From Thiotrichaceae bacterium (lineage in GTDB: Bacteria; Pseudomonadota; Gammaproteobacteria; SZUA-140): DNA of 64,000 nt. Position numbers and translations under genes: made by a program. This document shows positions 1 through 64,000 of this stretch, in pieces. The number at the start of each line of letters is the position of its first letter. The stretch's first letter is position 1. The stretch is taken from contig NVTY02000079.1 of NCBI GenBank assembly GCA_002401765.2, positions 124,001-188,000 on the forward strand, given 5' to 3'. The notes beneath the pieces are model-generated. The model was not told where the DNA came from, ran no database searches, and saw nothing but the letters and a program-made list of their open reading frames with translations.

Positions 1-2
1 AC

Positions 3-572
3 TATGCCAATATGGAGGCGATTATTAAGCATGATATTGCGCTTTCATATAAGTTGTTGCGCTATATCAATTCCGTTGCTTTTGGTTGGCGGAGAAAAGT
101 TGAAACAATAAAGCAGGCACTGGTGATGCTGGGCGAACGACCGCTGAAAAAATGGGCATCGTTAGCTGCCTTTTCCAGTATTGCCGAAGATAAACCGCCA
201 GAGCTACTCATTACATCATTGGTGCGAGCCTCGTTTTGCGAATTGATTGCCGCGGATGTTGGCATGAAAGGAAAAGAGCTAGATTTATTTTTCATCGGAA
301 TGTTGTCCGTTGTGGATGCATTGGTGGACCGTCCTATTGAAGAGATCCTTGATGAAATTGGTATATCGGATGAAGTGAAAGAGGCATTGGTCGATGGCGG
401 TACTCCTGCCGCGAATGTGCTGCAGTTGATTGTTGCTTACCAGCAGGCCGATTGGGAGCAGGTGGCAGAAATGGTCGCGTTGCTAGAGGTTGATGAAGCG
501 CGCGTACCGGAACTGTATTACGAAGCCATTGCGTGGGCGGATGAGGTGGGATTGCCTGAATCGATCAAGTAA
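3..572 (+). CDS. C-terminal part of an HDOD signalling protein, probably EAL-HDOD (YuxH-like), cut by the window edge
   Basis: The reading frame is open to the first base of the window, so the listed ATG at 12 is internal and the gene begins upstream. The visible part starts with a motif typical of the HDOD domain (KHDIALSYKLLRYINSVAFG), followed by a helical segment with ALVMLGERPLKKWASLAAF. In the YuxH/CdgJ family this HDOD domain follows an N-terminal c-di-GMP phosphodiesterase-like EAL domain. About 190 residues from this motif to the stop fits that family's C-terminal half. The EAL part is outside the window, so its presence is inferred. HDOD domains are non-catalytic HD relatives that act in signalling. 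The gene ends well before the ABC exporter genes and is probably a separate unit. Confidence 0.8.
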   Translation, partial: YANMEAIIKHDIALSYKLLRYINSVAFGWRRKVETIKQALVMLGERPLKKWASLAAFSSIAEDKPPELLITSLVRASFCELIAADVGMKGKELDLFFIGMLSVVDALVDRPIEEILDEIGISDEVKEALVDGGTPAANVLQLIVAYQQADWEQVAEMVALLEVDEARVPELYYEAIAWADEVGLPESIK

Positions 573-655
573 ATAAATAGTTAAGGGGCCGATCCCAGTG
601 GTGACTTTATTAGTGTAGAATGCGGTGTTTTATAATCAGTGTAATAGCTAACCCC

Positions 656-1594
656 ATGACTGCTGCGATTTCAATCAACAATGTAAAAAAATCCTATGGC
701 TCGCTTGATGCCCTGAAAGGGGTTGACTTAACGATTAACCGCGGTGAGTTCTTTGGCCTGCTGGGGCCGAATGGCGCGGGTAAATCAACCTTGATTAATA
801 TCATTGCTGGATTGGCGAATGCCGATGCTGGTTCGGTGAGTGTGCTGGGCCATGATGTGGTGGGTGATTACCGGCAGGCGCGGCAGGCGCTTGGCGTGGT
901 ACCGCAGGAACTGGTGTTTGACGCCTTCTTTTCTGTGCGTGAGGTACTGAAGATCCAGTCGGGCTATTTTGGTCTGGGAAGAGAAAATGATGCGTGGATT
1001 GATGAACTACTTGAGGCGCTGGCGCTCACTGATAAGGCGGATGTCAATATGCGCGCACTTTCTGGCGGTATGAAGCGACGTGTGTTGATCGCTCAGGCGC
1101 TGGTGCATAAGCCGGAAGTGGTGATTCTGGATGAGCCGACGGCCGGGGTTGATGTTGAGTTGCGTAAGCTGTTATGGAACTTTGTGGAACAGCTTAATCA
1201 AAAAGGGCATACCATTGTATTGACGACCCATTATCTGGAAGAGGCAGAGAAGTTGTGCGACCAGATTGCGATCCTTAACCACGGTGAAGTGATCGCATTA
1301 GATACTAAGGCCTCTTTATTACAGAGTGAAATTTGCAATAAATTACATCTGATTATTAAAACCGCTGAGCCGATGGCGCAACTGCCTGATGCACTTTCGC
1401 CATCCATTCGGGACAAGGTGAAGCATCTGGATGGTTGCCAAATGCGGCTCGAGCTGCATAAAGATAAAGATGTTATCGTTGATGTGTTAGCAGCGATTGC
1501 CGATGCTGGGATTAAGGTGGTTGATTTAGAGACAGAGCGGGCAGACCTTGAAGATGTTTTTGTTGAGCTAACCAGCAAAAAGGCATCGTCATGA
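656..1594 (+). CDS. yadG: ABC transporter ATP-binding protein, YadG type
   Basis: This is the nucleotide-binding subunit of an ABC-2 type exporter and powers transport with the membrane subunit encoded just downstream. It has a Walker A motif (GPNGAGKST), an ABC signature (LSGGMKRR), Walker B with catalytic glutamate (VVILDEPTAG) and a switch histidine (LTTHYLEEAEKLC). I chose the ATG at 656 rather than the tracked 620 start, because MTAAISINNVKKSYG matches where family members begin. The protein is then about 312 residues, the usual length. The stop codon overlaps the permease start by four bases (ATGA), which indicates translational coupling. The exported substrate cannot be told from sequence. 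Confidence 0.93.
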   Translation: MTAAISINNVKKSYGSLDALKGVDLTINRGEFFGLLGPNGAGKSTLINIIAGLANADAGSVSVLGHDVVGDYRQARQALGVVPQELVFDAFFSVREVLKIQSGYFGLGRENDAWIDELLEALALTDKADVNMRALSGGMKRRVLIAQALVHKPEVVILDEPTAGVDVELRKLLWNFVEQLNQKGHTIVLTTHYLEEAEKLCDQIAILNHGEVIALDTKASLLQSEICNKLHLIIKTAEPMAQLPDALSPSIRDKVKHLDGCQMRLELHKDKDVIVDVLAAIADAGIKVVDLETERADLEDVFVELTSKKASS

Positions 1595-2352
1595 TTAATC
1601 GCGGTTTTTATACACTCTTTTATAAAGAGACGCTGCGTTTCTATAAGGTGGCATTGCAGACGATCCTTGCGCCGATCATCACCACGTTACTCTATTTTCT
1701 GGTTTTCTCGCATGTACTGAAAGACCGCGTAATGGTTTTTGAAGACCTGAGCTACACCTCTTTTCTGATTCCTGGGCTGGTGATGATGACGATTATCCAG
1801 AATGCCTTTGCGAACAGCTCGTCTAGCCTGATTCAGTCAAAGGTGACGGGCAATATTATTTTTGTATTGTTGGCTCCGCTTTCGTATGTTGAGTTTTATA
1901 TGGCATTCATGCTCGCATCGGTGGTGCGTGGCCTGGCAGTGGGGGTTGGTGTATTTTTAATTGCGATCTGTTTTGTACCTGTGCCGGTGCATAGCTATGC
2001 CTTTCTCTTTGTTTTTGCCTTGTTGGGCAGTGCGGTTCTCGGAACCTTGGGGATTATTGCGGGTATCTGGGCGGAGAAATTTGATCAGCTGGCTGGCTTT
2101 CAAAATTTCATTATTATGCCGTTGTCATTTTTAAGTGGTGTCTTTTATTCGATTCACTCTTTGCCGGTTTTCTGGCAGGTGGTGTCTCACCTAAATCCTT
2201 TCTTTTACATGGTAGACGGTTTTCGATATGGGTTTTTTGGGGTCTCTGATACCTCGCCCTGGATAAGCCTGGTATTGGTTTCGCTCGCTTTTATAGGGTT
2301 GGCAAATTTGGCCATCAAATTACTTAAGCAGGGTTATAAGCTACGCCATTGA
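1591..2352 (+). CDS. yadH: ABC-2 type transporter permease, YadH type
   Basis: This is the membrane subunit paired with the upstream ATPase. The 253-residue protein has an N-terminal amphipathic stretch and about six hydrophobic segments. It carries the ABC-2 signature region near the end (FQNFIIMPLSFLSGVFYSI, then a loop with HLNPFFYMVDGFRYGFFG), which is characteristic of YadH/NodJ-type permeases. It overlaps the ATPase gene by four bases. The pair is a complete minimal exporter without a periplasmic partner nearby. The substrate is unknown. Confidence 0.93.
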   Translation: MINRGFYTLFYKETLRFYKVALQTILAPIITTLLYFLVFSHVLKDRVMVFEDLSYTSFLIPGLVMMTIIQNAFANSSSSLIQSKVTGNIIFVLLAPLSYVEFYMAFMLASVVRGLAVGVGVFLIAICFVPVPVHSYAFLFVFALLGSAVLGTLGIIAGIWAEKFDQLAGFQNFIIMPLSFLSGVFYSIHSLPVFWQVVSHLNPFFYMVDGFRYGFFGVSDTSPWISLVLVSLAFIGLANLAIKLLKQGYKLRH

Positions 2353-2360
2353 GGTGTTTT

Positions 2361-2621
2361 TTATCGAGGGTTGTCAGTGACTTTGTCAATTGCATTGCTG
2401 ACGGCATCGGCAACTGCATTATCAATAGAAGCGCGTTCTTCATCCGGGATATAAAAGATAGTATCGATAGTGTGCCTAATGTAGCGTGGTGGCAGTTGAT
2501 TGAGTGCCAGGCAGGCGATGTCTTGAGTCGCATCATAATCTAAGTTGAGCTGGCGAGCTTCACAGGTTCTGCCAATCTGATCAATCACTAGGTTTTCGTA
2601 GAAGTTAGAAATCGAGATCAT
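2361..2621 (-). CDS. ComFB-domain protein (late competence protein family)
   Basis: This 86-residue cytoplasmic protein matches the ComFB family in its N-terminal YEN helix and in the conserved block ACLALNQLPPRYIRHT. Members in cyanobacteria have been reported to bind cyclic dinucleotides, but this protein's ligand is not known and the link is inference. It lies 76 bp downstream of a response regulator gene on the same strand, so both may be one transcript. It runs convergent to yadH with an 8-bp gap. A second-messenger role would fit the many HDOD genes and the possible EAL protein at the window start. Identification rests on the motif only. Confidence 0.75.
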   Translation of the reverse strand: MISISNFYENLVIDQIGRTCEARQLNLDYDATQDIACLALNQLPPRYIRHTIDTIFYIPDEERASIDNAVADAVSNAIDKVTDNPR

Positions 2622-2697
2622 GAGTTGGGCCTCTTTTGAAAAAAATGATCAATAGCGCCAAGTATACAGCCTTACTAAAGGGCATGTTGGTGGTGTG

Positions 2698-3267
2698 CTA
2701 GGCACGGATACTTTGGGTTTTGCGTTCAATTTCAGATGCTGTTAAGGCCCAAAAGCTTTCTGGATAATCATTGATCGGTAGGTTGAGTTTACTGGCCGCT
2801 AGTACCGCAAGAAAGTAAGGTTCTTTGCAAGATGAGATGTCGGCCATTTCAATTGCCTTATTGGTGATCTCATTTAGCGTCTTTTGGTCATGATACTCTT
2901 CTGCTTTTTCTGCCAGGCTAATGAGATTTTTGATGCGGTTGGCGGCATCTTCAAACCAGAAGGGCTTATGTAAGTAGTCACCTTTCTCCATGATGAAGCT
3001 AACATTAGCAGGATCGCTCAGGCCGCTGATAAACAAGAAGCGCATTTTACCGTTTAGCTCATGCATCTGTTTGGCGAGTAAGATGCCATCTGGTGCGGGC
3101 ATAAAGACATCAAGCACCGCAGCATTGAATTTGCTTGGGTCTTCAGAAAATCGCTCTAAGGCAAGCGATGAGTCGAGGAATGCTTCGTATTGAACACCAA
3201 ATCGCTTGGCAATGCCTTCAAGGTAGATGAGAATATCTTTGTCATCATCGACAATCATTAATTTCAC
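2698..3267 (-). CDS. Response regulator receiver protein with short C-terminal extension
   Basis: The N-terminal ~120 residues form a CheY-like receiver. It has the acidic pocket (IVDDDKD), the phosphoacceptor aspartate in AAVLDVFMPAPDG near residue 52, the switch serine in FLFISG and the lysine in YLHKPFW. About 65 further residues follow that match no output domain I recognise, so it may act by protein contact. I accept the GTG start at 3267 because AAGGAG lies seven bases upstream. No histidine kinase is adjacent. Upstream there is a sigma-28-like promoter (separate entry), and a comFB-like gene follows on the same strand. Confidence 0.88.
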   Translation of the reverse strand: MKLMIVDDDKDILIYLEGIAKRFGVQYEAFLDSSLALERFSEDPSKFNAAVLDVFMPAPDGILLAKQMHELNGKMRFLFISGLSDPANVSFIMEKGDYLHKPFWFEDAANRIKNLISLAEKAEEYHDQKTLNEITNKAIEMADISSCKEPYFLAVLAASKLNLPINDYPESFWALTASEIERKTQSIRA

Positions 3268-3316
3268 TGTGATGCTCCTTGTGGGTATTATCGAAACAAT
3301 CCTGTCTCTTTCACTC

Positions 3317-3343
3317 CTATCGTCAGTTGATCATTAACATTTA
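3317..3343 (-). promoter_or_regulatory. Candidate sigma-28 (FliA) promoter of the response regulator gene
   Basis: Read on the minus strand, the sequence is TAAATGTT, an 11-base spacer, then GACGATAG. The enterobacterial FliA consensus is TAAAGTTT-N11-GCCGATAA, so 12 of 16 positions agree and the CGATA core is kept. The predicted start site is about 40 bases before the GTG codon. Alone this is weak. It gains weight because similar sites precede other motility-type genes in the window. Confidence 0.4.
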
Positions 3344-3676
3344 GTTTTGTGGTGAAGAGGCGCCTCGTTTTGTGTGTTGTCCGTGGAAAAGACTTCTTTG
3401 AGGTCGGTTTTGGTTCGATATTCATCAATAACTTTCTCGATTTTCAGCTATAAAATGTTCATAATTATTTTTTAAAATCATAGTGATAGCGGTTATGATG
3501 CTATTTCTAGAGGGAAAAGAGGTGTTGCTTTGGCAGCTTTTATTGTTGATCTTGACTGTAATGGTCTATTATTTGGGGGCAATGATGTTGAGTATTGCTG
3601 CTGCACTGTCATAGATGAATAAGTAAGCATGACATTTTCGTTATGCTGATAAAAAGAAAATATTGAGGAGAAGCTG
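3344..3676. other. Intergenic region between response regulator and ankyrin gene
   Basis: No gene is supported here. The tracked minus-strand ORF 3493-3720 has no recognisable domain and runs into the signal peptide of the ankyrin gene. The region is AT-rich with a ten-base palindrome GAGGCGCCTC near 3357. A strong ribosome-binding site (GAGGAG) lies just before the ankyrin start. A GCTGATAA box about 35 bases before that start loosely resembles a sigma-28 -10 element, but no convincing -35 goes with it. Confidence 0.5.
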
Positions 3677-5464
3677 ATGCAAATGTTAGCAAAATCATCC
3701 TTTACGATAACATCTGTCATGTTATGCAGTGCTATCTCACTTTCTATCGCCCTTACGCCAATACATGTCAGTGCGGAAGAGCTTGGGTCTTCACTAGATG
3801 GCCATCACTTTGTGCTTGCTGCACGATTTGGTCATAAAAACGTGGTGGTTAATCTGCTCAATGGTGGCGCCGATATTGAGCTTAAAGATGAGTTGGGCAA
3901 TAGCGCATTGATGGTTGCCGCGGCTGAAAATAAGCAGGCCATTCTAAAACTTCTTATTGCGCGCGGTGCCAATGTTAATGCGCAAAGTGATAATGGTACT
4001 ACTGCGCTGATGAATGCGTCTATGTATGGCAATCTTGAAGTCGTTAATCTGCTTTTGGAGGCTGAAGGAAAGGTTGATCTGAAAAAAGTTGATGGCGAAA
4101 CGGCTTTAATTGGGGCTGTTCAGTATGGGCATCTGCCGATGATTGAGCTGCTGCTATCCAAAGGGGCTGATGCCAATGTGGTCACCCAGGGTGCCTTCAA
4201 TGAAGGGGGCGGCAAAACACCATTGATGTTTGCTGCTCAACACGGGGTGAAAGGGACGGTGGGTGATTGGAATCAAATTGTTATCACGCTGTTAAAATAT
4301 GGGGCTAATACTAATTTGACTCGTGCTAACGGTGATACTGCATTGACGATTGCGCAGTGGCATAACCATGACACGATTGTAAATACCTTGGAAAATGCGG
4401 GCGCTCGTGATGAAACTCATTATGCAGCGCTTTCCAGTGAAGAGTCTTTGGTTAAAGCGGCTAAAATAAATGACCTGATAAAGATTAAGTTACTGCTTAA
4501 TCAGTCTACAGCAGTTAACTTTCGAGATATCAATACGGGTGTTACGCCGCTAATATCAGCGGTCTACTTTGGGAATATTGATGTCGTTCGTACGTTAGTT
4601 GAGTCTGGCGCAAACGTTAATCATGTACCGTGGGGATTAAAAGAGCAGCGGATTGCTAGTTCGAGTGTCTCCTTTAAAGAGCGGGAGTTGTTACGAACCA
4701 TCTCGCGTAACGATACTGTATTGTTAGTCGCGGTTCAGAAGAATGATATTGAGATTGCTCGCTACCTGATTGAAAGGGGGGCAAAAATCGCGATCGCTAA
4801 TCGAAAAGAAGAGACTCCGACATTAATTGCCGCTAGAAACGGGAATGCGGAGTTGATGGCGCTGTTACTGAAGCATGGCGCAGATAAGAATCGAGCGGTG
4901 GTTAAAAAGAAGGTGGATCGCTTTATCACGCACATCCATAAACAACTAAAAAGACCTTCGCTGTTGATAGTCGCGGCGAGCGGCGGGCATGTTGAGACCA
5001 TGACAACTCTGTTGGCAGCAGGGGCTGATATTGATATTCAGAATGATGCCGGTATCACGGCACTGTTTAAGGCTGCGGAGCAGGGGCATGCAAATGCAGT
5101 GGCACTATTATTGGCCCATAAGGCAGCCCCCAATTTATTTGATAATATAGGCCGCACGCCATTAATGATTGCATCGCGAAATGGCTATCAGAGTATTGTT
5201 GAGCAATTGATTTCACATGCGGCAGATGTCAATGCGATTGAGCAGCTTGATCCGAGTTCGCATCGCGATATATCAATTGGTGGTATGACCGCACTTATTT
5301 ATGCCTCTAGAGGCGGGCATACTGAGATCGCAGTGATGCTATTAAAAAATGGTGCAGATAGGCGCCTCTCTTCTAATACGGGTGAGACTGCATTGGGCGC
5401 AGCGAAAAAACATGGCTTCAAAAAGATCGAGCAGTTGTTGGTGGGCAGTTCTATTGATGATTAA
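3677..5464 (+). CDS. Secreted ankyrin-repeat protein
   Basis: The 595-residue product begins with a classical signal peptide (hydrophobic core SVMLCSAISLSIAL, probable cleavage after VSA), so it should reach the periplasm or beyond. The rest is ankyrin repeats of about 33 residues, seen as recurring units such as LMVAAAENKQAILKLLIARG and TPLMIASRNGYQSIVEQL. There are roughly a dozen, in two blocks separated by less regular linkers near residues 250 and 330-345. Ankyrin repeats bind proteins. No enzyme domain is visible. The ribosome-binding site is strong and a terminator hairpin follows, so it is probably a single-gene unit. The partner and role are unknown. Confidence 0.88.
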   Translation: MQMLAKSSFTITSVMLCSAISLSIALTPIHVSAEELGSSLDGHHFVLAARFGHKNVVVNLLNGGADIELKDELGNSALMVAAAENKQAILKLLIARGANVNAQSDNGTTALMNASMYGNLEVVNLLLEAEGKVDLKKVDGETALIGAVQYGHLPMIELLLSKGADANVVTQGAFNEGGGKTPLMFAAQHGVKGTVGDWNQIVITLLKYGANTNLTRANGDTALTIAQWHNHDTIVNTLENAGARDETHYAALSSEESLVKAAKINDLIKIKLLLNQSTAVNFRDINTGVTPLISAVYFGNIDVVRTLVESGANVNHVPWGLKEQRIASSSVSFKERELLRTISRNDTVLLVAVQKNDIEIARYLIERGAKIAIANRKEETPTLIAARNGNAELMALLLKHGADKNRAVVKKKVDRFITHIHKQLKRPSLLIVAASGGHVETMTTLLAAGADIDIQNDAGITALFKAAEQGHANAVALLLAHKAAPNLFDNIGRTPLMIASRNGYQSIVEQLISHAADVNAIEQLDPSSHRDISIGGMTALIYASRGGHTEIAVMLLKNGADRRLSSNTGETALGAAKKHGFKKIEQLLVGSSIDD

Positions 5465-5492
5465 AATCATAATATGAATTAGTCGCTTGCTG

Positions 5493-5521
5493 ACCCTTGT
5501 CTTTTGGGAAAGGGTTTTTTT
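5493..5521 (+). terminator. Intrinsic terminator after the ankyrin gene
   Basis: ACCCTT pairs with AAGGGT across an eleven-base loop, followed directly by a run of seven T. It lies about 30 bases after the ankyrin stop codon and before the next gene's start. Confidence 0.7.
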
Positions 5522-5581
5522 ATTCTGGTGAAAAAGCAAAAGGCTTTATGCAACTGAAAAATATTGGGTTATCATCTTGCT

Positions 5582-6901
5582 ATGCTTAATGACCTGAAAT
5601 TAAACCGTCTTTATATTCATATACTCTTTGTGATGTGCTTGCTGATGTTAGCTGGCTGCGACCGTCAGGAGAAAGTGGTAAGCAAGCAAGCTATTTTAAG
5701 TGAACTTGATGTATGGGTTCATACCGGCAATAAAGAGATGCTTTTATTGCGTAAAGATCAAGTGGCTCGTTTTAATGCGAAGCATAGTCGAATTAATGTC
5801 ACGATAATTTCAATTCCCAAGGGTAGCTATAATGCGCAGATTACAGCGGCGACAAGAACCGGTACGTTACCTGACATTATAGAATTGGAAGGCCCATCTT
5901 TGGCTAGTTTTGCAGCCCGAGGAGCCTTAAAGAAGCTAGATAAGATTTTAACGACGACGACTCGCCAGGATATTTTGCCCGCTATATTTGACCAGGGGGT
6001 GTATCAAGGGCGCGTTTATTCTGTGGCAGAAACATCGAATAGCAGCGTGTTATATGCGAGGCGGAGCTTGCTGGAATCAGTTGGTTACCGTATTCCGACC
6101 GCTTTAAGTGACGCATGGGATTTAGATGAGTTTGAAACATTATTAGCATTGATTTTAAAGCATGATGATTATTCTGCCGCCATCGATATAGGGCTTAATA
6201 ATCTAGATAAATCACTTACCGCAACACTCTATCCCATGTTGTTATCTGCGGGGGGCGCAATGATTGATAAGCAAGCGCCGTACCAAATTGATGGTGTATT
6301 GAACAGCGCTCGTAATATCGAATTTCTAATGCGGATTCAACGCTGGGTTGAGCAAGGCTATATTGATAATAATAGTGATCATCAAGCCTTTAGTGATGGG
6401 CGAGTGGCATTGGTATGGGCTGGGCTTGATAAATATGCTGCGTATAAGGCCCAATTTGAAGATGACCTGATTGTTGTGCCTTTACCTGATTTTGGTGTTG
6501 GTAGTCAGTACGTGCAACAGGCCTGGGGGTGGGCGCTGACTCAGAGTTGTGAAGATACGCAGGCTGCGATGCGCTTTTTAGAGTTTCTGTTCTTACCGGA
6601 GGAAGTGCTGTTGAGCGCGCATGCATCCGGCTACCTTCCCGCTACTTATAGCGCGCTTGCAGATTATGATGCTATGAGTGATAGCCCTCTGATTACTTTG
6701 CTTGTGAGTGCCCATCAAAGAGGGGAGGTTTCTTCTCAGTTGAAGTCTCCACTTTATCCGGCTATCGATAATGCATTTCAAAAGGTTTTTGTTGGTATTA
6801 GAAATGGATTTTCTGTCGCGCTGTCACTTGAAACGGCTGTCGGTGTGATTGATCAAAAACGACAAAAACTTGAGTTCGAACTGGCTGAACTAAACCATTA
6901 A
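5582..6901 (+). CDS. Orphan extracellular solute-binding lipoprotein (ABC sugar-binding family 1)
   Basis: The ATG at 5582 gives a lipoprotein signal peptide with lipobox LMLAGC (lipidated Cys near residue 26). The tracked start at 5564 is a TTG without a clear ribosome-binding site. The mature part looks like a family 1 periplasmic solute-binding protein: VWVHTGNKEMLLLRKDQVARFNAKH, TGTLPDIIELEGPSLASFA, a central GGAMI segment, and a C-terminal FLEFLFLPEEV block. The length of 440 residues is typical. No permease or ATPase genes are adjacent, so it either serves a remote transporter or works in sensing. The ligand is unknown, though carbohydrate-like ligands are usual in the family. Confidence 0.85.
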   Translation: MLNDLKLNRLYIHILFVMCLLMLAGCDRQEKVVSKQAILSELDVWVHTGNKEMLLLRKDQVARFNAKHSRINVTIISIPKGSYNAQITAATRTGTLPDIIELEGPSLASFAARGALKKLDKILTTTTRQDILPAIFDQGVYQGRVYSVAETSNSSVLYARRSLLESVGYRIPTALSDAWDLDEFETLLALILKHDDYSAAIDIGLNNLDKSLTATLYPMLLSAGGAMIDKQAPYQIDGVLNSARNIEFLMRIQRWVEQGYIDNNSDHQAFSDGRVALVWAGLDKYAAYKAQFEDDLIVVPLPDFGVGSQYVQQAWGWALTQSCEDTQAAMRFLEFLFLPEEVLLSAHASGYLPATYSALADYDAMSDSPLITLLVSAHQRGEVSSQLKSPLYPAIDNAFQKVFVGIRNGFSVALSLETAVGVIDQKRQKLEFELAELNH

Positions 6902-6987
6902 AGGGGCTAAATCATATATTTTTAAGGCTTTATTTCTTATTTTTCTGGTGTGCTATTATCCTTAAAAGGACTTTAACGCGGCTATCT

Positions 6988-7014
6988 TAAAGAATGTTTA
7001 GCTTATGGCGATAA
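6988..7014 (+). promoter_or_regulatory. Candidate sigma-28 (FliA) promoter of the HDOD gene
   Basis: The sequence reads TAAAGAAT, an 11-base spacer, then GGCGATAA. It agrees with TAAAGTTT-N11-GCCGATAA at 13 of 16 positions and has the exact consensus spacing. The predicted transcription start is about 70 bases before the HDOD gene's ATG. This is the best of four such sites in the window. Confidence 0.55.
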
Positions 7015-7094
7015 GTTATTGGCATGGCCGTGTAAGCGGAAATATGCCTGTTATTCTGAAATATAAATGAGATTACTAGAGGGGCTCTTAAGAA

Positions 7095-7952
7095 ATGGAA
7101 GCGGTCGATTTAATCAAAGGCTCAGTTAAACTTGCGACGCTACCGGAGGTCTTTACCAAAATAAATGAAATGGTGGATGACCCATCTTCATCGGCATCAG
7201 ATATTGGTAAATTCATCAGCCAGGATCCTGGCTTGACCGCCAGGCTTTTGAAGATTGCCAATAGCCCGCTATACGGGTTCCCATCCAGGATTGATACTGT
7301 TTCACGTGCCATTACAATTATTGGCACAAGGGGCTTGCGTGATCTGATTTTGGCAACTTCTGTGATTAATAATTTTACACGCATGCCTAGTGATCATATC
7401 GATATGCGCCAATTTTGGAGCCATAGTCTTTACTGTGGCGTTATTGCGCGGTTGATTGCGGTGAAGTGTAATGCACTGCACACGGAGCCATTTTTTGTCT
7501 CTGGTCTCTTACATGATATTGGCCAGTTGATTATTTTGAATAAACTACCTGAAATGTCACGAGAAACGAAGCTACGGGCCAACGACGGGGGAATGTCATT
7601 GCAGGCGGTTGAGCAGGAAGTGATCGGCTTTGACCATGCAAAGGTGGGTTGTGAGTTGTTACGAGACTGGCGGCTACCGGATACCATTATTGATTCCACC
7701 GAATTCCATCATGAGCCTGGGAAGGCTAAGTTATCACCGCTTGGGGCGAGCATTGTTCATATTGCGAGTGAATTGGCGACTGATGTGGAGATGAACTCTG
7801 CATTGAGTAGTAGCACGTTTATTGCCACAAGGGTCGATCCCGTTGCTGTTGCAATCACAGGTCTGGGCGCGTCAGCGGTCGAGAACATTAAGGAAGAAGC
7901 CGCGCTACAATTTAGTGCTGCAATTGAGCTATTTTTACCTAAAGCCATTTAG
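7095..7952 (+). CDS. HDOD-domain signalling protein
   Basis: The 285-residue protein is a stand-alone HDOD protein. It opens with the typical LATLPEVFTKINEMVDDPSS segment, then SQDPGLTARLLKIANSPLYG, a central SGLLHDIGQLIIL motif and an EFHHEP stretch. HDOD domains lack the full metal set of HD phosphohydrolases and are linked to motility, chemotaxis and c-di-GMP networks in several proteobacteria. It resembles the three tandem HDOD genes near 37-40 kb in overall plan but is clearly more distant from them than they are from each other. A sigma-28-like promoter lies upstream, supporting a motility connection. It is a single-gene unit. Confidence 0.9.
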   Translation: MEAVDLIKGSVKLATLPEVFTKINEMVDDPSSSASDIGKFISQDPGLTARLLKIANSPLYGFPSRIDTVSRAITIIGTRGLRDLILATSVINNFTRMPSDHIDMRQFWSHSLYCGVIARLIAVKCNALHTEPFFVSGLLHDIGQLIILNKLPEMSRETKLRANDGGMSLQAVEQEVIGFDHAKVGCELLRDWRLPDTIIDSTEFHHEPGKAKLSPLGASIVHIASELATDVEMNSALSSSTFIATRVDPVAVAITGLGASAVENIKEEAALQFSAAIELFLPKAI

Positions 7953-8070
7953 ATACTTACTGAAAAGTTCGGTTTTTAAGTGTGCTGGTGACACTCGATG
8001 GGTGTGATGCCTATTCATTTAACCGCCAGCATTGACTGACGGCTAAGTAAAAATCGGTTAGCGCGCGCGG

Positions 8071-8445
8071 TTATAGACTCGATGTTTCAATTTTATGCTG
8101 CCAATAATTTGCTTTCATGTTGTCAACAGGAAGGCCAAACCAGCCCTCTTTATAACCCACTGCAAGGTATTCTTGCGCCTCAATAACACCATTTGCTGCG
8201 GCTAATTGATACCATTCAAGTGCGGCTGACTCATCAAATTTTACGTGTAAACCGCCGTGATACATTAAGGCAACATTGAATTGAGCGCGCGGATCACCTG
8301 CTTTAGCAAGTGGCATCCAGTGTGTGAATGCAGCACTATAATTTTCATTGATAGCTGAATTAACCGCGTTATCGTATGAGTCGGCAATGACGGTGGTGGT
8401 TCCGAGGCAGAGTAAAGTGGCTAATAAGGTGGTTTTTAGGCGCAT
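8071..8445 (-). CDS. Small secreted Sel1-repeat protein
   Basis: The product is 124 residues with a signal peptide (TTLLATLLCLGTTTVIA, cleavage likely after IAD or IA). It then carries about two Sel1-like repeats: YSAAFTHWMPLAKAGDPRAQ and an ALEWYQLAAANGVIEAQ unit. Sel1 repeats are short TPR-like helical pairs that mediate protein contacts. It is too small to hold an enzyme domain. It stands alone between the HDOD gene and an unrelated secreted protein gene. The role is unknown. Confidence 0.8.
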   Translation of the reverse strand: MRLKTTLLATLLCLGTTTVIADSYDNAVNSAINENYSAAFTHWMPLAKAGDPRAQFNVALMYHGGLHVKFDESAALEWYQLAAANGVIEAQEYLAVGYKEGWFGLPVDNMKANYWQHKIETSSL

Positions 8446-8569
8446 AGTGAATCTCCCGATTAAAGCGTTTGAATTACAGTATCACTATGCCTAATTCGGG
8501 CGTTTTTTTCTGAGAAATGGATCACAGTTGGAATAAAATATTATTCTTATTAAACATAGGGTTATAATG

Positions 8570-9535
8570 TTAGTAGCGGCCCATTTTGGGGATTGCAGCC
8601 TCAGTTTCCCAGGGGTAAATTCTTCTTATCTCGAACACTAGCTGATAGCCAGCTTGGGCATTGTTTTTGACGACTTTGGTGCTAGTTTCGGCTGTTTCAT
8701 AAAGCGCTGATTTGATGATGAGCGTATTGGTGGCGGTCCTTGAAGAGATTAGGTCGCCGATAAAATCGCGTTGTGCCTCTATGTGGTTAATTTCAATATC
8801 ACCAAGGGTTTGCATGATTTTCAATTCAATTCCCGGTGGGTTCTTATGTGACTGAAGCGCGTAGCGAGGGCGGTGATGAAACGTTAGTGTCAGTTTCAAG
8901 GATTCGTCATTGAGGGTGTATGTTGCCGCGGTAATGCGATTGGGGCGAGGGACCACTTTTGTTCCAAATAGCGATAAAAACTCTTCGGTCGATATTTTTT
9001 TGCGGTCATCATTGCTGTAATCCAGTGTTTTTTTTTCTTTTGTGCCGTCTAATTCAAACATGCCGCGTTCAACCACTGCTTGAATGACTGATTGATCCAT
9101 TGGTGGTGGTTTTATCTGGCTTACCTCATCTAGCAGCTCGATTTGAAGTGTTTTTTGCCCATTATCGACGCGATGTGTTTTTGAGTGCCTGCCAAGGCGG
9201 CGCTGAAAGCTGATCGCAATGGTTGAGTGCTTGGACGTTGTTGGCTTTATTGCAAGCGACTTAATTAATTTTCCACTACGTCTTTTAAGTGTTAATTGGG
9301 GGCTAATGGATGTTTGGGTGAGTTTAAGGTTGGCATGCTTTTCATGGTCAACGGATAATATGATGGCACTAAGGTGCCCCCGGTAGGTGATTAGCAACAG
9401 GTCGCCGCTTTGAGTGGGCTTGATGTCGATCGTCGTAATAACGGCTGATGCGCCTAATAACGGCGGAGAAAAGGTGGCGAATACGACTAATAACAGCCCA
9501 TGCGCAGTGTTTCTATATTTTCTATATTTCATCAT
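8570..9535 (-). CDS. Exported protein of unknown function, possibly with an AMIN-like N-terminal domain
   Basis: The 321-residue protein starts with a short basic segment and a hydrophobic stretch (LLLVVFATFSPPLLG) that fits a signal peptide. The following ~110 residues are rich in alternating beta-type stretches (ITTIDIKPTQSGDLLLITYR) and look somewhat like AMIN domains, which bind peptidoglycan. This is a tentative resemblance. A proline-rich linker near residue 143 leads to a second beta-rich half with no recognised motif. No transmembrane helix follows the signal. I do not recognise the family. The reading frame is intact and the codon use fits its neighbours. Confidence 0.7.
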   Translation of the reverse strand: MMKYRKYRNTAHGLLLVVFATFSPPLLGASAVITTIDIKPTQSGDLLLITYRGHLSAIILSVDHEKHANLKLTQTSISPQLTLKRRSGKLIKSLAIKPTTSKHSTIAISFQRRLGRHSKTHRVDNGQKTLQIELLDEVSQIKPPPMDQSVIQAVVERGMFELDGTKEKKTLDYSNDDRKKISTEEFLSLFGTKVVPRPNRITAATYTLNDESLKLTLTFHHRPRYALQSHKNPPGIELKIMQTLGDIEINHIEAQRDFIGDLISSRTATNTLIIKSALYETAETSTKVVKNNAQAGYQLVFEIRRIYPWETEAAIPKMGRY

Positions 9536-9737
9536 AATTCTAGCGAGGGGTGGCGTATGTTAGAGCTGCCACCAGTTTTTTTTGTGCTTAACTATGGTAT
9601 CGACGGGGAAAGAGCAAGCTTTATATTTCTTTTTAATCAAAAAGATAGCAATAAATCGAGCAATTTTTTGTGCCCGTGGCGAATTAAATCTGGTAGAATT
9701 ATCATTAAGATTTATGTGCAATTCCAAGGAGCACTCG

Positions 9738-10184
9738 ATGTCCGCATCCCCACCATTCACTGACCGTAGAGCCAACTCGCATGGCATGATTGATGAGCTT
9801 GTTAATGTAAGAGCTCAGATGTTGACCTTATATGGTGAACTTGCCGCACAACATCCATTTGATAATGACGAATCAGTTTCGGAGTTATTGGAGCAGTTTT
9901 GTCAGTCGTTGATCGACTACACGGCTGATTCCCACTTTAGGCTTTATCGTTTTATTGATGAGCGAAAGGAGCGTCGACGCGCTGTTATCGAAGTGGCCGA
10001 CCAGGTTTACCCCAAAATTGTTTCAACTACGCAGACAATTTTAGACTTTAACGATAAATACGATATTACAGAGCATAGTGATTTGATCGCCGGATTAGAG
10101 GGCGATCTCTCAGTGCTCGGTGAAAAATTAGCGGATCGAATTGAGCTTGAGGATGAGGTAATTAAGGTGATGCGCGCCAACTAG
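9738..10184 (+). CDS. rsd: Rsd/AlgQ-type regulator of the housekeeping sigma factor
   Basis: This family binds sigma-70 region 4 and shifts RNA polymerase towards other sigma factors; in Pseudomonas the homologue AlgQ also affects alginate. The protein shows the family pattern: an N-terminal RRANSHGMIDELVNVRAQ helix, the central LLEQFCQSLIDYTADSHFRLY and the C-terminal LADRIELEDEVIKVM. I chose the ATG at 9738 because AAGGAG sits six bases upstream and gives a 148-residue protein, near the family's usual ~150-160. The tracked 9582 start adds an unrelated N-terminus. The match is by motif, so the symbol is tentative. Confidence 0.8.
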   Translation: MSASPPFTDRRANSHGMIDELVNVRAQMLTLYGELAAQHPFDNDESVSELLEQFCQSLIDYTADSHFRLYRFIDERKERRRAVIEVADQVYPKIVSTTQTILDFNDKYDITEHSDLIAGLEGDLSVLGEKLADRIELEDEVIKVMRAN

Positions 10185-10232
10185 TGTCATTATGCTAGGG
10201 GTGAGTGTGTGAACGCTACGTTATTGGCAGGC

Positions 10233-10532
10233 TTAATTATCTTCGTAGCCTTCCAGTACGCTGTCCCACGACTTTCTGGTGTTGTTGTCGTCATCTTCAT
10301 AAGAAGAGCTAACGTCGTCGTCAACATCAAATGGGCCCGACCAATCATCAGGGGCATCGAGCTGTTCCGGCGCAATAGATTCCCAGGTATCCATTTCTAG
10401 TTCACCGATAGTGCCATCAAAATATTGAATTTCAATGGTGTCGTCATGCTCGTCTATTGCAACCACTTTGAATAGCAGGCTGCTGGTTGATTGATACCAG
10501 TTGCCAATTTCAGGGTCATCTTTTACTGCCAT
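10233..10532 (-). CDS. DUF6763 family protein
   Basis: A 99-residue acidic cytoplasmic protein. It carries PEIGNWY, FKVVAIDEHDDTIEIQYFDG and a DDWSGPFD segment, which together I recognise as the DUF6763 pattern found mainly in gammaproteobacteria. No function is established. The small beta-rich N-terminal half followed by an acidic tail could be a protein-binding fold. It lies convergent to the rsd-like gene and is probably monocistronic. Confidence 0.75.
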   Translation of the reverse strand: MAVKDDPEIGNWYQSTSSLLFKVVAIDEHDDTIEIQYFDGTIGELEMDTWESIAPEQLDAPDDWSGPFDVDDDVSSSYEDDDNNTRKSWDSVLEGYEDN

Positions 10533-10768
10533 TTTATTTCAGCCCTCGAATGACTAAATGTTGAGTCGTTAGTGTTTTCTATGACGCTCTGGGTTACGTA
10601 TCGGCTTTTGAGTGATATCCTTTAGAAGCTAGAGACGCGCGTATTTTTTAAATTTTATTTAAAAAACAATGAGCTAGCGAGTTTATTGGCATTGTTTAGT
10701 GTGAAATTATAAGCTTAAATCACAACGTTTAAATGATAGGCTGGCAATGTTGAGAGCGCAAAATATTG

Positions 10769-11410
10769 ATGGTAATTAAAAAAAATGTGTTTGATGCTCG
10801 TTGTCGGCGTTGCTCAAGATTAGTGGCTTTTCTGACGCAAAGCCGCGAAAATTATCCCGCTTACTATGCGGCACCAGTTGCTGCATTTGGCGATGAAACT
10901 CCAGCCTTGTTGATAGTGGGGCTCGCGCCTGGCATGCATGGCGCTAATGCGACTGGGCGCCCTTTTACCGGCGATCAGTCGGGAGCGATGCTCTTTGAAA
11001 CATTATACAAATATGGCTTTAGCAGTGCGCCGAGTTCTTTGGCGAGTGATGATGGGTTGCAGTTGTTTAACTGCCGTATTACCAATGCGGTAAAGTGCCT
11101 TCCACCGCAAAACAAGCCGACGACGGCTGAAATCAAAAATTGCAGTACTTATCTTGCCGCTGAATTACAAGCGCTCAAGCAAGGTAGCGTGGTGATTGCG
11201 CTTGGCTCAATTGCTCATGCCGCTGTATTGCGTGCCTTTGAGATGAAGTTAACCGCCTGTAAATTTGGCCATGGTGAAGAGCACAAATTACCAGGTGCAT
11301 TAACGATGATCGATTCTTATCACTGTAGTCGCTACAACACGCAAACCAGGCGTCTCACTGAATCGATGTTTCACGCTGTCTTTTTACGCGCAAAAGAATT
11401 AATCACATAA
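10769..11410 (+). CDS. Uracil-DNA glycosylase, family 5 (UDGb-like)
   Basis: This enzyme removes uracil and related deaminated bases from DNA in base-excision repair. Evidence is the motif 1 GLAPGMHGANATGRPFTGDQSG, a cysteine pair in CRRCSRL near the N-terminus, NAVKCLPPQNKPTT with the third cluster-type cysteine region, and the C-terminal DSYHCSRYNTQT segment that replaces the usual HPSP motif. The cysteines fit the iron-sulfur cluster of UDG families 4 and 5. The start is TTG 10766 or ATG 10769; I prefer ATG. The stop codon overlaps uvrC by one base, so this gene and uvrC are probably a DNA-repair operon. Confidence 0.85.
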   Translation: MVIKKNVFDARCRRCSRLVAFLTQSRENYPAYYAAPVAAFGDETPALLIVGLAPGMHGANATGRPFTGDQSGAMLFETLYKYGFSSAPSSLASDDGLQLFNCRITNAVKCLPPQNKPTTAEIKNCSTYLAAELQALKQGSVVIALGSIAHAAVLRAFEMKLTACKFGHGEEHKLPGALTMIDSYHCSRYNTQTRRLTESMFHAVFLRAKELIT

Positions 11411-13278
11411 TGACTGGGATGGATATCGACAGCATCAACGGGGCTAATCGCGCTGAATTTGAGGTTAAAGAATTTCTGCAAGGGTTGCCGGAAACCCCGG
11501 GTGTCTATCGTATGTTTAATGCGCGTGATGAGGTTATTTATGTCGGCAAGGCGCGTAACCTGAAGAAGCGTGTTTCAAGTTACTTTAGTCGAGCCGATGG
11601 TTCGCCAAAGACACGAGCCTTGGTCACTCACATCCACCATATCGAGGTGACCACGACTCACACTGAGACTGAGGCGCTGATTCTTGAAAACAACCTGATT
11701 AAACAGCATAAGCCTCGTTACAACGTACTGCTGCGTGATGATAAAAGCTATCCGTATATATTTCTCTCAACCACGCAGGAGTACCCGCGGCTTAGTTTGC
11801 AGCGGGGTGCTCGCAAACAGAAAGGGCGTTATTTTGGCCCTTACCCCAATGCAGGGGCTGTGCGGGAGACCTTAAATTTATTGCAGAAATTGTTTCTCAT
11901 TCGTCAATGTGAGGACAGCTTTTTTAGCAATCGTTCGCGCCCTTGTCTGCAATACCAGATTAAGCGTTGTAGTGCGCCCTGTACGAAGCGTATCACTGAG
12001 GCTGCGTATGCTGACGATGTACGGCTTGCGGCAATGTTTCTTGATGGCAAGAACCATCATGTGATTGATGAGCTGGTGGATAAGATGGCGCAAGCTGCAG
12101 AGCAATTGGCCTATGAGAAGGCGGCCCAATTCAGAAATCAAATTGCGGCGTTACGCACTATTCAGGAAAAGCAGTATGTCAGTAGTGATAAAGGCAATAT
12201 CGACGTGGTGAGTGCGGTGACTCAAAATGGCATCGGTTGTGTTGAGGTTTTTTATATTCGTGATGGCCATAACTTGGGTAATAAAAGTTTTTTCCCGCGC
12301 CATACCCATAATGCAACGGCCGAAGAGATACTGGCAGCATTTTTACCGCAGTTTTACCTTGGAAAGGCGGGCGCGACTGAAATTCCATCACAGGTCATTA
12401 TCAATCACCCATTGGATGACGTTGAAGTGCTGAAAGCCGTATTGAGTGAAGCGGCAGGTAGGCAGGTGGCAGTGACCAGCCGTGTGCGAGCAGAACGGAG
12501 TCGCTGGCTTTCCATGGCCACTGCAAATGCTGAGCAAAACCTTGCGCGTTACATCAATACCAAAAGTAATATTATGCAGCGTTTTATTGCGTTGCAGGAA
12601 GTGTTGCAGATGGATAGCCCGCAGCAGCGAATGGAGTGTTTTGATATCAGTCATACCTCCGGTGAGCATACGGTGGCATCGTGTGTGGTGTTTAATCAGG
12701 AAGGCCCGCTTAAATCAGATTATCGTCGTTTTAATATTGAAGGAATTACCGGCGGGGATGATTACGCCGCAATGAGCCAGGCCTTAATGCGACGTTATAC
12801 TAGGCTGAAAAAAGGGGAAGGGCGGTTGCCAGATATTTTGTTTATCGATGGCGGCAAAGGGCAGGTGCGTGAGGCTGAGAAGGTACTGGAAGAATTGCAG
12901 GTTAGTGGCGTTAGCTTAATTGGCATTGCAAAAGGGCGTGCGCGCAAGGCGGGGGAAGAGACGCTCTATTTTTCTGAGAGCGGTATCGAGATTAATTTGC
13001 CAGCGGATTCGCCTGCGCTTCATTTGATTCAGCAAATCAGAGACGAGGCGCATCGTTTTGCGATAACAGGGCACCGCGCAAGGCGTGCAAAGGCGCAAAA
13101 GACCTCGGTACTTGAGGGCGTTGCCGGTGTGGGCGCGAAGCGTCGTCGCCAATTATTGCAGCAGTTTGGTGGCTTGCAAGGGGTGGCGCGTGCGGGTGTT
13201 GAGGATTTAGCCAGTATAAAAGGCATTAGTGGCGAACTTGCACAGCGGATTTATGATATCTTTCATGCGGGCAAATGA
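11410..13278 (+). CDS. uvrC: Excinuclease ABC subunit C
   Basis: UvrC makes both incisions in nucleotide-excision repair with UvrAB. The protein has an N-terminal GIY-YIG endonuclease (PGVYRMF and VIYVGKARN, residues ~29-60), a four-cysteine-type region around RQCEDSFF and KRCSAPC, a UVR motif near residues 220-250, an RNase H-like domain with FDISHTSGEHTVASCVVF, and a C-terminal double helix-hairpin-helix (GVAGVGAKRRRQLLQQFGG). The length of 622 residues is normal. It overlaps the uracil glycosylase by one base and is followed by pgsA, the standard gammaproteobacterial order. Confidence 0.97.
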   Translation: MTGMDIDSINGANRAEFEVKEFLQGLPETPGVYRMFNARDEVIYVGKARNLKKRVSSYFSRADGSPKTRALVTHIHHIEVTTTHTETEALILENNLIKQHKPRYNVLLRDDKSYPYIFLSTTQEYPRLSLQRGARKQKGRYFGPYPNAGAVRETLNLLQKLFLIRQCEDSFFSNRSRPCLQYQIKRCSAPCTKRITEAAYADDVRLAAMFLDGKNHHVIDELVDKMAQAAEQLAYEKAAQFRNQIAALRTIQEKQYVSSDKGNIDVVSAVTQNGIGCVEVFYIRDGHNLGNKSFFPRHTHNATAEEILAAFLPQFYLGKAGATEIPSQVIINHPLDDVEVLKAVLSEAAGRQVAVTSRVRAERSRWLSMATANAEQNLARYINTKSNIMQRFIALQEVLQMDSPQQRMECFDISHTSGEHTVASCVVFNQEGPLKSDYRRFNIEGITGGDDYAAMSQALMRRYTRLKKGEGRLPDILFIDGGKGQVREAEKVLEELQVSGVSLIGIAKGRARKAGEETLYFSESGIEINLPADSPALHLIQQIRDEAHRFAITGHRARRAKAQKTSVLEGVAGVGAKRRRQLLQQFGGLQGVARAGVEDLASIKGISGELAQRIYDIFHAGK

Positions 13279-13339
13279 GTGGGTAGATCAAACTCATTTT
13301 TAATCGCCCATTATTTTTAGTATTGGGAGCAAACAGGCA

Positions 13340-13897
13340 GTGATGACTACGGCAACAAGCCTCACCTTTCTCAGGATCGCCTTGATTCCTGTGTTCGTGG
13401 CGTTCTTTTATCTGCCGGTCAGCTGGTCGAATATCGCGGTTACTGCTATTTTTAGTATTGCAGCCATTACGGACTGGCTTGACGGTTACCTTGCCCGTAA
13501 GATGAATCAGACCTCGGCCTTTGGTGCCTTTTTAGATCCGGTGGCAGATAAACTAATGGTTGCTGCAGCATTGGTGCTTCTGGTTGAAGTCAGTGCGACT
13601 GCCTGGATGGCGGTTCCTGCGGTGATCATCATTGGGCGTGAAATCGCGGTCTCAGCCTTGCGAGAGTGGATGGCGGAAATCGGGCAAGGGAATCTTGTTG
13701 CGGTTAATATGTGGGGCAAAGTTAAAACCGCTGCACAGATTACGGCGATTATATTATTGCTGTATCGCGAGCCACTATTCGGCGTGATTCCAACGGAAAT
13801 GTTGGGCTACATTGCACTGTATATTGCGGCAGCCCTGACGTTGTGGTCAATGTGGGAATATCTGCGCAAGGCGTGGCCGATACTGCGTGATGCATAA
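13340..13897 (+). CDS. pgsA: CDP-diacylglycerol-glycerol-3-phosphate 3-phosphatidyltransferase
   Basis: PgsA makes phosphatidylglycerophosphate, the committed step to phosphatidylglycerol and cardiolipin, in the inner membrane. The CDP-alcohol phosphotransferase signature DG-x2-AR-x8-G-x3-D-x3-D is complete (DGYLAR ... GAFLDPVADK). There are about four to five membrane segments. The start is GTG 13340 or ATG 13343, with GGGAGC upstream. The 185-residue length is usual. It sits between uvrC and a tRNA cluster, as in many gammaproteobacteria. Confidence 0.95.
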   Translation: MMTTATSLTFLRIALIPVFVAFFYLPVSWSNIAVTAIFSIAAITDWLDGYLARKMNQTSAFGAFLDPVADKLMVAAALVLLVEVSATAWMAVPAVIIIGREIAVSALREWMAEIGQGNLVAVNMWGKVKTAAQITAIILLLYREPLFGVIPTEMLGYIALYIAAALTLWSMWEYLRKAWPILRDA

Positions 13898-13939
13898 GGT
13901 TAACTACTGGAACATATTAGGTTTTTTTAGGTCAAAGGC

Positions 13940-13967
13940 TTGACACTGGTAGGTAAACCCGTACAAT
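13940..13967 (+). promoter_or_regulatory. Sigma-70 promoter of the tRNA cluster
   Basis: TTGACA, a 16-base spacer and TACAAT precede the first tRNA by about 18 bases. The -35 is a perfect consensus match and the -10 has one mismatch. It should drive all three tRNA genes. Confidence 0.75.
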
Positions 13968-13985
13968 ACGTGTCTTGTTTGAAGG

Positions 13986-14061
13986 GCGGGAATAGCTCAG
14001 TTGGTAGAGCACAACCTTGCCAAGGTTGGGGTCGCGAGTTCGAATCTCGTTTCCCGCTCCA
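13986..14061 (+). tRNA. glyW: tRNA-Gly(GCC)
   Basis: The full cloverleaf can be drawn: acceptor GCGGGAA/TTCCCGC, D-loop AGCTCAGTTGGTAGAGC, anticodon loop with GCC, T-arm GTTCGAAT and an encoded CCA end. It is the first of three tRNAs after pgsA. Confidence 0.97.
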
Positions 14062-14142
14062 AATTATTTGTATATCTGTATTGAATTCTCTAAAATCCCC
14101 TTGAGCAAATTGTTGAGTTAAGGTGTGATTGAGTACCATCCC

Positions 14143-14216
14143 GGCTGGGTGGCAGAGTGGTTATGCAGCGGCCTGCAAAGCCGTGGACGGCGGTTCGATT
14201 CCGCCCTCAGCCTCCA
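14143..14216 (+). tRNA. cysT: tRNA-Cys(GCA)
   Basis: The acceptor GGCTGGG, a short D-arm GGCAGAGTGGTTATGC, anticodon loop CTGCAAA (anticodon GCA), T-arm GGTTCGATTCC and encoded CCA are all present. The order Gly-Cys-Leu matches the enterobacterial glyW-cysT-leuZ cluster. Confidence 0.97.
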
Positions 14217-14230
14217 TTTAAGTCCCACTT

Positions 14231-14317
14231 GCCCAGGTGGTGAAATTGGTAGACACAAGGGACTTAAAATCCCTCGGCTTCACGGCCGTGCCGGTTCGAT
14301 TCCGGCCCTGGGCACCA
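14231..14317 (+). tRNA. leuZ: tRNA-Leu(TAA)
   Basis: This is an 87-base class II tRNA with a long variable arm. It has acceptor GCCCAGG/CCTGGGC, anticodon loop CTTAAAA (anticodon TAA), T-arm GGTTCGATTCC and encoded CCA. An IS3-family remnant begins about ten bases after its 3' end. Confidence 0.97.
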
Positions 14318-14327
14318 TTATGATCAT

Positions 14328-15223
14328 TCTAAGGTGTCCTAATACATCTGATCTGGCAAGACTTTTCCGGACAAGAAATTATACAGCTTTTCGGCGCGCT
14401 TCCTCGTACCCATAGGGCGATTGATAGTCGATTGTTGAATCACTTCGCTGCCGATTATAAAGTACTTCAATATATTCAAAAATCTCGGCACGGTTTACGC
14501 TTCCATGTCGCCATCATGAGGGCATCGTTTGCCAGCGGTGCATTGATCCGCTCTAACATCACCCACCCCACAACAGCTCTAGAGTAGAAATCTATCAATA
14601 CCGCCAGATAGAGCCATCATTCATCTGCCGGGATATAGGTGATATCGCTTGCATACACGGTATCAGGTTGATTCACCTTAAAGTTCCTTTGCAGTAAGTT
14701 TGGGGCGACTGGACGGCCATGTTTTGAGTTAGTGGCTGTTTTGAACTTCTTTTTACTCTTACTCTCAACGCCGACTTGCTTCATGATTCGTCGCGTACGG
14801 GCGCGGCTAATTTTTTCTCTTTCATCAATAAGCGCACGCTGAATTCGTCTCGCCCCGTAGGTCTATCGTCTTCTCTTATGGACCTTCCTAACCGTGCCCC
14901 CTCTTTTCTGCTTGCAGGCTCTTTGGCTGTCTCAGCCAGTCATAGTAGGCGCTACGTGATACCTCAATCACTCGACACATCAGGCTAATGGTGAACACAC
15001 CCTGATGTTTCTCAATGAAGGCGTACTTTACGAGCTTTCCTTCGCAAAATACGCCGTCGATTTTTTAAGATATCACGCCTCACCGCAAGCTTTACCGCCG
15101 ACTCTTTGAAATCTGAATGTATAGTGATGCTGTTGCTTTGCTCATCGCGACACACTCTCCTCGTTAACCCTCATGAATACTTCAGGGTGTGTGTTCGGGC
15201 TAGTCGAGCCACTTCACTTTAGA
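14328..15223 (-). mobile_element. IS3-family insertion sequence remnant
   Basis: The remnant is bounded by imperfect inverted ends TCTAAGGTG and CACTTTAGA (8 of 9 bases match as inverted repeats). Its length of about 900 bp is short of the usual 1.2-1.3 kb. On the minus strand it encodes broken OrfA and OrfB pieces (next entry). It lies directly downstream of tRNA-Leu, a common insertion neighbourhood. No obvious target-site duplication was found by eye. Confidence 0.8.
14385..15150 (-). pseudogene. Degraded IS3-family transposase (orfA and orfB fragments)
   Basis: Minus-strand reading gives an OrfA start (SDFKESAVKLA) joined, after an internal deletion and a one-base frame slip, to its end (TAYFAKESS). 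OrfB then begins (YAFIEKHQGVFTISLMCRV, SAYYDWLRQP). Later pieces include NLLQRNFKVNQPDTVYASD and [15 protein letters not shown], holding the first two acidic residues of the DDE integrase core. After KRKP the frame changes and jumps to [18 protein letters not shown]. The stretch that should carry the last catalytic glutamate is therefore deleted. In-frame stops are also present, so the transposase is dead. Confidence 0.8.
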
Positions 15224-15573
15224 CTGGATTCCGTTTAGAAGCACAACGGGATGACGCAACTAACTAACCAGAGACCTAGCTTAAGCAGCCATGCATCCAT
15301 CTGATTATTCGTATTTCATTTGATTCATATGAATATTTATTAAAATAGATTAGGTGAATCACATCACATAACAGGCATTTAAATGGTAGATGTGCTGATA
15401 TTTTAGCTATTATTGGCACCATAGATATTGGACCCAATGAGTTTTCCTGATGAACTCATTCACTATTTATTGAACAAATAACGTCTCTCAAAACACTGCC
15501 GTTAAGGTATCAAATGGTGTTGCATGTTTAAACGTTACCCTCTCAACCCGTCAACTTAGTGCACATATAGGCC
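15224..15573. other. AT-rich intergenic region before the Sel1 lipoprotein gene
   Basis: No gene is seen here. There is an inverted repeat AATGAGTT/AACTCATT (15436-15443 and 15453-15460) with a nine-base loop, which could be an operator or a stem-loop. No strong ribosome-binding site precedes the lipoprotein ATG. Confidence 0.45.
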
Positions 15574-17226
15574 ATGAACAAAAGATTGATAAAACTCACC
15601 CATCGCCTGCTCATTCTCAGCGGCATCATCTTCCTTGCTGGTTGTAATACGCTGCAAACACAACCGAGTGCCATTGAAAATCAGAGCCCCACCCAATCCC
15701 ATATATTCCCCTTCTACAAGGAAGCACTAAAGATGGGGTTAACTGAGTTCGATAGAAAAAACTATGGCAAAACAATTGATATTCTACTGCCATTGGCAGA
15801 GCTAGGAAATTTAACTGCCCAGTTAAATCTCGCTGCGGCCTATGAGCTTCACACTCCAGCCGATGATCATGAAGCGGTGAAGTGGTACATGAAAACAGCT
15901 AAAAAGGGCAACCCTGATGCGTTTAACGCCTTAGGACTGATGTATGAAAGTGGTAGAGGCGTCATTAAAAATAACGATGAGGCGATTGAATGGTTTCAGC
16001 TGGGCGCAGAGCAAGGAGATTCAGAGGCGCTGTTTAATCTTGGCCGTCACTATCAACAACGGCCCGGTGCAGAACAGGATTATGCGACGGCAATTCAGTG
16101 GTACATGAAGGCAGCCTCCAGTGGCCACCCCCTGGCAACTCATCAATTAGCCACGTTCTATGCACATGGCGTTGGCGGGCTTGAGGTCAATCAAAAACTA
16201 GCGCTAGATCTTTACCATGCAGCCGCGGCATTAAACGTACCTGAGTCACACTATGAAATCGGTGTTTATTATAAAACCGGTTTGGCGGTCATTAAAAACC
16301 AGTCGACTGCAGCTAAGTGGTTTCAAAGTGGCGCTGAGCTAGGCTCAGCAAGTGCACAGGCTGCACTTGGTGATCTTTACTGGCAAAAAGAAGCGCTAAA
16401 GATGGGGCTAACTGAGCTCGATAGGAGAAACTATGGCACAACAATTGATATTTTACTGCCATTGGCAGAGCTAGGGAATTTAACTGCCCAGTTAAAGCTC
16501 GCTGCGGCCTATGAACTTCACACACCAGCTGATGATCATGAAGCGCTTAAATGGTACATGAAAACAGCTAAAAAGGATAACGTTGATGCGTTTAACGCCT
16601 TAGGGCTGATGTATGAAAGTGGCAGGGGCGTCATTAAAAATAACGATGAGGCGATCGAATGGTTTCAGCTGGGCGCAGAGCAAGGGGATTCAGAGGCGCT
16701 GTTTAATCTTGGCCGTCACTATCAACAACGGCCCGCTGCAGAACAGGATTATGCGACGGCAATTCAGTGGTACATGAAGGCTGCCGCCAGCGGGCACCCC
16801 CTGGCAACTCATCAATTAGCCACGTTTTATGCACAAGGCATTGGTGGGCTTGAGGTCAATCAAGCACTGGCGCTAGAGCTGTACCATACAGCAGCGGCGT
16901 TAAACGCCCCTGAGTCACACTATGAAATCGGTGTTTATTACAATACCGGTGTGGCGGTCATTAAAAATCAGTCAACAGCAGCTAAGTGGTTTCAAAGTGG
17001 CGCGATGCTAGGCTCAGCAAATGCACAGGTTGCACTTGGCGATCTTTACTGGCAAGGGGAAGGCGTTCTGAGAAACAGTGATCAAGCAATGAGATGGTAC
17101 GTCAGCAGTGCAGAGCAAGGACATAAGGTGGGCCAACAAAAGCTTGCCAATGCGTATCAACAGCTTGACACGCAATATGACCTTGCCAATGCAGTACCAT
17201 GGGAAAATAAACTGGCTGAACAATAG
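15574..17226 (+). CDS. Sel1-repeat lipoprotein with an internal duplication
   Basis: The 550-residue product has a lipoprotein signal with lipobox FLAGC (lipidated Cys at residue 24). The mature part is made of Sel1 repeats, such as DAFNALGLMYESGRGVIKNN and AIEWFQLGAEQGDSEALFNL. Residues 50-272 and 273-495 are near copies of each other, about 91% identical by my count, arising from an in-frame 669-bp tandem duplication. A final partial set (GDLYWQGEGVLRNSDQAMRWY) closes the protein. Sel1 lipoproteins usually act as protein-binding scaffolds in the envelope. It sits in a segment of decayed mobile DNA, with no operon partners. Confidence 0.88.
   Translation: MNKRLIKLTHRLLILSGIIFLAGCNTLQTQPSAIENQSPTQSHIFPFYKEALKMGLTEFDRKNYGKTIDILLPLAELGNLTAQLNLAAAYELHTPADDHEAVKWYMKTAKKGNPDAFNALGLMYESGRGVIKNNDEAIEWFQLGAEQGDSEALFNLGRHYQQRPGAEQDYATAIQWYMKAASSGHPLATHQLATFYAHGVGGLEVNQKLALDLYHAAAALNVPESHYEIGVYYKTGLAVIKNQSTAAKWFQSGAELGSASAQAALGDLYWQKEALKMGLTELDRRNYGTTIDILLPLAELGNLTAQLKLAAAYELHTPADDHEALKWYMKTAKKDNVDAFNALGLMYESGRGVIKNNDEAIEWFQLGAEQGDSEALFNLGRHYQQRPAAEQDYATAIQWYMKAAASGHPLATHQLATFYAQGIGGLEVNQALALELYHTAAALNAPESHYEIGVYYNTGVAVIKNQSTAAKWFQSGAMLGSANAQVALGDLYWQGEGVLRNSDQAMRWYVSSAEQGHKVGQQKLANAYQQLDTQYDLANAVPWENKLAEQ
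15721..17058 (+). repeat. In-frame tandem duplication, two 669-bp units
   Basis: Unit 1 (15721-16389) and unit 2 (16390-17058) encode 223 residues each and differ at about 21 residues. The junction reads LYWQK-EALKMG, while the end of unit 2 continues as LYWQGEGVL. This suggests unit 2 keeps the ancestral C-terminal junction and the copy was inserted before it. Confidence 0.9.
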
Positions 17227-17229
17227 AGC

Positions 17230-17246
17230 AGGCCATCCAATGGCCT
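17230..17246 (+). terminator. Possible terminator hairpin after the Sel1 lipoprotein gene
   Basis: AGGCCAT and ATGGCCT form a seven-base perfect stem with a three-base loop four bases after the stop codon. The following TTCATT is a poor T-run, so termination may be weak. Confidence 0.4.
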
Positions 17247-17353
17247 TCATTGCTGATTAGTCGTAAATGCCTAACCAGCTGCTTGTGTTGAATAAGTGGC
17301 GCCCATTCTAGCGCCTAAATTGCTTGATGGCGGGCCAAATTAGGGCTGGTGTA

Positions 17354-17623
17354 TTATGTGAATTCTAAACGATCTACCACGTTTGAAGAGTCATAGAAGT
17401 GTTGTAATGAATGGGGCAGCTCAAGGTTAATTTCGATTGCTCGTTTTATTGCCTTAAAGTGAGTGCTAGCCTGATATTCAAACTCATTAGCTATTTTTTC
17501 ATGCTCCCACCGCTGGGTAATATTAAACAATAAAAGTGCCCCTGTTATTCCCAATAATAGCATAAGCCAAAGCCCGTATTCTCGGTGTTTAATGCTCGCT
17601 TTTATGAGTCTTTGAGGGCGAGG
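17354..17623 (-). pseudogene. N-terminal fragment of a membrane sensor, probably CHASE-domain type
   Basis: The minus-strand frame is open from about 17623. It reads a basic cytoplasmic start, a transmembrane helix (LWLMLLLGITGALLLF), then EFEYQASTHFKAIKRAIEIN and a segment ending RLEFT before a stop. This layout (one TM helix followed by a helix with repeated acidic and basic residues and a family-like FYDSSNVVDRLEF) resembles the start of CHASE-domain sensor kinases or diguanylate cyclases. Those are several hundred residues longer. No output domain follows, and the tracked ATG at 17563 lies inside the membrane helix. I read it as a truncated remnant. Confidence 0.5.
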
Positions 17624-17862
17624 TTATCAAGCAGGTGTCGCTATTAAGCTTTGCCAGTCGTTCTTTGCCCATAGACGTGAGCGAGCATTTCATTTTGAAT
17701 TTACCAAACCAGTCAACGGATAGTGAGGGTTCTTTTCATTAGAGGCAGCCTTTTTCTATTCTGAATTTCAGTGGGCCATCATGATTGGCTGTTGGATCCA
17801 GAAAAGTTGCCTATCACCATATATACCCGCTCATCTGCGAGCTGGCATATATGGCGCTAATG
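17624..17862. other. Intergenic region, possibly with a coding remnant
   Basis: No intact gene is visible. A minus-strand stretch near 17640-17740 reads SVDWFGKFKMKCSLTSMG and may be a decayed coding fragment, but I do not recognise the family. Confidence 0.3.
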
Positions 17863-18240
17863 TTAATGCATGCCATGCAGTTTATGTTTATCCGCAGAGC
17901 TCGCTTTATGACTAAGGTTTAGCAGGATGTTCGCTAGGTCACGCTCATTTTCAGATGCATTGCCATCATTAGTAATTTTTTTAAGCTTAGGTTTGTCGGC
18001 GCCACTAATCGAGTGATCAATATTCACCATTGCCTGTGCTAACGTACGTACATTTGCTGATGCATGGCTATCACTGGCAATCGTTTTAAGTTGTTTCTTT
18101 TCTGCGCTACTAGGATAGTGATTAAGCCCTGCGAGGATTGAGGCCATCGTTTTGATCTCGCTGTGCCCTTTACCCGCGATCACGCCGTGACTGACAAATG
18201 TCATTATAAAAGCTAAGGATAAGCCCAGTATTTTCACCAT
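17863..18240 (-). CDS. Small secreted helical-repeat protein of unknown function
   Basis: The 125-residue protein has a signal peptide (SLAFIMTFVSHGVIA, cleavage likely before GKGHS). The mature part consists of three related ~32-residue units. Each has a hydrophobic helix (MASILAGLNH, LAQAMVNIDH, LANILLNLSH), then an SSA/SGADK turn, a lysine-rich helix (LKTIAS, LKKITND) and an ASAN/ASEN boundary. The C-terminus is histidine-rich (KHKLHGMH). I do not recognise the family. The ribosome-binding area is purine-rich (GGGGG before the start on the minus strand). It could be a periplasmic binding or stress protein, but nothing in the sequence decides this. Confidence 0.7.
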   Translation of the reverse strand: MVKILGLSLAFIMTFVSHGVIAGKGHSEIKTMASILAGLNHYPSSAEKKQLKTIASDSHASANVRTLAQAMVNIDHSISGADKPKLKKITNDGNASENERDLANILLNLSHKASSADKHKLHGMH

Positions 18241-18938
18241 GATTGAAATCCCCCTCGTGATTAAGAATGATTGGTTGTCTAAAGACTCACTATAGCGCTT
18301 GAATTAGGTTTTGGGAATGTGTTTGTAGTCTTGGACTATCATGCCATTAATTTAAATGATTTACCGCATCATCACCAGGGAAATCCGATATCAGAACCTT
18401 TTTCTTCGACCCATAATTTAATGGCCTCTTTTAATACCTCATCGATAGATTGGGTGAGTAAGGATGGTATCTAATTATTCTTTGATCTGCATCAAACGTG
18501 TCTTTAAGAAGTTGATCATTTTTTGTAATGCACTCCATGACTTGTGCGCGGCCACCTTTCATCGCATACCCAATATGGGTGATGACGAGTGTTCGCATCG
18601 TAACGGTTTCACACATCTGGCTCCAGCCAAAATCTGGGTGAGAGGTGCCGAGAGTGTGCTCTCTGATGCTTTCAGCATAGGCGCTTCTTTTCTGCTGTGC
18701 ATGGCGGGGCTTTCATCAGCCCTATCGGCGGCGTCCGTTTATAGCCGATAAGACGAGCGGGGCTGCCAAGTGCACTTAAATACTCGATTTTTACCACATC
18801 GATCGGTTTGATCCGCTATAATCGGGTGCTTTATGCGGTGGTTTCGCTGCTCTTGTTGTGATAAAAGTTATCAGGTTGTGGTAAAAGCAGGGGGCGGTGC
18901 GATTAGTGCTGTTTTAGTTAATTTTTTATATTTTTGGC
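18241..18938. other. Long intergenic region with possible gene remnants
   Basis: No intact gene is convincing. On the minus strand a frame (18431-18710) contains TSHPDFGWSQMCE and AMKGGRAQVMECITKNDQ, and a neighbouring frame continues as SIDEVLKEAIKLWVEEKG. This could be one broken gene, but I do not recognise it. An inverted repeat TGATAA-AAG-TTATCA lies at 18859-18873, about 85 bases before the next gene. Confidence 0.4.
18859..18873. promoter_or_regulatory. Possible operator: TGATAA-N3-TTATCA inverted repeat
   Basis: A perfect six-base inverted repeat with a three-base centre lies upstream of the beta-propeller gene. The symmetry is typical of a dimeric regulator site. It does not match FNR or CRP consensus well, and I cannot name the regulator. 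Confidence 0.3.
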
Positions 18939-18956
18939 TTGAGTAGGATGGTTTTA

Positions 18957-20207
18957 ATGAGTGATGCTGCGTTAGGGATCGATTTTACACTGGGTTATTA
19001 CAGTAGCGACCGCAAAACAGGTAAGGTTTGCGTGGTTAAGCGTCGCAATGGCGAGGTCAGTATTAACTGTCTTGGTGTGGAGCCTGACAGTGGTCTTGAA
19101 AAGGCTTTAAAACCGATTTTTGTCGGTTTGACCGAGGAACATCGTTTTATTTTGCTAGACCCGGAAACAAAATCGATCCGTATTCAGACTAACTTTCCCA
19201 TCGATGCCTTTCCTGCTCATATTTATAGTGATCCGAATGCCAATCGTGACTGGTTTATGAATGATGGTGATAAAGAGACTGGGAACGACACGGTGAACTG
19301 CGGCGATCAAGGCTCATCGGTTACGGTGATCGAAAATACAGCGAGTGCCTCGGCTAAGCATCTGGCCACTATCTGTATTGGTCGAGGCCACCATCAGGCC
19401 AATTTCGCATATCCTTCTGAAGACGCGCCTAATGTCCCGCATACCACTTACATCAGTAATTTAAAAGATGGAACGGTTTCTGCTATTGGTAATAACCCCA
19501 ACAATGAAGAGACCTACCTTAAGGTTATTGCCACCATTGACCTGTGCGAGGCAGATAAAGAGAAGGATGGGTGCACAGAAGCGCCTTGCAATGCCTTTCC
19601 TCATGGCTTGGTCTACTCAAGGGTCTCTGGCAAACTGTATAACCTGAATAACGGTTATGGCAGCATCGCGGTGATTGATCCGCTGACGAATAAAATTGAA
19701 GAGCATATTGAATTTAAAGGGCACAGCAATCTGTTTGCGACACCTTGCGGGCGATTTATCTTTGGGCGTGGAGCGGATCGCAAGTCTAACCCTGAGCATG
19801 TCATTGCAAAATTGACCGTGATGGATGCTGGCACGCATGTGGTGCTGGATTCGATCAACCTGCCAGACATCTACATCAGTAAATATTATTTTAATCGTGA
19901 TGGCAGTAAGCTGTATTTGACCACCAGCAGTTCGGGTAGTCCAGAACAGGTGGCAAACCTCAAGAGTGATGCGTTGCTGGTGTTTGATCTGAATGGATTG
20001 CCGAAGATTAAACTATCAAAAGAACTGGCGTTGGGCACCTCTTCTGGATCACTTGCATTTCATGGTGAAGATGAGGCGACGCAACTGGTTTTTTCATCTA
20101 ATTCTGCCACGGGCACATTAGTGGTTATCGATGGCGACAGTGATGAGCTGATTGAATCGCTGAAAGTAACCGAGGGTGTGTCCCACTCTCGCGTATGGTT
20201 GGCTTGA
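18957..20207 (+). CDS. Beta-propeller (YVTN-like) protein of unknown function
   Basis: I chose the ATG at 18957, which has AGGA eight bases upstream; the tracked 18939 is a TTG. The ~416-residue product has no signal peptide. It shows repeated blade-like strands such as AVIDPLTNKIEEHIEFKGHS, TVMDAGTHVVLDSINLPD, DALLVFDLNGLPKIKLSKEL and LVVIDGDSDELIESLKVTEG, which are typical of seven-bladed YVTN/lactonase-like propellers. Several cysteines (DLCEADKEKDGCTEAPC) and a histidine pair (GRGHHQANF) could bind a metal, which is inference. It precedes yegQ and the two SUMF1 genes on the same strand but with gaps, so co-regulation is uncertain. Confidence 0.72.
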   Translation: MSDAALGIDFTLGYYSSDRKTGKVCVVKRRNGEVSINCLGVEPDSGLEKALKPIFVGLTEEHRFILLDPETKSIRIQTNFPIDAFPAHIYSDPNANRDWFMNDGDKETGNDTVNCGDQGSSVTVIENTASASAKHLATICIGRGHHQANFAYPSEDAPNVPHTTYISNLKDGTVSAIGNNPNNEETYLKVIATIDLCEADKEKDGCTEAPCNAFPHGLVYSRVSGKLYNLNNGYGSIAVIDPLTNKIEEHIEFKGHSNLFATPCGRFIFGRGADRKSNPEHVIAKLTVMDAGTHVVLDSINLPDIYISKYYFNRDGSKLYLTTSSSGSPEQVANLKSDALLVFDLNGLPKIKLSKELALGTSSGSLAFHGEDEATQLVFSSNSATGTLVVIDGDSDELIESLKVTEGVSHSRVWLA

Positions 20208-20300
20208 TTTATTTTAAATTGTTTTGCCTGGTCTGTTCCGATTTGCCTGCTTGAAATCGCGTTTCAGATGTTTTTTTATAATGATTGGTGATAAAAAATT

Positions 20301-20489
20301 ATGAACGTAGCAATGTATTGTATCGGTGCAGCCCTGATTATCGCGCTGCTGATTAAGCTCTCATCGGGCGCTGTTAGCAGTGGTATGGGGCTTGGTTTGG
20401 CTATCTTGCTGGTGATTGTACTGCCTTGTTTTCTGGCCATGCGCATTGCGAAAAAAGAGCGTGCTGAGCGCGAAGAAGAGGAAAAATAG
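20301..20489 (+). CDS. Small inner-membrane protein
   Basis: The 62-residue product has two hydrophobic stretches (MYCIGAALIIALLI and GLGLAILLVIVLPCFLAM) joined by a glycine-serine turn. It ends in a highly charged tail (KKERAEREEEEK), so it should span the membrane twice with both ends inside. No homologous family is recognised. The start is an ATG, and coding is supported mainly by the clear membrane pattern. The gene stands alone upstream of yegQ. Confidence 0.55.
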   Translation: MNVAMYCIGAALIIALLIKLSSGAVSSGMGLGLAILLVIVLPCFLAMRIAKKERAEREEEEK

Positions 20490-20501
20490 TTTTTTGAATG
20501 G

Positions 20502-20530
20502 TTGTTGATCACCTCGGGGGTGGTCGACAA
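20502..20530. other. Stem-loop of unknown role
   Basis: TTGTTGATCACC pairs with GGTGGTCGACAA over twelve positions (two G-T pairs) around a five-base loop. No T-run follows on either strand, so it is not a classical terminator. It lies just after the small membrane protein gene and might stabilise its mRNA. Confidence 0.4.
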
Positions 20531-20654
20531 TGCGGGTTCATGCGAGCCTGATTAAATGTTTAGTTGACGAAGTTGAAAAACCTGCTGCTGTTTATCCTGA
20601 GTTATGCCACCTGCCTGCATAACCCCGCTTTAATTTAATTGTTGTACTCCTGAC

Positions 20655-21968
20655 ATGAAATCTACTGAATTACTAGCCCCAGCTGGCACCATGAAGAATC
20701 TTGAATACGCGATCGCCTATGGCGCAGATGCCGTATATGCAGGGATGCCACGCTATAGCCTGCGCGTGCGCAATAATGATTTTAGTCGTTACGAAAATCT
20801 TGCTGCAGGGATTGCAACGGCACACGCCGCTGGCAAACGTTTTTACCTTGCATGCAATGTACTGCGGCATAATAGTAAAGTTAAGACCTTTATGGATGAC
20901 ATCACCTCGGTGGTGGAGCTCAACCCGGATGCGCTGATCATGGCAGATCCTGGCTTGATCATGCAGGTGCGCGAACGTTGGCCAGATCTCCCCGTGCACC
21001 TTTCAGTGCAGGCCAATACGGTTAATTATGCAAGCGTTAAATTTTGGCAATCACTCGGCTTAAAACGCATTATTTTGTCGCGTGAGCTGTCGCTGGATGA
21101 GGTGGCGGAAATTCGCCAGGAGTGCCCCGATATGGCGTTAGAGGTCTTTGTCCATGGCGCACTCTGTATTGCCTATTCTGGGCGCTGCCTGCTTTCCGGT
21201 TATTTTAGTCACCGCGATGCCAATCAGGGCAGCTGTACCAACGCCTGCCGCTGGAAATATGATGTCAAAGATGCACAGCAGGATATCTCTGGTGATACGG
21301 TGGCTTGTGAGGCGCCGGAGCGACAACACGAAGAGGCTCAAGGGAAAGTCTATCTGCTTGAAGCGGAGCAGCGCCCAGGCGAGTTGATGCCAATCGAAGA
21401 AGACGAACATGGTACCTATATTATGAACTCAAAAGACCTGCGTGCGGTGGAGCATGTTGAGCGTCTGGTGAACATGGGTATCGATAGTTTAAAGATCGAA
21501 GGGCGTACCAAGTCGCACTACTATGTGGCACGTACGGCGCAGACTTATCGCCAGGCGATTGATGATGCGTTAGCTGGTCGCGCCTTTGATGAGCGTCATC
21601 TTGGTGTGCTGGAAAATCTGGCGAGTCGTGGTTATACCGATGGTTTTTTTAAACGTTACCACAGTAAGGAATATCAGAATTACATGCAAAATCGTTCTGC
21701 CAGTTTAAAGCAGCAATTTGTGGGTGAGATCACACATTATGATGCGGTAAAAGGCGAGGCGGATATTGAAGTGAAAAATAAATTTGCAGTGGGTGATGAG
21801 CTTGAACTGATTTTACCGGAGGGTGGGCGTTCCTTTACCCTGGCTGAAATGCGTAATGAGCATGGTGAAGTGGTTAATGAGGTGCTGGGCAGTGGCTATC
21901 GCGCCAAGATTTCATTTCCGAATGATGGCATCGATTATCGCAAGGGTCTGTGGGCTAAATACCTGTGA
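20655..21968 (+). CDS. trhP: Peptidase U32 family, tRNA hydroxylation protein TrhP (YegQ)
   Basis: YegQ/TrhP is needed for 5-hydroxylation of uridine 34 in certain tRNAs. The protein begins ELLAPAGTMKNLEYAIAYGADAVYAG, as in the family. It carries the U32 signature EVFVHGALCIAYSGRCLLSG and the conserved cysteines of GSCTNACRWKY that fit an iron-sulfur cluster. A later IEGRTKSHYYVARTAQTYR block and a C-terminal beta domain complete it. The length of 437 residues is near normal; an acidic, variable stretch lies around residues 205-250. The GTG start of the next gene overlaps its stop, so it may be co-transcribed with the SUMF1 genes. Confidence 0.9.
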   Translation: MKSTELLAPAGTMKNLEYAIAYGADAVYAGMPRYSLRVRNNDFSRYENLAAGIATAHAAGKRFYLACNVLRHNSKVKTFMDDITSVVELNPDALIMADPGLIMQVRERWPDLPVHLSVQANTVNYASVKFWQSLGLKRIILSRELSLDEVAEIRQECPDMALEVFVHGALCIAYSGRCLLSGYFSHRDANQGSCTNACRWKYDVKDAQQDISGDTVACEAPERQHEEAQGKVYLLEAEQRPGELMPIEEDEHGTYIMNSKDLRAVEHVERLVNMGIDSLKIEGRTKSHYYVARTAQTYRQAIDDALAGRAFDERHLGVLENLASRGYTDGFFKRYHSKEYQNYMQNRSASLKQQFVGEITHYDAVKGEADIEVKNKFAVGDELELILPEGGRSFTLAEMRNEHGEVVNEVLGSGYRAKISFPNDGIDYRKGLWAKYL

Positions 21969-21976
21969 TTCACATA

Positions 21977-23017
21977 ATGCCATTGTTATCTGCTTCATTG
22001 GGCTTATTGCTGTTGCTGTTTAGTCTAAATATTGTCGCGGCAAATAAACCGCAGGATCATCTTCATTCAGATAAACAATGTGTTAACTGCCATCAAGAAG
22101 GGATTGCTGAGCTGCTTGAGGTGCTATCAAAACCTAAAGATAGTTGTACGCAATGCCATACTGTGGCGCAGATAAAAACGGGCGATTTCACGTCAGCGGT
22201 CTCCTTTACTGACGTCGATGGGGGTGACCCTAAATTGAGATTAACTGCGGATGCTGGCATGCGCTTTCCGCTACTCTATCAACAATCGCGGATAGGGGCT
22301 AAACCCAATAAAATGGTGTCAGTACCTGCGGGAAAATTTATTATGGGCACGAATAGCGGTTTCTTTGATGAAGGACCACCGCATGAAGTCACTCTGGATG
22401 CTTTTATGATCGATCAGTATGAGGTGACAAACCTGCAATATGAAACGTACATTAAGGCGACGAACCGACGTTCGCCGATACATTTTAGAAATCGGACTTA
22501 CCCGGAAGGGAAGGCAGATCACCCGGTGATATTTGTTGGCTGGGGTGACGCGGTTGATTATTGCACCTGGGCGGATAAGCGCCTACCTTCCGGTAAAGAG
22601 TGGGAAAAGGCGGCGCGTGGTAGTGATGGTAGAACCTACCCGTGGGGTGAGCTGTTTGACCCCAAAAAGAGCAACAACCCCGTGCGTTGGCGCGCCGCTA
22701 GTCACGCTGGCGACACCACGCCGGTAGGCGCCTTTGAAGAAGGCGTTAGTGTTTATGGCCTATACGATACTGCCGGTAATGTTTGGGAATGGACTGATTC
22801 CTGGTATACCCCATATCCGGGGAATGAAGTGCCTGCTGAAAATTACGGTGAGCGCTATAAAACCCTGAAGGGTGGCTCGTGGTTTGATTGCTCATTTTAC
22901 AAGTGTGGTTTCTCCGCAGCGCTATTTAATCGTTCCTTTTTTGCCAAGCGAACCAAGAATGACACCTTTGGTTTTCGTTGCGCAAAAGATGTGCCTACAG
23001 CCAAAGGGGGTGAGTAA
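21977..23017 (+). CDS. Periplasmic diheme cytochrome fused to a SUMF1/FGE-like domain
   Basis: The tracked GTG start at 21965 overlaps the yegQ stop; the ATG at 21977 gives a cleaner signal peptide (PLLSASLGLLLLLFSLNIVAA). The first ~60 mature residues carry two haem c motifs, CVNCH and CTQCH. The rest is a full SUMF1 domain, from MVSVPAGKFIMGTNSG to GNVWEWTDSWY and FGFRCAKD. SUMF1 covers formylglycine-generating enzymes and many non-FGE relatives. In the last third, GGSWFDCSFYKCGFS keeps two cysteines five residues apart, where true FGEs bind copper. No sulfatase gene is in view. Its stop overlaps the next SUMF1 gene by one base. Confidence 0.85.
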   Translation: MPLLSASLGLLLLLFSLNIVAANKPQDHLHSDKQCVNCHQEGIAELLEVLSKPKDSCTQCHTVAQIKTGDFTSAVSFTDVDGGDPKLRLTADAGMRFPLLYQQSRIGAKPNKMVSVPAGKFIMGTNSGFFDEGPPHEVTLDAFMIDQYEVTNLQYETYIKATNRRSPIHFRNRTYPEGKADHPVIFVGWGDAVDYCTWADKRLPSGKEWEKAARGSDGRTYPWGELFDPKKSNNPVRWRAASHAGDTTPVGAFEEGVSVYGLYDTAGNVWEWTDSWYTPYPGNEVPAENYGERYKTLKGGSWFDCSFYKCGFSAALFNRSFFAKRTKNDTFGFRCAKDVPTAKGGE

Positions 23018-24096
23018 TGAGTAGAGTGCAATGGGCTGGATTGATATTGGCCAGTGGTGTATTGCTGGCGTGTGATAAAAACCCAGGATTAGATTCTGCG
23101 GCGTCTGTTCAAGAGCGTTCAGCGACCAATTCGGTTGCTCATGCGATGCCTGAAAAACTGAAAACGTCGAGTAAAAAGGCACCGGAGGATATGTTAAGTG
23201 AGGATGAGTTGCAGCTTGGCCTGGCATCGCCATCGACCGCTGCGATTTCGATGGTAACAGTGCCCGCGGGTGAGTTTATGATGGGCAGTAATAAAGTGGA
23301 TGATGAGGGATTGCAGGAGCAATATGGTTTCTCGACACCACTATTTGTCAATGAGCACCCAGAGCATAAACGCGTGATTGACGCATTTATGATCGATACC
23401 TATGAGACAAGTAAGGCTGAGTATAAAGAATTTATCCTCTTGACTGATCGCCTGTTGCCATTTTTGTGGGGCAATAATGGCTATGGTTTGACCATGGAAG
23501 AGGCGGGGCGGATGGAAATCAGCCGTCTGCGAAAAATCGCTGCAAATGATTTTAAGCTTGATATGGATACTCGTGAGATGGAGCGTGAGCCATTGATGGC
23601 CGCCATGGTTCAGGTTCAGGCAAAGATGGATGTACTGCCCGCAACCGATGTGATCTGGCAGGAAGCAGCAGTCTATTGTCAGTGGCGAGGGAAGCGACTG
23701 CCAAGAGAAACGGAATGGGAGCGCGCGGCACGCGGTACTGATGGCAACGAATACCCATGGGGCAGTCAGTGGGATGTCAAAATCACCAATACGGGGGATG
23801 ATTCAGATGGGGAGAATGGGCTCGCGCCAGTTGGATCGTATCCACAAAATATTTCGCCGGTAGGTGCGTTTGATATGGCGGGCAATGTATGGGAATGGAC
23901 CGCTGACTGGTATCTGCCCTATGAAGGCTCTGATTACAAAAGCGAATTTTTTGGCGAGAAAAACAAAGTGATTCGTGGTGGTGGTGGGGTGGGGCATTAT
24001 GCCCTGAATATATTTTTCCGCGGTGCTGCAAGACAGTTCGCAGAGGTGGATTTGCGCTCTGAAGATGTCGGGTTTCGCTGTGTCAAAGATATTTAG
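23017..24096 (+). CDS. SUMF1/FGE-like lipoprotein
   Basis: The 359-residue product has a lipoprotein signal ending LLAC (lipidated Cys near residue 19). A ~60-residue low-complexity linker leads to a SUMF1 domain (MVTVPAGEFMMGSNKVDDEG, FMIDTYETSKAEY, CQWRGKRLPRETEWERAARG, GNVWEWTADWY, VGFRCVKD). The C-terminal region reads GGGGVGHYALNIFFRGAARQ and lacks the cysteine pair seen in the preceding protein, so copper FGE chemistry is unlikely. A long helical insertion (~residues 155-205) is present. It overlaps the diheme-SUMF1 gene by one base and probably works with it in the envelope. The substrate is unknown. Confidence 0.85.
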   Translation: MSRVQWAGLILASGVLLACDKNPGLDSAASVQERSATNSVAHAMPEKLKTSSKKAPEDMLSEDELQLGLASPSTAAISMVTVPAGEFMMGSNKVDDEGLQEQYGFSTPLFVNEHPEHKRVIDAFMIDTYETSKAEYKEFILLTDRLLPFLWGNNGYGLTMEEAGRMEISRLRKIAANDFKLDMDTREMEREPLMAAMVQVQAKMDVLPATDVIWQEAAVYCQWRGKRLPRETEWERAARGTDGNEYPWGSQWDVKITNTGDDSDGENGLAPVGSYPQNISPVGAFDMAGNVWEWTADWYLPYEGSDYKSEFFGEKNKVIRGGGGVGHYALNIFFRGAARQFAEVDLRSEDVGFRCVKDI

Positions 24097-24176
24097 TCTG
24101 GCCTCTGTTGGCTGCTGAAATACATTAGTTTATTGAAATGTTTACCTGCTAGCGCATAATATCCCCAGATAAGTGA

Positions 24177-24205
24177 TTGATAAAAAGGGGATTCATCCAT
24201 ATAAT
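24177..24205 (+). promoter_or_regulatory. Sigma-70 promoter of the rimP-nusA-infB operon
   Basis: TTGATA, a 17-base spacer and a perfect TATAAT stand upstream of rimP. The predicted transcription start near 24212 leaves a leader of about 215 bases that contains the terminator-like hairpin listed next. Confidence 0.75.
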
Positions 24206-24355
24206 AGCCCTCGGGCAGCGAACTGCTGCTGTTAGTGACGGGTTTGAATAAGTGGTAATGTATGTAAGTTGTTGATTATACATTGGTAAGTGGCCGCTTT
24301 GTTGATCGGGCGGCATTTGCTTTGTCGTGGATTAGCATCGAACAGCTAATTTTTA

Positions 24356-24380
24356 AAAGTGGGCCTTGTGCCCATTTTTT
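24356..24380 (+). terminator. Leader terminator/attenuator hairpin before rimP
   Basis: AAGTGGGC pairs with GCCCATTT (with one G-T pair) around loop CTTGT, followed by a T-run. It lies inside the leader between the promoter and rimP, so it can act as an attenuator. NusA, encoded in this operon, modulates pausing and termination and could act here; that link is inference. Confidence 0.65.
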
Positions 24381-24429
24381 GTTTTTAGCCCTTTTTATTA
24401 GGGCTTGCGGGATTAGGGATGGCGGGACG

Positions 24430-24891
24430 ATGGCGGGTCGAGCACAGACACAGTTAGAAGAACTTATCAGCCCGGTGGTGGTTTCACTGGGATATGAATT
24501 TGTCGGCATGGAATATCTGCCGCAAGGGAAGCATTCGCTGCTACGTATTTATATAGATAAGTCTGAAGGGATCTCCGTCGATGATTGCGGCACAGTGAGC
24601 CATCAGCTGAGTGGTGTGTTGGAGGTTGAGGAGCCGATCAATGGCCATTATGTGCTGGAGGTTTCATCGCCGGGTCTTGATAGACCGCTGTTTAAATTTG
24701 AGGATTTTGATCGATTTAGCGGTAATAACGTGCAGATTAGATTGCAAGTTCCGTTAGATGGACGGCGTAATTTTAAAGGCTTGCTGGCGGGTGTTAAAGC
24801 TGATGACCAGTTAGTTGATGTTGCGATTGATGGTGAGATCATTAGTCTGCCATGGGATCGAATAGAAAAGGCTCGCTTGATTGCGGAATAA
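24430..24891 (+). CDS. rimP: Ribosome maturation factor
   Basis: RimP assists 30S subunit assembly. The ATG at 24430 gives MAGRAQTQLEELISPVV, matching the family's N-terminus; the tracked start at 24283 would translate through the leader hairpin. The protein has a helical N-terminal domain (YEFVGMEYL), the conserved LEVSSPGLDRPLF motif and a C-terminal SH3-like domain ending DRIEKARLIAE. Length is 153 residues, normal. It is the first gene of the nusA-infB operon. Confidence 0.95.
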   Translation: MAGRAQTQLEELISPVVVSLGYEFVGMEYLPQGKHSLLRIYIDKSEGISVDDCGTVSHQLSGVLEVEEPINGHYVLEVSSPGLDRPLFKFEDFDRFSGNNVQIRLQVPLDGRRNFKGLLAGVKADDQLVDVAIDGEIISLPWDRIEKARLIAE

Positions 24892-24951
24892 GGATTGCAG
24901 AGTGTTGCGTTGACACATTTGTCAGCGTAAAGATTGAGATAGAGGCGTGAT

Positions 24952-26460
24952 ATGAGCAAAGAGATATTATTGGTAGTGGACGCGGTCTCCAATGAGCGGG
25001 GGATTGCCAAAGAGGTCATTATTGAGGCGATTGAAGCCGCTCTGGTGACAGCGACAAAAAAGCGTTATAACGATGATGTTGCTATTAGTGTCTCTATTGA
25101 CCGTGAAACGGGCGATTACACAACCTTCCGATACTGGAATATCTTTGCGGATGACTCATCAGAGATTGAAGAAGAGATTACGCAGTTGACCCTGAGTGAA
25201 GCCAAAGAACGCGATCCTGATGCGGTCGTCGGCGGGCGTATTGAAGAACCTGTGGAATCAGTGACCTTTGGGCGTATTGCGGCACAGGCTGCTAAACAGG
25301 TCATTATGCAAAAAGTACGTGAAGCTGAGCGTGCGCAAGTGGTTGAACAATACAAAGACCGCATTGGCGAGTTAATTACGGGTGTGGTCAAACGCGTTGA
25401 GCGTGGCAATGCGATCCTCGACCTCGGTGGCAATGCTGAGGCACTTGTTTCACGTGAAGATATGATTCCAAGAGAAGCGGTTCGTACCGGTGATCGTCTG
25501 CGTGGTTATCTACAGGATGTACGCTCTGAGCAGCGTGGCGCACAGTTATTTATTAGCCGTACCGCTCCGGAGTTATTAATCGAGCTGTTCAAAATTGAAG
25601 TGCCTGAAGTGGGCGAAGGGTTGATCGATATTCTGGGTGCGGCACGTGACCCAGGTTCTCGCGCAAAGATTGCGGTTAATTCCAATGATGAGCGTATCGA
25701 TCCAGTGGGTGCCTGCGTGGGAATGCGTGGCTCGCGTGTGCAGAGCGTCTCGAACGAGTTGGGTGGAGAACGCATCGATATTATTCTGTGGGACGAAAAC
25801 CCCGCACAGTTTGTGATCAATGCCATGTCGCCCGCTGAAGTTGAGTCGATTGTGGTTGATGAGGATGCACACAGCATGGATCTGGCTGTCGCTGAAGAGC
25901 ACCTTTCTCAGGCGATTGGTCGTGGCGGGCAGAATGTGCGCCTGGCAAGTCAGCTGACGGGGTGGGAACTCAATATCATGACTGAAGCGCAGGCTGAAGA
26001 GAAGAGCGAAGCGGAAGGTGAAGTGCTTAAGAGTATCTTTATGGAGCATCTTGATGTTGATGAAGAGATTGCGCTGATTTTTGTACAGGAAGGTTTTTCC
26101 AGTATTGAAGAAGTGGCGTATGTACCAACAAAAGAGCTGTTAGCGATTGAAGAGTTTGATGAAGACATGGTCAATGAGCTTCGTGATCGTGCGCGGGATG
26201 TCTTACTGACGCGTGAGATTGCCACTGAAGAGAAGATTGGCGACGCTAAACCTGCCGCTGATCTGCTTGCAATGGAAGGGGTGGATGAGGCACTCGCTCT
26301 TTTGCTTGCGAGTAACGGTATCATTACGCAGGAAGACCTGGCGGAACAGGCGGTTGATGAGCTGCTGGATATTGAAGGGATGGATGAGGCGCGCGCGAGC
26401 GCATTGATCATGGCTGCACGTGCACCATGGTTTGAGAATGAGCAAGTCAATCAAGGTTAA
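24952..26460 (+). CDS. nusA: Transcription termination/antitermination factor NusA
   Basis: NusA binds RNA polymerase and controls pausing, termination and antitermination. The 502-residue protein has an N-terminal polymerase-binding domain ([19 protein letters not shown]), an S1 domain ([16 protein letters not shown]), two KH domains ([14 protein letters not shown] and [16 protein letters not shown]) and two acidic helix-hairpin-helix repeats at the C-terminus, as in enterobacterial NusA. It lies between rimP and infB in the standard order, 60 bases after rimP. Confidence 0.97.
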
Positions 26461-26475
26461 AATCGGTAGAGACGC

Positions 26476-29085
26476 ATGGCTGAAGTTACGGTAAAACAAC
26501 TTGCTGAAGTAGTTGGCATTCCTGTTGATCGATTGATTACCCAGTTAGGGGAAGCCGGTCGCACGATCAAGGATGAAAACGAATCAATAAGTGATGAAGA
26601 CAAAGTAGAGCTGCTAAGTTATTTACGCCGCAGCCATGGTGAGACCGACGCACCTAAAAAACGTGAACCCAAAAAGATTACCTTACGTCGTAAGACAGTG
26701 AGTGAGTTGGAGCAGAGTAGTACTCAGGGTCGTGTTAAAAAGGTTAAAAAGGTCAACGTTGAATTCCGCAGCAAACGCACCTACGCGAAGCGTAGTGAGT
26801 TGATAGCAGAAGAAGAAGCCGCTAACGAATCTGACGAGAAGAAACAGGAAGTCACAGAAGAACTAGCAACTGAGCATGCTGAAAAGTCGGCGGTAAGAGA
26901 CGAGCTGGTAAGGCAAGAACGTGAGCGGCAGGCCGTCAATGAAAAGAAAGCGACTGAAGAGGCTGCGCGTCTTAAAATAGAGGATATGCATCGTACGGCA
27001 GAGCTGGCGGCGATCGAGGCAGTCAAAGCGGCGGCTAATGAACATGTGGCGGCGGAGCTGGAAGTTGAAGCGGCTAAAGCGGCCAAGGCAGCTAAAGCAG
27101 CGGCACTGGCAGCGGCACCAAAGACGAGTAAGCCTGATGCGCCCTCTACCGATAAAAAAGGTAAGCGCAAGGGCGCGCGTGGTGATGTGCGCTCTACCAA
27201 GTATGGCCGCCGTGAACTTCATGTTGCCGGTGACAAAACGGGACGACGTAAAAAGAAAGGTAAATTTAAGGCGAAACCCGCGGTGTCCCCAGGTGGACAG
27301 CACGGTTTTGAGATGCCAACCGCACCCGTAGTACGCGAAGTGAGCATCCCAGAAACAATCACCGTTTCTGAACTAGCACAGAAGATGTCGGTAAAAGCGG
27401 CTGAACTGATTAAAACCTTGATGGGCATGGGCTCCATGGTCACCATTAATCAGGTACTTGATCAGGATACCGCCTCGATTGTGGTTGAAGAAATGGGCCA
27501 CAAACCTAAAGCCATCGCTGAGAATGCGGTTGAAGATGAACTGCAGCAGGCAAAAGAAGAAATTGAAGGCGAGAAAGTTTCTCGTGCACCCGTGGTTACC
27601 ATTATGGGGCATGTTGATCACGGTAAAACCTCGCTGTTAGATTACATTCGCAGTGCGAAAGTGGCCAGTGGTGAAGCGGGTGGCATTACCCAACATATGG
27701 GCGCTTACCATGTAGAAACAGAGAAAGGGATGATTAGTTTCCTTGATACACCGGGGCATGCTGCATTTACCGCAATGCGTGCGCGTGGTGCTGATGTCAC
27801 CGATATTGTGATCCTGGTGGTGGCGGCGGATGATGGGGTTAAACCGCAAACATTAGAAGCGATTCAGCATGCGAAAGCGGCTGGTGTGCCGCTGATTGTT
27901 GCGATCAATAAAATTGATAAGCAGGAAGCTGACATTGATCGAGTGAAACAAGAACTGGTTGGCCATGAAGTGATCCCAGAAGAGTGGGGCGGTGAAACGA
28001 TGTTTACCGGTGTTTCAGCTAAAACAGGTGAAGGTATTGATGGGCTGCTGGACGCCATCTTGCTGCAGGCTGAGGTACTTGAACTAACGGCGGTTGAAGA
28101 GTGTGCCGCACGTGGTGCGGTGATCGAATCGAGCCTTGATAAAGGACGCGGCCCTGTCGCAACGATTTTGGTCCAGAATGGCATTCTGCGTAAAGGTGAT
28201 ATGGTGCTTGCCGGGCAGGAATATGGCCGTGTGCGAGCGATGTTTGATGAAGCCGGTAATAAGGTGGAGCAAGCAGGCCCATCGATCCCTGTTGTTGTCT
28301 TGGGATTGTCCGGAACGCCAAGCGCGGGTGATGATGTACTCGTGGTTCCTGATGAGCGTAAAGCGCGTGAAGTGGCGCTATTTAGACAAGCTAAAGCGCG
28401 TGAAATACAAATGGCGCGCCAGAAAGCATCTAAAATGGAAGATATGTTTTCACAGATGGGGGCTAATAAAGTTGATATCCTCAATCTGTTGATCAAAGCC
28501 GATGTGCAAGGTTCTGTTGAGGCATTGCGTGATTCATTGACCAAGCTTTCTAATGATGAAGTAGCGGTGAAGATTGTGGCTTCTGGCGTCGGTGGTATTA
28601 ACGAATCTGATGTCAATCTTGCTATTGCATCGGACGCCATCCTGGTCGGCTTTAATGTGCGAGCTGATGCAGCCGCGCGTCGTCTCGGTGAAGAGTCGGG
28701 GCTTTCACCTCGTTACTATAGTGTCATATACGACGTTATTGATGATGTAAGAACTTCGCTCTCTGGCATGCTTGCGCCTGAGATTAAAGAACAGATTGTG
28801 GGTATGGCTGAAGTACGCGATGTCTTTACTTCGCCGAAACTGGGTGCAATTGCGGGCTGTCTGGTGATCGAAGGCGCGGTTAAGCGTAGCAATCCCATCC
28901 GTGTTCTGCGTGACAACGTTGTTATTTATGAAGGTGAACTTGAATCACTGCGTCGTTTTAAAGATGACGTCAATGAAGTTCGTGCGGGTACTGAGTGTGG
29001 CATCGGTGTTAAGAATTACAACGATGTTAAGCCGGGTGATCAGATTGAAGTATACGAAACCATCTCGGTTGAGCGTACGCTTTGA
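26476..29085 (+). CDS. infB: Translation initiation factor IF-2
   Basis: IF-2 is the GTPase that positions initiator tRNA on the ribosome. The protein has an IF2-N subdomain ([19 protein letters not shown]), a long charged and alanine-rich linker (residues ~90-270), a second IF2-N ([18 protein letters not shown]) and the G domain ([24 protein letters not shown]). Beta-barrel, domain III and C-terminal tRNA-binding domains end at SVERTL. The length of 869 residues is typical of gammaproteobacteria. It starts 15 bases after nusA. Confidence 0.97.
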
Positions 29086-29127
29086 TCGTTATGGTTAGTT
29101 TGATGTTAAGTGTAACGGTTCGTCGTC

Positions 29128-29517
29128 ATGGCTAAAGAGTTTAGTCGTACATTAAGGGTCGGTGAGCAACTTCGGCGTGAGATTGCTCAATTGATTCAAC
29201 AGGAAATCAAAGACCCTCGGGTGGGAATGGTGACAGTGACTGCTGTCGACATCTCGCCTGACATGTCTCATGCAAAGGTGCATGTGACATTGTTGGATGA
29301 TGAGCATGACGTGACTGAATGTATTAAGGTGCTGAATAACGCGGCTGCATTTTTGCGCCGTGCAATTGGTAAACGGATGCAGCTTCGGGTTGTTCCAACT
29401 TTACGCTTTCATTTTGATGCCTCGGTTGAACATGGTACGGCACTCTCTGCATTGATTGATTCTGCAGTCGCTACCGATGCTAAAAACAGAGATAAGGATG
29501 AAGATGGCACGCCGTAA
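29128..29517 (+). CDS. rbfA: 30S ribosome-binding factor A
   Basis: RbfA is a cold-shock-linked 30S maturation factor. The 129-residue protein has the KH-like fold signature: RVGEQLRREIAQLIQQE, KDPRVGMVTVTAVDISPDMSHAKVHV and LRVVPTLRFHFDASVEHG. It follows infB and overlaps truB by about 14 bases, the conserved order. Confidence 0.95.
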   Translation: MAKEFSRTLRVGEQLRREIAQLIQQEIKDPRVGMVTVTAVDISPDMSHAKVHVTLLDDEHDVTECIKVLNNAAAFLRRAIGKRMQLRVVPTLRFHFDASVEHGTALSALIDSAVATDAKNRDKDEDGTP

Positions 29518-30421
29518 GTCTGGGCGTGATATCAGCGGCATTCTTCTGTTTGATAAACCCATCGGGATGAGTTCTAACGCAGTTCTGCAACGCGTTAAAC
29601 GTATTTTCAAGGCACGTAAGGCAGGGCACACCGGTAGTCTTGATCCTCTTGCCACTGGCCTCTTGCCAATCTGTCTTGGTGAAGCGACCAAAATGTCAGG
29701 CTTTCTGCTGGATGCCGATAAGCGTTATCAGGTCACGATCAAGCTGGGTATTAAAACCAATACAGGTGATGCCGAAGGCGAAGCCATTCACATCCGTGAA
29801 GTGGCTCACTATAGCCATGCAGAATTAGAGCGGGTTCTGGCTGGATTTCTAGGTGATATTGAACAGATTCCTCCGATGTTTTCAGCCTTGAAGAAGGATG
29901 GGCAACCACTTTACAAGCTTGCGCGCCAAGGGATCGAGGTTGAGCGTAAGATTCGCAAGATTAAAATTCATAGTATTGAGATGCTGTCCGCAGGTGCTGA
30001 CCTGCTCGAACTAGATGTTCACTGCTCCAAAGGTACCTACATTCGCACGCTGGCAGAAGATATTGGTGAGCGCCTGGGTTGTGGTGCACACGTGGTGGTA
30101 TTAAGGCGTCTCAGCGTGGGTCCATTTAGCGGCGAAAAGATGATTACACCCGTTCAGCTGGAAAATATCGCTGAAGAAGGTGGCTTTGATGCATTGGATC
30201 AACTATTGCTACCGATGGAAAATGCGCTGGTCAACTGGCCAGAGGTCAGGCTGTCACAAGATGTGGCCTTTTTTTTAAAGCGGGGCCAGGCGGTAGTGGT
30301 CCCGCAGGCGCCGCGTGAGGGGCTTGTGAAGCTGTTTGCAGAGGGCAACGTCTTTTTAGGCGTCGGGTATATTATGGATGATGGTCGTGTGGCGCCGCGG
30401 CGTTTGTTGAATAGCGCCTAA
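29504..30421 (+). CDS. truB: tRNA pseudouridine(55) synthase
   Basis: TruB makes pseudouridine 55 in the tRNA T-loop. The catalytic aspartate lies in AGHTGSLDPLATGLLPICLG, with YQVTIKLG and GTYIRTLAEDIG motifs following and a PUA-like C-terminal domain. I place the start at ATG 29504, with AAGG seven bases upstream; ATG 29498 is possible, and the tracked 29456 lies well inside rbfA. The length is about 305 residues, normal. The overlap with rbfA suggests translational coupling. Confidence 0.94.
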   Translation: MARRKSGRDISGILLFDKPIGMSSNAVLQRVKRIFKARKAGHTGSLDPLATGLLPICLGEATKMSGFLLDADKRYQVTIKLGIKTNTGDAEGEAIHIREVAHYSHAELERVLAGFLGDIEQIPPMFSALKKDGQPLYKLARQGIEVERKIRKIKIHSIEMLSAGADLLELDVHCSKGTYIRTLAEDIGERLGCGAHVVVLRRLSVGPFSGEKMITPVQLENIAEEGGFDALDQLLLPMENALVNWPEVRLSQDVAFFLKRGQAVVVPQAPREGLVKLFAEGNVFLGVGYIMDDGRVAPRRLLNSA

Positions 30422-30440
30422 ATGGGGAGTGTCTCCACCT

Positions 30441-30500
30441 AGAGCCGTTATTTATCTTGTCATACATGTACTTAAGACGATAAAATACGGGCTCTTTTTT
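30441..30500 (+). terminator. Long imperfect hairpin with T-run between truB and rpsO
   Basis: AGAGCC pairs with GGGCTCT at the base, with a second six-base block (TTTATC/GATAAA) above an internal loop and a large apical loop. Six T follow. It can end transcription of the truB operon. A promoter for rpsO appears to be embedded in the same sequence. Confidence 0.6.
30457..30486 (+). promoter_or_regulatory. Likely rpsO promoter inside the hairpin
   Basis: TTGTCA, an 18-base spacer and TAAAAT lie 51 bases before the rpsO start codon. Both boxes differ from consensus at one position. In E. coli rpsO likewise has its own promoter downstream of truB. Confidence 0.5.
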
Positions 30501-30536
30501 AACAGTAAGTAACGTTTGTAAAACACAGAGGAAATT

Positions 30537-30806
30537 ATGGGATTAAACGCTGAAACTAAATCACAGGTCGTTAGCAAGTACCAACGAGCAGACGGTGATA
30601 CTGGTTCGCCAGAGGTGCAAGTTGCACTTCTGTCCGCGCGCATCGAACAACTGTCTGGCCATTTCAAAGAGCATATCCATGACCATCATTCACGTCAGGG
30701 TCTGCTAAGAATGGTAAGCCAACGTAGAAAACTGCTTGATTACCTGAAGAGAAAAGATAGCTCACGTTATCAGGACCTGATTAAAAGCCTGGGGCTGCGT
30801 AAGTAA
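30537..30806 (+). CDS. rpsO: 30S ribosomal protein S15
   Basis: S15 binds 16S rRNA early in 30S assembly. The 89-residue sequence matches the family throughout: [39 protein letters not shown] and [22 protein letters not shown] strong GAGG ribosome-binding site precedes the ATG. It lies before pnp as usual. Confidence 0.98.
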
Positions 30807-30858
30807 TCGCGCCTTACTCTCTTAACTATCAATGCTTGACTACATTAAGGAATTAAAT

Positions 30859-32946
30859 GTGACGCCCATTAAAAAAACTTTTCAGTACGGCAACCACACT
30901 GTAACGCTCGAAACGGGTGAGATTGCGAGACAAGCAACCGCCGCAGTCATGGTAACCATGGATGACACCGCCGTACTTGTGACCGTGGTTGGTCGCAAAG
31001 AAGCCGACCCAGGGCGTGATTTTTTTCCTCTCACCGTGAACTACCAGGAGCGTACTTACGCGGCTGGTAAGATTCCAGGTGGCTTTTTCAAGCGTGAAGG
31101 GCGTCCCAGTGAAAAAGAGACCCTGACCTGTCGTTTGATCGATCGTCCACTGCGTCCGCTGTTTCCAAAAGGATTCAAAAACGAAGTTCAGATCATCGCC
31201 TCAGTGGTTTCTTTAAACAAAGATATCGACCCTGATATTCCAGCGATCATCGGTGCCTCTGCGGCACTGGCGATCTCTGGTATGCCTTTTGGTGGTCCTG
31301 TTGGTGCAGCGCGTGTTGGCTATAAAGATGGCGAATACCTGTTGAATCCAACGTTTGCTGAATTAGAAGACTCTACCCTTGACCTGGTGATTGCGGGTAC
31401 AAAAGACGCCGTATTGATGGTTGAGTCTGAAGCGAAAGAGCTTTCAGAAGAGGTGATGCTGGGAGCGGTGATCTTTGGCCATGATCAGCAACAGGTTGTG
31501 GTTAATGCAATCAATGAGCTGGCGGCTGAAGTGAATACACCCGCATGGACATGGGAGCCTGAAGCCATTGATGACGCATTAGTCAGTGCGGTTGAAAGCG
31601 CCTCTACAGAAGCGGTAACGGCTGCATATCAGATCAAAGAAAAGCTGGTTCGCCAGGATCGTCTGGCAGAAGTTCGCAACGATATCGTCGCTCAGCTCTG
31701 CTCTGCTGAAGAGGCTAAGTGGTCAGCCGAAGATGTTAAGGGCGTGATTAGCAAGGTAGAGAAAAATGTTGTTCGTAGTCAGATCATTAATGGTGAGCTA
31801 CGTATCGATGGTCGTGATACGCGCACTGTTCGTGAGATCAACGTTCGTGTTGGTGTGTTACCACGTACCCATGGCTCTGCGCTTTTTACGCGCGGGGAAA
31901 CACAGGCACTAGTGGTTGCAACATTGGGCACGGCTCGTGATGCACAGATCATTGATGCGCTTGAAGGTGAAAAGAAAGACCCATTCATGCTGCACTACAA
32001 CTTTCCTCCATACTGTGTTGGTGAAACCGGTTTTGTGGGTAGCCCAAAGCGTCGTGAAATTGGCCATGGTCGTCTAGCGAAGCGTGGTATTGCTGCAGTA
32101 ATGCCGGATATGGAAGAGTTCCCATATGTGGTACGTGTGGTTTCTGAAATCACCGAATCTAACGGTTCAAGCTCGATGGCTTCTGTCTGTGGCTCAAGTT
32201 TGGCGATGATGGATGCCGGTGTTTCACTTAAAGCCCCCGTTGCCGGTATCGCAATGGGCCTGATCAAAGAAGGCAGCAAGTTTGCAGTACTGTCTGACAT
32301 CCTAGGTGATGAAGATCACCTAGGCGACATGGATTTCAAAGTGGCAGGTACTAACGATGGTATCACCGCACTACAGATGGATATCAAAATCACCGGTATC
32401 ACGCGTGAAATTATGGCTGCGGCGTTAGAGCAGGCAAAAGAAGGGCGTCTCTACATTCTTGAAAACATGAATGCGGTGATCTCGACACCTCGTGATGACA
32501 TCTCTCAGTACGCACCACGCATCATCTCTATTAAGATCAATCCGGATAAAATTCGTGATGTGATTGGTAAAGGCGGTGCGACGATTCGTGCACTGACCGA
32601 AGAGACCGGTGCCAGCATCGACATCTCTGATGATGGTGTGGTGAAGATTGCATCTGTTGATTGTGAAGGCGGAGAAGAAGCACGTCGCCGTATCGAGCAG
32701 ATTACTGCTGATGTTGAAGTGGGTAGTATCTACGAAGGTAAGGTTGCCAAATTAATGGACTTTGGTGCATTCGTTACCATCCTACCGGGTAAAGATGGGC
32801 TGGTTCACATCTCTCAGATCTCTGATGAGCGAGTAGAAAATGTGAGTGATAAGCTGACTGAAGGCGAAATCATTAAGGTTAAAGTGCTTGAAATCGACAA
32901 GCAGGGGCGTATTCGCCTGAGCATGAAGGCCGTTAATAACGATTAA
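30859..32946 (+). CDS. pnp: Polyribonucleotide nucleotidyltransferase (PNPase)
   Basis: PNPase degrades RNA 3' to 5' by phosphorolysis and is part of the degradosome. I move the start from the tracked 30832 to GTG 30859. AAGGAA lies six bases upstream, and the product then begins [14 protein letters not shown], aligned with known PNPases. The protein has two RNase PH domains ([18 protein letters not shown]-like and [16 protein letters not shown] blocks), an intervening helical domain, a KH domain ([20 protein letters not shown]) and a C-terminal S1 domain ([15 protein letters not shown]). Length is ~695 residues, normal. Confidence 0.97.
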
Positions 32947-32971
32947 TTAGCGCCGCTATTAGTTGTTTGCG

Positions 32972-32998
32972 AAAGGGCCCTTAGTGGGCCCTTTTTTT
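32972..32998 (+). terminator. Strong intrinsic terminator after pnp
   Basis: AAAGGGCCC and GGGCCCTTT form a nine-base perfect stem around a five-base loop, followed by seven T. It lies 26 bases after the pnp stop codon. Confidence 0.93.
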
Positions 32999-33327
32999 GT
33001 GGTTATCAATGGCTAAATCTATTTCTGAATAGGATTCGGTGCCAGTGGTATTTTTTAGCGAGCTTGATGGGTTCGGATTGGTGGATGCTGTACGCTGTAC
33101 GCACCCACAGATAAATCCATTCAGACGTTACCAAAACCTCTTTGGTAACCGCTATTCATTCATGAACGCACAGCTTAAAGCCCCAATCCGCTACATCACG
33201 TTGCCCATTTTGGCAATAGTCCCGCTACGGTGTGCCCCTTGGCTATTACCTGCTATTGACGTCTTGATGTAACGAATTTGGCATTCAATCTGCCACGCTC
33301 AGAATTAATAGAGGTGCCCTTAAGCGT
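32999..33327. other. Intergenic region with a perfect stem-loop
   Basis: No gene is supported; the tracked ORF 33039-33272 has no recognisable motif or ribosome-binding site. GTTACCAAA and TTTGGTAAC (33127-33149) form a nine-base perfect stem with loop ACCTC but no T-run. The direct repeat CTGTACG-CTGTACG occurs near 33090. Confidence 0.45.
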
Positions 33328-33600
33328 TTAATTCGTTGAAGGCTCTGTTGCAATCATTTTTTCGGTGCTTGTTTCATTTGCTTCTTTCGGACCGCGTTTA
33401 TAAATAATATAGCCATTGAGGAAATGATTCATGACCAGGTCACTACACTCTTTGAAGTGTTTATTTTCACGCTTACGAAAAATACCAGACAGTTCTGATT
33501 TTTTGATTTCATAACCGGATAGTTTAAAAACTTCAATAATATCGAGCTCTTTAAGGTCAAGTGCGATGCGGAGTTTCTTGATGATTTCGTTATTTGTCAT
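33328..33600 (-). CDS. DUF1456 (YehS-like) protein, single domain
   Basis: The 90-residue protein carries one DUF1456 unit: NNEIIKKLRIALDLKELDII, a GYEIKKSELSGIFRK helix and HFKECSDLVMNHFLNGYI. E. coli YehS has two such units, so this is a half-length version. A C-terminal tail of acidic and threonine-serine residues follows. The function is unknown. It lies six bases downstream of an RNA-binding protein gene and is likely co-transcribed with it. Confidence 0.85.
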   Translation of the reverse strand: MTNNEIIKKLRIALDLKELDIIEVFKLSGYEIKKSELSGIFRKRENKHFKECSDLVMNHFLNGYIIYKRGPKEANETSTEKMIATEPSTN

Positions 33601-33606
33601 GGTCGC

Positions 33607-33867
33607 TTATTTCTTTGGTCGTTTTTCGGTAGCAAGTTGTACGGTGATCATCGTTTCTAGAAACAGCTTGCCGTCTTGTTCTAGTGCACTTTGTACGGCG
33701 CAGGGCTCAGTAAAGGTGATAAAGGCGTAGCCTTTTGGCGACTGACTTTTTTTATCAATGGGTAAATTGATCTCGCTGATTGTGCCGCATAGCGAAAAAT
33801 GGGTATTAAGCGATTCCTCGGTAACGGCTTTATTGAGGTCTTTGAGATAGATTTTATTATGTGGCAT
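33607..33867 (-). CDS. RRM-type RNA-binding protein
   Basis: This small protein is a single RNA recognition motif, with RNP2 as IYLKDL near the N-terminus and RNP1 as KGYAFITF near residue 48. Aromatic residues at both positions can stack on RNA bases. Such stand-alone bacterial RRM proteins are often cold-induced, but their targets are poorly known. The gene is followed within six bases by a DUF1456 gene, suggesting a two-gene unit. Confidence 0.88.
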   Translation of the reverse strand: MPHNKIYLKDLNKAVTEESLNTHFSLCGTISEINLPIDKKSQSPKGYAFITFTEPCAVQSALEQDGKLFLETMITVQLATEKRPKK

Positions 33868-34007
33868 GGCTGCTCATTAAAGATTGTAACGATGGTATCG
33901 CGCTATTATGAGTCAGTTAGTCTATTTTAGCGATATTTTCCTGTGAGTAGCCGCTAAAAAGGATCAGCAACGCGTGACGTGTGCTGATCTTCGCTTCCTA
34001 GCGTAGT

Positions 34008-35100
34008 TTATTGCAAGGAATCTGCTAGCTTTACGAGTTGGATGAATTCTGCTCGGTAGCCCAATGGATCATTACCTCGGCTCTGCTGCGCTAATTTTAA
34101 TATCTCAGGATACGAATAATCACCGAGTGAATCGCTGCTGCGGAGGCGTTGCCCGAAGCCTGCTACGGCTGCTACGAATCGAAAGTTATTTGAGGTACTT
34201 GCTAATAATGGCTTGTGAACACTTGTGACGATGGCATCTTTCATCTCAATACTGCGGTGTTCACCGGGCTGTTTATATAGAATAAGCGAGCTCGATACCT
34301 GCACCGCCATTGGTTGAGCCTCCTGCACGTAAACGTGCCATCGCGTCGATGATTTCGCTACGTCTGTTGCCGGGCGTTGATTCAAGTACCACCCCTGATG
34401 CTCCGGCATAAACGACGATAGCGAGACGATCTTGAGGTGTTAGCTGATTGACTAATAGGCGTAGCGATTTTTTTAATAAGCCTAATTTATTGGCGGCATT
34501 CATTGAACCAGAGACATCGAGCAGAAAGACAAGGTTGCGTGGCTGCGATTCGGTGATGGTCGGTGCATATCCTTTAATTCCAACATGCAGTAGATAGCCA
34601 GCGCTATTCCATGGGGTAGGGCCAATTTCAGTGGTGATGTTGAAGGGTGTCGATGGGCTCTCTGGTACTGGGTAGTGGTAATCAAAATAGTTAACCATCT
34701 CTTCAATTCGAACCGCATTCTTCGGTGGCAGGTTACCGCCATGGATAAAGCGCCGAACATTGGCGTAGGCGGCGGTATCGACATCGATACTAAAGGTACT
34801 GATCGGTTCATCGCTAACCTGAATCCGACGATTTTCAGTGATGGTGCTGTATTGCTCTCCTGCTGCGATAGTGGAGAGATTTAATCCCTTTTTTGTCAAG
34901 CCATGATGATAATCACGGCCTGAGGCTGCCATACCCTGCATTACCTGGTGCTTCTCAAGCATCGGGGCTGCTGCTGACGCGCGCGCAACTACTCGCGGCT
35001 CAAGCTTGCCTTGCGGCGGATTCGAGGTCGCACAGGCCGTTAACAGTAATGTGGCTAATGCAGTGGTTATTGCGCGATTTCTTTTGACCATTGGGTTCAT
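34008..35100 (-). pseudogene. vWA-domain lipoprotein gene (YfbK-like) broken by an internal deletion and frameshift
   Basis: The first frame (35100 down to 34273) encodes a lipoprotein signal (LLLTAC), the N-terminal vWF_A domain of the YfbK family (VSDEPISTFSIDVDTAAYAN) and a von Willebrand A domain with an intact MIDAS DVSGSMN. It stops just after GGAGIELAYS. The family's C-terminal DUF3520 end is found in another frame immediately after (LYKQPGEHRS, FRFVAAVAGFGQRLRSSD, PLGYRAEFIQLVKLA). About 200 residues that normally lie between are missing. The join lies around 34273-34290. A truncated vWA protein might still be made, but the gene as a whole is damaged. Confidence 0.85.
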
Positions 35101-35224
35101 CTGTGACCTCCGGGTGTAATGTTGATGCAGTGAGTTTATGAGCTTGAAAGGGGTAGCCGTTAGGCATTATGTGGCTTAAAATGGTCTTCCATTTGGTTTT
35201 TTAATGTGATAAAGGTTTTGTGGT

Positions 35225-36157
35225 GTGACCATTGTATTCAATAAAATTCATCGCCTGAAACAGCAACCTGGTTGGACCTGGGATCATTTTCTTACCGAAA
35301 TGGATAAATGCTCAGTGCGGGGCGTTGATGAAAAGACGCTCTATAGCCATTATCGTGAGCCGCATAAAAAGCCCAATAGTCAACTTGAGACGTTAATTAA
35401 CCAGCTGCATGGTGACTGTTTCCCGGCCCCATTCCCTGAAGAGCTGAACCGTTTAATGCGACTCTATAATCACCTGTTTAACTGTAAAAAACATATCGAC
35501 AAAGAGAAGGATATTCAGGACCTGGAATTTTTTCTACAGCAGCAATGTGAGCGTGAAGTTGAGTGGTTAAGAGTCTCACGCTTGAACTGGTTGCTGGGGA
35601 ATATCGCATTTGATCGGATTCCGCTTTACCGAAATAATGGCATGCGGGAGCCATTAGATTGGTGCAAACAGTCCGCGATTAACCACTATCAAAAAAGTGT
35701 TTCGGCAATTGAACAGCATAATGGAAAATACCCTCAGGCGATGGTTGGGGCGAGTCACCTGTATAAGGCGAGGCATAATATTCTTGCCTGTTACCTGAAT
35801 GTGGTGCCTCAAGCTAAGCGAGGCAAAGATGCGAGTATCATTCATTATCTTAATGTCTCGAATTATATTGCTAACAGTAAGCAGGCGCTAGAGGCTGAGC
35901 CATTTCAATGGACGATTGCACGTAATGGACTTCGATTTAGTTCACTGCTAGAGAATGACTCTGATGTAAAATATTTCATCTCTGCATTGGCTAATATTAG
36001 CAGGCGTTTTTTGAATCTTGCTTATCAGCCACTCAATCATGGCGCCCTTAATGAAGGCGAAGACTTTCATTGGGCAATCGAAAATGTGTTAACAAGTGAT
36101 TATCTGGCATCCATTGAGATGAAGATGAAAAAAAATAACAGGGGCAAGCGATCATGA
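35225..36157 (+). CDS. Protein of unknown function, 310 residues
   Basis: I do not recognise the family. The start is GTG 35225, with AAGG about 13 bases upstream. The N-terminal ~70 residues (WTWDHFLTEMDKCSVRGVDEKTLYSHYR) look helical and could include a small DNA-binding-like turn, but this is not convincing. The rest is a predicted alpha-helical scaffold, with aromatic and arginine-rich helices such as EWLRVSRLNWLLGNIAFDRIPLYRNNG and repeated Asn-Tyr-Leu motifs resembling TPR helices. It has no signal peptide or membrane segment. The next gene, a small lipoprotein, overlaps it by four bases, so they form an operon with the membrane protein after it. Confidence 0.65.
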   Translation: MTIVFNKIHRLKQQPGWTWDHFLTEMDKCSVRGVDEKTLYSHYREPHKKPNSQLETLINQLHGDCFPAPFPEELNRLMRLYNHLFNCKKHIDKEKDIQDLEFFLQQQCEREVEWLRVSRLNWLLGNIAFDRIPLYRNNGMREPLDWCKQSAINHYQKSVSAIEQHNGKYPQAMVGASHLYKARHNILACYLNVVPQAKRGKDASIIHYLNVSNYIANSKQALEAEPFQWTIARNGLRFSSLLENDSDVKYFISALANISRRFLNLAYQPLNHGALNEGEDFHWAIENVLTSDYLASIEMKMKKNNRGKRS

Positions 36158-36438
36158 GAAAACGGCGGTCATTTATTCTATTGTCGGCGATTGCATTTCT
36201 GTTACTGATCGCTGGCTGTGCTAGTGCGCCTGAGGGAACTGTTGATGAGCACGTACCAGCGCCTGAACCCTCCTTGCAAAGTATTGGCAGTAGTGAACCT
36301 AAAAATAGTGCTGAAGAAGAGTCCTTATTGCTTGAGGATAGCGCTACAGAGATTGAATCCCAGGGTGCAGTGCCATCCGCTGACATGCTACATAAAAAGT
36401 CTGAGCCACAGAGCGATGACATGGAACGACTCGACTAA
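36154..36438 (+). CDS. Small acidic lipoprotein
   Basis: The 94-residue product has a basic start, a hydrophobic core and lipobox LLIAGC (lipidated Cys near residue 22, followed by Ala-Ser, which favours outer-membrane sorting). The mature part is short, acidic and serine/proline-rich (EEESLLLEDSATEIES) and is probably unstructured. No family is recognised. Its start overlaps the upstream gene's stop by four bases, and the TVP38-like gene follows 15 bases later. Confidence 0.7.
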   Translation: MRKRRSFILLSAIAFLLLIAGCASAPEGTVDEHVPAPEPSLQSIGSSEPKNSAEEESLLLEDSATEIESQGAVPSADMLHKKSEPQSDDMERLD

Positions 36439-36453
36439 CCGCTTGTTGGAATC

Positions 36454-37140
36454 ATGAAGAGTCTTATTAAACTGTTTTTACTATTGGTGGCATGCTTTGC
36501 ATCCGTGTTTGTGATGATTAAGCTAACGGGGTTAGTCACCATCGATGATGTAAAAGGGTGGATTGCCCTTGCGGATACCATTTCGCCGTTAACGCTTGCC
36601 GCGATGATTGTGCTGCTGTTACTGGTTGACCTCTTAATTTCAATCCCAACGCTAATCGTTTGTATGTTGTCGGGTTACTTTTTGGGCTTTGGCCTGGGCG
36701 CTTTTGCATCGATGGTGGGCTTGAGTCTGGTGGGTGGGGTTGGCTATGCTATGAGCCGTATTTTTGGGCCGACATTACTGATGAAAGTTGTTAAGTGTGA
36801 AGTCAAGATAGCGGAGATGGCGCGCCTGTTTCATCGCCATGGCTTTGTCATGATTTTGATTTCGCGTGCTATTCCTATGGTACCTGAAGCGGCGGCGTGT
36901 ATGTCTGGTATGACTAAGATGCCTTTCAGGCGGTTTGTGCTTGCGTGGATGCTGGGCTCTTATCCATATGCACTGATTACGGCTTATGCCGGCTCGGTGA
37001 GTACAGCGCAAGATCCCGCCCCCGCTATTTTCACAGCAATTGGCATGATGATAACCCTGTGGATTGGGGTGACGTTATTCTCTCGTTACCCAATGGTGGC
37101 AAAGAATAAGGCGCGCAGCACTTCCTTAGGTTCTGATTGA
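36454..37140 (+). CDS. TVP38/TMEM64-family (VTT domain) inner-membrane protein
   Basis: The 228-residue protein has about six hydrophobic segments. It carries the DedA/VTT-domain signature: a glycine-rich GYFLGFGLGAFASMVGLSL block, then FHRHGFVMILISRAIPMVPE with the conserved arginine and proline, and FRRFVLAWMLGSYPYALI. DedA and TVP38 proteins are linked to lipid scrambling or transport and membrane homeostasis. The specific role here is unknown. It is third in a unit with an unknown protein and a small lipoprotein. Confidence 0.87.
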   Translation: MKSLIKLFLLLVACFASVFVMIKLTGLVTIDDVKGWIALADTISPLTLAAMIVLLLLVDLLISIPTLIVCMLSGYFLGFGLGAFASMVGLSLVGGVGYAMSRIFGPTLLMKVVKCEVKIAEMARLFHRHGFVMILISRAIPMVPEAAACMSGMTKMPFRRFVLAWMLGSYPYALITAYAGSVSTAQDPAPAIFTAIGMMITLWIGVTLFSRYPMVAKNKARSTSLGSD

Positions 37141-37160
37141 TCAATGCAGGGTGTGGCGGA

Positions 37161-38009
37161 CTAGACCTTCAACATATCGATTACATCTTGTACGTCACTG
37201 CGCGCCTCTTCAGGCGCGGACATACTCTCTTCTGGTGTTAAACCAAGCGCCTTGAAGGCGGGAATCTCTGTCCAGTCTATCTCATTAGACGGGTGTTTTT
37301 TGCCGATGTATGTGTGAAGGTTTGCAATCATCACGATGTCTACATAGTCGGGGCTAGGGTCTGAAACACGGCTATAATTCTCATGCTCTGATGCAACGGC
37401 AATGAGTTCTGGTGGGAAATTCCACCCTTCTAGTACAAGCTTTCCAATCTGCGTATGCAGCTTGTAGGTAATATAAGAGAGCTGCTCTTTATCATTTTCA
37501 AGTTCGGGGAATCGATCCGCATAGGCAAGAATAGGCAGCGCCCCAATGTCATGAATCAATCCTGCTAACATCGCATTATCTGGCTTAAGGCGAGTGAAGC
37601 GTTGTGCGAAAACATAGCTAATCGCAGCCACCTGCATGGAATGTAACCACTGTTGCTTCAAGATGGCATTGATCATCCTTGACCCTTTAGATTGGAATAC
37701 CTGCTCAACGACAATGCTATTGATTAGCGTCTTAACCTGTTTGGCACCAAGACGCGTGATAGCCGCTTTGATGTTGTCAATTTGATCTTTTCCTCTAAAC
37801 AAGGGGCTGTTGGCTGCCTGTAAAAGGCGGCCGGAAAGGGCCGCGTCAATGCGGATTATTTTTGCTAACTGAGCCGACGATGAATTAGGATCACCAACTG
37901 TTTCACCTATTTTAATCGCAACTTCGGGTAGCGTGGGGAGATCAAGTCGTTTGTGTTTAATCTCATCCAGCAGCCCCGCGATGAACGTGTCGATAAATTG
38001 GGCTTCCAT
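37161..38009 (-). CDS. HDOD-domain signalling protein, third of a tandem array
   Basis: This 282-residue HDOD protein begins with KRLDLPTLPEVAIKIGETV, continues with RIDAALSGRLLQAANSPLFRG and ITRLGAKQVKTL, and has the central AGLIHDIGALPILAYADRFPEL. The C-terminal half (GKLVLEGWNFPPELIAVASEHENY and IPAFKALGLTPEESM) is shared with the two genes upstream, so all three arose by duplication. HDOD proteins lack the full HD metal site and act as signalling adaptors. It is the last gene of the array, 20 bases after its neighbour. Confidence 0.9.
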   Translation of the reverse strand: MEAQFIDTFIAGLLDEIKHKRLDLPTLPEVAIKIGETVGDPNSSSAQLAKIIRIDAALSGRLLQAANSPLFRGKDQIDNIKAAITRLGAKQVKTLINSIVVEQVFQSKGSRMINAILKQQWLHSMQVAAISYVFAQRFTRLKPDNAMLAGLIHDIGALPILAYADRFPELENDKEQLSYITYKLHTQIGKLVLEGWNFPPELIAVASEHENYSRVSDPSPDYVDIVMIANLHTYIGKKHPSNEIDWTEIPAFKALGLTPEESMSAPEEARSDVQDVIDMLKV

Positions 38010-38029
38010 TAGTTGGTTTCCTAAGGCTG

Positions 38030-38881
38030 CTATCGAGAGAATATTTGTTGGATTTGCGTTAATTCATCTTGTGCATTTTTGATTGCGTCGATGCAATCCT
38101 CAGGTGAAATTGAGATCCGATTAAAGGCTGGAATTGTATGCCAGTCTAATTTTGTTGCTGGATGATCTGTCCCGATATGCCCCAGTAAGTTGGCAATAAT
38201 AACGATGTCGGTGTAATCCAGGTTAATGCTTGGGTCTCGAAATAGGTCTTCATGCTCACTCGCGACGGTAATCAATGACTCTGGAAAACGCCACTTTTTT
38301 AATATTAAGCGGCCAATATTGGTGTGTAACTTATTGACTAACATCTCCAGCGCGGCTGGATTTGATGAAAGTTCTGGAATTGATTCTGCATATTCAATGA
38401 TGGGAAGTGTGCCAATATCATGTATCAATCCGGCCATCATTGCTTCATCCGCATTAAGCGAGGTGTAATGCTTCGCTAAAAAATAACTGATGGCCGCGAT
38501 GCGTAGATTATATTTCCATTGAGCCTTTAATTTATTTTGTACTTCCGGTGAGTAGCATTCTGATTGAAACATCTGTTCCAGTACCAGGTTGGTCACGAGG
38601 TTCTTGATATTGCGATTACCTAAGCGAGTGATTGCGCTATTGAGGTCTTCAATGCTTTTTTTTGCTCTGAATAATGGGCTGTTGGCTAGCTTTAGCAAGC
38701 GAGCAGACAGCGCGGCATCTAGCCTCAGCGTATCATAAAGGTCATTGGCAGAAGAGTTAGGGTTGTCAACGACGGTTCTTATTTTATCGGCAACCTCTGG
38801 TAAGGTTGGCAATGTGATGCGATTTGCTTTGATGTCATCAAGCAATTCATGTACAAATCTTTTTATTAAATCCTTGGACAT
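38030..38881 (-). CDS. HDOD-domain signalling protein, second of a tandem array
   Basis: The 283-residue protein closely follows the plan of its two neighbours: ITLPTLPEVADKIRTVVDNPNS, LDAALSARLLKLANSPLFRAKKS, AGLIHDIGTLPIIEYAESIPEL, GRLILKKWRFPESLITVASEHEDL, and a C-terminal acidic helix ending QDELTQIQQIFSR. It is a stand-alone HDOD with no other domain. It starts about 35 bases after the first paralogue ends. Confidence 0.9.
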   Translation of the reverse strand: MSKDLIKRFVHELLDDIKANRITLPTLPEVADKIRTVVDNPNSSANDLYDTLRLDAALSARLLKLANSPLFRAKKSIEDLNSAITRLGNRNIKNLVTNLVLEQMFQSECYSPEVQNKLKAQWKYNLRIAAISYFLAKHYTSLNADEAMMAGLIHDIGTLPIIEYAESIPELSSNPAALEMLVNKLHTNIGRLILKKWRFPESLITVASEHEDLFRDPSINLDYTDIVIIANLLGHIGTDHPATKLDWHTIPAFNRISISPEDCIDAIKNAQDELTQIQQIFSR

Positions 38882-38916
38882 TAGTGTGATTACATTATTC
38901 CATGAGTGGTTGGCGG

Positions 38917-39765
38917 TTATTGCGAAAAAATATTTTGAATCTCAATAATCTCTTCGTGTGCATCTTTTATGGCTGCAATGCTCTCTTCTGGCGTCATTGC
39001 AAGGCGGTTAAAGGCTGGTATTGAGTTCCAGTCTAGTTTTGTATGCGGATGATTCGTACCGACATGGCTCAAAAGATTGGCTACTAAAACGACATCGGTA
39101 TAATCGGGATTGATACCTGAATCACGTTCAAAGTTTTCGTGTTCACGCGCAACGGTGACTAGCTCATCAGGGAAATTCCATTTTTTTAAAACCAGGTGGC
39201 CAATTTTGGTATGAAGCAAGAATACAAGTCGGTCAAGTGCCACTTCGTTTGACAATATATCCGGAAGAAGTTCGGCATATTCAAGAATAGGGAGTGCGCC
39301 GATATCGTGAATCAAGCCGCTGAGCATCGCTTCATCAGGGCTTAGCTCAGTGTAATCACGTGCAATCACAAAGCTCAGCGCAGCCACGTGAAGGCTATGT
39401 TTCCAGTTTTCTTTCAGTTTTTTTTTGACCTCATCAGAGAGCCCGGCCTGATAAAGTTGCTCCATCGCCAGGCTGGTCACCAGGCTGCGTACATTGGCAT
39501 TTCCAAGTCGCGTAATGGCCACTTTGACATCTTCAACCTGGCTCTGGCTGCGGTAGAGTGGGCTATTGACCACGCGTAATAGGCGCGTGGTGATGACCAC
39601 ATCGGCACTAATGACCTTTGAAATCTGATTGGACGTTGTGCCCTGATCATTGAGTAATTTACGCGCCTTAAGCGCGACTTCAGGAAGCGCTGGCAATATG
39701 ATCTTATTGGCCTTGATATCAGCGATAAGGTCTTTACAGAATTTTCCGATGAGCGAGTTAGCCAT
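38917..39765 (-). CDS. HDOD-domain signalling protein, first of a tandem array
   Basis: This 282-residue protein leads the array. It has ILPALPEVALKARKLLNDQG, ADVVITTRLLRVVNSPLYRS, ITRLGNANVRSLVTSL, SGLIHDIGALPILEYAELLPDI and GHLVLKKWNFPDELVTVAREHENF. Its C-terminal helix EEIIEIQNIFSQ nearly matches that of the second paralogue, while the third is more diverged there. The upstream region carries a sigma-28-like promoter, which would place all three proteins in the motility regulon. Confidence 0.9.
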   Translation of the reverse strand: MANSLIGKFCKDLIADIKANKIILPALPEVALKARKLLNDQGTTSNQISKVISADVVITTRLLRVVNSPLYRSQSQVEDVKVAITRLGNANVRSLVTSLAMEQLYQAGLSDEVKKKLKENWKHSLHVAALSFVIARDYTELSPDEAMLSGLIHDIGALPILEYAELLPDILSNEVALDRLVFLLHTKIGHLVLKKWNFPDELVTVAREHENFERDSGINPDYTDVVLVANLLSHVGTNHPHTKLDWNSIPAFNRLAMTPEESIAAIKDAHEEIIEIQNIFSQ

Positions 39766-39829
39766 AAATGCCTTGTTTTTATAGCAAATGAAACGTGTTA
39801 TTGCGGGTTATCTCTATGATTCTTTTAAG

Positions 39830-39856
39830 GTATCGCCCGCTTTATGATTAACTTGA
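39830..39856 (-). promoter_or_regulatory. Candidate sigma-28 (FliA) promoter of the triple-HDOD operon
   Basis: On the minus strand the sequence is TCAAGTTA, an 11-base spacer, then GGCGATAC. It agrees with TAAAGTTT-N11-GCCGATAA at 12 of 16 positions; TCAAG is also a frequent -35 form in pseudomonad FliA promoters. The predicted start is about 55 bases before the first HDOD gene. Confidence 0.45.
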
Positions 39857-39911
39857 TCCTTTTTATTTTGGATAAATTAAGGGGCATTTATCACTCGCTA
39901 AAGCGCCCCGC

Positions 39912-40985
39912 TTACTCGCTATCAGCGGGTAAATCATAGGGTAAACCATATAATTTTAATGCTGCTTTTGCATCCCGTTGTAGGCATGCGACCTTATTGG
40001 CTGCAAAGTCATTTGAGAGAACACAAAGTGCGCGGTATTGATGATTTGAGATCTGTTCTACTTGCACCACATTCCCTATGGATTGAGCCTCTTCTCCACC
40101 ATCTAGTGGATAAAGTGACATCCCTGGAAGTGGTGTCTGCTCTGAATGAAACTGTGCAATCTGCATGTGACGCTTTAATTTGCCGCGATAATGGAGGCGA
40201 GCAACGACCTCTTGACCGGGATAGCACCCTTTTTTGAAGCTGACACCGTCAATGACATGCAGGTTAAGCATCTGAGGGATAAACATCTCGACTGTTTCGC
40301 TTACGACGCTCGGTTGGGCTGCATTAATATTGAGTAGCTGCCACGCGCCGCTGCCGGTCGGTAAGAAGTCTGGTGATAGCCGTTGCCACAGCGACTGGAT
40401 TTTTTCATGGTTTCCAATCAATTCGAAACGCGAACCGAGCTCCTGGTGCTTAACAGGATGCTGAATAATGGTGATGCCATTTTCATCTGTCACGCCATGA
40501 ATAGCATTGGGCAGGGCGCCAACGTGTGCGCTGAGTTTTATGGCGGCATCTTTTCCGCTAATCCCGATACGAACAGTTTCAGCCGCGGCAGGCTCAAGCG
40601 TGACCTTTGCCCTCATGACAAACATTTTGAGGCGCGGTAGTATTTTCTCGAGCAGGCAGGTCGGCAGGTGCAGGCGATAGCCATCACCGTGTTGTGTGAT
40701 ACGGAAAAGGGCTAGCAGTCGTCCTTTGGGGGTGCAGTAACCGCTGAGTTGGCTGCTTTGTGGATTGATGAGCACGATATCATTGGTGAGCTGTCCTTGC
40801 AAAAAGGTTTTTGCATCAATGCCACTGGCCTGAATAAAGGTCATGCCAGTAATGGGCATGATAATGTGAGCGCTGTCGATAGCGGCCTGTTCCTTTTCTG
40901 CCTGGCCAAAGTGCTCAACACTGGTGCCGTCGTGCGTTAGGATGGCCCCAGCATTTTGTAGGTATTGTTTCCATTGTTCGTTCAT
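39912..40985 (-). CDS. ygfZ: Folate-binding iron-sulfur cluster protein YgfZ
   Basis: YgfZ is a tetrahydrofolate-binding, GcvT-like protein that helps assemble or repair certain Fe-S enzymes, such as MiaB. The protein has the conserved active motif KGCYPGQEVVARLHYRG with the functional cysteine, preceded by ASGIDAKTFLQGQLTND and GYCTPKGRLLALFRI. The length of 357 residues is in the normal range. It stands next to sdhCDAB in divergent orientation, as in many gammaproteobacteria where ygfZ neighbours sdhE/ygfX. Confidence 0.93.
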   Translation of the reverse strand: MNEQWKQYLQNAGAILTHDGTSVEHFGQAEKEQAAIDSAHIIMPITGMTFIQASGIDAKTFLQGQLTNDIVLINPQSSQLSGYCTPKGRLLALFRITQHGDGYRLHLPTCLLEKILPRLKMFVMRAKVTLEPAAAETVRIGISGKDAAIKLSAHVGALPNAIHGVTDENGITIIQHPVKHQELGSRFELIGNHEKIQSLWQRLSPDFLPTGSGAWQLLNINAAQPSVVSETVEMFIPQMLNLHVIDGVSFKKGCYPGQEVVARLHYRGKLKRHMQIAQFHSEQTPLPGMSLYPLDGGEEAQSIGNVVQVEQISNHQYRALCVLSNDFAANKVACLQRDAKAALKLYGLPYDLPADSE

Positions 40986-41139
40986 CGATTTTTTATTTCC
41001 TGCTTAACATTAATGGGTCTCAACGTGCGGTTGAGGAGGGGGGATCATAGCTGAAATAATCGCTGGTGATAATATTCTGGACGAATCATTTCAATACGTT
41101 ACACTACGGTGACACATTGATTATTCATAATGAGTGGTT

Positions 41140-41517
41140 ATGGAAAACAAAAAACGTCCGGTCTTTCTGGATCTAACTCGTATCGATATGCCGGTGATGG
41201 CAGTGCTGTCAGTAGCACATCGCATCACGGGCATACTGATGTTCCTCTCTATCCCAATAGTCATCTATCTGTTGGGGCTTTCGCTCAGTAGCCCACAAGG
41301 GTATGAAACGGTTACCTCGCTATTTGATAGCGGCCTGTTTCGTCTGATAATCCTGCTTGCTCTGTGGGGGTTTGCCCATCACTTTTTTGCCGGTATCCGC
41401 TATTTTATGCTGGATCTCGATATCGGTGTTGATGTTGTTAATGGGCGTAGAAGTGCCTGGTGTGTGCTAGGCGCGGGCATCATCACCACGGTGATTGGCA
41501 TGGTGATGATATTATGA
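41140..41517 (+). CDS. sdhC: Succinate dehydrogenase cytochrome b556 subunit
   Basis: SdhC is one of two membrane anchors of complex II and holds part of the haem b and quinone site. I chose ATG 41140 (MENKKRPVFLDL); the tracked start is an upstream GTG. The protein has SVAHRITGILMF with the conserved haem/quinone region and HHFFAGIRYFMLDL with the histidine pair, across three membrane helices. Its stop overlaps sdhD by four bases. Confidence 0.94.
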   Translation: MENKKRPVFLDLTRIDMPVMAVLSVAHRITGILMFLSIPIVIYLLGLSLSSPQGYETVTSLFDSGLFRLIILLALWGFAHHFFAGIRYFMLDLDIGVDVVNGRRSAWCVLGAGIITTVIGMVMIL

Positions 41518-41852
41518 GCCGCAAATCCATTGGTTTACGCACCTGGCTGATTCAGCGACTAAGCGCTGTCTATATGCTGCTATTTGTGGTCTGTTTTGGA
41601 ATCTACTTTGCTGTATGCACGCCTACCTCATATCTGGAATGGCGCACCATGATGGCCAACAGCTTTGTCGGCATCACGACCACGCTTTTTTTTCTCTCAC
41701 TATTGACGCACGCCTGGGTTGGCATGCGCGATGTGATGATGGATTACATTCATATTGATAGCATACGCCTCGCGTTATTGACGGGCGTTGGTTTTGCCCT
41801 GTTAGGGACGGCTATCTGGATTATGAAGATTTTACTGACGGTGAGTGTATGA
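41514..41852 (+). CDS. sdhD: Succinate dehydrogenase membrane anchor subunit
   Basis: SdhD forms the second membrane anchor. The ATG at 41514 overlaps the sdhC stop, and the protein begins [24 protein letters not shown], the expected N-terminus. The tracked 41460 start would read through the end of sdhC. A histidine in [16 protein letters not shown] fits the haem-binding helix. Three helices are seen in 112 residues. Its stop overlaps the sdhA start. Confidence 0.93.
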
Positions 41853-43624
41853 GTGATATCAGGCAGAATATTGAACGTCGACGTTTTGATACATTGGTGA
41901 TTGGTGCCGGTGGTGGTGGTTTACGTGCCGCGATGCAGATGTCGCAGGCGGATGCATCGGTCGCGGTGGTCTCCAAAGTTTTCCCCACTCGCTCACATAC
42001 TGTTGCTGCGCAGGGTGGCATCAATGCTGCACTTGCCAATGTACTGCCTGATAACTGGCACTGGCACATGTACGACACGGTAAAAGGCAGTGATTATCTA
42101 GGTGATCAGGATGCGATTGAATATATGTGTCGCACCGCCTCACGCCTGGTCATTGAGCTGGAACATTATGGGGTGCCATTTTCCCGCCTTGATAATGGCA
42201 AAATTTATCAGCGTCCTTTTGGTGGGCAGAGCCAGGATTTTGGTGGTGATCAGGCAGCGCGTACTTGTGCGGCTGCTGATAGAACTGGCCATGCAATATT
42301 GCATACGTTGTACCAGCAAAACATCAAAGCCAAGACCCATTTCTTTGATGAATATTTCGCCATCGATCTGCTAAAAGATAAAGAGGGCTATATACTTGGT
42401 GCATTGGTGATGTGCATTGAGACGGGTGAACCCCTTATTATTGAAGCAAAGACCACCTTGATTGCGACCGGTGGTGCCGGGCAGATGTACCGTACCAATA
42501 CCAATGCGCATATCAATACTGGCGATGGCATGGGGATGGCGTTACGTGCAGGCATCCCACTGCAGGATATGGAGTTCATCCAGTTTCATCCTACTGGTGT
42601 GGCAGGTAAGGGGATGTTGATTACCGAAGGTGCGCGTGGTGAGGGTGGCTATCTACTCAATGGTGATGGTGAACGCTTTATGGAGCGTTATGCACCGCAT
42701 GCCAAAGACCTCGCGAGCCGCGATGTGGTGAGCCGTTCTATTTACACCGAGATAAAAGAGGGGCGCGGTTGTGGCCCCAACAAAGATCATGTGATGTTAA
42801 AGCTTGATCACCTCGGGGAAGAGACACTGCGTAAACGTTTGCCCGGTATCTATGAGATGGTAAAGACCTTTATGCATATCGATGCAGCGAAAGAGCTGGT
42901 GCCCGTTTACCCGACTGCGCATTACACCATGGGCGGTATTCCAACGAACATCAATGGCCAGGTAGTGGTGCCTGAACGTAACGGTGAAGATACTATTCCC
43001 GGGCTTTATGCGGCAGGCGAATGCGCTTGTGTTTCGGTGCATGGCGCGAATCGCCTGGGTGGTAATTCGCTGCTCGACATCATCGTCTTTGGGCGTGCTG
43101 CGGGTAATCACATCATTGAATACCTAGGTGAAAATCGTTTTCACCGCCCGATGGATGAAGATAGCGTGACCGCGGCACTAGACCACATGGCTCACTGGGA
43201 GCGCAAAGGCGAGGGGGAAAGTGTTGATTCGCTGCGCACCGATCTGCAGAAGACGATGGAAGACTATAATGGCGTCTTCCGTTCTGAAGAACTGATGGTC
43301 GAGGGCCTCGAAAAGCTGCTGGCCATTCAGGAGCGAATGAAACATGTAACCCTTAAAGATCACAGTCGCGTGTTTAATACCGCGCGTATCGAAGCCTTTG
43401 AACTTGAAAATCTAGTCGATATTGCACTGGCGGCTGCGACCTCAGCACTGGCACGCAAAGAGAGCCGTGGTGCGCATTCTCGTATCGATTATCCTGAGCG
43501 TGATGATGAGCGTTGGATGAAACATAGTCTCTATTTTAAAGAAGGGCGTAAGCTGGAATACAAACCGGTGCGGATGAAGCCGAAAAGCGTTGAAGCATTC
43601 CCACCTAAGCCACGTGTTTATTGA
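41849..43624 (+). CDS. sdhA: Succinate dehydrogenase flavoprotein subunit
   Basis: SdhA oxidises succinate with a covalently bound FAD. The FAD-binding motif [17 protein letters not shown] begins near residue 17. The histidine for FAD attachment lies in [15 protein letters not shown]. Active-site stretches [20 protein letters not shown] and [19 protein letters not shown] are intact. The length of 591 residues is normal. The gene overlaps sdhD by four bases, and sdhB follows within 15 bases. Confidence 0.97.
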
Positions 43625-43639
43625 TAAGGAGTGGTGCTA

Positions 43640-44341
43640 ATGGAAACTATCCGTCTCTCGGTCTATCGTTATAACCCAGACAAAGACCAAAAACCCTATA
43701 TGCAGGAGTACGCGCTCGAACTCGACGCCGACAAAATGGTGCTGGATGCATTGAAAATGGTGAAGGCACAGGATGAGAGCCTGAGTTTTCGTCACTCCTG
43801 TGGTGAAGGGGTGTGTGGTTCAGATGGCCTTAACATCAACGGCACTAATGCGCTTTCCTGTGTCACCGCCATTGCCGGTCTTGAGCAGCCGATTGAAGTT
43901 CGTCCGCTGCCAGGGCTTCCTGTGATTCGTGATCTGGTGGTCGATATGGAGCAGTTTTATAAACAGTATCGTGCTGCGAAACCGTATCTGATAGTGAAAG
44001 ACCCAGAACCTGAGGTAGAATTCAAACAGACCCCTGCGCAACGTGAAGAGCTTGATGGGCTTTATGAATGTGTCCTGTGTGGCTGCTGCTCAACGGCATG
44101 TCCTTCGTTCTGGTGGAACCCCGATAAATTTATGGGTCCCGCAGCGTTATTACAGTCATACCGCTTCCTTGCAGACAGCCGTGACCAGGCGAGCGACGAG
44201 CGCCTTAATGATCTGGAGGATGCCTACAAGCTCTATCGTTGCCATACCATTATGAACTGCGTGCAGGTCTGCCCAAAGGGGCTTAACCCGGCTAAGGCCA
44301 TCGGTAAGATCAAGCACATGATGCTCAAGCAGCTCACATGA
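43640..44341 (+). CDS. sdhB: Succinate dehydrogenase iron-sulfur subunit
   Basis: SdhB carries electrons from FAD to quinone through three clusters. The [2Fe-2S] ligands are in CGEGVCGSDGLNINGTNALSC, the [4Fe-4S] ligands in CVLCGCCSTACPSFWW and the [3Fe-4S] ligands in CHTIMNCVQVCPKGLNP. The ATG at 43640 has AAGGAG eight bases upstream and is preferred over the tracked GTG 43631. Length is 233 residues. It overlaps sdhE by four bases. Confidence 0.96.
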   Translation: METIRLSVYRYNPDKDQKPYMQEYALELDADKMVLDALKMVKAQDESLSFRHSCGEGVCGSDGLNINGTNALSCVTAIAGLEQPIEVRPLPGLPVIRDLVVDMEQFYKQYRAAKPYLIVKDPEPEVEFKQTPAQREELDGLYECVLCGCCSTACPSFWWNPDKFMGPAALLQSYRFLADSRDQASDERLNDLEDAYKLYRCHTIMNCVQVCPKGLNPAKAIGKIKHMMLKQLT

Positions 44342-44607
44342 TGGTTGCTGCTGTAATGAATGAGGTTAATAGCGAAGCGCGTCTTCGTTGGCAATGCCGG
44401 CGTGGTATGCTCGAATTAGATCTTTTTTTACGTGAGTTCCTCGAAAAGGGGTATGGCAGGCTTACTCGTGATGAAAAATTGACGTTTGACCGGATGCTAG
44501 CCATCGGTGATCAGCCATTACTTGAACACTTAATGGGACGCGAGCAGCCGGAAGATAAGGATATCGCCGATGTCGTCAACAAGGTTCGAGCCATCTTTAC
44601 GGATTGA
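44338..44607 (+). CDS. sdhE: FAD assembly factor SdhE
   Basis: SdhE (YgfY/CptB family) helps attach FAD to SdhA. The protein has the family motif RLRWQCRRGMLELDLFLREFL containing RGxxE-like residues, then LTRDEKLTFDRMLAIGDQPLLEHLMG. The start is ATG 44338 or the in-frame ATG 44356; both fit. It directly follows sdhB and overlaps the next gene by 38 bases. Confidence 0.94.
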   Translation: MMVAAVMNEVNSEARLRWQCRRGMLELDLFLREFLEKGYGRLTRDEKLTFDRMLAIGDQPLLEHLMGREQPEDKDIADVVNKVRAIFTD

Positions 44608-44998
44608 GCCACAATCCTCACCCATTCTGAAGTGGCTTTTATTCGTTAACTTTTTGGGTGCGACAGTCATACTCATGACTGTTTTCCCCATCTTAATTTC
44701 ACTGCCGCTTAGTCTTGTTTTGTGGCTCTATTTTTTTCAGCTTTATAAACGCTATATTTCACAATGTGCGGCACAATCTGTTCGATTACTCATTCGAGAA
44801 ACAACGGGTGACTGGTTGCTTCACACGATTGATGGTCGCGTGAAAGTAGCCACATTATCGCCATCAAGCTACATCCATCCACAGCTGATCATTTTAATCC
44901 TAAAGACGGATGAGCGGCGTTATATACTGCCATTGTTGCGCGATTCACTTTCTCAAGATTGTTTTAGAGCGCTCTCAGTGTGGATAAAAATGAAGTGA
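44570..44998 (+). CDS. ygfX: YgfX/CptA-family membrane protein
   Basis: The 142-residue protein has two close hydrophobic segments (ILKWLLFVNFLGATVILMTVF and ILISLPLSLVLWLYFFQLY), followed by a cytoplasmic beta-rich part (GDWLLHTIDGRVKVATLSPSS). This is the YgfX layout. In E. coli the gene pairs with sdhE (ygfY) and was proposed as the toxin CptA acting on cytoskeletal proteins, though this role is debated. The 38-base overlap with sdhE supports the same pairing. Confidence 0.82.
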   Translation: MSSTRFEPSLRIEPQSSPILKWLLFVNFLGATVILMTVFPILISLPLSLVLWLYFFQLYKRYISQCAAQSVRLLIRETTGDWLLHTIDGRVKVATLSPSSYIHPQLIILILKTDERRYILPLLRDSLSQDCFRALSVWIKMK

Positions 44999-45443
44999 CG
45001 GGCTATCAAATAATAATTTTCTCATTATTGCATGTGATCAACGTGATGATTGCCTGCTCTTTTCTCTACTCCTTTTTCGTAAATATATACCTACAAAAAA
45101 ATAGTTATATTTAATTGGCTACCTATGTAGGTGATTTCCTATGCCTTATTGTTTAAGTCAGTTATCTCTCCCCGCTTTGTTACCGCAAGTGAAAATCAAT
45201 ATATCAGATGTTTGTAAAGGCCATCTTATATGGCAAGTTGATAAGCATTCACATCAATACAGCTATCCCTAATGTGATCAAAAATCATTATTTTGATGTT
45301 AATAAAACGATTGTTTTTTTGTAGCGAGCTATCCCTGGCTAAATATTTTATAAGTTCGCATGTTGTTGGAGTGAATATTGCTAGTGAGTAGGTCAGTACT
45401 TTTAACTGTATCAATGTAATGACCAACAATGGCTGGGGAAAAA
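44999..45443. other. Intergenic region before the TPP enzyme gene
   Basis: The region is AT-rich. The near-palindrome ACCTATGTAGGT (45121-45132) could be an operator. A short open frame of 43 codons begins at ATG 45141, eight bases after the palindrome, but no family is recognised. The tracked minus ORF 45226-45489 overlaps the TPP gene start and is unsupported. Confidence 0.45.
45141..45272 (+). CDS. Possible small protein (43 residues)
   Basis: The frame reads MPYCLSQLSLPALLPQVK and ends HSHQYSYP before a TAA stop. The region GTAGGTGA before the ATG is a poor ribosome-binding site. It is below the ORF-track cut-off, so I list it only as a candidate; it has no recognised homologue. Confidence 0.2.
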   Translation: MPYCLSQLSLPALLPQVKINISDVCKGHLIWQVDKHSHQYSYP

Positions 45444-47276
45444 ATGAGCAATGCAATGAGAAAAGAAGCGCTGGATTTACCGGTATCAAATCAAACTACG
45501 GCAGCAGATTTTATTTTGGATTACTTATCTCAGGTTAATGTCGATAAAATATTTGGTGTTCCAGGCGGTGCGATTGAGCCCTTATTTGATGCAATTGCTC
45601 GATTTAATAGAAATAGCAATTCTTCAATGAACATGAAAAACAGTTATGAGGCTCCATTACTGATGGATCTTATTGTATCTCGGCATGAAGTGGGTGCGGC
45701 CTTTATGGCCGACGGTTATGCACGGGAGAGCGGGCGCATGGCCGTTTGCTGCGCAACAACAGGCCCGGGTTCTACCAACTTAATTACCGGGGTTGCATCA
45801 GCTTATATGGATCAGATACCGATGTTGGTATTGACACCGCAAACCTCAATGGCCAATTTTGGTCGATACGATCTTCAAGACTCTTCTGACGATGCCATCT
45901 CAATTACATCGATGTTCTCAAAATGTACTCGTTATAGTTCCGTGGTAACGCATATTGACCAGCTGAAGCACAAGTTAAAAAAAGCGGTTAAAATTGCGAA
46001 CACTCACCCACGTGGCCCCGTGCATTTAAGTATCCCGATGGAAATTTGGAACCATGCAATGGACGGTGGGGAAATGGTTAATAATGGGCATTTTGTTCCA
46101 GGCCAGCATGAAGGGTATGAGCATAATGGTTATGGTGAATTATGCAGGCTTGCGACAAATGATAAAAAAGTGCTGTTTTTACTAGGGCCAGGGAGCTTGC
46201 CTTATGCGCAAACGATAGTGGAATGTGCTGAGCTACTGAATGCTGAAATCATTACCACGCCAGCCGCAAAGGGGGCTGTTCAGGCTAACCATTGTCTATA
46301 TAGAGGTGTCTTAGGTTTTGCAGGCCATACACAGGCGATAGAGGCATTGCTGGACGAGGGCCTTGACCATATCATTACGATCGGGACTAACTTGAATCCA
46401 TTTGAAACAGCCGGGTTATGTAGCAACAGCGCTGTCATTGAAAAGATGATCTATATCAACTATTTTGGATCAGACAGTCTTGTTTCAGATGAGTCAGCTT
46501 TGCAGCTGTATGGCAGTCTCAATAAAATCTTCCACGATTTTAAAAAACACCTGTTGGCTAGGCCAGCCATGAATACAGCCGCTAAGAATAAGCCACTGCA
46601 ACAATGCTATCGTGTACCTCAATACGCCGGGGTTACAAAAATCTGTTGTGAGCGTAATATTCTCGCCTCGACACGAGTTGATCAGCTAGAAAAAAGCTTA
46701 GTTGTTAAACCTCAATATTTGATGAGTAAGTTACCTGAACTGCTGCCATCCACTGCTCGCTATCATGTTGATGCCGGTAATTCGTGGGCATGGGCAACAC
46801 ACTATCTTCACCTGAATACAACCTCGAATTATAAAATTGCGATGGGCTTTGGTTCGATGGGATGGGCGGTAGGCGCCTCTGTGGGAGCCGCCTGTGCACA
46901 AAAAGAAGCCCCAGTGGTCTGCATCACAGGTGATGGTAGCTATCTGATGAGTGGTCAGGAAATTACGGTTGCGGTGCAGCAGCAATTATCCGTTATTTTT
47001 GTTGTATTGAATGACAGTGCTTATGGCATGGTTAAGCATGGGCAGCGCATTGGCGGTGCGGAAGAGATCGGTTTTGAATTGCCGACGGTTGATTTTGCAT
47101 TAATGGCACAGGCCGTTGGTGCAAGAGGTGTTACGATTCGCAATGCACAAGAACTGGATGAGCTCGATATCACGTCCTTGCTGAGTGAAAGGGGGCCCGT
47201 ATTGCTTGATGTTCATATAGATGCTGAAGAGGTGCCACCAATGGCATCACGGCTAAAAGAATTGAACCGGGGGTAG
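45444..47276 (+). CDS. Thiamine-pyrophosphate enzyme, acetolactate synthase large-subunit type
   Basis: Members of this family use TPP to join or cleave 2-oxo acids. The N-terminal domain has FGVPGGAIEPLFDA and the catalytic glutamate in SRHEVGAAFMADGYARESGR. The C-terminal TPP-binding motif is ITGDGSYLMSGQEITVAVQQ with NDSAYGMVKHGQ. I favour ATG 45444, which has GGGGA upstream, over 45429. A ~20-residue insertion (NRNSNSSMNMKNSYEAP) before the catalytic glutamate is unusual. No small regulatory subunit (ilvN) or ilvC is nearby, so it need not be a biosynthetic acetolactate synthase. Sequence alone does not fix the substrate. Confidence 0.85.
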   Translation: MSNAMRKEALDLPVSNQTTAADFILDYLSQVNVDKIFGVPGGAIEPLFDAIARFNRNSNSSMNMKNSYEAPLLMDLIVSRHEVGAAFMADGYARESGRMAVCCATTGPGSTNLITGVASAYMDQIPMLVLTPQTSMANFGRYDLQDSSDDAISITSMFSKCTRYSSVVTHIDQLKHKLKKAVKIANTHPRGPVHLSIPMEIWNHAMDGGEMVNNGHFVPGQHEGYEHNGYGELCRLATNDKKVLFLLGPGSLPYAQTIVECAELLNAEIITTPAAKGAVQANHCLYRGVLGFAGHTQAIEALLDEGLDHIITIGTNLNPFETAGLCSNSAVIEKMIYINYFGSDSLVSDESALQLYGSLNKIFHDFKKHLLARPAMNTAAKNKPLQQCYRVPQYAGVTKICCERNILASTRVDQLEKSLVVKPQYLMSKLPELLPSTARYHVDAGNSWAWATHYLHLNTTSNYKIAMGFGSMGWAVGASVGAACAQKEAPVVCITGDGSYLMSGQEITVAVQQQLSVIFVVLNDSAYGMVKHGQRIGGAEEIGFELPTVDFALMAQAVGARGVTIRNAQELDELDITSLLSERGPVLLDVHIDAEEVPPMASRLKELNRG

Positions 47277-47317
47277 TCGCGACAATGGGTACTCCCATCA
47301 TGAACATGATGCTGGTC

Positions 47318-47914
47318 TTATAGTATAACGACCTCCATTTTTTCTAGCATGCGCGTCAATTGAATCAGTGGCAGGCCTATTAACGCAGTTGGGTCATCAC
47401 CGTCAAGGCGCTCAAAAAGTGTAATGCCAAGGCCTTCAAATTTAAATGATCCTGCGCATTGGTAGGGTTGTTCACGCAGCAGGTAGGCCTCAATCATTGC
47501 CGAGCTGAGCTGACGAAACTCAACATCAAATGGCACAACCACTGTTTCGTGAGTGGAATTTTGACTGTTTAGCAGGCTTAGTCCTGTCAAAAAAGTAACT
47601 CTTTTGCCTGACGCGGCGAGTAATTGGGCAGTTGCTCGTTGATGGTTGCCTGGTTTCCCCATTATTTTTCCGTCGAGTAACGCCACCTGATCTGAGCCGA
47701 TGATTAGCGCATCGGGATGCTTTTTTGCGACTTCACGGGCCTTCATTAGCGATAACCGAGCAACTAATGTTTCCGATAATTCGCCATTTTGGGCTGTTTC
47801 ATCAATATCTGGTGAAATGGTGTCAAAATTCAGTTGAAGGCGTTGTAGCAATGCTTTTCTGAATGGTGAGCTTGAGGCTAAAATGATTTTAGTCGTATTA
47901 TTGTAACCTTTCAT
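47318..47914 (-). CDS. Maf-family nucleotide pyrophosphatase, YceF type
   Basis: Maf proteins hydrolyse non-canonical nucleoside triphosphates; the YceF subgroup prefers 7-methyl-GTP. The protein has IILASSSPFRKALLQRL, PDIDETAQNGE and IIGSDQVALLDGKIMGKPGNH, with the SDQVA form typical of YceF. The length of 198 residues is normal. It lies divergent from yceD-rpmF-plsX, the usual gammaproteobacterial arrangement. Confidence 0.92.
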   Translation of the reverse strand: MKGYNNTTKIILASSSPFRKALLQRLQLNFDTISPDIDETAQNGELSETLVARLSLMKAREVAKKHPDALIIGSDQVALLDGKIMGKPGNHQRATAQLLAASGKRVTFLTGLSLLNSQNSTHETVVVPFDVEFRQLSSAMIEAYLLREQPYQCAGSFKFEGLGITLFERLDGDDPTALIGLPLIQLTRMLEKMEVVIL

Positions 47915-48048
47915 CTATATATATCATGTGGTTATGGTGAATACCTATTGTTTTAGGTATTGCAGGTAGTGGTGCCATCCAACGCGACAATTAGGCGCAT
48001 TTTTGGATCGCTTCAGGAGACTAGCTTACCTGATTTTGTTAATAGTTT

Positions 48049-48077
48049 TTGACAGTTAGCGCGTCTCGCCCTAAAAT
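48049..48077 (+). promoter_or_regulatory. Sigma-70 promoter of the yceD-rpmF-fab operon
   Basis: TTGACA, a 17-base spacer and TAAAAT stand immediately before yceD. The predicted start site (~48084) is only about three bases before the yceD ATG, so the transcript may be leaderless. Confidence 0.65.
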
Positions 48078-48086
48078 TGCGGGTTT

Positions 48087-48626
48087 ATGTCGATCCGCTT
48101 ACAAGATTATATAAAACCGCTTAATTTCTGCGACCGTGGTGAACACCTTAAAGGGACCATTCCGTTGACTGGGATGAGCCGTTTGACGGATGCATTGTGC
48201 GATCAAAATGGAGAGGTTGAAATAGACTTTGCATTTGATGTTGATGCGTCGGGCAACAAGACTTTGCGTGGCCATTTGAAAGCAACGCTGGCGCTGGAAT
48301 GCCAGCGTTGTATGAAAGCGGTCGCAACGCTGATTGAGACAGATATCTCGTTAGCATTTGTTGATACGGAAGCGGCTGGCAAGCAGCTTCCTAGTGAATA
48401 TGATCCCTATATTCTTGATGAAGCGACGGTTGTGGTACGAGAGTTGGTAGAAGATGAGCTGATTTTGGCGCTGCCGATTGTGACATTTCATCCTGAAGAT
48501 GAATGCGCAGTGGCCGTCCTTCAACCGCGTGAGGAAATTGAGACTCCGCAACCGGTTGAAAAGAAGAAACCCAAGCCATTTGGTGCGTTGGCTGGATTGA
48601 AAAAAGTGAAATCTGATGATGAATAA
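48087..48626 (+). CDS. yceD: YceD (DUF177) rRNA-accumulation protein
   Basis: YceD affects 23S rRNA levels in E. coli and plants. The 179-residue protein has the DUF177 core: FDVDASGNKTLRGHLKATLALECQRCMKAV with the CxxC-type pair, then DEATVVVRELVEDELILALPI. Its usual genomic place, just before rpmF, supports the call. No Shine-Dalgarno sequence is visible before the ATG. Confidence 0.92.
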   Translation: MSIRLQDYIKPLNFCDRGEHLKGTIPLTGMSRLTDALCDQNGEVEIDFAFDVDASGNKTLRGHLKATLALECQRCMKAVATLIETDISLAFVDTEAAGKQLPSEYDPYILDEATVVVRELVEDELILALPIVTFHPEDECAVAVLQPREEIETPQPVEKKKPKPFGALAGLKKVKSDDE

Positions 48627-48722
48627 TTGTCAGTGGTAACCGTGATTAGTGTTTCGTCACACGGCATTTAAAAGTTGTGACAAGTTAAGTGTAAGTGTTT
48701 TAGTTTTTAAGGAGTAGTTAGC

Positions 48723-48902
48723 ATGGCTGTACAAAAGAGTAAAAAATCAACTTCAAGACGTGGCATGCGTCGTTCACATGATGCGCTAACAGGTAAGACC
48801 TTATCTGTTGATACAAATTCAGGTGAAACTCACCTGCGCCACCACATCACTGCTGATGGTTACTACAAAGGCAAGAAAGTCGTCGAGAGCGCAGGCGAAT
48901 AG
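48723..48902 (+). CDS. rpmF: 50S ribosomal protein L32
   Basis: This 59-residue gene is missing from the ORF track because of its length. It begins [20 protein letters not shown], the classic L32 start, and ends [25 protein letters not shown] lies nine bases before the ATG. The position between yceD and plsX is conserved across bacteria. Confidence 0.97.
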
Positions 48903-48905
48903 GCC

Positions 48906-49928
48906 TTGGGTCTAACCGTTGCGCTTGATGCGATGGGTGGCGATCACGGCCCAGTCGTGACCGTTCCCGCCGCACTTAATGCGTTAAAGAAGCATCGTGA
49001 CCTCAAACTGATCCTTGTTGGTGATCAGGCGCAACTCATCGCCGCACTGCAACAGCAGGGCAGTGATGTGGGGGAGCGCCTAACAGTCCAGCACGCCTCT
49101 CAACAGGTAACGATGGATGAATCGCCCGCGTTAGCGCTACGCGGTAAAAAAGATTCATCGATGCGCGTTGCGATTAATCTGGTGAAAGATGGCACTGCGT
49201 CAGCTTGTGTCAGTGCGGGTAATACCGGTGCTTTGATGGCAACGGCGCGTTTTGTTTTGAAAACGTTACCCGGCGTTGATCGCCCGGCGATCATCTCAAC
49301 GCTTCCCGCGATGACAGGGCATACCCATATGCTGGATCTTGGGGCGAATGTTGATTCGACGGCTGAACATCTGTTTCAGTTTGCAGTGATGGGTTCTGTA
49401 TTGGCCAGCGCCGTTGAAAATATTGAACGCCCGACGGTCGGATTGCTTAATATTGGTTCGGAAGAAATGAAGGGTAATGAGCGAGTCAAAGAGGCTGCGA
49501 AGTTACTGGCGGCCAGCAATATTAACTATGTTGGTTTTGTTGAAGGTGATGATATCTTCAAAGGAACTGTTGATGTGGTGGTGTGTGATGGCTTTGTGGG
49601 TAATGTTGCCCTAAAAACTTGCGAAGGGGTTGCTAAGATGCTGAGTAGCTCTCTGAAAGAAGAGTTTTTGCGTACCCCATTGACAAAATTGGCAGCACTC
49701 TGTGCAAAGCCGGTGCTTAATGCTTTCCGCGCTAAATATGACCCGCGTAATTATAATGGTGCCAGTTTTGTTGGCTTGACGGGCATTGTGGTCAAAAGCC
49801 ATGGCGGGGCGGATGAACTTTCATTTGAGACCGCGATACGCGAAGCGATTACCGAAGTTGAAAAAAATGTGCCGCATTTGATCGGTAATCAGCTTGAGAC
49901 ACTATTAACCGGGGGGCAGGCAAGCTGA
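48906..49928 (+). CDS. plsX: Phosphate acyltransferase PlsX
   Basis: PlsX makes acyl-phosphate from acyl-ACP for phospholipid synthesis. The start is a TTG at 48906; the only nearby ATG (48933) would delete part of the conserved [10 protein letters not shown] motif. Other family stretches are [37 protein letters not shown] and [18 protein letters not shown]. The length of 340 residues is normal. It starts three bases after the rpmF stop, and its own stop overlaps fabH. Confidence 0.95.
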
Positions 49929-50893
49929 TGAATTCACGTATCGCTGGGACAGGCGGTTATCTTCCCGAAAACGTCATGACCAATGCCGACCTGGAAAAGA
50001 TAGTTGAGACTTCGGATGAATGGATCATTGAACGCACCGGCATCAAGCAGCGTCATATTGCAGTGGCAGGCGAAACCACCTGTGATCTCGCAGAAAAGGC
50101 GGCGCGACTAGCGATAGACGCGGCGGGCATCACGGTTCAGGATATTGATCTTATTATCGTCGCGACCACTACCCCCGATCGTATCTTTCCAAGTACCGCT
50201 TGCCTGTTACAGCAACGACTTGATATTCACGGCTGTGCGGCATTTGACGTGCAGGCTGTCTGCACGGGTTTTGTTTATGCACTGAGCGTCGCTGAAAAAT
50301 TTATTCGCACCGGCAGTGCCACGCGCGCGCTGGTAGTGGGGGCTGAAACAACGTCACGTATTATCGACTGGACTGATCGTAGCACCTGCGTCTTGTTTGG
50401 CGATGGTGCGGGCGCAGTGGTACTTGAGGCAACTAAAGAGCGCGGTATTCTATCAACTCATCTGCATGCCGATGGTGCATACAGTGACCTGTTGACAGTG
50501 CCTGAAGGTATTTCGCAGGGGTTTTCGAAAATGCAGGCGGGTGAGGCCTATATCACCATGCAGGGCAATGAAGTCTTTAAAATGGCGGTCAAAACACTTG
50601 GGCGTATCGTAGACGAGACACTGGCGGCGAATGATATGCAAAAAAGTGATATTGATTGGTTGATCCCGCATCAGGCCAATATTCGTATTATAAAGGCGAC
50701 TGCGAAGAAATTAAATATGCCGATGGACCAAGTGGTGGTAACTGTTGGTCACCACGGCAATACCTCGGCGGCCTCGATACCACTAGCGCTTGATGTTGCG
50801 GTACGTGATGGTCGTGTTAAACGCGGCGAAATGCTATTGCTTGAGGCCTTTGGTGGTGGTTTCACCTGGGGTTCGGCGCTGCTTAAGTACTAA
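49928..50893 (+). CDS. fabH: Beta-ketoacyl-ACP synthase III
   Basis: FabH starts fatty-acid synthesis by joining acetyl-CoA and malonyl-ACP. The catalytic cysteine lies in [15 protein letters not shown], the histidine in [10 protein letters not shown] and the asparagine in [12 protein letters not shown]. The 321-residue length is normal. The ATG overlaps the plsX stop. Confidence 0.96.
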
Positions 50894-50930
50894 TTCTATA
50901 TTTTTCTGATTTAATCTGGATTTATTTTTC

Positions 50931-51878
50931 ATGAGTAAAAAAGTTGCTTTTGTCTTTCCAGGCCAGGGTTCGCAGGCTATTGGTATGTTGTCTGAGATTG
51001 CTGCTGTTAATCCTATTGTTGAGCAGACCTTCGCAGAGGCTTCTGGTGTTTTAGGATATGACCTATGGCAGTTGGTTCAAAACGGTCGAGACACTGAGCT
51101 TAATCAGACTGATAAAACGCAACCTGCGATGCTCGCAGCAGGTGTCGCGATGTACCGCGTGTGGCAAAATATCGCCAATGTTACGCCAACTGTAATGGCG
51201 GGGCACAGTTTAGGGGAGTACAGCGCATTGGTCTGCTCCGGCGCGATCCCATTCACAGCGGCAATTGATCTCGTTGAAAAACGGGGGCGTTTTATGCAGC
51301 AGGCGGTGCCCGCTGGTGAAGGCGCTATGGCCGCAATTTTAGGTCTTGATGATGCGTTGGTGATCAAGTGTTGTGAAGAGGCGGCTGAGGGTGAAATCAT
51401 CTCAGCGGTGAATTTTAATTCGCCGGGTCAAGTGGTGGTGGCTGGCAGTGCGGCAGCTGTTGAACGCGTAACAGGAATTGCCAAGGCGGCGGGTGCTAAG
51501 CGCGCACTGATGTTGCCAGTCAGCGTACCGTCTCATTGCGAGTTAATGCGCCCGGCTGCGGAGCAGATAGCACCGTTGTTAGCCTCTATCGAGATTACCG
51601 CGCCTGTGATCCCGGTGATTCATAATACGGATGTGTCCACGCATCAAGATGCCGACGCGATACGAGACGCGCTGCTGCGACAACTGTATAATCCGGTGCG
51701 TTGGGTTGAAAGCGTGCGACAGATCGCCGCTAGTGATATCAACACGCTAGTGGAATGTGGTCCGGGCAAAGTACTCGCAGGCTTAAATAAGCGTATCGAG
51801 CGTCGCATGACGGCGCTACCGATCTTTGATCCTGCAAGCCTTGAAAAGGCCATTGCAACTGTCACAGCAGAAGGTTAA
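50931..51878 (+). CDS. fabD: Malonyl-CoA:ACP transacylase
   Basis: FabD loads malonate onto ACP. The catalytic serine is in GHSLGEYSALVCSG and the histidine in VSVPSHCELMRPA; the N-terminal FPGQGSQAIGML is typical. Length is 315 residues. It starts 37 bases after fabH and leads into fabG. Confidence 0.96.
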   Translation: MSKKVAFVFPGQGSQAIGMLSEIAAVNPIVEQTFAEASGVLGYDLWQLVQNGRDTELNQTDKTQPAMLAAGVAMYRVWQNIANVTPTVMAGHSLGEYSALVCSGAIPFTAAIDLVEKRGRFMQQAVPAGEGAMAAILGLDDALVIKCCEEAAEGEIISAVNFNSPGQVVVAGSAAAVERVTGIAKAAGAKRALMLPVSVPSHCELMRPAAEQIAPLLASIEITAPVIPVIHNTDVSTHQDADAIRDALLRQLYNPVRWVESVRQIAASDINTLVECGPGKVLAGLNKRIERRMTALPIFDPASLEKAIATVTAEG

Positions 51879-51883
51879 TTGAG

Positions 51884-52621
51884 ATGGAAAATGAAATTGT
51901 TTTAATCAGTGGCGCCTCGCGTGGGATTGGACGTGCGATTGCACTCTCTCTCGGAAAAAATGGCGCGACTGTCGTTGGCACTGCTACATCAGAAAATGGT
52001 GCGGAAAACATCACTAAGTACCTGGATGAAAACGGTATTAAAGGCGCTGGAGAAGTGCTCAATGTGACCGACCAGGTGTCTATCGACACCTTGTTGAAGA
52101 CGATCACTGACAAATTTGGTGCGCCGACTATCCTGGTGAATAACGCAGGGATTACTCGCGACAACCTTTTGATCAGGATGAAAGAGGATGAGTGGAGCGA
52201 TACCATTGATACTAATTTAAGTTCTGTCTATCGCCTGAGCAAGTCTTGTCTGCGCGCCATGATGAAGGCGCGTAGCGGTAAGATAGTCAATATTGCGTCG
52301 GTAGTGGCACTCATCGGTAATCCAGGGCAATGTAACTACGCCGCAGCGAAGTCTGGCATGATCGGCTTCAGCAAGGCATTGGCGCGTGAAGTGGCTTCTC
52401 GTGGCATTACGGTTAACTGTGTCGCGCCAGGTTTTATCGAAACCGACATGACACATGAACTGCCAGAAAAACAGAAAGAATCGCTGCTGCAGTCGATCCC
52501 ACTGAAGCGACTCGGTCGCCCAGAAGAGATTGCGGGTGCGGTTGAATACTTGACCTCATCAGTAGGAAGTTATATTACCGGCGAGACAATTAACGTCAAT
52601 GGTGGAATGTATATGGCTTAA
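51884..52621 (+). CDS. fabG: 3-oxoacyl-ACP reductase
   Basis: FabG is the NADPH-dependent ketoreductase of fatty-acid synthesis. It is a short-chain dehydrogenase with the cofactor motif ISGASRGIGRAIAL, NNAGITRDNLLIRMK, the catalytic Tyr-Lys pair in CNYAAAKSGMIGFSK, and the ending YITGETINVNGGMYMA. Length is 245 residues. It follows fabD by five bases. Confidence 0.96.
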   Translation: MENEIVLISGASRGIGRAIALSLGKNGATVVGTATSENGAENITKYLDENGIKGAGEVLNVTDQVSIDTLLKTITDKFGAPTILVNNAGITRDNLLIRMKEDEWSDTIDTNLSSVYRLSKSCLRAMMKARSGKIVNIASVVALIGNPGQCNYAAAKSGMIGFSKALAREVASRGITVNCVAPGFIETDMTHELPEKQKESLLQSIPLKRLGRPEEIAGAVEYLTSSVGSYITGETINVNGGMYMA

Positions 52622-52696
52622 TAGATGCGATGGCATTTATCATGAGTCAATCAAAACAGTTAGTTAGAGTAGAATTCATCGGTTAGGAGCGATTTT

Positions 52697-52723
52697 TTGT
52701 AGCCAATCGCAAGGGTTTACAAT
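52697..52723 (+). promoter_or_regulatory. Possible acpP promoter
   Basis: TTGTAG, a 15-base spacer and TACAAT lie about 55 bases before the acpP start. The spacing is short, so the assignment is weak, but acpP usually has its own promoter and the 158-bp gap after fabG fits. Confidence 0.35.
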
Positions 52724-52779
52724 AGAATACGGCCGCAACCCCGTTTTATGGGTTTAATTTCCTGGGAGGAAAATTTGTC

Positions 52780-53016
52780 ATGAGTACTGTTGAAGAACGC
52801 GTCAGCAAAATTGTTGTTGAACAGCTAGGTGTTAAGGAAGATGAAGTCACCAGCGAAGCATCTTTTGTAGATGATCTGGGTGCCGATTCGCTCGATACCG
52901 TGGAGCTAGTGATGGCGCTTGAAGAAGAATTCGAGTGTGAGATTCCTGATGACGAAGCAGAGAAAATCACCACCGTAAAGCAAGCGGTTGACTACATCAA
53001 CTCTACTAATAGTTGA
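52780..53016 (+). CDS. acpP: Acyl carrier protein
   Basis: ACP carries growing acyl chains on a phosphopantetheine attached to the serine in the DSL motif ([19 protein letters not shown]). The 78-residue acidic helical protein is full length. A very strong GGGAGG ribosome-binding site precedes it. A terminator-like hairpin follows before fabF. Confidence 0.98.
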
Positions 53017-53032
53017 TAGATTAGCATGCTCG

Positions 53033-53068
53033 AGGCCGTATTCCACCTGTTGGTGGAATCGGCCTTTT
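53033..53068 (+). terminator. Terminator/attenuator between acpP and fabF
   Basis: AGGCCG and TTCCACC pair with GGTGGAA and CGGCCT around a TGTT loop, with a small asymmetric bulge, followed by four T. It would let acpP be made in excess over fabF. Confidence 0.78.
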
Positions 53069-53144
53069 GTATTTTCAGGGGTTAGAGAGACGCCTGGTAT
53101 TAAATCCTTAAGTAACATCGTATTAATGTTGGAGTGTAGATAGG

Positions 53145-54386
53145 GTGGCTGATAAACGTCGTGTCGTAATCACTGGATTGGGAATGGTTTGCCCGCTCGG
53201 GTTAAATGTTGCCGATTCTTGGGCAAACATCCTGGCGGGAAAAAGTGGTATTCGAGCGCTCAGCCATTTTGATGTTGAGCGCTTTAGTACTCGCTTTGGT
53301 GGTTCTGTGTGGGATTTTGATATCACCGAATATATGAGCGCTAAACAAGCCAAGAAGATGGATCCATTCATGCAATACGGGGTGGTGGCGGGGCACCAGG
53401 CATTTATCGATTCGGGCCTCGAAGTGACTGAAGAGAATGCCTACCGAATCGGCGTTTCGATCGGCTCTGGTATTGGCGGCGTTTCCGGTATTGAGAAGGG
53501 CTTTGAGACCTTCCAGAAAAGTGGTCCTCGTCGTATCTCACCATTCTTTGTGCCCAGTAATATCATCAATATGATTTCAGGAAACCTGTCGATTATGCAT
53601 GGCCTGAAAGGACCGAATCTTGCAATCGTGACCGCTTGCTCAACCGGTACCCACAGTATTGGTGACGCCGCACGTATTATCGAGTACGGTGATGCCGACG
53701 TGATGATTGCCGGTGGCGCTGAGATGGCCACCTCGCCGACAGGACTGGGTGGCTTTTGTGCGGCACGTGCACTTTCTACTAACAATGATGATCCTGTCGG
53801 TGCGAGTCGCCCATGGGACCTTAACCGGGATGGCTTTGTATTAAGTGATGGTGCTGGTGTTGTCACACTGGAAGAGTATGAGCATGCTAAGGCGCGTGGC
53901 GCTAAGATCTACGCTGAAGTGATTGGCTATGGCATGAGCGGTGACGCTTACCATATGACCTCACCATCAAAAGGCGGCGAAGGCGCGATGCGCTGCATGC
54001 AGAATGCAATGCGTAACGCTGGCATTAATCCTGACGAGGTTGATTACATCAATGCGCATGGCACCTCGACACCTGCTGGTGATAGCGCTGAAACGATGGC
54101 GCTTAAAAGCGCTTTTGGTGACCACGCCAACAAACTTGCGGTTAGCTCAACCAAATCAATGACGGGCCATCTATTGGGTGCTGCTGGCGGTATCGAGGCG
54201 ATCTTCTCGGCGCTTGCCATCTATGACCAGGTTGCGCCACCGACGATAAATCTTGAGACCCCCGACCCTGAGTGTGATCTTGATTTTATACCGAAAACGG
54301 CACGTGAAATGAAGATCAATATTGCGATGTCTAACTCGTTCGGTTTTGGTGGCACCAACAGTACGTTGATCTTCAAAAAAGTTTAA
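53145..54386 (+). CDS. fabF: Beta-ketoacyl-ACP synthase II
   Basis: FabF extends acyl-ACP chains. The start is GTG 53145. The catalytic cysteine lies in [14 protein letters not shown] and the two histidines in [15 protein letters not shown] and [16 protein letters not shown]. It ends [17 protein letters not shown]. The length of 413 residues is normal. The gene leads into pabB. Confidence 0.97.
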
Positions 54387-54403
54387 TTCAATGTCCGACT
54401 GCA

Positions 54404-55819
54404 TTGGTGAATAAAAAAGATCGCAGCAGTGGTGATGGCAACGCCGTCGAGCACCAAGAATGTGCCGCGGCGCTGGATTTAATCGCGCTTCACGAAAGAC
54501 ACCCCGATCGTTATCCATATCTACTGCAAAGTGTTGCTGCGGGCCCCGTTCAGGCACGCTTCGATATTCTCTTTGCTCATCCCGCTGAAACATTAGTACT
54601 CCAGCTCGACGGGACGTTGCAGCAAGGCGACCAGTTGCTGTCAGATAATGATTTTCTAAAACAGCTCGACGACTGGTGGCAACAAAACAGCAGTAAGAGT
54701 GACCACGCTATCGAGTTACCATTTTATGGTGGCTGGTTTCTTTACCTCGGCTATGAACTGGCCTCGCAGGTTGAGCCAAATTTAAAACTCCCGATGAAAG
54801 GCTTTGCAAAACAACTACCGGTTGCCTATGCGACACGTATTCCGGCGGCAATCATTAGAGACCACCATCACAACAAGAACTGGCTAATCGCTGAGAGTGG
54901 TCGCGCAGAACTGTTGGATGTGATGCAACGTGATGTGGGGGCATTAATGCCATCCGCGGTTAACATAGCAGAAGGTCCTTTTGTCACAGGGCTTATTGAA
55001 GATGAGCCTACACGTTACTTGAATGCCGTTAACCGGGTTAAGCAGTACATTATTGATGGTGATGTGTTTCAGGCCAATTTATCACGCGAATGGTGCGGTG
55101 AAATTGTTGATGGTGTCTCTGTTGCGGATATTTATCGCCGACTATGCCAGCAAAACCCAGCCCCTTTTGCTGGCCTTGCCTGTTACCAGGATAGTGCGGT
55201 GATTAGTTCATCGCCCGAGCGACTGGTTGACCTGAAAGATGGGCAGGTATCGACGCGTCCCATTGCTGGAACGCGTCCGCGCGCGAGCAATGACCGTGAT
55301 GACCAGGCGCTCTCAGAAGCGTTAATGCAGCACCCTAAAGAGCGCGCTGAACATATCATGCTGATTGACCTTGAGCGCAATGATCTCGGACGAGTGTGTG
55401 AACCGGGTACCATTGAAGTGGATGAATTTATGGTGCTTGAATCTTACGCTCATGTGCATCACATCGTCTCCAATGTGCGTGGGCGCAAACGCCAGGAGGT
55501 CTCACCCGGTGAAATCATTCGCGCGCTATTTCCCGGCGGTACGATCACGGGCTGCCCTAAAGTACGCTGTATGGAGATCATTGCGGAACTGGAGCAGACC
55601 ACTCGCGGCCCTTATACTGGATCGATGGGCTATCTTAATCGTGACGGCAGCATGGACCTTAATATTTTGATCCGCACCATTGTCACCGAAGGCCGCGCGC
55701 TTAGCCTACGTGCGGGTGCGGGCATCGTGGCAGACTCCAATGCCGCGGCTGAACTTATTGAGACGCGTATAAAAGCGCGCGGCCTGCTACGAGCCCTGGG
55801 CGTGAATGATGCTGATTAA
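54404..55819 (+). CDS. pabB: Aminodeoxychorismate synthase component I
   Basis: PabB converts chorismate to aminodeoxychorismate for folate synthesis, using ammonia from a PabA glutaminase encoded elsewhere. Typical motifs are FQANLSREW, SSSPERLVDL, STRPIAGTRPRA (the PIAGT of PabB), EHIMLIDLERNDLGRVCEPG and LFPGGTITGCPKVRCMEII. The start is GTG 54404, 17 bases after fabF. Length is 471 residues. It overlaps pabC by 14 bases. Confidence 0.94.
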   Translation: MVNKKDRSSGDGNAVEHQECAAALDLIALHERHPDRYPYLLQSVAAGPVQARFDILFAHPAETLVLQLDGTLQQGDQLLSDNDFLKQLDDWWQQNSSKSDHAIELPFYGGWFLYLGYELASQVEPNLKLPMKGFAKQLPVAYATRIPAAIIRDHHHNKNWLIAESGRAELLDVMQRDVGALMPSAVNIAEGPFVTGLIEDEPTRYLNAVNRVKQYIIDGDVFQANLSREWCGEIVDGVSVADIYRRLCQQNPAPFAGLACYQDSAVISSSPERLVDLKDGQVSTRPIAGTRPRASNDRDDQALSEALMQHPKERAEHIMLIDLERNDLGRVCEPGTIEVDEFMVLESYAHVHHIVSNVRGRKRQEVSPGEIIRALFPGGTITGCPKVRCMEIIAELEQTTRGPYTGSMGYLNRDGSMDLNILIRTIVTEGRALSLRAGAGIVADSNAAAELIETRIKARGLLRALGVNDAD

Positions 55820-56651
55820 CGGCATCGTAACAGACCTGTTACCTGCCAGTGATCGTGGTCTGCAATATGGCGATGGTCTATTTGAAACCATCGCGGTGGT
55901 CGGTGGTGAGCCGCAATTATGGGCTGCACATATGGCGCGCCTGACCACTGGATGTGACGCGTTACAGCTGCCTCGAGTAGCTCACGAACTATTATTGCGG
56001 GAGGCGCGACAACTCTGCGTCAAGCATAAAAAAACCATCCTGAAAATTATTATTACACGGGGAAGTGACGGTCGTGGCTACCGCTTTCCAGAAAACGTTG
56101 CAGCGACACGACTGCTCTCTGTCCATCCGTGGCCTGATTACCCGCCTGCGCATTATCAGCATGGCATTGCCGCGATGGTCTGTGATACCCGACTCGCAAG
56201 TTATTCAGCACTAGCTGGCATCAAACATCTTAATCGCCTGGAGCAGGTGCTGGCGCGCAACGAGTGGCGGGGCGATGATATTCACGAAGGATTGATGTTA
56301 GATCATCATGGCAATGTGATTGAAGGGACGATGAGCAATCTTTTTATCATCGAAGGCGACACGCTTATCACCCCGCAACTGAATGAATGCGGCATCCGTG
56401 GTGTGATGCGTGAAACGGTACTGGCACAGGCGGCTCAGCTGGATATCACAACTCGTATTGAGACTGTCTCGCTGGCGCGTTTAAAGGCGGCTTCAGCCTG
56501 TTTTGTGACCAATAGCATCATCGGCCTATGGCCGCTACGCACGCTTGATGATATAACCTATCAACCGGCTAAGGTCACACAAGAGTTGATTCAGGATCTG
56601 ATTCGGGCACTTAGCGAGCGACGCTTAATAACGGCAGTAATCTGGCGATGA
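55806..56651 (+). CDS. pabC: Aminodeoxychorismate lyase
   Basis: PabC is the PLP enzyme that releases 4-aminobenzoate and pyruvate. It belongs to the class IV aminotransferase fold. The PLP lysine lies in LAGIKHLNRLEQVLARNEW, with DRGLQYGDGLFETIAV near the start and EGTMSNLFI later. Length is 281 residues. It overlaps pabB and the following mltG. Confidence 0.93.
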   Translation: MMLINGIVTDLLPASDRGLQYGDGLFETIAVVGGEPQLWAAHMARLTTGCDALQLPRVAHELLLREARQLCVKHKKTILKIIITRGSDGRGYRFPENVAATRLLSVHPWPDYPPAHYQHGIAAMVCDTRLASYSALAGIKHLNRLEQVLARNEWRGDDIHEGLMLDHHGNVIEGTMSNLFIIEGDTLITPQLNECGIRGVMRETVLAQAAQLDITTRIETVSLARLKAASACFVTNSIIGLWPLRTLDDITYQPAKVTQELIQDLIRALSERRLITAVIWR

Positions 56652-57676
56652 TGAATGTAATTGGAAAATTAATCGGCTTTGTGCTACTGCTAGTCAGCTT
56701 TGTTGGCGGCTGGTTTATACTGGAATTCCAGACGTTCAACCGCGGTTCACTTTCCAGCACCACTTTTGAAGTGGTGAGTTACACCATTAAACCTGGCGCT
56801 AGCCTCTCCTCCGTCGCCCATGAGCTGCATCAATATGGCTTTATGGATCATCCGCGTTATTGGGTCTGGTCCGCCAGGTGGGATGGGGTTGCCGATAAAA
56901 TCAAAGCAGGGGAGTATGCGATTGCACCGCAGATGACGCCACGCGAGTTAGTGGCACTGTTTGTCTCTGGCAAGGTGATTAATTACACCTTAACCATCCC
57001 TGAAGGGTGGACCTTTCGGCAGATGATTAAGGCACTGCATCAGCATGACAAAATCAACAATACACTGCGGGGTGATGATGGAAAGATACTGGATAACGCG
57101 GCGATCATGACGCGTCTGCAATTATCAGAAAAACACCCAGAAGGAATGTTTTATCCAGACACCTATCATTTCACTAATAACACCACTGATGTCGCCGTTT
57201 TGCAGCGCGCCTTTAAACAGATGCAGCGACGCCTGGATGATGAGTGGCAAAACCGCGCGCCAAACTTACCCTATAAAAATAGTTATGAAGCGTTGATCAT
57301 GGCATCAATCATTGAAAAAGAGACCGCTGCGCCAGAAGAGCGTACACAGATTGCGGGGGTCTTTGTGCGTCGCCTGAATAAACGGATGCGGCTGCAGACC
57401 GACCCTACCGTTATTTATGGCTTAGGGGAGAGCTTTGATGGCAATATCCGCAAGCGTGATTTGAGGGCAATGAACCCGTATAACACCTATAAAATAAAAG
57501 GACTGCCACCCACGCCCATTGCGCTGCCGGGTGGTGATTCCATTTATGCCGCGCTACATCCAGCAGCGGGCACAACGCTTTATTTTGTCTCGCGTGGTGA
57601 CGGTACGCATCAGTTCTCAGATACCAATAAAGCACACAATGCAGCCGTTCGAAAGTATCAGTTAAAAAAGCGCTAA
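56648..57676 (+). CDS. mltG: Endolytic peptidoglycan transglycosylase MltG
   Basis: MltG cuts nascent glycan strands and is proposed to end peptidoglycan polymerisation. The protein has one N-terminal membrane helix (GFVLLLVSFVGGWFI), a LysM-like part (YTIKPGASLSSVAHEL) and the YceG core with SIIEKETAAPEERTQIAGV and MRLQTDPTVIYGLG, containing the catalytic glutamate. It ends KAHNAAVRKYQLKKR. Length is 342 residues. It overlaps pabC by four bases. Confidence 0.95.
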   Translation: MMNVIGKLIGFVLLLVSFVGGWFILEFQTFNRGSLSSTTFEVVSYTIKPGASLSSVAHELHQYGFMDHPRYWVWSARWDGVADKIKAGEYAIAPQMTPRELVALFVSGKVINYTLTIPEGWTFRQMIKALHQHDKINNTLRGDDGKILDNAAIMTRLQLSEKHPEGMFYPDTYHFTNNTTDVAVLQRAFKQMQRRLDDEWQNRAPNLPYKNSYEALIMASIIEKETAAPEERTQIAGVFVRRLNKRMRLQTDPTVIYGLGESFDGNIRKRDLRAMNPYNTYKIKGLPPTPIALPGGDSIYAALHPAAGTTLYFVSRGDGTHQFSDTNKAHNAAVRKYQLKKR

Positions 57677-57694
57677 GCTTAAGAGTATGAGTAG

Positions 57695-59328
<1,634 letters not shown>

Positions 59329-59373
59329 GGGCATTAACAAACTTAATTAAATAGGAGCGGATGAGCGCACACC

Positions 59374-59727
59374 ATGGCTGAAGGGAAGAAATCAAGACAA
59401 GGCATTTTATCTCTCGCAATCAAAGACAAGGGGGCGCTTTATGCCGCCTATATGCCATTTCTGCTCAGTGGCGGCATCTTTATTCCATCCAATAAGCCCT
59501 ATAAACTTGGCGATGAAGTCTTCATGTTGTTAACGCTGATGGATGAAACCGAGAAAATGCCGGTTGTGGGGAGGGTTGTGTGGATTAACCCTAGCGGTGC
59601 GCAGGGTAATCGTATCGCAGGCATCGGCGTGCAGTTTACCGATAAAGATGGTGAGTCAGTTCGCAATAAAATTGAAACCTATCTAGCCGGGGCACTAAAA
59701 TCTGAGCGCATGACACATACGATGTAA
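59374..59727 (+). CDS. pilZ: PilZ protein (type IV pilus assembly)
   Basis: This 117-residue single-domain protein matches the original PilZ of type IV pilus biogenesis: ILSLAIKDKGALYAAYMPFL, GGIFIPSNKPYKLGDEVFML, VVGRVVWINPSGAQGN and IGVQFTDKDG. It lacks the N-terminal RxxxR motif needed for c-di-GMP binding, as is known for this subtype. It sits after holB and before tatD, the conserved location. Confidence 0.93.
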   Translation: MAEGKKSRQGILSLAIKDKGALYAAYMPFLLSGGIFIPSNKPYKLGDEVFMLLTLMDETEKMPVVGRVVWINPSGAQGNRIAGIGVQFTDKDGESVRNKIETYLAGALKSERMTHTM

Positions 59728-59851
59728 ACCGTTACTGCTTAATCACTCTTTTTTCACTGATGCCATCCGGCCCTCAGCACGCTATAATCCACGTTAAAAA
59801 TTGTCGCTTTAAAGCATCGTTTAATGATATATCAACGTAGGAAACGCCCTC

Positions 59852-60634
59852 ATGTCACTGATTGACTCGCATTGTCATCTAGATCGGCTCGCACTTGAAA
59901 AAATCGGTACCGACCTAGATGGTGTGGTGGCCCAGGCAAAAGAAAATGGCGTTGAGCAGATGTTATGCGTCTCCATTAATCTTGAAAATTTCCCTGAGGT
60001 TCTTAAAATTTCCCATCGTTATGACAATATCTTTTCATCTGTTGGCGTGCATCCAAGCGATGATGGAGAAGAACCATCCCTTGAGCAGCTCATTAAACTA
60101 GCGGACGACCCTAAGATCATCGCCATTGGTGAAACCGGACTTGATTATTTTTATAACAAAGGTGACCTTGAGTGGCAGCGTGAGCGTTTCAGGGTTCATA
60201 TCCGCGCGGCGATTGCTACCAGTAAGCCGCTAATCATCCATACCCGTGAGGCAGAGGCAGATACCTTGGCCATTATGCGTGAAGAGGGTGCCGATAAAAT
60301 TGGCGGGGTGATGCACTGTTTCACCGGTTCCCTTGAAATGGCGCAGCAGTGCCTTGATCTCGGTTTCTACATTTCATTTTCAGGTATCGTTACCTTTCGC
60401 AATGCAGATGAACTGCGTGAGGTTGCCAAAATGGTGCCCGAAGATCGTATGTTGATCGAGACAGATGCACCGTATTTGACACCGGTACCGAAGCGAGGCA
60501 GACCCAACCATCCGGCACTGGTTAAGCATGTGGCGGAACATATTGCAGAACAGCGCGGTGTCACTTTTGAGCAGATTGCCAGGGTGACAAGCACTAACTT
60601 TCAGCGTCTATTTGGTACGCCGCCCATTTCATAA
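59852..60634 (+). CDS. tatD: TatD-family metal-dependent hydrolase
   Basis: TatD proteins are TIM-barrel metal-dependent nucleases. The metal ligands appear in IDSHCHLDRLALEK (HxH), AIGETGLDYFY (glutamate), PLIIHTREAE and GVMHCFTGS (histidines), and MLIETDAPYLTP (aspartate). Length is 260 residues. It ends the holB-pilZ run. A weak GGTAT/ATACC stem follows the stop. Confidence 0.93.
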   Translation: MSLIDSHCHLDRLALEKIGTDLDGVVAQAKENGVEQMLCVSINLENFPEVLKISHRYDNIFSSVGVHPSDDGEEPSLEQLIKLADDPKIIAIGETGLDYFYNKGDLEWQRERFRVHIRAAIATSKPLIIHTREAEADTLAIMREEGADKIGGVMHCFTGSLEMAQQCLDLGFYISFSGIVTFRNADELREVAKMVPEDRMLIETDAPYLTPVPKRGRPNHPALVKHVAEHIAEQRGVTFEQIARVTSTNFQRLFGTPPIS

Positions 60635-60845
60635 TTTAGGTATCCGAAATACCCGCTCCTTCGCTGTATGGTAAAGGGCTCGGAAGGTCCGTGTGAATAA
60701 CGCTCACTGTCAGCAGGTGTTCATGCGATAAAATTCCGAGTAGTATTGTCGGCCTGGTTTCGGGGTCTGGTCATGGTTTTCAGGCCAATGAAATTTGGCT
60801 TCTTAGGGGTGCGTGCCTAGCTTGCGCTTTGGTTCGGCACTGATA

Positions 60846-62153
60846 TTAGCAGCGTAGAAACCCACTCATCGCACGAATCATATAATCGTGATCTAGCGCG
60901 CCGGCGCTTTCACGGATGCTATGCATTGCCCACATGGGGTTGCCGACATCAAGTGAGCGTATCCCGGTACGTGCCGCTGACATTGGCCCAATGGTGCTAC
61001 CACAGGCGAGGTCGCTTCGATTGACAAACTTCTGATAAGGGACTTTTTCATCTTCACAGATCGAGACAAATAAGGCCTCGGTATGGGCGTCTGTAGTATA
61101 ACGTTGGTTGGTGTTGATCTTGATAACGGGGCCGTTGTTGATGATCGGTTGGTGCTCGGGTTCATGCTTGTTACTGAAATTGGGGTGCCATGCATGTGCC
61201 ATGTCTGCACTGAGCATATAACTATGGGCGATGGCCTGGTGATGGCCCTGCGGACTTTCATCCAGCGTTGTGCTGATGCGATTCAATACATCGTTTAGAA
61301 AGCTGCCATTAGCCCCTTTGGCGCTGCAGCTACCAACCTCTTCATGATCAAAGAAGGCGATGACCTGAGTGGCCGCATTCGCTCGGTCTAGCGTTTTGGT
61401 GAGGGTCAGCAACGCGGCATGGCACGAGGCGAGGTTATCTAGTTGGCTATTGGTGATGAATGCCTGGTCAAGACCAAAAAATGCCCCCGGTTGAGTATCG
61501 TAGGCAGCGAGTTCCCATGCGAGAATGTCACCTTCAGAGACCTGTAGTTGTTTGGCAACCAGCCCTTTGAAATTACCCCCATCTAGGTCGGGTTGAGAAA
61601 AAATAAGTGGCAGTTCATCCTGCGTATTAAACTTAAGGCCGCTTTTATTGACATCTCGATTAAGATGAATGGCAAGATTGGGCAGGCGTACAATGGATTC
61701 ATCAATGCGTAATAGTCGCGACTCAAATGCCTGCGTGCCACTGCCGGTCTTCACGCTGACTCGTCCTGCCAGAGAAAGGTCTCGGTCGGCAAACGTGGCG
61801 AGAATGGGGCTGCCATAAACTTCTACCCCAAGGCGTAGATAAGCCCCTCGCTTCTGTTCTGGATTGGGTTTGATGCGCAGGCCAGGGGAGTCGGTATGCG
61901 CCCCAATGATGCGATAGCCGCTTTCGCTCGGTGCTTTTGACCCGGTGACAAAGGCGATGATCGAGGATTGATCACGGATGGTGTAATAGCGCCCCCGGGT
62001 GTTTAATTGCCAGGCCTCTTTTTCTGAGAGCGCTTTAAAACCATGGGTCTGTAATAAGGCGACGGTGGACTCAACCGCATGCCATGGGCTTGGGCTGCTA
62101 TCGATATACGCTAGGAGTTGTTGTGTCTGGGTCATTTGTCTCTCGTTGGTCAT
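60846..62153 (-). CDS. apeB: M18 family aminopeptidase
   Basis: M18 enzymes are zinc aminopeptidases that favour acidic N-terminal residues. The metal-binding histidine lies in RIIGAHTDSPGLRIKPNP, the catalytic glutamate region in VIAFFDHEEVGSCSAKGANGS, and a further histidine in ADMAHAWHPNFSNKHEPEH. The length of 435 residues is typical of the bacterial form. The start may be the ATG at 62153 or the in-frame one at 62135. It lies 59 bases after cheD on the same strand and may be transcribed with it. Confidence 0.92.
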   Translation of the reverse strand: MTNERQMTQTQQLLAYIDSSPSPWHAVESTVALLQTHGFKALSEKEAWQLNTRGRYYTIRDQSSIIAFVTGSKAPSESGYRIIGAHTDSPGLRIKPNPEQKRGAYLRLGVEVYGSPILATFADRDLSLAGRVSVKTGSGTQAFESRLLRIDESIVRLPNLAIHLNRDVNKSGLKFNTQDELPLIFSQPDLDGGNFKGLVAKQLQVSEGDILAWELAAYDTQPGAFFGLDQAFITNSQLDNLASCHAALLTLTKTLDRANAATQVIAFFDHEEVGSCSAKGANGSFLNDVLNRISTTLDESPQGHHQAIAHSYMLSADMAHAWHPNFSNKHEPEHQPIINNGPVIKINTNQRYTTDAHTEALFVSICEDEKVPYQKFVNRSDLACGSTIGPMSAARTGIRSLDVGNPMWAMHSIRESAGALDHDYMIRAMSGFLRC

Positions 62154-62212
62154 GGTCTGCGAGTCATTAATTTAATATGGGTCGAACATGGGTGTCTGAT
62201 GTTGTCGAGCTC

Positions 62213-62821
62213 TCAAAAATAAGTAATGCCGTTATTTTCAATTTCTTGGTTAATTTTGGCGACATAACGCTGCTCTTCTTCCTTTATTTTTTTTGAACGA
62301 CTTTCATCCAGTGTGACTGAAAAGGCATGGCCTGTGATCGGATGATAGTAGACCTGTAGCGCACAGGTACCGCCTGTTTTTTGCTGGATAACGCGAATAC
62401 GTTCTTCTTTCAAAAAACGGTTGATAAACGCGATGTTTTTATCACCGATGTCACTTTTTATCGATGTGACCACTCTACCGCCGCCAAAGACATGGCATTC
62501 TAGACTGGTTCGATTGCCACCATTTTTCATGATTTCATTGATGAGTAGCTCCATCGCATAAAGGCCATAATTTGCATTATTAGCGGACTGACGGTCGCCA
62601 CTTGCGGTCGGGAGCTTAAAGTGATTCATACCGCCGATGTGATTGATTTTATCCCGCATACAGACCGCAATACATGAACCCAATAGTGTTGAAATGAGCT
62701 CATGGTTCCTAGAGACATAGACTTCACCCGGTAATATTTTGGCGATAAAGTTTTTTCGTGAAAAGTCCCAGTAGCGCTTAATGTGTTCAAAGTTTGGTAG
62801 GGCTTGGGGCAGGGCACTCAT
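62213..62821 (-). CDS. cheD: Chemoreceptor glutamine deamidase CheD
   Basis: CheD deamidates chemoreceptors and can interact with CheC. The protein has the full catalytic segment STLLGSCIAVCMRD with the cysteine, followed by HIGGMNHFKLP with the histidine and a downstream threonine-bearing GGTCALQVYY. The N-terminal ~35 residues (FEHIKRYWDFSRKNFIAKIL) are an extension seen in many gammaproteobacterial CheD proteins. Length is 202 residues. No other che gene is nearby. An upstream sigma-28-like promoter supports a chemotaxis role. Confidence 0.93.
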   Translation of the reverse strand: MSALPQALPNFEHIKRYWDFSRKNFIAKILPGEVYVSRNHELISTLLGSCIAVCMRDKINHIGGMNHFKLPTASGDRQSANNANYGLYAMELLINEIMKNGGNRTSLECHVFGGGRVVTSIKSDIGDKNIAFINRFLKEERIRVIQQKTGGTCALQVYYHPITGHAFSVTLDESRSKKIKEEEQRYVAKINQEIENNGITYF

Positions 62822-62858
62822 GATGCAGTCTGTTCCTTGGGTTTTATTTCATTTTTAT

Positions 62859-62886
62859 TTATCGGGTTAAATGGTAGAAGACTTGA
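62859..62886 (-). promoter_or_regulatory. Candidate sigma-28 (FliA) promoter of cheD
   Basis: On the minus strand the sequence is TCAAGTCT, a 12-base spacer, then CCCGATAA. The -10 matches GCCGATAA at seven of eight positions. The predicted start is about 30 bases before the cheD ATG, with AAGGAA in between. cheD is a plausible FliA target, which makes this site a useful anchor for the others. Confidence 0.5.
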
Positions 62887-62949
62887 GGATTACTGCTGGG
62901 GAAGCCATTTTCTATTCCAGCACGCTCTGCTTAAGCTGCTTTACTAGGG

Positions 62950-63524
62950 ATGAAAAATAATAATCGACAGTTTATGCACCAGGATCACCATGCGAGTGGC
63001 ATGCCATTTCCACTGATATTGTTGCTGGATAATGTGAACAACCCTGCCAATGTGGGGGCGCTGTTGCGCCTCGCTGATGCGCTGGGTGTCGCTCGTCTTC
63101 TGTTGTGTGGTGATACGGCGAGGCCGCCTAATCGGCGTCTGTCACGGACATCCCGCGCTACAGATAAGATGGTTAGCTATGACGTGTTTGATGATCTTGA
63201 TGGCGCGGTGGTGAGTGTGCGCGAACAGGGATACCGATGGTTGCATTGGCGCTTGCGACGCAGAGTGTCGATTTAAAAACGCTTGATTATGGCGAGATGG
63301 ATCGTATTTGCTTGATTCTTGGCAGTGAGCAGTGCGGGGTAAGCCCGTCGCTGCTTGAAATTGCAGACCATACAGTCCATATTCAGATGTTAGGGTTGAA
63401 TTCTTCGATGAACGTAGCGATTGCCTGCTCCATCGCTGTTTATGAAATGACACGGCATCTAGCGGGGGCAATTAGTGTGCCCGGATTGAGTAATCGTATT
63501 GAGGGTGGGGATGAAAAAGCTTAA
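62950..63524 (+). pseudogene. TrmH/SpoU-family RNA methyltransferase gene with a frameshift
   Basis: The first frame (62950-63276) encodes the start of a SpoU methyltransferase (LILLLDNVNNPANVGALLRLADALGV, ATDKMVSYDVFDD). It then runs into an unrelated arginine-rich tail. The second frame (from 63237) continues the domain: MVALALATQSVDLKTLDY, LILGSEQCGVSPSLLEIAD and the SAM-binding knot LNSSMNVAIACSIAVYEM. Joining the frames at REQGYR/MVAL restores a normal ~190-residue protein. A single missing base near 63236 explains it. This may be a true mutation or a sequencing error; no slippery run is present. Confidence 0.87.
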
Positions 63525-63771
63525 AAATGAAGTTGAATTAATCAAGGCGGCCATTATTGCAGGCGTGCGTTATGCCGAGGCGCGTGGTGCGGCAGAGTTT
63601 GATAGTGCGGACTCGGCGAACGACAAAGCACTCTACATCTATCGCTTGCTGGTGCATGACAAATTGATTCAGGCGATGCCTGAAGACCAAGTCTCGCAGA
63701 AGTCGGTTAAACACAAGCTCGCGATCTGGTATTCAAAACAGTTGCCAGGTGAGCACCCGCTATTGCAATAA
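63511..63771 (+). CDS. DUF5062 family protein
   Basis: The ATG at 63511 has GGGTGGGG directly upstream and is preferred over the tracked TTG at 63499. The 86-residue cytoplasmic helical protein has the DUF5062 pattern: VELIKAAIIAGVRYAEARG, ANDKALYIYRLLVHDKLIQAMP and a C-terminal HKLAIWYSKQLP. No function is known. Its start overlaps the end of the methyltransferase second frame by 14 bases. Confidence 0.8.
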   Translation: MKKLKNEVELIKAAIIAGVRYAEARGAAEFDSADSANDKALYIYRLLVHDKLIQAMPEDQVSQKSVKHKLAIWYSKQLPGEHPLLQ

Positions 63772-63776
63772 ATGCA

Positions 63777-64000
63777 TTATTCGTCCGGTTTGATAGTGGT
63801 TTCAATTGGTGTTGTAAGCGGTTTTGCTGCGTTCAGGGTGATAATATAATCGACAACGACCTTCAAATCCTCATCATTGATTGAACCTTGCTGCGGTGGC
63901 ATCCGTTTTCCGCCCGTGATCTGGTCCCAGCGCCCCGCACTGCCAGAACGAATAATGGCGGTGAGCTGTGCATGTGCATCGGGTACCCCTTGATAGCGCT
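63777..64000 (-). CDS. C-terminal part of a c-type cytochrome, cut by the window edge
   Basis: The minus-strand frame is open to the window end and not in the ORF track. It reads VPDAHAQLTAIIRSGSAG, WDQITGGKRMPPQQGS and NDEDLKVVVDYIITLNAAKP before a TAA stop. The methionine in RMPPQ fits the sixth haem ligand of class I cytochromes, and the DEDLKVVVDYI helix is the usual last helix. The CxxCH motif lies outside the window. It is probably a soluble electron carrier, or the haem domain of a larger protein. Confidence 0.75.
   Translation of the reverse strand, partial: RYQGVPDAHAQLTAIIRSGSAGRWDQITGGKRMPPQQGSINDEDLKVVVDYIITLNAAKPLTTPIETTIKPDE

Follow-up and report, generated by a model that had tools for sequence, protein, structure and literature searches.

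HDOD domains are widespread, and to our knowledge the mechanism by which they act is not known. In Pseudomonas syringae, the HDOD protein PSPTO_4229 affects swimming and has a che-like fitness profile (PMC11813219), and mutants of two HDOD genes of P. protegens are likewise affected in swimming (PMC11004494). Loss of the HDOD proteins GsmR of Xanthomonas campestris and Cj0248 of Campylobacter jejuni alters motility, according to work cited in PMC11004494 and PMC6543031. SadB of Pseudomonas fluorescens, a YbaK-HDOD protein, is reported to bind c-di-GMP and to be a negative regulator of motility (PMC6543031). A search of open-access papers that mention HDOD together with FliA, sigma-28 or RpoF found none in which an HDOD gene is a FliA target.

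We analysed a window of 64,000 nucleotides, corresponding to positions 124001-188000 of the 247-kb contig C64 of the MAG of an uncultured gammaproteobacterium (G000; 3.39 Mb in 88 contigs, 91.9% complete). The window encodes a 285-residue HDOD protein (7095..7952, + strand; PF08668 E = 2e-68), here called HDOD-7095. PSPTO_4229 resembles it in domain and length, being a stand-alone HDOD protein of 273 aa, and FliA is not mentioned in PMC11813219. The solved structure of Cj0248 (1vqr) matches HDOD-7095. GsmR differs in that its HDOD domain is the output of a response regulator; a title cited in PMC6543031 places GsmR under Clp control, and neither GsmR nor Cj0248 is described as a FliA target where PMC11004494 and PMC6543031 refer to them. 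SadB, like the proteins considered here, carries an HDOD domain, and it controls motility. Unlike them, it is a two-domain protein, and PMC6543031 does not report it as a FliA target.

Upstream of HDOD-7095, the window contains a predicted FliA-type promoter (6988..7014, + strand) with the sequence TAAAGAAT-N11-GGCGATAA. It departs from the FliA consensus TAAAGTTT-N11-GCCGATAA at 3/16 positions, in agreement with the 13/16 matches originally counted. Three further sites lie on the minus strand. The first, TCAAGTTA-N11-GGCGATAC (39830..39856; 4/16 mismatches), sits 64 bases before three tandem HDOD genes that form an operon (37161..39765, - strand; individual genes 38917-39765, 38030-38881 and 37161-38009; PF08668 in each, E = 1e-45 to 8e-44). 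Another, TCAAGTCT-N12-CCCGATAA (62859..62886; 3/16 mismatches), precedes by 37 bases a second and solitary copy of cheD (62213..62821, - strand; PF03975 E = 3e-24). The remaining site, TAAATGTT-N11-GACGATAG (3317..3343; 4/16 mismatches), is a probable but weaker promoter 49 bases before a response regulator gene (2698..3267, - strand), whose product has a PF00072 receiver domain (E = 3e-11) and a short C-terminal part without a recognised domain. Re-deriving the pattern positions returned the coordinates and orientation of all four sites as first described. The distance of 30-70 bases to the start codon given for the set describes the three minus-strand sites and is slightly off for HDOD-7095, since the end of its site lies 80 bases from the start codon.

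The observation is thus confirmed, and the list of four, while real in every entry, was incomplete. Two more conserved sites on the minus strand, TAAAGCTT-N11-GTCGATAC (9597..9623) and TAAAGGAT-N11-GCCGATAC (10598..10624), bring the window total to six. They are putative FliA-type promoters of gene 8570-9535, whose 321-aa product has no Pfam or NCBIfam match, and of a gene for a 99-residue DUF6763 protein (10236..10532, - strand; PF20549 E = 1e-26). Neither gene is recognisable as a signalling gene. In their -35 TMAAG, -10 SNCGATA, 11-12 base spacer and upstream position, the sites resemble the FliA class III promoters of gammaproteobacterial fliC, flgM and chemoreceptor genes. In contrast to the known class III sets, the genes they would regulate include HDOD proteins, DUF6763 and the 321-aa protein.

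The site of HDOD-7095 is kept in 8/8 genus members, its own copy included (proteins 80-100% identical). The exact sequence of both boxes with the N11 spacer occurs in seven of these, with a single base change in the eighth. Invariant positions make up 15/16 of the boxes, 5/11 of the spacer and 32% of the upstream region. In other genera (48-62% identity), TAAAGAAA-N11-TCCGATAA and similar strings precede 5/6 orthologs, and sites of this type are also found in the independently found MAGs L168, L169, L170 and L172. The site of the tandem HDOD operon is conserved as TMAAGTTA-N11-GGCGATA in 9/9 genus orthologs, at 63-65 bp, and FliA-like sites are present in 6/9 orthologs from other genera. For cheD, TCAAG-N15-CCCGATAA recurs 37 bp upstream in 3/3 orthologs from the genus. 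Of the four sites first described, that of the response regulator is the weakest: its -10 box TGACGATA is invariant in 5/5 genus orthologs, while its weaker -35 box, which is degenerate in the window, drifts. The two additional sites are kept in the orthologs of G003, G009 and G004, at 60-61 bp for the 321-aa protein and at 64-66 bp for DUF6763; the former is retained in G004 although the protein is just 49% identical there. Comparison of the box columns with the remaining upstream region gives p values of 8e-8 (HDOD-7095), 4e-5 (tandem operon), 5e-6 (response regulator) and 0.006 (cheD), which ignore shared ancestry and serve as a guide only.

The promoters of flagellar genes in the genus provide a reference for these sites. 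In six genus members, the fliC promoter reads TAAAGATT-N11-TCCGATAA, and the flgM promoters are of the TCAAG/TTAAG type with GTCGATA or GCCGATA. A matrix trained on these fliC and flgM promoters and the textbook consensus, a small set from which the four sites were excluded, served to score 110 reciprocal best-hit gene pairs linking contig C64 to contig C15 of G004, which were ranked by the score kept in both species. HDOD-7095 ranked first, followed by the 321-aa protein, DUF6763, a globin-PAS-MCP receptor, the first tandem HDOD gene and, in sixth place, the response regulator, which lies barely above the next pair (10.4 versus 9.9). The fliC gene falls lower in the ranking because its promoter distance differs between the two genomes. 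On the same contig of G000, the FliA-type motif also precedes fliC, an MCP gene, a STAS-domain gene and the globin-PAS chemoreceptor gene.

FliA-like strings occur in AT-rich intergenic DNA, and four of them found by a searching eye could be chance resemblances. The scores from a single contig lend this some weight: across the 247 kb, HDOD-7095 is the only site clearly above chance by matrix score alone, and strings scoring like the cheD, tandem HDOD and response-regulator sites are expected about 12, 35 and 41 times per contig, respectively. Among the 110 ortholog pairs, by contrast, HDOD-7095, the tandem operon and the response regulator rank 1, 5 and 6. With three sites at chance-level scores, conservation had to decide; because all four had been chosen by eye, it is also the one independent line of evidence for them. 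The response-regulator, tandem HDOD and cheD sites are accordingly to be read as putative promoters supported by position and cross-species conservation.

Counts of matches to consensus patterns bear on the same question. At three or fewer mismatches, the E. coli consensus has four matches in the window against 0.68 expected, a number reached in 1/100 shuffles. The form TMAAG-N16/17-CGATA, on the sense strand and within 150 bp upstream, precedes 5/56 window genes, those of the 321-aa protein and DUF6763 among them, against 0.04 expected, and the maximum in 2000 second-order Markov simulations was two upstream sites. This form was picked after the sites had been seen, although it also equals the established TAAAG/TCAAG consensus; the response-regulator site does not fit it. 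Each of its five intergenic matches in the window lies correctly oriented on the 5' side of a gene; the reversed pattern yields no intergenic match there. Matches inside coding sequence (15728, 16397 and 35602) were discarded as chance. A further consensus match at 15479-15505 lies upstream of a gene for which the stretches of relatives examined contain no ortholog. Genome-wide, the pattern occurs 75 times in G000 against 24 for its reverse, and the genus as a whole likewise has more matches to the pattern than to the reversed control; many of the G000 matches lie within coding sequence, which speaks for chance. We dropped these counts as evidence, since the ratio of pattern to reverse does not separate members of the class with fliA from those without. 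The upstream-restricted excess, the ranking of ortholog pairs and the conservation of box columns far above the remaining upstream region leave chance a very improbable account of the set, and for the two HDOD sites conservation already largely refutes it.

The conserved boxes could instead be recognised by another sigma factor or a transcription factor whose sites resemble FliA promoters. The link to FliA is drawn from sequence, and fliA itself is absent from the assembly. However, the fliC and flgM promoters of the genus agree with the sites in both boxes and in the 11-12 base spacing, most spacer bases vary, and the other best-conserved match outside the window precedes a chemoreceptor gene. 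We regard recognition by a different factor as improbable, if slightly less so than chance.

In the G000 assembly, FliA has no match above the family cut-off, and FlhA is also missing. The original prediction had named a genome without fliA as grounds for its own rejection, and on the face of it the assembly is such a genome. This absence is probably not meaningful. FlgM and flagellin are present, contig C64 has six rod/hook-type matches 11-19 kb upstream of the window, and complete FliA is found in 8/9 genus relatives; the ninth, 74% complete, has a fragment matching 48 model positions. In G004, the gene order is FlhB-FlhA-FlhF-FleN-FliA followed by a receiver-domain (CheY-like) protein, with CheA nearby. 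Since flhA, the neighbour of fliA in G004, is absent along with it, the most likely explanation is an assembly gap, with one flagellar segment missing from the MAG.

Taken with the occurrence of the motif before fliC, MCP and globin-PAS chemoreceptor genes and its conservation at the HDOD loci across the genus and partly beyond, these data support the proposal of a motility regulon that has recruited HDOD proteins. We consider it highly probable that the sites are class III (predicted FliA/sigma-28) promoters and that the HDOD proteins are late-flagellar regulators. RNA polymerase with FliA would read the sites as class III flagellar promoters: once the hook-basal body is complete and FlgM has been exported, FliA would direct transcription of the flagellin and chemoreceptor genes and, in this lineage, also HDOD-7095, the tandem HDOD operon (three copies in the genus) and the solitary cheD. 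The response regulator, DUF6763 and the 321-aa protein would probably belong to the same set. Such FliA-driven transcription would mean that the HDOD proteins are made mainly in cells with a flagellum, where, as cytoplasmic signalling adaptors without enzymatic activity, they would most likely adjust chemotaxis or the output of the motor, or exert feedback on the expression of flagellar genes. What was computed here is the motif itself, where it lies, how far orthologs keep it, how it resembles the fliC and flgM promoters of the genus, and that relatives carry fliA; from these we infer dependence on FliA in vivo, when the genes are expressed and how the HDOD proteins act.

HDOD-7095 and the three tandem proteins are single-domain HDOD proteins, with PF08668 scores of 230, 150, 153 and 156 bits against a cut-off of 22.9, and are related to the solved structures 3m1t, 3hc1 and 3i7a, of which 3m1t and 3hc1 are nearest to HDOD-7095. 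In the alignment, HDOD-7095 retains an HD pair (H140, D141) and further histidines. Read by eye, the same alignment lacks the HD-GYP phosphodiesterase signature (HHE..DG.GYP) and the full set of metal ligands, the GYP motif being absent and the late Asp not conserved. Because this Asp of HD hydrolases and the GYP motif are both wanting, a non-enzymatic role appears the more likely for HDOD-7095 and the tandem proteins.

FliA promoters would also be compatible with HDOD proteins that serve the transition to a sessile lifestyle (c-di-GMP-binding brakes on motility, for example) rather than chemotaxis or the motor. The reported c-di-GMP binding and motility repression by SadB point this way, as do the HD pair and further histidines of HDOD-7095. 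The second domain of SadB is absent here, however, and Congo Red staining is the same on deletion or overexpression of the syringae HDOD gene (PMC11813219). We therefore think a sessile-switch function rather unlikely, while giving it far more weight than either chance or a different sigma or transcription factor.

Returning to the reading as late-flagellar regulators, the class of promoter is ordinary in itself; what is of interest is that the predicted FliA regulon of this lineage includes HDOD proteins as a conserved component. A promoter type shared with flagellin and chemotaxis genes and kept in related species ties the HDOD proteins to swimming, and class III promoters at two HDOD loci, with conservation into other genera, would tell when and in which cells these proteins are made. 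A vaguely defined signalling protein thereby becomes a testable late-flagellar component. More tentatively, stand-alone HDOD proteins may constitute, in some Gammaproteobacteria, a conserved module of the late flagellar stage that is driven by FliA, is triplicated in tandem in one genus and works directly on the chemotaxis array or the motor. If this is true, it would define where and when the HDOD domain acts.

Where relatives of the HDOD gene carry a name, they belong to Gammaproteobacteria MAGs, of which one is labelled Chromatiaceae. Tandem triplication of HDOD genes is seen in this genus (paralogs about 45-54% identical), and other genera have one close match. There are about ten HDOD matches per genome in the genus, a large set for genomes of 2.3-3.4 Mb, and the first open frame of the window (12-572) looks like the C-terminal portion of a further HDOD protein. 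The notion that all HDOD genes here are FliA genes does not hold, as one paralog group, with its G000 copy on contig C88, lacks a consistently conserved site.

The solitary CheD scores 85.5 bits against PF03975 (cut-off 25) and 190 bits against the best NCBIfam CheD model, under the equivalog cut-off of 223. The other copy in G000 (C64:92138-92713) is preceded by the apparent end of a cheR gene, and the two copies are 42% identical. The solitary gene, with its own FliA-type promoter, is found in only two genus relatives. For DUF6763, the conserved FliA-type site before the gene suggests a link of this family to motility. Elsewhere in the assembly, the FliA-like string TAAAGAAATCACCTACAATGCCCGATA occurs at both C1:2489 and C83:9436, perhaps reflecting a duplicated segment; the C1 copy is found 167 bases upstream of a gene that encodes a methanogen output domain (MetOD1).
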